23,299 nt of DNA, from the IMG/VR virus record IMGVR_UViG_3300027712_000153, positions 1 to 23,299 of that record; one strand, 5' to 3'. Positions 1 to 23,299 of the stretch are shown piece by piece. The position numbers were made by a program, and so were the translations under genes. How positions within the stretch are numbered: position 1 is the stretch's first letter; every line of letters begins with the position of its first letter. The stretch is from a virus. The notes under the pieces were generated by a model that did no database searches, was not told where the DNA came from, and was given only the letters and a program-made list of their open reading frames with translations.

Positions 1-3
1 GTC

Positions 4-2190
4 TTAGGCTACCAATCCAACGAATCGGTTGAGTAGGACTCGGGAAGTCTTCTTTACATTGAGGAATTTACCGAAATTCTTTGCAATCGCTTTTGCATTT
101 GCATCGGCTTTCACATCCATTTCACCCTCTTGGATCTTGGTTGAAGATTGCGGAATCAAAAACAACTCATCACGACCAGTGTTCTTCACTGATGCAAACC
201 CATGTGCTCTGAATTCTTTCTTCCAAGTTTCAACTAATGCATAAAAGTCGCCACGATAGTCAGGTAAATTTGACTGTGCAACACCACGCAAATCACGACC
301 ACGATTCTGACAGATATGGAATCCAACCATGGTAACATTGTAACGATCTTTGATCATTCGAAGAATCATCTCAGTTTGATTACCAGACAAGCGACCAATT
401 TCGTAAGTCTTCTGTGTAACTTCATCTTTGATAAAGTTCTTGATCTTGATTCGTTTGTAAACACCATCAACAATTTCAGTGCGAGTATCATCGAAACGAC
501 CAGATGAATACGTATTCAATGAACCACCCTCACCATCAGTTAGAGTGATGAAAGTTGTTTTCTCAATATTATTGTTCTTGATAAATGTACCCAAAGTTTT
601 GTAACAATATACCAATGCTTCGTTCAGTGGAGTGCCACCAGTGTTGTAGCCATCATTCCAAAAGAAACGATAATCAAGGATACGACGAGACATTGAATTG
701 AATTCGCTGGTAGTCATTTTGCTATTAAAGAATTCTAACAAGTGGAACCTGTCGGCACAGTCGATCAAATTGTTTGGCTCTCGTCTTTCAGATCTCCAAG
801 CATTGTATGCTTCACGTTCTGCATTTGTTTCAGCTACATGCCCATTATAGTCAGTGGTAAATGCAAAGACACGATATGGAATCTGAACACGATTACAGAA
901 CATAGCCAGATTGATAACTTGTTTCATGGTATCTTTCAATACATCATTCATTGAACCAGACCAGTCAACAAGAAGTACCATACCATGATTCTTACCTTGT
1001 GGCAAAGAAGTCACACGCTTGAACAAATCATCTTGCAATTTGTATGCATAAACTTTCTTCATGTCCAGTGAGCCAATCTTTGATACCATTGCACGCTTGT
1101 GTAGTTGAGCAGACTTCTTCATCTCGAATTCTTTTACGAGATAGTTCACAGTGCGGATTGATTCGGTTTTAAATTGCACAAAATCTGAATCTTCTGCAGC
1201 ATGGAAAGCAGTTCGTTGTTCTTCACTCATGTTACGAGTGCGATAGTCAATCATTTCTGGACTATCAACTGACCACTTCTCAGGTGATTTGGTTTCATTA
1301 AGAATCTGTTTGTAACCAATGACTGGGTCTTTATAGTAGTCTGTGTCAAATTTCCAGTATCTGTATTCAGTAGAATCATCAGCAAGGTCTTCCAATTTGT
1401 TTTGGAATGCTCTTTCTGTTTTAGATTCTAGGTCATCACCTAACTCTGACTTGTCGTCATTTTGTAAAGTAGATTGTTTATTCTTTTTAGATGGTTTCAG
1501 ATCATCGTCGTTATCATCATTTTGTTCATCAAAATCATCATCAGCATTGATATCAAAGTCACCATCAAATGGATCTTCGTCTTCTTCATCGTCACTATCT
1601 TCAGCGTCTTCAAATTGTTGTTGTTGCTTGCGTTCCTCGGCAACTTGTTTAGAATATGCATAGATATCGTTTGCCAATGCAATGATTTCATCGATTGTCT
1701 CAGTTCGTTCAGCACGATTCACAAATGTCTTTTCGTCAGGTGTGAATGTTACACCACACTGGAAACCAGCCTTAAAGTAAAGATTGATTTTGTCAATGAG
1801 TAAAAGTTCGTCAAAGTCTTGAATTTGTTTCGTGCCAAAGAAGTCACGATCATTGAGTTGCTTGTATCCTTCGTTCATGCGTTTGCGCAATCCTGGATAC
1901 TTGCGTTTGATAAGTTTCTCGATACGAACATCTTCTAAGACGTTCATGTATGAGTGTAACTTAGGGTATAGTTTTAGTGGTTCAATATATGTACCATCAG
2001 TGTAAAGGGCATGACCCACTTCGTGACCAACTAACATATCTTCAATTTCGGGAGTCATATCTTTCCACATCGGCAGAGTCAGGATACGACTCTTGATGTC
2101 AAAAGATGCAGTGCGAGTTCTGGCACGAATCACTGAAAGATTTTCAGTTGCCAGTAATTTTGCGGAGAGATCAGTTGCTTTCATTTCCAT
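4..2190 (-). CDS. HExxH metallopeptidase-like / VWA domain protein (CobT-like)
   Basis: This 728-aa protein has three visible parts. An N-terminal region carries HEVGH at residues 56-60, with acidic residues E86, D87 and E91 downstream as candidate third zinc ligands. Residues about 194-256 form a very acidic Asp/Glu linker. The C-terminal part is a von Willebrand A domain with a complete-looking MIDAS: DWSGS at 409-413, T520 in TGGTPLNEAL, and D552 in LTDGEGG. An acidic linker before a VWA domain recalls the CobT cobaltochelatase subunit and the VWA partners of MoxR-type AAA+ ATPases. CobT itself does not explain the HExxH part. The start ATG has GGAG eight bases upstream and follows the 57-aa gene by three bases, so both probably share the promoter near 2400. 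The substrate is unknown and a cobalamin role is not implied. A BCS1-type AAA+ ATPase in the neighbouring operon is a possible partner, by inference only. Confidence 0.8.
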   Translation of the reverse strand: MEMKATDLSAKLLATENLSVIRARTRTASFDIKSRILTLPMWKDMTPEIEDMLVGHEVGHALYTDGTYIEPLKLYPKLHSYMNVLEDVRIEKLIKRKYPGLRKRMNEGYKQLNDRDFFGTKQIQDFDELLLIDKINLYFKAGFQCGVTFTPDEKTFVNRAERTETIDEIIALANDIYAYSKQVAEERKQQQQFEDAEDSDDEEDEDPFDGDFDINADDDFDEQNDDNDDDLKPSKKNKQSTLQNDDKSELGDDLESKTERAFQNKLEDLADDSTEYRYWKFDTDYYKDPVIGYKQILNETKSPEKWSVDSPEMIDYRTRNMSEEQRTAFHAAEDSDFVQFKTESIRTVNYLVKEFEMKKSAQLHKRAMVSKIGSLDMKKVYAYKLQDDLFKRVTSLPQGKNHGMVLLVDWSGSMNDVLKDTMKQVINLAMFCNRVQIPYRVFAFTTDYNGHVAETNAEREAYNAWRSERREPNNLIDCADRFHLLEFFNSKMTTSEFNSMSRRILDYRFFWNDGYNTGGTPLNEALVYCYKTLGTFIKNNNIEKTTFITLTDGEGGSLNTYSSGRFDDTRTEIVDGVYKRIKIKNFIKDEVTQKTYEIGRLSGNQTEMILRMIKDRYNVTMVGFHICQNRGRDLRGVAQSNLPDYRGDFYALVETWKKEFRAHGFASVKNTGRDELFLIPQSSTKIQEGEMDVKADANAKAIAKNFGKFLNVKKTSRVLLNRFVGLVA

Positions 2191-2193
2191 TAT

Positions 2194-2367
2194 TTATTCT
2201 CCAAATGCTAATTCAAATTCATGTTTTGTTAGTAGTGCTTCAATTTCTGCACGATTCGCCAATTTTACAGGAAGTATTTCTACAATGTCAAGAACATCTT
2301 CATATCCGTAATCAGCGCACAAACAAGCCAACTCAAAGTCATCGAAACCACTCCATTGATTTTGCAT
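2194..2367 (-). CDS. 57-aa hypothetical protein, first gene of the VWA operon
   Basis: A small acidic protein starting MQNQWSGFDDFELACLC. I do not recognise a family. The start is chosen because GGAG lies six bases before this ATG; in-frame codons further upstream (GTG at 2400, ATG at 2379) lack a comparable ribosome site, and the GTG would overlap the promoter -10 box. The gene sits between a strong sigma70-like promoter and the 728-aa VWA protein, ending three bases before that start, so the two are probably co-expressed early. Whether it acts with the VWA protein cannot be told from sequence. Confidence 0.6.
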   Translation of the reverse strand: MQNQWSGFDDFELACLCADYGYEDVLDIVEILPVKLANRAEIEALLTKHEFELAFGE

Positions 2368-2391
2368 AGTTTTCTCCATAATATAACGACT

Positions 2392-2420
2392 ATTATACAC
2401 CAGTCATTAATTAAAGACAA
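2392..2420 (-). promoter_or_regulatory. Sigma70-type early promoter for the 57-aa gene and VWA gene
   Basis: On the minus strand, TTGTCT (2420-2415) is followed after exactly 17 bases by TATAAT (2397-2392). A TG lies one base before the -10. The spacer shares ATGA, TG and TG at the same positions as the promoter upstream of gene 55. Expected transcription start is near 2385, leaving a leader of about 18 bases before the ATG at 2367. Confidence 0.75.
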
Positions 2421-2467
2421 CATTTATTTTTACCCCGAATCTACAGGGCTTGGAGAGAAGTGACTAC

Positions 2468-4186
2468 TTACTTAGTTGCAATAATGGAAAAATCATTGCG
2501 TTTTTCGAACCTAATGACGGATCTGAACTTGTCAAACAACTGATCACCCTTGTGGGAAATAACAAAGATGTTTGTGTTCTCTCCGAATTGATTCATTAGA
2601 TTAAGGAAGTAATCTGTTCCTGCTGTGTCCAAAGATGAATCGAAGATCTCATCCAACAACAGTAGGTTTGTATTGACGGAGTTCTTCATTTTTGCAATCT
2701 GTCTCCATGTGAATAGGATTGCTAAATCTATCCTCATTTTTTCACCCTCACTAAATGAAGCATAGGTAAAGTCATCTCTGAATCTAGACTTAACTGATTC
2801 GTTGAATGCTTCGTCTAGTTCAAAGTGAATGTAAGCATCCATTGCTTGGAGATACTTGTTGATCAACTTATTCATGATAGGTAGATACTCACGAATGATT
2901 GCTGTCTTGATACCAGTATCTTTTAATAGGATATTGGCGACTTCTTCAAGATTACGCTGTTCATTTAGAGTTGTCTTAGTATGAATCTTAACAATTGCTT
3001 CAGTGGCAAGTTCTTTTAACTTGGCTTTCTCTTCATCGATATTTGTTGTATCAGTTTTTGCGCTTTCGATTTCAGCCTGCATCTCTTTAACTTGTTTATT
3101 GAGTAAGGTGATCGTAGAGTTTCGTGTAGATAGTTCAATATTTTTGCTGGTAATCTCTGATTGGATTTTAGTAATCTGAGATAGTTTCGCATTAAGATTG
3201 GAGAGGATTCCTTCGAGTTCACTGATCTTTGTGTTGTTGTCCAGCAACTTATCATTAAGATCTTTGACGATCGATTCTTTGTATTCTTCTGCAATATCTT
3301 GGTTGCACGATGGGCAAACATCATGTTCACTAAAGAACTCTGTGTTGTGCTCACAAGTTTCGATTTTCTGGAGTAACTTGGACTTGATTGACTTGGCTTT
3401 GTCGATATCTTCAGCAACAGTTTCCTTGTCATTGATGCTTGCTTTAAGAGTATTGATCTCCGAAAGGATAGATTCGATCTCGCCCTCAGCAGATAAAATC
3501 TCAGCATTGTTTGCAGTAATTTTTGTGGCGATACTTTCGATGGCACTACTCTTCGCTTCATTGATAGTTTTGATGAGTTGTGTCTGCGCATCAACCTTTG
3601 TCTTCGCAGTCGATATTTCGTTTTCAATTTTGGCAATAGCATCTTTAGTTTCCTGTGCTTTCTCTTTCAATAACTGATTCATTGTAGAGAAAATACGAAT
3701 GTCGAGAATGTCTTCGATAACTTCTCTTCGTTGACTTGTTGGTAACTGCATGAATGGAACAAACGATGCAGAACCAAGGATAACAACTTGCGTGAATGTC
3801 TTGTAGTTCAGTTTAAGAATCTGCTGTTCAAGAATCTTTTGATAGTCTCTTGATGCAGCATCTTGGTTAATCATCTCACCATCTTGCCAGATTTCAAATA
3901 CATTGGGTTTGATACCACGAATGATTTTATATTCTTTACCATTGATGTCAAACTCAACTTCAACAGAGCAACCCTTACCATTGATGGAGTTGACCAACTG
4001 TCCTTTGTTGATATTACGGAATGGTTTACCGAATAACGAAAAGCACAATGCATCTAAGATTGTGCTCTTACCTTCACCATTCTTACCAATGATAAGAGTA
4101 GTCTGCGACTTGTTTAGTAATACTTTGTTCGGTGAGTTGCCAGTGGATAAAAAGTTCTTCCACTGTACGCTTTTAAATACGATCAT
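2468..4186 (-). CDS. 46: gp46 recombination endonuclease subunit (SbcC/Rad50-like ATPase)
   Basis: The 572-aa ATPase subunit of the gp46/gp47 complex, which resects DNA ends for recombination-dependent replication and helps degrade host DNA. Walker A is GKNGEGKS (34-41). A long coiled coil is interrupted by a zinc-hook CPSC at 291-294. The ABC signature SFSEGEKMR is at 477-485 and Walker B LLLLDE at 508-513. Length is close to T4 gp46 (560 aa), and stretches such as GKPFRN, GIKPNVFEI and FTWRQIA parallel the T4 protein. The ATG overlaps the stop of the preceding 106-aa gene by four bases (ATGA), indicating translational coupling. The next gene downstream has its own promoter. Confidence 0.96.
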   Translation of the reverse strand: MIVFKSVQWKNFLSTGNSPNKVLLNKSQTTLIIGKNGEGKSTILDALCFSLFGKPFRNINKGQLVNSINGKGCSVEVEFDINGKEYKIIRGIKPNVFEIWQDGEMINQDAASRDYQKILEQQILKLNYKTFTQVVILGSASFVPFMQLPTSQRREVIEDILDIRIFSTMNQLLKEKAQETKDAIAKIENEISTAKTKVDAQTQLIKTINEAKSSAIESIATKITANNAEILSAEGEIESILSEINTLKASINDKETVAEDIDKAKSIKSKLLQKIETCEHNTEFFSEHDVCPSCNQDIAEEYKESIVKDLNDKLLDNNTKISELEGILSNLNAKLSQITKIQSEITSKNIELSTRNSTITLLNKQVKEMQAEIESAKTDTTNIDEEKAKLKELATEAIVKIHTKTTLNEQRNLEEVANILLKDTGIKTAIIREYLPIMNKLINKYLQAMDAYIHFELDEAFNESVKSRFRDDFTYASFSEGEKMRIDLAILFTWRQIAKMKNSVNTNLLLLDEIFDSSLDTAGTDYFLNLMNQFGENTNIFVISHKGDQLFDKFRSVIRFEKRNDFSIIATK

Positions 4187-4503
4187 TCAGCCTTCCATTT
4201 CATACCCATAGATTTATACATAAACTTCAATATAAAATTGGGTTTCTTTTTAGAGATAATAGTAATCGGCATTGCATCAACATTAATAGTAAAGGATGGA
4301 TTACCAAGATTATTAGAGATGGTAGTCCAAGCAGTCCCAGTACCACCAGTACTAAGCAAATAAGAACCAGATAATACAGTAGAATTTTTTAACTGTTCGG
4401 CTCGCTTATCTAAAATATACTTTTCGGTTTGCGTGAAATCTAAGTCAAGATTAATCTGTTCTGTCAGTGAAAAGAAATACTCAATCTCAAGTTGTTGCAT
4501 CAT
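4183..4503 (-). CDS. 106-aa hypothetical protein between gp47 and gp46
   Basis: An unrecognised protein with no clear motif. It opens MMQQLEIEYFFSLTEQ, has a Gly/Thr/Ser-rich middle (STGGTGTAW) and ends in a basic tail with KKKPNF and MKWKAE. It overlaps gp47 by four bases at its start (ATGA) and gp46 by four bases at its end, so it is locked into translation with both nuclease subunits. Two consecutive ATG codons occur at 4503 and 4500; GAGG upstream is spaced slightly better for the second. Coupling suggests stoichiometric expression with the gp46/gp47 complex, but a role in it is inference. T4 also has small genes scattered in this region; I cannot equate this one with any. Confidence 0.8.
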   Translation of the reverse strand: MMQQLEIEYFFSLTEQINLDLDFTQTEKYILDKRAEQLKNSTVLSGSYLLSTGGTGTAWTTISNNLGNPSFTINVDAMPITIISKKKPNFILKFMYKSMGMKWKAE

Positions 4504-5555
4504 ACTACCTCGATGTTGATTGCCTCAGTGTAAAGTGTTCTCATGTATGTCTTGATTTGTTCTTTGTCAACATCAGTTTCAATACTATCAATGTAATGGG
4601 TGAGAACAGATACCGTATCTTCGAGATTAAGTTCTTCACCAATCTCACCATCTTGAAACTCTGACATGTCTTCAATAATCTTGATCTCATGACAACCCTT
4701 ATTATACAACTTCTGAATGAATTTGTCAAATTTATAAAAGTCATTCTTGTTTACAACTACTAACTTTACATATTTCTGCTCAAGTTCAATTGTGTCTAAG
4801 TCGACAGGTTCTTGGTCTTTGTCGTTGTATTCGATTCGTTCAAACATTCGATAAGGATTGCAAATGAATTCAAGTTCTCTTGTACTAAGATCGAACAGGT
4901 GGAATCCTCTGGGATCGTTATAGTCCTGCCATGTAAGTTCGTACGGATTTCCGAGATAATGAATATGCTGATCACTACTCCTATGGTGATAGTGCCCAGA
5001 AAAAACCAAATCAAACTTCTCAAAAGTTTCTTTAGCCAAGCCATCGTGTGATTCCATTCCTCTATACATTGCAAAGCCAGCGATCTCAAGATGTCCCATG
5101 CAGATTTCGGCTTTAGTGTTTTTAATATGATCCAGAGATTCTTGATAGTTCTCTGGACAAATCCATGGCAACATACAGATGGATGTTCCATCAATAACTA
5201 TTGTTTCTGGTTTGGAGATAACATCAATGTTACCGTATTCAACTAGAAGTAAATCTGGAGAGTTTACCTCATTAGTATTTTTATAATAAGTGTCGTGATT
5301 ACCAGCCAGCATGTGCACTCTAATACCACGCTCTTCCAACTTGTCGAAGAACATTTTCTTTGCTCTGTCAAGTGCGTAGAAGTTGACATACTTCCTTCTA
5401 TCAAAAGTATCGCCAAGAACAAGAACAGTGTCAATAGAATTTGCATCAAGAGCAGGAAAGAAAGTATTGTCATAGAATTTTTCGAAGAAGTCTAAAAAAG
5501 CAATACTATCATTACGAGCACCAAAGTGTTGATCTGTAATAATGGCTACCTTCAA
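4500..5555 (-). CDS. 47: gp47 recombination endonuclease subunit (SbcD/Mre11-like nuclease), TTG start
   Basis: The 351-aa metallophosphoesterase subunit that partners gp46. Mre11-type motifs are in order: D8-x-H10, GD at 48-49, GNHD at 85-88, H155 in MGHLE, and GHYHH at 187-191. The start codon is TTG at 5555: the D-x-H motif lies eight codons in, no ATG or GTG precedes it in frame after an upstream stop, and AGG is six bases upstream. This TTG overlaps the TGA of the AAA+ gene by four bases (TTGA), so initiation is probably coupled. The gene runs straight into the 106-aa gene and gp46, forming the resection module. Length is close to the T4 protein (about 340 aa). Confidence 0.95.
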   Translation of the reverse strand: MKVAIITDQHFGARNDSIAFLDFFEKFYDNTFFPALDANSIDTVLVLGDTFDRRKYVNFYALDRAKKMFFDKLEERGIRVHMLAGNHDTYYKNTNEVNSPDLLLVEYGNIDVISKPETIVIDGTSICMLPWICPENYQESLDHIKNTKAEICMGHLEIAGFAMYRGMESHDGLAKETFEKFDLVFSGHYHHRSSDQHIHYLGNPYELTWQDYNDPRGFHLFDLSTRELEFICNPYRMFERIEYNDKDQEPVDLDTIELEQKYVKLVVVNKNDFYKFDKFIQKLYNKGCHEIKIIEDMSEFQDGEIGEELNLEDTVSVLTHYIDSIETDVDKEQIKTYMRTLYTEAINIEVV

Positions 5556-6742
5556 ATGAAACCTACCTTTCTATTTACTTGTGATTGTTTGCTGCCTTCA
5601 GATTGTCGATTAAACAATTCTGCAATAGAGAATTCTACAACATCACCACCTTTTCGTTCTGGTATTGTTGCACCTAGTTTTTCTGCGAGTTTTTTAGCAT
5701 CGAACAAAGACAATGGTTTAAATTCAACGATGTCAAAACATCTTCCTGGACGAATAAGAGCAGAGTCAATATCACGAACACTTGGAAGATTGGTAGAGAA
5801 AATCATCTTCTTACCTTTAGTTGTAACAAGACCATCACCCACATTCAAGAAACGATGCATCATTGTGTTACCATCGCTACGAGATTTCAAGAATGCATCA
5901 CTGTCTTCAAGAACCATAATCTCTGCGTCATCCTCGATGAACTTTGCGAAGAACCCATCTTTCTCAAGAATGCCAGCATCATAAGTTACGATTGCAGAGC
6001 AGTTGCGATGAGCAAGCAGACCACGAATGAATGTAGTCTTACCAGTTCCTGGAGGTCCAATTAGTAGGAGAATGTTAGCAGAAGATTCCATATAACGATC
6101 GTAATAATCGCCAAGGGATTCGCCTTTGAGGAATGGATACATTTCTTCAACAGGCATGCGGTCACGATTCAATGGAACATTAACGGAGTTGCCATCAGCA
6201 CCATATACCCATTCAATGTAAGAAGAAACCACATCAAAGTTTTCTTCAACAATTTCAATCATGTCTTCTGCAAATTCAACATCACCAAATGCACGAACAG
6301 TGGTTGAATTAGAGTTAACATCAAACTTGATAAAGTTGTTAGTATTTTCTTCAATAATAAATCCAGTCGATGCATTACTTTGCACGAACAAACAATCTTT
6401 GTATTGATCTTCTGCCCATTTGGACCATCGTTGACGATCGCAGAGAACAGTTGTTTCTCGTTGTACAGTTGATAGTTTTGCATCAACACGACGCTTCATA
6501 ATTTCGACTGTGACTAAGTCTTCGAAATCAGAAACACCTAAAAATATTTTTTCATTATTACTCATAATCTCATTCAAATCAAATTGGTTATCGTATGTAT
6601 CCCATACATATTTTCTAAGAAGTTTTTTGCCTTGTTTTTTTCGTCTACTTTTTAAACTTCTTGCCAGTGCAGGGTAAGATCTCGTCACTGTTTTATGTCC
6701 TGCTGCTAACTCACGAATCCACTGTCTTATGTCCTGTGTCAT
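5552..6742 (-). CDS. BCS1-type AAA+ ATPase
   Basis: An AAA+ ATPase of about 396 aa. Numbering from the first in-frame ATG at 6751, Walker A is GPPGTGKT at 232-239. Walker B has the BCS1-type order LEDSD at 281-285 rather than DE. A sensor-1 Asn lies in FSTN near 321, and an arginine-finger region RPGR is at 334-337. The first 40 residues are basic; residues 50-220 match nothing I recognise and would be the substrate-recognition part. ATGs at 6751, 6748 and 6742 are possible starts; 6742 is preferred because GGA lies at a usable distance. It overlaps the end of gene 55 by about 30 bases and the start of gene 47 by four. It is not the clamp loader gp44, whose P-loop context differs. It may remodel a protein complex; the VWA protein in the next operon is a candidate partner by analogy with AAA+/VWA pairs. 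Confidence 0.85.
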   Translation of the reverse strand: MTQDIRQWIRELAAGHKTVTRSYPALARSLKSRRKKQGKKLLRKYVWDTYDNQFDLNEIMSNNEKIFLGVSDFEDLVTVEIMKRRVDAKLSTVQRETTVLCDRQRWSKWAEDQYKDCLFVQSNASTGFIIEENTNNFIKFDVNSNSTTVRAFGDVEFAEDMIEIVEENFDVVSSYIEWVYGADGNSVNVPLNRDRMPVEEMYPFLKGESLGDYYDRYMESSANILLLIGPPGTGKTTFIRGLLAHRNCSAIVTYDAGILEKDGFFAKFIEDDAEIMVLEDSDAFLKSRSDGNTMMHRFLNVGDGLVTTKGKKMIFSTNLPSVRDIDSALIRPGRCFDIVEFKPLSLFDAKKLAEKLGATIPERKGGDVVEFSIAELFNRQSEGSKQSQVNRKVGFI

Positions 6743-7274
6743 TTTCATCATCCAAAAAACTGTTCAATGTATTTTCCATCTTTTTCTTTGCAGCCTTTTC
6801 TTTCTTACGTCCAATGAAATCATCGAATGTATGATTCTGCTGCATGAAGTCTAAATACGCATTATGAAATTCACCTGTGTCATCTTGTTCTTGTAACTCA
6901 AACATTTCAAAGGGCATGTCTTGAATCAACTTACCTTTAATATAACTTTGTTTCTTTTCCTTAGCAATCCTTCGCAGAAATGCATACCAGATAATCTGCG
7001 TAAAATATGCAAATGGATTATTGGATTTGGTGGGATCAAAGTTATCAATATACTGAAGACAGTTTTCAACGCCATCAGATATCATCTCCTCACGATAGGA
7101 GTAATTGATAAAGTTTGGTTTATAAGAAAGATGGTTTGCTATCTTAAGAATGCATTCACCAATGTAATTACTTACTTGAGGTTTCGGTAAACCTTTTTCT
7201 TCAGCTTCTTTTTTCTTAGCTCGCATCTCAACGATAGCTGCTAAAAAATCAGCGTTATTTACATATTGTGCCAT
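6711..7274 (-). CDS. 55: gp55 late-transcription sigma factor
   Basis: A 187-aa protein matching T4 gp55 (185 aa) in length and character. A sigma region-2-like core is visible as CLQYIDNFDPTKSNNPFAYF, followed by IIWYAFLRRIAKEKK. It replaces the host sigma on RNA polymerase and reads the TATAAATA-type late promoter. GATAAATA boxes upstream of structural genes in this window are its predicted targets. The gene has its own sigma70-like promoter and leads the operon with the AAA+ ATPase, gp47, the 106-aa gene and gp46. The C-terminal segment, after TFDDFIGRKK, is basic then acidic; in T4 the end of gp55 contacts the sliding clamp, but I cannot identify a clear clamp-binding motif here. Confidence 0.93.
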   Translation of the reverse strand: MAQYVNNADFLAAIVEMRAKKKEAEEKGLPKPQVSNYIGECILKIANHLSYKPNFINYSYREEMISDGVENCLQYIDNFDPTKSNNPFAYFTQIIWYAFLRRIAKEKKQSYIKGKLIQDMPFEMFELQEQDDTGEFHNAYLDFMQQNHTFDDFIGRKKEKAAKKKMENTLNSFLDDENDTGHKTVDS

Positions 7275-7310
7275 ACATACTCGTTCCTCATTTAATTCAA
7301 GTTATTCATA

Positions 7311-7339
7311 AGTATACATCAATCATGACGAAAAGACAA
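7311..7339 (-). promoter_or_regulatory. Sigma70-type early promoter for gene 55 operon
   Basis: Minus strand TTGTCT (7339-7334), a 17-base spacer, then TATACT (7316-7311), with TG one base before the -10. Predicted transcription start is near 7304, about 30 bases before the gp55 ATG. The spacer resembles the promoter at 2392-2420. The 156-base gap between the Sm-like gene and gene 55 holds this promoter and otherwise only AT-rich sequence without a convincing terminator. Confidence 0.75.
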
Positions 7340-7430
7340 ATCTTATTGGATTGCAAAGTTGTAGATAAAATAAATTTGCTTTTTTAATTGACTTGAGACA
7401 TAATCACTATGTTAGGGTTGATCGTTACCT

Positions 7431-7910
7431 CTAGTTGATTGTTTCGTTTCCTTCAACAAAGACTCTGTATCTCTTCTCTTCTTCCTCGTCTTTAGGTATT
7501 CTTGCTAAATCTTCTAGCATAGAGATTCTTCTTACTGTTTCTTCTTGCGTAAGATCATCTTCATATTCTAATTCATCTATAGAATCAACAGAACCATCTT
7601 TGTTTTTAGATACAAAAGAAATTCTCTCATGCTCTGCAACAATGCGTTGATAATGAGGAACAAATAGATGATGCAACTTCTTAACGAACATAATGTCTCG
7701 TTTAGCAATTACAAATGTACGATCATCCGAGAATTGACAAAGAGGATGTGCAGTTACATGCTCACGACTTTGTTCAACTATCGGAATAGTTTTTATACAC
7801 ATGGGAGATTCAAGTAGAACATGTTCATCATCTTCTTCTTTGAGCACAGCCATAACCTGCTCTCCCGAAGTGAGTTTCATTACAATATAGAATTCGTTTT
7901 CGTCTAACAT
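7431..7910 (-). CDS. Sm-like (LSm-fold) hypothetical protein
   Basis: A 159-aa protein whose first 35 residues (MKLTSGEQVMAVLKEEDDEH) fit the Sm1 pattern of hydrophobic, Leu, Gly, then a strand and an acidic turn. A second predicted strand region, FVIAKRDIMFVKKLH, could be Sm2. Sm-like proteins of phage origin have been described from marine metagenomes, so an Sm barrel is plausible; RNA binding is not shown. The C-terminal third is highly acidic (DELEYEDDLTQEE, KDEEEEKRY) and likely extended or helical. The ATG at 7910 overlaps the end of uvsW by seven bases, so it belongs to the uvsY-uvsW operon. It is the last gene of that operon. Confidence 0.75.
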   Translation of the reverse strand: MLDENEFYIVMKLTSGEQVMAVLKEEDDEHVLLESPMCIKTIPIVEQSREHVTAHPLCQFSDDRTFVIAKRDIMFVKKLHHLFVPHYQRIVAEHERISFVSKNKDGSVDSIDELEYEDDLTQEETVRRISMLEDLARIPKDEEEEKRYRVFVEGNETIN

Positions 7911-9385
7911 AGATCCACCTCTATTATTTTAACTTTAAATTCTTCTTCAGCGTAAGTTTTATATCTTTCAGCTGCATGATTTAGAGTATGGTTTTTCCAA
8001 GACTTCCAATGTAAATCATCGGCAAGATCAAACAAATTACATTTTGTCTTGCCATCTTTCAATCTCAATCCACGACCAATACTTTGCAAGTTACGAATCT
8101 TGCTCTTTGATGGTGATGCAAAAATGACATTCTCAAGAGAAGGTATATTGATGCCAGTGGAGAATGTACCAAAACTAGCAATAATAATAGCGTCGCTTTC
8201 ACCTTCTGTAATGTGACGAATCGCTTCACGATCTGTTGTATCAGTTCCTCCGTAAACAAAGAACACTTTACGATTTTCGTGTACTTTATCTTTTATTAAT
8301 TCATATAAAATCTTACCATGCTTTTCAACAAACTGGAAAAGCACTAAGGTATTACCCTCACACTTTACTGCAAGATTACGAATAAATTTATTTCGTTTTT
8401 CATTACTCACAAGAAAGTCCATCTCTTCTTGATACGTCTTATTCTTTTGTGTTTTACGAATTTCTTCGTTGTACTTCAACATCACACACATTATATTTAG
8501 GGTAGTCAGTCTTCCTGAGTCCATAAGTGCTTTGGTTGTAGTAACTTTATGCACTGGACCAAACATACCTTCAAGAACTAAACGATGCACTTTCTTATTA
8601 TCAAGTGTTCCTGTTGTTCCGATTCTGTAACGAATCTTGTCCATCTTTTCCATAACTGTTGTTAGGGATTTTGCTTTGAACTGATGTGCTTCATCTCCGA
8701 AGATTACATCGAACTGAGCAAACCAAGATTTAGGTTGTAGGTATACTGACTGCCAAGTTGTAATCAATACATCTTTAGTAAATTCTTTAGTGAATCCTGC
8801 ATAAAGTTTCTGACAAGCACCTGCAGTATTAAAACCATTGGCAGAGGAGTAGTCTTCAAAGTCAGTGTACAACTGCTCAACAAGTGAAGTCGTTGGAACT
8901 ATAATAATACATTTACGATCGTGTGCAATATGCCAACGCATCGTGGTATAAATTATAAATGACTTTCCTGACGCAGTGGGAGATAATAGCAGTGTGCGCT
9001 CTTTATCGAGAGCAGTCTTTACTGCTTCAATTTGATAGTCTCGGATTTCGATTGGTTTACCACGACCATGAGGATTGAGTGACTTGGCATAGTCTTCTAC
9101 AATCTGATGTGTGATATTGTTTTGATGGAATACAGGAGTTACATATTCAATGCCATACCCATTGCGAGTGGCAAACTCTTCAACATATGATACTAGACCA
9201 ACATAAAGAGTTTTTCTAACTTGATCGTATAGACGAACTTTTCCATCCCAGAGTCTTGCTCTGAATTGTGGTGTAAATCTTGCACCTGGATATTCATAGG
9301 TAAAGAAGTCAGCGAGTTCTTGTTCAATAGAACCATCGCTAAAAACTCTAACATAAACTTCGTCTAACTTCTCAATTTTTATCAT
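7904..9385 (-). CDS. uvsW: UvsW DNA/RNA helicase
   Basis: A 493-aa superfamily 2 helicase. The N-terminal region (ARFTPQFRARLWDGKVRLYD) parallels the accessory domain of T4 UvsW. Helicase motifs: RDYQ at 115-118, Walker A SPTASGKS at 135-142, DEAH at 231-234, GTTGTL at 256-261, and QSIGRGLR at 434-441. T4 UvsW unwinds R-loops and branched DNA and drives the switch from origin-dependent to recombination-dependent replication. The start ATG at 9385 is chosen because it overlaps the uvsY stop by one base (TAATG); a longer in-frame ATG nine codons upstream lies inside uvsY. uvsW precedes the Sm-like gene with a seven-base overlap. Confidence 0.95.
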   Translation of the reverse strand: MIKIEKLDEVYVRVFSDGSIEQELADFFTYEYPGARFTPQFRARLWDGKVRLYDQVRKTLYVGLVSYVEEFATRNGYGIEYVTPVFHQNNITHQIVEDYAKSLNPHGRGKPIEIRDYQIEAVKTALDKERTLLLSPTASGKSFIIYTTMRWHIAHDRKCIIIVPTTSLVEQLYTDFEDYSSANGFNTAGACQKLYAGFTKEFTKDVLITTWQSVYLQPKSWFAQFDVIFGDEAHQFKAKSLTTVMEKMDKIRYRIGTTGTLDNKKVHRLVLEGMFGPVHKVTTTKALMDSGRLTTLNIMCVMLKYNEEIRKTQKNKTYQEEMDFLVSNEKRNKFIRNLAVKCEGNTLVLFQFVEKHGKILYELIKDKVHENRKVFFVYGGTDTTDREAIRHITEGESDAIIIASFGTFSTGINIPSLENVIFASPSKSKIRNLQSIGRGLRLKDGKTKCNLFDLADDLHWKSWKNHTLNHAAERYKTYAEEEFKVKIIEVDLC

Positions 9386-9822
9386 TACATACCAGCTAGG
9401 AATTTCTTCCATTCTACTGCAGTCTTAATCTGCCAATCTCTGGCTTTGATTTGACCAAGAACGGATTCAAGAAAATAAATCATTGTTTCAAGATAATCAA
9501 TCTTGACTCTTAAAGTATTTAGTTCGATATCACCTGAGAGGAATTCATCCATCTCATTCTTTAATGGTTTAACACCTTGCCATTGTTCCCAACCAAGAGC
9601 GATTAATTCATCACGAGATAGTTCACCACGATATAAGCGAAACTTATTCTTGCGTAACAAGTTGTAATCTGATTGGAGTTTGGTGTGTTTTAGTTTGACA
9701 TTGACAAGTAGTTTTAAATACTTGGAATGTAACTTGGGAGTAGCTGTGGTTGTTTCACCGAGATAGTTGTCATCTATCTGGCAATCAATTTCCCACGCTT
9801 CTTGCAATTGTTCAATATTCAT
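9385..9822 (-). CDS. uvsY: UvsY recombination mediator protein
   Basis: A 145-aa protein resembling T4 UvsY (137 aa), which loads the UvsX recombinase onto gp32-coated single-stranded DNA. It is mostly helical and charged, with LKLLVNVKLKHTKLQSDYNLL in the centre, and ends in an SVLGQIKARDWQIKTAVEWKKF segment similar to the T4 C-terminus (DAIKSRGFAIKHIQDM). The start MNIEQLQEAWEID at 9822 has GAGG five bases upstream. A longer in-frame ATG at 9849 overlaps the promoter -10 box, so it would not be in the mRNA from that promoter. uvsY leads the uvsY-uvsW-Sm-like operon. Confidence 0.88.
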   Translation of the reverse strand: MNIEQLQEAWEIDCQIDDNYLGETTTATPKLHSKYLKLLVNVKLKHTKLQSDYNLLRKNKFRLYRGELSRDELIALGWEQWQGVKPLKNEMDEFLSGDIELNTLRVKIDYLETMIYFLESVLGQIKARDWQIKTAVEWKKFLAGM

Positions 9823-9839
9823 AATATCCTCACATTTAT

Positions 9840-9862
9840 ATACTGCCATTATACCGCAGTAT
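9840..9862. promoter_or_regulatory. Perfect 7-bp inverted repeat around the uvsY -10 box (candidate operator)
   Basis: ATACTGC and GCAGTAT (9840-9846 and 9856-9862) form a perfect inverted repeat with a nine-base spacer. The spacer holds the TATAAT box of the uvsY promoter. There is no following U-run, so it does not look like a terminator, and its place over the -10 is typical of a repressor site. Protein binding is inference. Confidence 0.45.
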
Positions 9863-9876
9863 TACAAAAAAATCAA
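9848..9876 (-). promoter_or_regulatory. Sigma70-type promoter for uvsY operon
   Basis: Minus strand TTGATT (9876-9871), 17-base spacer, TATAAT (9853-9848). Expected start near 9841, leaving a leader of about 20 bases with GAGG before the uvsY ATG. It marks the boundary between structural genes and the recombination/transcription block. Its spacer does not share the ATGA/TG pattern of the other two promoters. Confidence 0.7.
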
Positions 9877-9883
9877 GTTTGTC

Positions 9884-10417
9884 TTACAAGAATTTATAGT
9901 ATCCGTAGCGGAATGTTGCATTCCCTACTAGGTATTGCACATCTGTATTGGTAGATGCAAACATTAGCGAGTCAATCGTAATTGGAAACATATCGCTAAA
10001 CTGAATTGTTTGGGACACTGAATTGTTGCCAGCTAAAATTTGCAAAGTAGCATCAGAGTAGTTCTTTGCTAACTCAGAATAATTCAAAGTATCATTAGCA
10101 TTAAAATTTATATACTGTTGATATGATTGTGGGAAACCTAAAGCGATAATCCAGTTATAGATTGCTTTGTAGTTTGCCATATCAGAATCAACTAAGAACT
10201 GAACAGTTAGTTGATCGTATGTTAATGTTTCACCTGGAATTGGTTGCACATTAAATGGGTTACCAAATTCTGGAGCACCAAGAGTGATACCTGGAATATT
10301 TACCTGCTGACAAAAGAATGACAGATTAGGTAATTTGGTAATGTTAAACATAAATCCATTAGGTGATAATGGAGTAATGTTATCTGGTAGTGGACAGGAA
10401 ATAGTTGTAGTAGCCAT
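9884..10417 (-). CDS. Tail tube-fold protein (gp19/gp54-like), unassigned
   Basis: A 177-aa protein with the look of a tail tube-type beta protein: SFFCQQVNIPGITLG near residues 33-47, GETLTYDQLTVQFLVDSDM, then a short helix NYKAIYNWIIALG. This pattern is common to T4-like tube and tube-initiator proteins, including gp19 and gp54. It is distinct from the clear gp19 at 16908-17495 and is too short for a full gp54 or gp48, so I do not assign a symbol. It occupies the position of the vertex gene 24 in T4. Likely a virion protein of the tail or baseplate. A GATAAATA box ends five bases before the ATG, and a terminator separates it from gene 23. Confidence 0.72.
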   Translation of the reverse strand: MATTTISCPLPDNITPLSPNGFMFNITKLPNLSFFCQQVNIPGITLGAPEFGNPFNVQPIPGETLTYDQLTVQFLVDSDMANYKAIYNWIIALGFPQSYQQYINFNANDTLNYSELAKNYSDATLQILAGNNSVSQTIQFSDMFPITIDSLMFASTNTDVQYLVGNATFRYGYYKFL

Positions 10418-10422
10418 AAGTT

Positions 10423-10430
10423 TATTTATC
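10423..10430 (-). promoter_or_regulatory. Late promoter box GATAAATA before the tube-like gene
   Basis: An exact GATAAATA on the minus strand, matching the T4-like late -10 element read by gp55. It ends only five bases before the ATG at 10417 and lies just downstream of the gene 23 terminator. Transcription from it would begin at or near the ATG. Confidence 0.5.
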
Positions 10431-10463
10431 CAAATAAAAAAGAGGGATCCGAAGATCCCTCTT
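10431..10463 (-). terminator. Rho-independent terminator after gene 23
   Basis: On the minus strand a perfect 10-bp stem, AAGAGGGATC paired with GATCCCTCTT (10463-10454 and 10449-10440), is closed by a C(UUCG)G tetraloop and continues into a T-rich run down to 10432. This is a textbook intrinsic terminator with the extra-stable loop frequently used in T4. It would stop transcription of the highly expressed capsid gene. Confidence 0.93.
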
Positions 10464-10482
10464 AAAGTACCGCTTCTTAATG

Positions 10483-10507
10483 TCGGCTTAATTCATAACC
10501 AAGCCGA
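10483..10507 (-). other. Hairpin between gene 23 stop and its terminator
   Basis: Minus strand TCGGCTT and AAGCCGA form a perfect 7-bp stem (10507-10501 with 10489-10483) with an 11-base loop, beginning seven bases after the gp23 stop. It lacks a U-run. It may protect the 3' end of the capsid mRNA together with the terminator. Confidence 0.5.
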
Positions 10508-10514
10508 ACCTAGA

Positions 10515-11813
10515 TTACATTAGGTTAGTAACCTTAACACGACGGTAGTAGTAGTTCACGTCAGCTGTCAAGTTGTCTTGACCAGAAGTGCCGTCATCCA
10601 AGTTAACGAATGGGTTAGCAACTAAACCGTAACGAGTCTTGAAACCAATCTTTGGTTGGAAGCTGTTAGGATCAACTGCACGAACCATTTGCAATGGAAC
10701 GTATGGGCAATAGAACAAACCAGCGTCAAAAGCAGATGCGCCTTTGTAACCAACAACGAAGAACTGAGTAGAAGATACGTTTGAAGTATATGGGTCAACA
10801 TACACTTTGTACTTACCATTCAATACACCAGCGAAAGTAGTGGATGTATCATCAACAGTCAAATCATTCTTACCAGTCAAGCCAGAAGAATAATCTAACA
10901 CACCAGCCATTGCTAGGGCAGAAGCCACATCAGCTGAAGTGATGATCACGTTACCACGACCACGACGAGTTTGTTGACCGATAGCATTGGCTTCACGTTC
11001 GATTTGGAACATTAGACCTTTGAACTTCTCAACAGACCAACGACCATTAGAGTCAGTATCTAAGTCGAATGTACCAGCAGTAGTTACACCAACTTGAGCA
11101 CCTGGCTTAGCAGTTTGGTAAATTGTACGGATAACTTCACGGTTGATTTCAGCAAGGATCTCAGTAGAGAGAATGTTGCTTAATTCGCCTTCAGCGTCAA
11201 GACCATGAACAGACTTCATGTCTTGTGCTAATTCGATAGAGTATTCTGCCTTCAAAGCACGAGTCTTTGCAGTTACAGAAGTCTTTTCGATAGAGAAAGC
11301 CATAGCACCGAAAGAACCATCACCAACACCACCTTGACCTAAACGCTCGCCATCAGATGTTGCTAGACCAGTACCAGTAGTTTCAGAACCACCGAAGTCA
11401 TATGCACCAGAGTGAGTACCTGTACCAGCGAAGTCTGTATCAGCTTCGTTGAATAGAGCCTCAGTACCACCTTGAGTAGAGTAGCGTGACTTCATTGCGA
11501 AGATCAAGCCAGTTGGTTGAGTCATTGGTTGTACACCGCAAACATCATAAGCGATCATTTGTGGCATTGCACGACGAACCAAGCTGATCATTACTGGATC
11601 AAACTTAGCGAAACCGCCAGTGTCGCCATAAGAGCCAACAGCGTTAGCTGGAGCAGCTTCGAACAACGCTTCACGTTGCTTAGCCATTTCACGCTCTTGG
11701 TTTTCTAGAAGAACCGCAGTTACTTCTTTACGATAGTTGTCACGAATCTTTGGAGCACTTTCGTGCTCAAGAATCGGAGCCCATTTTTTTACTAAATCTT
11801 GACGAGTAGTCAT
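10515..11813 (-). CDS. 23: gp23 major capsid protein
   Basis: A 432-aa HK97-fold capsid protein of the T4 gp23 family, shorter than T4 gp23 (521 aa). Recognisable blocks include FDPVMISLVRRAMPQMIAYD, GVQPMTQPTGLIFAMKSRY and, near the C-terminus, PKIGFKTRYGLVANPF. The N-terminal about 52 residues are the charged propeptide; LFE/AAP at 50-55 fits the gp21 cleavage rule [LI]-x-E before a small residue, so the mature protein probably begins at A53. It follows scaffold gene 22 by 11 bases with AGGA before the ATG. A hairpin and strong terminator follow. Confidence 0.97.
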   Translation of the reverse strand: MTTRQDLVKKWAPILEHESAPKIRDNYRKEVTAVLLENQEREMAKQREALFEAAPANAVGSYGDTGGFAKFDPVMISLVRRAMPQMIAYDVCGVQPMTQPTGLIFAMKSRYSTQGGTEALFNEADTDFAGTGTHSGAYDFGGSETTGTGLATSDGERLGQGGVGDGSFGAMAFSIEKTSVTAKTRALKAEYSIELAQDMKSVHGLDAEGELSNILSTEILAEINREVIRTIYQTAKPGAQVGVTTAGTFDLDTDSNGRWSVEKFKGLMFQIEREANAIGQQTRRGRGNVIITSADVASALAMAGVLDYSSGLTGKNDLTVDDTSTTFAGVLNGKYKVYVDPYTSNVSSTQFFVVGYKGASAFDAGLFYCPYVPLQMVRAVDPNSFQPKIGFKTRYGLVANPFVNLDDGTSGQDNLTADVNYYYRRVKVTNLM

Positions 11814-11824
11814 TTTGGATTTCC

Positions 11825-12850
11825 TTATTTGTTTAATTTGTTGAGCTGTGCAGCATAAGCAGACATAGCAGGATCAAGTGTTACCTTTTTCTCTTCTGTC
11901 AACGCTTCTACTGGAGCATCAGTAACTACAGATTGAACTGTAGCTGCTTTAGTTGTGAAGTAATTTTCACGGATAGTCTTTACTTTTGTTTCAAAACTTG
12001 CTTGGTCTTCATAAGAGAGTTCTTCAACAAGAGACATAAACTTTTCAGTTTCTGTATCTGTCAAGCCTTCGCTTACAGTCTTAACGATTTCAGCACGATT
12101 GCTTTCAGCAAGAGTCTTGCTTAGTTCAATATTAGCTGCAACTTGTTCGTTAAGTTTTGCTTCCAATTCATCGATTTTAGATTCCATTTCGCCAAGCACA
12201 TCGAATTTCTCTTCAGGAATATCGATATAGTGCTCTTCAAATAAATTCTTCAAACCGCCAATGAAACCTTCAAGAATATCGGATTTCATACCACGCTCTA
12301 GGGCAATTTCATTCTGTGTCATCCACTGCTCGGCAATATAACCGAGGTATCCATCAACTTGCTCAACAATTCCCTCTACATTCTGTGCAACGCTCTCTTG
12401 GAGTTTTGCTTCGAATTCTTCTTCAATACGAGCAACTTCTGACTTAACACGAGTCATAACAGCTGCTTCGAAAATAGTTTCTGCTTTAGCACGGAACTCT
12501 TCAGATAGTTCTTCACCATTCAATAATGCATCAACATCTTCTTTAACGCTAGTGCCTGTGCGAATGACTGCTTGGTCGCCAGCAACTGCTTTAGCAGTAG
12601 CAGGGTTAGATTTCTTAGCAGGTGCATTCTCTGCATCGTTTTGATCTTTTACATCATTGCGATCATTGTCTGCATTTTGTGCTGGGTTGCTAGTTGGTAC
12701 ATTATTAGATGCATCACGGATTGGAGACTGATCACCAGCCTTTGCTCCGTCTTTACCTGAGTCCATACCACCTTCTGTGCCGTGTACTTTGAATTCGTCT
12801 AGTTTCTTAGACTCAGCCAAAATTTCAGCGATTTTTTGTTCGATTGACAT
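11825..12850 (-). CDS. 22: gp22 prohead core scaffold protein
   Basis: A 341-aa acidic, coiled-coil-rich scaffold. The core from about residue 103 parallels T4 gp22: IFEAAVMTRVK, YIAEQWMTQNEIALERGMKSDILEGFIGGLKNLFEEHYIDIPEE. T4 gp22 is about 269 aa; the extra length is mainly a low-complexity Asn/Asp/Ala/Lys segment at about residues 22-101. Several gp21-type cleavage sites are visible (LAE/S at 11-14, IFE/A at 126-129, ILE/G at 192-195, LAE/S at 247-250), fitting its removal during head maturation. It follows protease gene 21 and has GATAAATA upstream and GGAG before the ATG. Confidence 0.95.
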   Translation of the reverse strand: MSIEQKIAEILAESKKLDEFKVHGTEGGMDSGKDGAKAGDQSPIRDASNNVPTSNPAQNADNDRNDVKDQNDAENAPAKKSNPATAKAVAGDQAVIRTGTSVKEDVDALLNGEELSEEFRAKAETIFEAAVMTRVKSEVARIEEEFEAKLQESVAQNVEGIVEQVDGYLGYIAEQWMTQNEIALERGMKSDILEGFIGGLKNLFEEHYIDIPEEKFDVLGEMESKIDELEAKLNEQVAANIELSKTLAESNRAEIVKTVSEGLTDTETEKFMSLVEELSYEDQASFETKVKTIRENYFTTKAATVQSVVTDAPVEALTEEKKVTLDPAMSAYAAQLNKLNK

Positions 12851-12891
12851 CGTTTTCTCCTGTAACTGGATAGTTCTATTAGATTATTTAT

Positions 12892-12899
12892 TATTTATC
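12892..12899 (-). promoter_or_regulatory. Late promoter box GATAAATA for genes 22 and 23
   Basis: Exact GATAAATA on the minus strand overlapping the gp21 stop codon, followed at once by a second ATAAATA. It lies 41 bases before the gp22 ATG, a normal distance for a T4-like late promoter with a leader. Genes 22 and 23 lie between it and the terminator at 10431-10463. Confidence 0.8.
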
Positions 12900-13548
12900 T
12901 GATTTTACTCAGAAACTTTTGGAAAGCATAAATCTTGGCTTCCTCTAGATTTCGTGAAGAAGCCTTGCGAATAGAACGCTTCGCTTCCTCAATATGTTGT
13001 TCCACAAACTTTCCATCAACAAAGACCCACTCTTTTGACTCCATAATACCTCTAACGAACGCATCTGGAGCAGATGGATCGGCAACGATGTCAGCTGCAG
13101 TGGACAGCATAAAATCGTCTTGAACAATTTGAACACCTTCGTTATTTGTTTGAAGGGAACCTAGTGCTCTGCTAGATACTCCAAGGTTTGCACCGCCATC
13201 TAAAAGACCACGTGCAATTTGACCCATTGGGGTTTCTAGAATCTTCGCCTTGCCGATGTAGTTAGTACCTTCTTTGCGTAAACTAACAATCATGTGAGAT
13301 ACACGATCCAAATTAATGGAAGGAGTATCTGGATGACCAAGTTCGCCATAGGCACGATTCTTTTCGACAGATTCTTTAATGTAACGACCTACTTCATTAT
13401 CCATAATTGATTCTGGATACATACGACCATTACGATTTTTCAGTTCAGATTGAAGAAAGATTCCTTCAATAAAATATTCTTTTCCTTTGCCAAGTTTAGA
13501 CTCAACAATGGTATTTGTTTGTTCGAAAACTTCTCTAATTAGTCTCAT
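12895..13548 (-). CDS. 21: gp21 prohead core protease
   Basis: A 217-aa serine protease that matures the prohead by digesting the core and trimming capsid proteins. Residues parallel T4 gp21: YFIEGIFLQSELKNRNGRMYP, catalytic His in GELGHPDTP (H72), nucleophile Ser in GVSSRALGSL (S125 or S126), and DPSAPDAFV. Two consensus cleavage sites near the C-terminus (IEE/A at 186-189, LEE/A at 201-204) suggest self-processing. The ATG is two bases after the stop of the 153-aa gene, with AAGG at good spacing inside that gene's end. Confidence 0.96.
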   Translation of the reverse strand: MRLIREVFEQTNTIVESKLGKGKEYFIEGIFLQSELKNRNGRMYPESIMDNEVGRYIKESVEKNRAYGELGHPDTPSINLDRVSHMIVSLRKEGTNYIGKAKILETPMGQIARGLLDGGANLGVSSRALGSLQTNNEGVQIVQDDFMLSTAADIVADPSAPDAFVRGIMESKEWVFVDGKFVEQHIEEAKRSIRKASSRNLEEAKIYAFQKFLSKIR

Positions 13549-13550
13549 GA

Positions 13551-14012
13551 TTATGCCTTATCTGGAGAACCACTTAATGTGGTAGAAGCACCAACACGAG
13601 TTGGATCGTCATAAGCACCGTAAGTAGCATTCTCAACTTTAGTAGACCAGCCAGCAATTTTACGGAGAACTAGGAAACCAGAAACATCTTTTGCAGCACC
13701 ATTAGTAATAACGATGTCATAAGTATTGTCATTTGTTACTGGAATACCCCATGCATTGAATTCAGCATAAGGAGCATTCTCTGGTGCGCATACAAGCACA
13801 ATTTTACTATTACGAAGAATTGAAACTTTTGAAGCCAGTTCACCAACAATACTGTATTTAACAATATTAACTACAGGTGTATCGCTATTTCTTGCTTGAG
13901 TAGTAGCAGTTAAGTTGGCAATAGTAATAGTGCCAGACTCTGCTAAGGAAGATGTGAAGTGAATCACAGTTTCCTGATTGGTATTCTTTAATGTCGTGAT
14001 AGTCATCGCCAT
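13551..14012 (-). CDS. 153-aa hypothetical, probable head-associated beta protein
   Basis: I do not recognise a named family. The protein is rich in Thr, Ser and Val with alternating hydrophobic residues (TITIANLTATTQ, VNIVKYSIVGEL, SKIVLVCAPEN), which suggests a beta sandwich. It sits between the core proteins and the gp21 protease, starts one base after the stop of the 182-aa gene, and has GAGGA at good spacing. A second ATG two codons in is possible. A capsid decoration or minor structural role is plausible from position and composition, but that is inference. Confidence 0.8.
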   Translation of the reverse strand: MAMTITTLKNTNQETVIHFTSSLAESGTITIANLTATTQARNSDTPVVNIVKYSIVGELASKVSILRNSKIVLVCAPENAPYAEFNAWGIPVTNDNTYDIVITNGAAKDVSGFLVLRKIAGWSTKVENATYGAYDDPTRVGASTTLSGSPDKA

Positions 14013-14013
14013 C

Positions 14014-14562
14014 TTATTGTTCCTCTAATTTTGTAAGCACATGAAAGAAGTTCTCTTTTGACTCTCTCATATACTCAATAATTTCTGTTTGATTATCTAA
14101 TAAGTTATTTAGGCGCACTTGGGTACGCTCGTCAATAGTTACAATTGACTCATCATTAAGAACATAGTGCAATTTACCCTCAACCAATCTGTCCAGTTTA
14201 TTAAGAGAACGAATACCTTGAACAACTGGGTCTACACTAAACATGTGAGAAGAAGCAAGTTTTATATAATTTTCGATTAATGTATCGGTAACTTTAATAT
14301 CGTGATATTCTTTAATAATATTTGCGACAGTATGTTCTGATAGTTCCTCGTATAAGTCTTTTGATACTTGTTCTTCTAACTGATGTGAAATATAGTCTTG
14401 TTTAATGTATTGTCTTGCTTCTTCTAAACTCGTAAATTCTGTTTCAATACCATTTATCAAAACCTTACCATCTTCAGTTCTTTCGATTAACTGAAGATAG
14501 GATCTGACGCTTTCAACGACATCAGATCGTTTTAGAGATTTTGTAAATTCGTAGTAACGCAT
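14014..14562 (-). CDS. 182-aa hypothetical protein in the prohead core region (gene 68 position)
   Basis: A charged, mainly helical protein with no family I recognise. The start MRYYEFTKSL at 14562 overlaps the stop of the His-rich gene by one base (TAATG), preferred over a TTG six codons upstream. Between the gp67-like gene and gene 21, T4 encodes gp68, another core protein; sequence identity with gp68 is not evident to me. Two sites match the gp21 cleavage rule (LEE/A at 46-49, LVE/G at 126-129), which would fit a core component digested during maturation. Confidence 0.8.
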   Translation of the reverse strand: MRYYEFTKSLKRSDVVESVRSYLQLIERTEDGKVLINGIETEFTSLEEARQYIKQDYISHQLEEQVSKDLYEELSEHTVANIIKEYHDIKVTDTLIENYIKLASSHMFSVDPVVQGIRSLNKLDRLVEGKLHYVLNDESIVTIDERTQVRLNNLLDNQTEIIEYMRESKENFFHVLTKLEEQ

Positions 14563-14969
14563 TATGCGTGCTCGTTCCAATTAGAATTTGTTGCGTGGCC
14601 AGCATCATCATTATAATGTTTTGCGCTTTGGGTTTTATATGCAGTATGTTCTGCTGAATCTTTACCACCCAAATGTTTATTTACAAAATCACTATGAAAA
14701 TGTTTTGGTACTTTAGCTCCACCAGAAGTATTATCTACTGAATATGCATGATTTGTATGTTGCGCCACTGCAGCTGCAGTTTCTTTTCCATGATGCTGTT
14801 CTATTTTAGACAATGTAGCTTGTGATTTTGTTTTATTACCTGCAGCCCCATGTTCATAATGATCTGCAGCTAATTTACCAAGTGATGGTTTCGATGCAGC
14901 CTCAGTGAAAATATTAGAGGTCTCATTAGACTCCATTACCTGCAAAGTTTTATTGATTAAGTCTGACAT
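14562..14969 (-). CDS. His-rich 135-aa hypothetical protein in the prohead core region
   Basis: An unusual small protein: 13 of 135 residues are His, mostly spaced singly or in pairs (DHYEH, QHHGK, QHTNH, KHFH), with many Ala, Lys, Asn and Ser and no Cys. Predicted hydrophilic. The N-terminus MSDLINKTLQVMESNETSN looks helical; IFTEAASKP at 20-28 is close to a gp21 cleavage site (P3 Phe instead of Leu/Ile). Start chosen at ATG 14969, with AAGGGAT upstream, rather than an in-frame start inside the gp67-like gene. It is bordered by core genes, so an internal head protein is plausible. The function is not known to me. Confidence 0.8.
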   Translation of the reverse strand: MSDLINKTLQVMESNETSNIFTEAASKPSLGKLAADHYEHGAAGNKTKSQATLSKIEQHHGKETAAAVAQHTNHAYSVDNTSGGAKVPKHFHSDFVNKHLGGKDSAEHTAYKTQSAKHYNDDAGHATNSNWNEHA

Positions 14970-14979
14970 CTTTATCCCT

Positions 14980-15168
14980 TTATTCTTCCGTAGTAGGTTC
15001 AGCGATTGGCTCTGCTTGTTGTGCAAACATACCCTGCGCAACATCTTGGCGCATTGTATCTAATCTAGCAGATAACTTTTCTGCCATTGCATTTGTAAAC
15101 GCATTTTCTGTTTCAAGTGCATCGCCAGCCTGAATTGCTTGGACTAAATTTTGTACTGTTTCACTCAT
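14980..15168 (-). CDS. 67: gp67-like prohead core protein
   Basis: A 62-aa protein directly after portal gene 20, the exact place of T4 gene 67. The N-terminal LVQAIQAGDALETENAFTNAMAEKL resembles T4 gp67 (LIEAIKSNDLVAARKLFAEAMA), and the C-terminal half is acidic and Pro-rich but shorter than in T4 (80 aa). gp67 is an essential core protein in T4 needed for correct head shape. AGGAGA is well placed before the ATG, and the gene follows the portal stop by 12 bases. Confidence 0.82.
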   Translation of the reverse strand: MSETVQNLVQAIQAGDALETENAFTNAMAEKLSARLDTMRQDVAQGMFAQQAEPIAEPTTEE

Positions 15169-15180
15169 AATATTCTCCTA

Positions 15181-16884
15181 TTAATTTGGCCAAGTACCAG
15201 TTTTTAATTTGGTAACTTTCCCTTTACTTTGCTGCGTATCTGTATCTTGCCCAGCATCTTGTTCTGCTTCAGCATCAGCTGTTTGTTGATCAGGAGCACC
15301 CTGATCTTGCTGAGGTTGTGCAGCCTGTTGCTGTTGCATTGCCTGTTGTTGCTGTGCTTGCGCATCCATTTGCGGTTGCTGCATAGCCAATTGCATCTGT
15401 CCTTGCATATCTGCTTGTGCAAGCATTTGATCTTTTTCGTTCTCAATCTGTTTGTCCATCTCTTTGATATCTTTTTCATCGAGGTGTAGAACATTCTTAC
15501 GAGCCCATTCCATTGAGTAATATTTACCAATGTATGGATCCATTAACTGTAACAATCCCATTCTTTGTTGTAGAATCTCAGAATCTTTTAGTTCGCTATA
15601 ATGATTGTCTTCAAGATAATCATATTTAATATTGAACTGAATATCATCCCACTCATCTGGACGGATAACACCTTTAGAGATTAACTGAACTCTCAACGCA
15701 TGCGAGAACAATATACTAAATTTCTTACGTAGTCTGACAATAAATTTATTAAACTTAACTTCATCACGAGAAATCTCTGTTGAACGACCAATACTAAAAC
15801 CTTGTTGCTGTTGCATACGGCTAATTGGAACATTCAATGCATGATAAAGTTTATTCTGGAAGTATTCAATATCTTGAATCTCACCTAAATTCTGACCACC
15901 TGGAAGTGTAGTAATCTCAGTACCCTTACCACCCTCACGACGTGGCATCCAGAAATCTTCCATCATTGAAAGATGACGACGATCGTCACGTGTTTCACCA
16001 GTAGTTGCATCATAAACAATCTTGTTACGGAACTTGTTCATGATATCATTTACATACTGTTCTGCTTTCAACTTAGGTAAATTACCCACATCGATATAGA
16101 AAATCCTGCGTTCAGGTGCACGGCTAATACGATAGATGACTAAAGAATCTTCAATCATCTTTAATTGATTTACTGGTTTGATCGCCTTATGTAGATAAGA
16201 CATTGCCATTCCAGTATTTGAGTCTACATAACCTGAAGGTGCATAGACTACTGAATCTAATCCAAGTTTAACACCATGCGTTGTTTGCTCAGTGATACCC
16301 TTGTCATTGTAAAGATAGTATTCTTCTACTTCTTGTACAACTTCAACACCTTGTGGTGTTCTTGCTTTCTTAATATTTTTAATACGACGAACTTTACGAG
16401 GGTCAATGTAACGTAATTCTACAATACCCTGTTTAATATTTGATTCGTCAATAAGAATTTGATAATATAATCTTCCATCAACATACCAGCTACGGAAGAT
16501 TTCATGCGCTCTTTCGTTAAACTTAAGAATGCGAAGAATATTATTAAATTCTTCTCTTATCTTAGTTTTGATACTAGAAGAAACTTTAACATCATCTAAA
16601 ATAATTTCAACTGATGTTCTTTCTTCATTAGCTACAATTGCTTCATTAATGATATCTTCAATTGCATTATCACAATCACTATATTGAGCAACTTCACGAT
16701 AACGACGGATTAAGTCGTTTTCGTTTTTAATGACACCTTCAAGATCCATGACCATACCGTAGTAGCCACCAGCATTTACACCAGTGTTTACTACGGTTGC
16801 GCCTGTTTCTTGTGCTGAAGGAGGCACTACACTAGGTAGTGTCTCGTCCTGCTTGCGTTTTATTTCAAACCCAAATATCTGCAT
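15181..16884 (-). CDS. 20: gp20 portal vertex protein
   Basis: A 567-aa portal protein, the dodecameric ring at the head-tail vertex that starts prohead assembly and forms the DNA channel. T4-family signatures include NDLIRRYREVAQYSDCDNAIEDI, LYYQILIDE, DPRKVRRIK, DEVKFNKFIVRLRKKFS and EDFWMPRREGGKGTEI. T4 gp20 is 524 aa; the extra length is a Gln-rich C-terminal tail (about residues 490-550) before a basic end. GAGG precedes the ATG. Gene 19 ends 23 bases upstream, with no promoter box seen, so expression probably follows from the late promoter before gene 19. Confidence 0.97.
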   Translation of the reverse strand: MQIFGFEIKRKQDETLPSVVPPSAQETGATVVNTGVNAGGYYGMVMDLEGVIKNENDLIRRYREVAQYSDCDNAIEDIINEAIVANEERTSVEIILDDVKVSSSIKTKIREEFNNILRILKFNERAHEIFRSWYVDGRLYYQILIDESNIKQGIVELRYIDPRKVRRIKNIKKARTPQGVEVVQEVEEYYLYNDKGITEQTTHGVKLGLDSVVYAPSGYVDSNTGMAMSYLHKAIKPVNQLKMIEDSLVIYRISRAPERRIFYIDVGNLPKLKAEQYVNDIMNKFRNKIVYDATTGETRDDRRHLSMMEDFWMPRREGGKGTEITTLPGGQNLGEIQDIEYFQNKLYHALNVPISRMQQQQGFSIGRSTEISRDEVKFNKFIVRLRKKFSILFSHALRVQLISKGVIRPDEWDDIQFNIKYDYLEDNHYSELKDSEILQQRMGLLQLMDPYIGKYYSMEWARKNVLHLDEKDIKEMDKQIENEKDQMLAQADMQGQMQLAMQQPQMDAQAQQQQAMQQQQAAQPQQDQGAPDQQTADAEAEQDAGQDTDTQQSKGKVTKLKTGTWPN

Positions 16885-16907
16885 TATGTAAAAACCTCAG
16901 TTAATTA

Positions 16908-17495
16908 TTAAAGCGGGAAACTACCAACTGGAGTGTCAATACCAACACTAACACCAAAGCCAGAAGCTGCACCAGTAGCAGATGTAAAGAAGTTGTATTG
17001 GAACTCTACATCAAACTGTTCAATTGCATTTTGTTGTTCGTAATCTAAACCAATTGCAGAAATTGTAGTTGGGAAAGCATCAACGAATTTGTAACTCTTA
17101 ATAATTGCACCATTACGATCTAATTGGTGCACGTTCAAGTCAACTTGATAGTCAGTAGGATTAACACGACCATTAGTAGTGTTATAGTTCTGAATACCAG
17201 ATTGCCATTGCTCTAGTGCATTACGGATACCAAAAGTGGTATCGTTGTAAACTGTCACAGTCCATGGTTGGAAAGTTCTTTCACCAGCAAAGTTAACTGG
17301 ACGACCACGATAAAGAACTGGTAAAGTTTCGATAGTGGAAGCAGGTAGTTGAGCAGCCTTACACAAAAACTGTGCACGAGCACCAGCAACTACCCCCAAT
17401 GTAACATAAGATGGGAATGAAAGTTCAACACGGAATTGATTAGGGCGAGCACCGCCACCAATCATCTGCGCTTTGAAATCAGCAATATTTGCCAT
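16908..17495 (-). CDS. 19: gp19 tail tube protein
   Basis: A 195-aa tube subunit; T4 gp19 is 163 aa. Conserved features are ARPNQFRVELSFP near the N-terminus, FLCKAAQLPASTIETLPVLYRGRPVNFAGERTF, WTVTVYNDTTFGIRNALEQW and, late in the protein, YKFVDAFPTTISAIGLDYE. The C-terminal ASGFGVSVGIDTPVG extension is Gly-rich. It follows sheath gene 18, in T4 order, and has a GATAAATA late box plus AAGGAG before the ATG. Confidence 0.95.
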   Translation of the reverse strand: MANIADFKAQMIGGGARPNQFRVELSFPSYVTLGVVAGARAQFLCKAAQLPASTIETLPVLYRGRPVNFAGERTFQPWTVTVYNDTTFGIRNALEQWQSGIQNYNTTNGRVNPTDYQVDLNVHQLDRNGAIIKSYKFVDAFPTTISAIGLDYEQQNAIEQFDVEFQYNFFTSATGAASGFGVSVGIDTPVGSFPL

Positions 17496-17518
17496 TTAAT
17501 TCTCCTTGTTCTTTTCTT

Positions 17519-17526
17519 TATTTATC
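17519..17526 (-). promoter_or_regulatory. Late promoter box GATAAATA for gene 19
   Basis: Exact GATAAATA on the minus strand in the 36-base gap between genes 18 and 19, 23 bases before the gp19 ATG. This gives a short leader holding the AAGGAG ribosome site. It probably boosts tail tube and portal expression. Confidence 0.8.
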
Positions 17527-17531
17527 TTGAA

Positions 17532-19508
17532 TTACGCACCGATTTCTGAGAAGTTAATCGCAGAACGAGCAGCAACGAAATTGAGAGTGATAAAGTTGAT
17601 AGAACGATTTGGCTTAACGAAGATATCAGCAACGAATTCGTTACGATCGATAACTTCACCTGTGTTGTTAGACTCATCGCACTTAACAACGAAATCAGTA
17701 ATACCACGACGACCCTGTACGTCACGTAGGAATGGTTCAACTAAGTTCTTGAACTGTGCACGAGTAAATCCATCGTTGAATTCGAACAACTGGAATTTAG
17801 CAGCAGTTGCAATCGCCTTTTCCATAACGATGAATAGACGACGCACATTGATACGATCAAATGCACTTGGCTTAGCCAATAGAGTCTTGTCACCGAACAG
17901 AACAGTACCTTCTCCTGGGAATGTAACAACTGGGTTAACACCCTTCTTGTAAAGAGTATCACGAAGTGTTTTGTTTGGATTGAATGCCAACTTAACAACA
18001 TTCTTGATTTGACCACGATTTAAACCACCTGGAGAGAACCATGGGTCATTCGTGTAGTCAGTACGAGCACATAGACCAGCAACATCACCATTCAATGGGA
18101 TATAACGATACTTGTCATTGTAGCGATCGTATTGATACTTGTAACCAGTATCCATAACAGCATAAGAGCTAGATGGAAGAGCATCACGGTAAGTAGTGAT
18201 AGCAGTAGAAGCAGTTGAGTCGCTACCGATAATTACATCACCAGAAGATGTATCTTGTGGAGAGATAAACGCTACGCAATCTAAACGAACTTCAGCGATG
18301 TTATTGATAACATAAGTTGCAGTTGCAGCAGATGCTTTACCCAACATAACTAGGCTGACATCATACAATTCAGCATTTGCAAATAAAGCAAAAGCGTTTT
18401 GTTTATCAGAATCAGTTGGAGCAAAATCGTCAACACCACCAGTTAGTGATGATGTAACTGCAGCAGACATTGACTTGAAGTATGGTGTATTTGTATATGT
18501 TAATCCTGTTGGAGTACCAGTAGTAGTAACGATAGCAGAACCAGAAACAGTAGTTAATGTGAATGCAGTCACGCTTGGTGAAGTACCAGTAACAGCAGAA
18601 ACTTTATAAACAGTACCAGTTGTATAACCAGTAATAGTTCCAGTACCACCTAATGTACCAGTGATAGTGATCTTATCACCAACAGCCAAAGTGGCAGCAC
18701 TACAAGTAAATGCACCAGAAGTGCTACTAATAGCAACACCAGTAACTGTTGCGCTAGGATTTAAAGAAGCAAAACTTGTTCCCCATGCACTACCGCCAGT
18801 TGCAACTGTAGTAGTTGGATCCATCCAGTAGATATACTGTGAACGAGAATTTACTACATCTTTGTAGTAGTTATTTGTACCATCAGATTTCTTAGCATCA
18901 GATGCCTTTGAAACGAATGCAAATTTTTCTAGAACTGTACCAACAGTACCAGTTAAAAGACCATCTTGGTCAATAACAATAATGTGTAGTTCATCATTAC
19001 CGATAGTAAAGTTATTTGAAGTAGCGTATGTAGAAGTTCCTGGAGTGCCATCAAAGTAGTCTTTGAATGCCCAAGTGCTAAATGAATCCGCATCACACAT
19101 AGAAACTTGTAAAGAATTTCCTAGTGTACCTGGATACTTTGCAGCCCATTCACCAACTGATGCTTGACCAGAAGCATAAGAAGCCAAATATGTCTCGGTG
19201 TTTTTAATTTTAAGAGCAGTTCCAGAAGCAACTGCATTCTTAAGACCAGTTGCGTCTGCACGAACTAGTAATAAGTTGTTTGTATATGATAGGAAGTTTG
19301 CTGCTGTAAAGAAAGAATCTGCGTTACTATCAGTAGGTTTTCCGAAGCGACGAACTAATTCGTTCTCAGAGCTAACTGTAGTTGGTTCCATTACTGGACC
19401 CCAGCCAAACGAACCTGCAAATGCACCAATAGAAGTGGCAACGGCTGGAACGATTGATGTGAAATCTTTTTCTACGACTGCAACGCCTGGAGATAATTGA
19501 AACGGCAT
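17532..19508 (-). CDS. 18: gp18 tail sheath protein with inserted beta domain
   Basis: A 658-aa contractile sheath subunit. The N-terminus PFQLSPGVAVVEKDFTSIVPAVATSIGAFAG and C-terminal TVLFGDKTLLAKPSAFDRINVRRLF, VEPFLRDVQGRRGITDFVVKCD and NFITLNFVA are typical of T4-like sheaths. At about residues 253-340 there is a Gly/Ser/Thr/Val-rich stretch (VTGVAISSTSGAFTCSAATL, VGDKITITGTLGGTGTITGY) resembling small beta domains seen in marine phage structural proteins. The total length equals T4 gp18 (659 aa), so this segment probably replaces, rather than adds to, T4's variable surface domain. AAGGAG lies before the ATG. A 73-base gap separates it from gene 17. Confidence 0.96.
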   Translation of the reverse strand: MPFQLSPGVAVVEKDFTSIVPAVATSIGAFAGSFGWGPVMEPTTVSSENELVRRFGKPTDSNADSFFTAANFLSYTNNLLLVRADATGLKNAVASGTALKIKNTETYLASYASGQASVGEWAAKYPGTLGNSLQVSMCDADSFSTWAFKDYFDGTPGTSTYATSNNFTIGNDELHIIVIDQDGLLTGTVGTVLEKFAFVSKASDAKKSDGTNNYYKDVVNSRSQYIYWMDPTTTVATGGSAWGTSFASLNPSATVTGVAISSTSGAFTCSAATLAVGDKITITGTLGGTGTITGYTTGTVYKVSAVTGTSPSVTAFTLTTVSGSAIVTTTGTPTGLTYTNTPYFKSMSAAVTSSLTGGVDDFAPTDSDKQNAFALFANAELYDVSLVMLGKASAATATYVINNIAEVRLDCVAFISPQDTSSGDVIIGSDSTASTAITTYRDALPSSSYAVMDTGYKYQYDRYNDKYRYIPLNGDVAGLCARTDYTNDPWFSPGGLNRGQIKNVVKLAFNPNKTLRDTLYKKGVNPVVTFPGEGTVLFGDKTLLAKPSAFDRINVRRLFIVMEKAIATAAKFQLFEFNDGFTRAQFKNLVEPFLRDVQGRRGITDFVVKCDESNNTGEVIDRNEFVADIFVKPNRSINFITLNFVAARSAINFSEIGA

Positions 19509-19536
19509 TGTAATTCTCCTTGTTAATAAGTTTACC

Positions 19537-19555
19537 TAGACAAAATTCATGTCTA
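19537..19555 (-). other. Hairpin in the gene 18 leader
   Basis: TAGACA and TGTCTA form a perfect 6-bp stem with a seven-base loop, between the weak late box and the gp18 ribosome site. It has no U-run. It could act as a leader or mRNA-end structure, or be incidental. Confidence 0.3.
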
Positions 19556-19560
19556 CCTTT

Positions 19561-19568
19561 TATTTAGT
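19561..19568 (-). promoter_or_regulatory. Possible weak late promoter for gene 18 (ACTAAATA)
   Basis: ACTAAATA keeps the TAAATA core but differs from GATAAATA at its first positions. It lies 52 bases before the gp18 ATG in the 73-base gap after gene 17, where a late promoter for the abundant sheath protein would be expected. Confidence 0.35.
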
Positions 19569-19581
19569 TTTTACACGATTT

Positions 19582-21159
19582 CTAGAAGTTCAATGGAGCC
19601 TTCTCAGGTTGCCCATCGTCATAGAACCCAAAAGGTGTTAATTCTTCTTCGATCGCCAGCATTTGCTTAGCGTACATGATATTTCGTAGATTAACATTAT
19701 TTAGGTCTTTGAAATAAGAGTTAGTAGTGAGCCATCCAAATAGAACTAATGGCATTACCAAATCGTCGTGATACCCTTCATCTGCTTCATAAGATCCTTT
19801 TTTCTCAATAAAAGTAGAGATTTCTGAAATCGTATCCGCATCATTAATAATAAGTTTGTTTTCCTCAACGAGTGCTTTAAAGTTATGACACCCAATCCTT
19901 TTAATCTTTTTATCGGTATTGACACCCAACTGTGTTTTACCACCACCAAAACCACCAGAGACTGTTTGCCCCATAGCGTGTCTTGTAACCATCAATATAT
20001 TTTCGTATTCCATCTCAGAATATAGGATGTGAGCAACCTGTTCCGAGATGTTAATTTCCAATAATACCCATGCTTGGTTATACTCTTTTCCAATTTTGTA
20101 AATTACGTTTGGATAGAGTAACGGACTAATTTCATTATTACGATACTTTGCAACGATTCTGTATGGAACCTCTGTGATATCAATAACTTGGAATGCTGAA
20201 TAATCCCCACCAACACCTTTTGCCACGTCACAGACCATACAATAAGTATGACCAGCCTGTGGGTTTACATATACATCCAACCCATCTTTCTGGTGGACGA
20301 TAGTATCTGGACTCATTCTAGAAATTGTATCTGCACGAACTAGAGTGAGAGAAGAACCCAAGAAGTTACAAAGAACCTCTTGAGTAAATTTAAGTTCACC
20401 GAGCTGGGCTTTTTGTTCTGCAGCCCATGCTTCATCACGACCTGGAATTTCCCAATATGGTATGAATAGATTAACGAATCCATTTCTACCTTTTTCAGCG
20501 TCTGTCCAAAACTTCCAGAAGTGGTTATAACCAAGTGGAGTTGATGACAGTAGAATTTTAGTAGTCTGACCAGCGGAAATCGTAGGATAAACTGAAGTAA
20601 AGAATTCTTCTGCCACGTTGTTTGGAATAATCGCTGCTTCGTCAACATACAACATGTTTACAGATTTACCACGAATACCAGACTTACCTGTTGCAGCAGT
20701 GAATACCTTTGAACCATTCTCTAGTTCAATGTCACCTTTGTTCCAAGTAGTAACACCTTGTTGCATCCACTTTGGTAGCAACTCGTACATTATTTGATAA
20801 CGATCTAAAACCTCACGTGCAGCAGTTGCTTTGTTCGCAAGGATAGCCACAGTTTTGTTGGCTTGAAAAATCGTATACCAAAGAATGTAGGCTGCAGAGG
20901 TAGTTGTCTTACCTTGCTGACGACCTTCCATAAGAATCACACGACGATTATTATGTATAATATTTAATTTGTTTTTCTGGCAGTCATACAATTTAAACAA
21001 CTGTAGACCATGATCTAGTGTAACAATGTAACAGTAAGTTTCAATAAAGTATAGCGGATCTGCCGCACACTTCATGTACTCTTTTACATCTTCAGGTGTA
21101 AAGTCAACAGTAACTCCAGCTGCTTTAAGGTTGGAGTTTGAATTATAAATTTCAGCCAT
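19582..21159 (-). CDS. 17: gp17 terminase large subunit (packaging ATPase and nuclease)
   Basis: A 525-aa packaging motor. ATPase: Walker A EGRQQGKT (78-85), Walker B MLYVDE (169-174), coupling motif SSTP (205-208). Nuclease: D311 in CDVAKG, E368 in VLLEIN, and D465/D466 in YHDDLVMP, matching the RNase H-type triad of T4 gp17. T4 gp17 is longer (610 aa), mainly in terminal extensions. The ATG at 21159 lies two bases after the gp15 stop; a TTG seven codons upstream is inside gp15 and less likely. No small terminase gene precedes it. Confidence 0.97.
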   Translation of the reverse strand: MAEIYNSNSNLKAAGVTVDFTPEDVKEYMKCAADPLYFIETYCYIVTLDHGLQLFKLYDCQKNKLNIIHNNRRVILMEGRQQGKTTTSAAYILWYTIFQANKTVAILANKATAAREVLDRYQIMYELLPKWMQQGVTTWNKGDIELENGSKVFTAATGKSGIRGKSVNMLYVDEAAIIPNNVAEEFFTSVYPTISAGQTTKILLSSTPLGYNHFWKFWTDAEKGRNGFVNLFIPYWEIPGRDEAWAAEQKAQLGELKFTQEVLCNFLGSSLTLVRADTISRMSPDTIVHQKDGLDVYVNPQAGHTYCMVCDVAKGVGGDYSAFQVIDITEVPYRIVAKYRNNEISPLLYPNVIYKIGKEYNQAWVLLEINISEQVAHILYSEMEYENILMVTRHAMGQTVSGGFGGGKTQLGVNTDKKIKRIGCHNFKALVEENKLIINDADTISEISTFIEKKGSYEADEGYHDDLVMPLVLFGWLTTNSYFKDLNNVNLRNIMYAKQMLAIEEELTPFGFYDDGQPEKAPLNF

Positions 21160-21161
21160 AA

Positions 21162-21908
21162 TTAAAATCCGTCCAGCCAACTCTCCGTATTAACAGTTGC
21201 AGTAGTAACATCACCTGTTGCAGCGTAAACTCTGTTTGGATTATTAAAGTTTTCATTCTCACCAATATTTGCATTGACAGTTTGTATAACATTTTGTCCT
21301 GCGATTGGTCCAAATAAGTTTACCTTCATTTGAAAACTAAGACTATGTGTTACAAATCTGCGAGTTTGAAAGTCACCATCATAGTCGTCTTGAACTGATA
21401 CACTATTTAAAATAATAGGCACATCAATCTTAACATTCATGTCTGGAACTACATTAATTGATAATGTATATTCAGGTGTAAATGTTGGAAGGATTTGTTC
21501 AAGAATTTGTAGACCATCTTCTTGAGTTTTAGTCAGAATGTATAGTGATAAGTCCAAGTTATACGGAACAGGAGTATACATGGTTGATACTGAACCAGTG
21601 CCGTCACCACACTTCAATTGTTGCATACGATTTACTTTGCGTGATGGATCGTAGTTGTAACCAATAATTTCAAATGACATTCTTGGTAGTGAAACGTAAG
21701 TGTGGTTTTCTAATGTTGGATCTTGATCTAAACGAACTACCCATTTTTCTTTTGGAGCATATGCAAGTGGTACTTGTAATCGTTGAATAACATTACCAGT
21801 TACAGAATCGCCTTCACGACGATCGATATAGATGTCGCTGAATAGAGTGCCGAATCCTACGATGCACTTACGAATTATTCCGTGATAATATACATTATTG
21901 TTTAACAT
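21162..21908 (-). CDS. 15: gp15 tail terminator / sheath stabiliser
   Basis: A 248-aa protein that caps the tail tube and sheath and joins the neck. It parallels T4 gp15 (272 aa): YYHGIIRKCIVGFGTLFSDIYI, VPLAYAPKEKWVVRLDQDP, LPRMSFEIIGYNYDPSRK, YNLDLSLYILTKTQEDGLQI and EQILPTFTPEYTLSI. The start ATG overlaps the gp14 stop by one base (TAATG), indicating coupling. It directly precedes gene 17. Confidence 0.94.
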   Translation of the reverse strand: MLNNNVYYHGIIRKCIVGFGTLFSDIYIDRREGDSVTGNVIQRLQVPLAYAPKEKWVVRLDQDPTLENHTYVSLPRMSFEIIGYNYDPSRKVNRMQQLKCGDGTGSVSTMYTPVPYNLDLSLYILTKTQEDGLQILEQILPTFTPEYTLSINVVPDMNVKIDVPIILNSVSVQDDYDGDFQTRRFVTHSLSFQMKVNLFGPIAGQNVIQTVNANIGENENFNNPNRVYAATGDVTTATVNTESWLDGF

Positions 21909-22831
21909 TATTCAGTATTCTTTGTGATATCTACTTCACCAAATGGATTGGCGACGCTAAACAAAACATCTGCGCCTTGAGTTTTAAATTTATTATTGTC
22001 ACCGTAAGATTCTGTTTTATCAATATCAATATCAATAAATGCAGTTGCTATGGCAGTTATTCCACTTGGTGGTGCTGCAATTGTAATCACTGGAGCAGAT
22101 GCATAACCTGTTCCACCATCAGTAACAGTAATAGAAATAACTTTGCCAGCAGTTGTTCCAGAACCAAGATTAGCAGTAGCAGTTGCTTTACCTGATGAGA
22201 ATGTAACTGCTGGAGCAGTGGAATATCCAGATCCCTGATTTGTTACATTAATATGAGTTACATAACCAGTGTTGTTTCTTGTAGTATTGGTGCTGAATGT
22301 TTTGAGAGTTTCAAAGGCATCAATTTCAGAGATACCAGTATCAATTCTTTCTGAAGAGTACTGGAACAATTCAACTTGTAATTTGTAAACATAAAGTTTA
22401 CCAAGTTGATAAAATGGATCTTGATGTTTGACAAACTTAATTTCAAACATACCTTTTGTTAGAGGGAAGTAAAGTAGATCACCTTCATTTGGACGAGATG
22501 AAATTTGTGTAACACCATAACGACCAACAAGTTGATCCCAACGTCTTTTTGCAACTACCAATGTAGCTGACTGTTCCATCATAAGACCAAACTTTTGAAT
22601 AAATGCACCTTGACCATCAAGCGAATCTACATTCTCAAAATACATTTCAATTGGAAATGAAGACTTAAATTGAGAAAGACGATCCTCGCCAAGAATTTCA
22701 TCTTTGGAAACTAGTGTTCTTGGAATATAAAAGAAATCCTGACCATAGATCTTTAAAGATTCTATGATGAGGTCTTCAATTAATAATTGTTCAGACCCAG
22801 TTCCATTAGTAAAGTATACATTACGAGACAT
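21908..22831 (-). CDS. 14: gp14 neck protein with glycine-tyrosine repeat insertion
   Basis: A 307-aa neck protein; T4 gp14 is 256 aa. T4-like segments include QLLIEDLIIESLKIYGQDFF followed by YIPR, ILGEDRLSQFKSSFPIEMYF, EGDLLYFPLTKGMFEIKFV and DPFYQLGKLYVYKL. Residues about 190-268 hold two similar repeats, QGSGYSTAPAVTF and GGTGYASAPVITI, each following a beta-strand-like stretch. This segment is not in T4 gp14 and is probably a surface insertion. The C-terminal ANPFGEVDITKNTE recalls T4's SSPFDNDF end. Gene 13 ends three bases before the start. Confidence 0.93.
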   Translation of the reverse strand: MSRNVYFTNGTGSEQLLIEDLIIESLKIYGQDFFYIPRTLVSKDEILGEDRLSQFKSSFPIEMYFENVDSLDGQGAFIQKFGLMMEQSATLVVAKRRWDQLVGRYGVTQISSRPNEGDLLYFPLTKGMFEIKFVKHQDPFYQLGKLYVYKLQVELFQYSSERIDTGISEIDAFETLKTFSTNTTRNNTGYVTHINVTNQGSGYSTAPAVTFSSGKATATANLGSGTTAGKVISITVTDGGTGYASAPVITIAAPPSGITAIATAFIDIDIDKTESYGDNNKFKTQGADVLFSVANPFGEVDITKNTE

Positions 22832-22834
22832 TAA

Positions 22835-23299
22835 TTATCCCATGAAAAAATCTAAGGGTGCAGACTTGTTCATTAATTCGTCTTCATATTCTTTTATTTC
22901 TTCTGTTGCTTCAGCGTATAGTTTATCACCATCAAGTGTAACTCCACCTGGAAGTTGTAGACCACTAAACTTTTTAAGATTAGTGCCCCATTGTTTTTTA
23001 ATTAAAGCAGTAACATAATGTTTTAACCATGGCTCGTTATAGACTTTAGACCATGTTGTTGGATCCATTGCACGATAACTTTGAACGATAATGTAATCGC
23101 CAAGAATAAAATCTGTTTGCCAGTTAGCGTCTAGATAAAGACGATTTGACATACGATTAAAGCGGAATCCTTGATGACCATTTAACTCAAAATCTAATAG
23201 AGCCAAATGACTCATTACAGTTTTGTAATAGATTAAAGAAGTTGATGTTAGATCATACAAGTCATTTAGACGTAACTGATACTGTAAATCAAAGATATT
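22835..23299 (-). CDS. 13: gp13 neck protein, C-terminal part (cut by window edge)
   Basis: An open frame enters the window at 23299 (NIFDLQYQLRLNDLYDL) and runs to the stop at 22835, giving the last 154 residues; the N-terminal half lies outside. The segments FILGDYIIVQSYRAMDPTTW, VYNEPWLKHYVTALIKKQWG and NLKKFSGLQLPGGVTLDG, with the end PLDFFMG, are typical of the T4 gp13 family (309 aa in T4). gp13 and gp14 form the neck that seals the filled head and receives the tail. A TTG at 23260 is inside the gene and not a start. Confidence 0.9.
   Translation of the reverse strand, partial: NIFDLQYQLRLNDLYDLTSTSLIYYKTVMSHLALLDFELNGHQGFRFNRMSNRLYLDANWQTDFILGDYIIVQSYRAMDPTTWSKVYNEPWLKHYVTALIKKQWGTNLKKFSGLQLPGGVTLDGDKLYAEATEEIKEYEDELMNKSAPLDFFMG

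Follow-up and report, generated by a model that had tools for sequence, protein, structure and literature searches.

Gene content of the locus

The window, by which we mean the whole stretch of viral DNA analyzed here (23,299 nucleotides), carries a run of T4-like structural genes, a helicase, a late sigma factor, an AAA+ ATPase, a gp47-like gene and a gp46-like gene, followed by an open reading frame at positions 4-2190. Gene names in the window rest on position and on two annotated relatives, Syn30 and Mosig. The gp46-, gp47- and gp55-type neighbors suggest, but only suggest, early or middle expression of ORF 4-2190. Interspersed with the gp47-, gp46- and peptidase-like genes are two small open reading frames (4183-4503 and 2194-2400, both on the minus strand) that had no confident family match. 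The window ends one codon past the stop of ORF 4-2190, and the position of the next gene falls beyond the end of the contig. The features of ORF 4-2190 are as follows.

4-2190, minus strand: complete ORF, 728 amino acids, with a zincin-like N-terminal domain, acidic linker and VWA domain with MIDAS (PHROG 459, "peptidase")
1597-2190, minus strand: N-terminal domain, residues 1-198, zincin-like by predicted structure
2011-2025, minus strand: HEVGH, residues 56-60, by conservation and model
1930-1935, minus strand: E86, predicted to be the third metal ligand, with the adjacent D87 (NVLEDVRIE)
1441-1620, minus strand: acidic low-complexity linker, approximately residues 191-250
7-990, minus strand: VWA domain region, approximately residues 401-728, including a conserved C-terminal helix and tail
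952-966, minus strand: MIDAS DxSxS motif (DWSGS), residues 409-413, by conservation
631-633, minus strand: MIDAS residue T520, by conservation
535-537, minus strand: MIDAS residue D552, by conservation

An earlier note made from the sequence had described a 728-residue protein fusing a metallopeptidase-like region, an acidic linker and a VWA domain. The reading frame was confirmed, with an ATG start and on the minus strand, which that note had left unstated, and HEVGH, DWSGS, T520 and D552 were all found at the positions it gave.

Family assignment

The protein matched the profile of phrog_459, annotated as a peptidase, with an E-value of 7.6e-183 over residues 10-728 (profile length, 736 positions), and a search of Pfam and NCBIfam detected no significant domain. 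Members of phrog_459 occur in 463 phage records, for the most part from T4-like cyanophages; catalogs already list the family under the name "peptidase" for hundreds of marine phages. The window protein shares with the PHROG 459 proteins of T4-like cyanophages and pelagiphages a full-length match, a common layout and, as in Syn30 and Mosig, a CobS-like gene downstream. It differs in being only about 30-36% identical over its full length to isolates in the phage collection; beyond this divergence, there was no structural difference. The fusion of an HExxH domain to a VWA domain is not new, as PHROG 459 already contains it and Iyer et al. (2021; PMC7824862) described it, and ORF 4-2190 is a real, well-conserved further case of this architecture.

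Homologs were collected from two scans of viral contigs, one scan of genome contigs and annotated records. The matches among genome contigs were mostly to marine metagenome-assembled genomes and single-cell assemblies and were taken to be phage contigs binned with their hosts. Conservation was assessed in 120 homologs with less than 90% mutual identity that were 21-89% identical to the query, of which 118 cover the HExxH motif.

The N-terminal domain

The residues H56, E57 and H60 were kept in all 118 covering homologs, and E86 and D87 were present in 120 of 120. The HExxH motif, E86, D87 and the MIDAS residues remained invariant or nearly so down to about 30% identity, and in a 97-row alignment the invariant columns were H56, E57, H60, N83, E86, D87, R89, D409, S411, S413 and D552, with 19-28 residues between the second histidine and E86. 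Composition-preserving shuffles of the window protein contained HExxH in 0.8% of cases and DxSxS in 17%. The DxSxS motif alone therefore proves little, and the role of chance was judged by conservation.

When modeled alone with AlphaFold2 (pLDDT, 91.7), the N-terminal domain was predicted to contain three strands, a helix (residues 47-63) that bears H56 and H60, and a following helix (residues 76-97) that bears E86. This order of elements is that of a gluzincin-type zincin, in which a glutamate on the helix after HExxH serves as the third metal ligand, and E86 is, by its position in the model, the probable third ligand here. Foldseek comparison to the PDB returned the minigluzincins jannalysin, selecase and abylysin first, with E-values of 0.07 or worse and probabilities up to 1.00. 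The 15 best re-aligned PDB entries were all zinc metallopeptidase or zincin folds (including BepA, abylysin, ArdC, selecase, jannalysin, BlaR1, IrrE/PprI and a putative Zn peptidase), with Z-scores of only 5.0-6.2, below 8, while unrelated helical entries scored 4.9 or less. These moderate scores are persuasive because they agree with an HExxH motif and a glutamate found independently to be invariant. The minigluzincins share the zincin core and the HExxH helix with the window domain, but they are single-domain enzymes of about 105 residues, sequence identity to them is low and Z reaches only about 6. Compared with models of viral proteins, the N-terminal domain matched many proteins named CobT-like or VWFA. 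Since a sequence search of the PDB with the window protein gave no zincin, as was the case with Pfam and NCBIfam, the case for a zincin is made by motif, conservation and model. These support the metallopeptidase-like region proposed earlier, and the suggested check on conservation came out in its favor throughout the family; only outlying relatives, described below, are without the motif. The other suggested check, on whether the two histidines face each other, was answered indirectly, through the fold matches.

The linker and the VWA domain

The full-length model (pLDDT, 81.9) consists of the N-terminal domain, a disordered stretch at residues 200-248, where pLDDT is below 50, and the VWA domain. 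Aspartate and glutamate make up 44% of residues 190-250, which are predicted to be disordered, in agreement with an acidic linker. The MIDAS is complete and conserved as had been claimed, with D409, S411, S413 and D552 present in 120 of 120 homologs and T520 in 119. The best PDB match of the VWA domain was NorD in the NorQ-NorD complex (Z of 15.8 over 257 residues, with an rmsd of 7.5), followed by the MIDAS domain of MDN1/Rea1. The available text of PMC13036017 describes NorD as an N-terminal domain, a linker and a VWA domain, names the MoxR ATPase NorQ as its partner and treats the mode of action of NorQD. NorD as described there resembles the window protein in its N-terminal domain, linker, VWA domain with MIDAS, C-terminal tail and AAA+ partner with a CbbQ_C domain. 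It differs in that this text reports no HExxH domain in NorD, whose function is iron insertion into cNOR.

A conserved CobS-like partner gene

A MoxR-type, CobS-like AAA+ gene on the same strand was detected in 147 of the 153 relatives with a match or room for one, a count that excludes the window's own copy, whose contig ends before that position. Of these genes, 144 lie downstream or overlap slightly, usually within 1 kb, and three lie upstream. The CobS-like partners contain an AAA_5 domain and, weakly, the C-terminal domain of CbbQ/NirQ/NorQ. At one locus among the CobS-like matches in Staphylococcus phage, no HExxH-VWA neighbor was found within 4.5 kb.

The window itself encodes an additional AAA+ ATPase at 5552-6751 on the minus strand (PF00004, 1.4e-10; Walker A motif GPPGTGKT; phrog_14322, of unknown function), which adjoins the gp47-like gene and occupies the same place in many relatives. 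This ATPase was ruled out as the partner: it matches PF00004 better than AAA_5, and the CobS-like gene sits on the other side.

The presence of a CobS-like AAA_5 gene just downstream in nearly all relatives and the match of the VWA domain to NorD suggest that the window protein serves a MoxR-type motor as a zincin-VWA co-chaperone and is not a lone effector. The earlier note had proposed a candidate effector acting on a host or phage protein, with the VWA domain as its docking module. An active site and a MIDAS that both look intact fit a stand-alone protease directed at a host protein, but the conserved AAA+ neighbor and the retention of the gene in T4-like phages that infect different hosts are better explained by a core phage function; we consider this reading very improbable. 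The VWA domain does appear to be a docking module and, because the conserved neighbor is an ATPase of the CobS/NorQ type, it most likely seats on the ATPase ring, as NorD does on NorQ.

Similar pairs have been read in two ways in the literature. For jumbo phages of group 2.2, Iyer et al. (2021; PMC7824862) described the pairing of MoxR with a vWA protein to which a metallopeptidase is fused, and proposed a role in virion assembly. By that description, domain order and partner type are those of the window family, although the phages are jumbo phages. Liu et al. (2021; PMC8651126) considered the cyanophage "peptidase" annotation to be a mistake for CobT. The two papers disagree on the pair.

Relationship to CobT

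According to Liu et al. (2021), the protein would be a viral CobT; with a viral CobS, it would build a cobaltochelatase with the hijacked CobN of the host and increase cobalamin synthesis. Besides its publication, this proposal draws on the adjacent CobS-like gene and on the layout of N-terminal domain, acidic linker and VWA domain, which is common to the aerobic cobaltochelatase subunit CobT and the window protein, as the earlier note had recognized. CobN/ChlH-type genes are present in genomes binned as Prochlorococcus and Synechococcus. CobN was present in 73 of 190 alphaproteobacterial genomes, a set in which SAR11, a pelagiphage host, is not singled out. A literature search on SXT cobS/cobT and on SAR11 cobalamin yielded nothing useful.

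The window protein, however, did not match PF06213 (CobT) or PF11775 (CobT_C) at E-values up to 10, and PF06213 was absent from the window's record. An HMMER match to the CobT profile was discounted, as it falls in the acidic linker and is compositional. Alignment of the phage family to canonical CobT with hhalign gave an E-value of 0.0047 but a probability of 7%. The HExxH motif was absent from canonical CobT in 31 of 31 genomes and was never lost in the phage family where covered, so a purely structural CobT role leaves its retention unexplained, and the data favor a real zincin in the window protein. We regard a viral CobT as unlikely.

Proteins with HExxH followed by ED (or EE) and a VWA domain, encoded near an AAA+ gene, also were detected in Ochrobactrum, Klebsiella, Microcystis and Gordonia phages and in Vibrio, Thiomicrorhabdus and Pseudoalteromonas plasmids. 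In three large plasmids (L082, L084, and L085), the recurrent gene order was AAA+ ATPase, DUF3150 and HExxH/VWA protein, with toprim close by; L084 and L085 also have an ssb gene in the vicinity, and L084 has an exonuclease gene there as well. The HExxH-bearing Pseudoalteromonas and Klebsiella-phage proteins, which are intermediates (L085 and L183), match the CobT Pfam model as well (2.2e-12 and 1.4e-22, respectively). In the HMMER alignment, the residues "alalr" of CobT lie opposite HEVGH of the Pseudoalteromonas protein. Taken together, these findings suggest that the CobT N-terminal domain may be a decayed zincin.

Some outlying relatives have altered sites. ICP2 keeps HECYH but has valine at the aligned glutamate position, and the motif is lost in Nican01 (DSEISK) and in a Caballeronia plasmid protein (HLAAGH). 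The Nican01 protein (L184:1786-3945) and the intact Klebsiella phage protein (L183:1705-3984) are related CobT-like proteins, the former a natural inactive version. Since Nican01, the Caballeronia protein and canonical CobT are without the site, a zincin-like domain can serve without catalysis. The window protein could be a NorQD-like remodeler or a metal-insertion chaperone, with an H/E/H/E site that retains a metal ion or passes it on but does not cut. The persistence of relatives with a degraded site is compatible with this, as is the role in iron insertion given for NorD, the closest structural match of the VWA domain, in the available text of PMC13036017, and proteolysis does not follow from fold and ligands by themselves. 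However, the catalytic-type glutamate E57 is as invariant as the histidine ligands (118 of 118), which pure metal binding would not need. Catalysis is favored for this reason, and a non-cutting metal binder seems rather unlikely.

A proposed two-part machine

We consider it reasonably likely that, in a phage machine of two parts, the product of ORF 4-2190 is the subunit that handles the substrate; the CobS-like protein would form an ATPase ring, the VWA domain would dock and the zinc site would cleave. By analogy to NorD and NorQ, a hexameric ATPase ring would be capped by the window protein through its VWA domain and conserved C-terminal tail. A client would dock at the MIDAS, ATP-driven twisting would be transmitted along the linker and the remodeled client would be cut at the zinc site. 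Conservation of the gene in these phages makes a phage protein of assembly or replication a likelier client than a single host protein targeted as a one-off.

The core genes of T4-like cyanophages include cobS (PMC3037559), which commonly is taken to be an auxiliary cobalamin gene. If its near-constant neighbor encodes a working zincin-VWA protein, that reading of cobS is likely wrong, and the two genes would together encode a concrete phage machine. We tentatively raise the possibility, which we hold with less than even confidence, that core cyanophage "cobS" is unrelated to cobalamin and encodes the motor of a two-gene, ATP-dependent metalloprotease, in which the ring remodels, the VWA domain holds and the zincin cuts in trans, and that the N-terminal domain of CobT descends, in decayed form, from a protease of this kind. 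What makes this core phage gene pair interesting is its function, which has been read in two conflicting ways in print.
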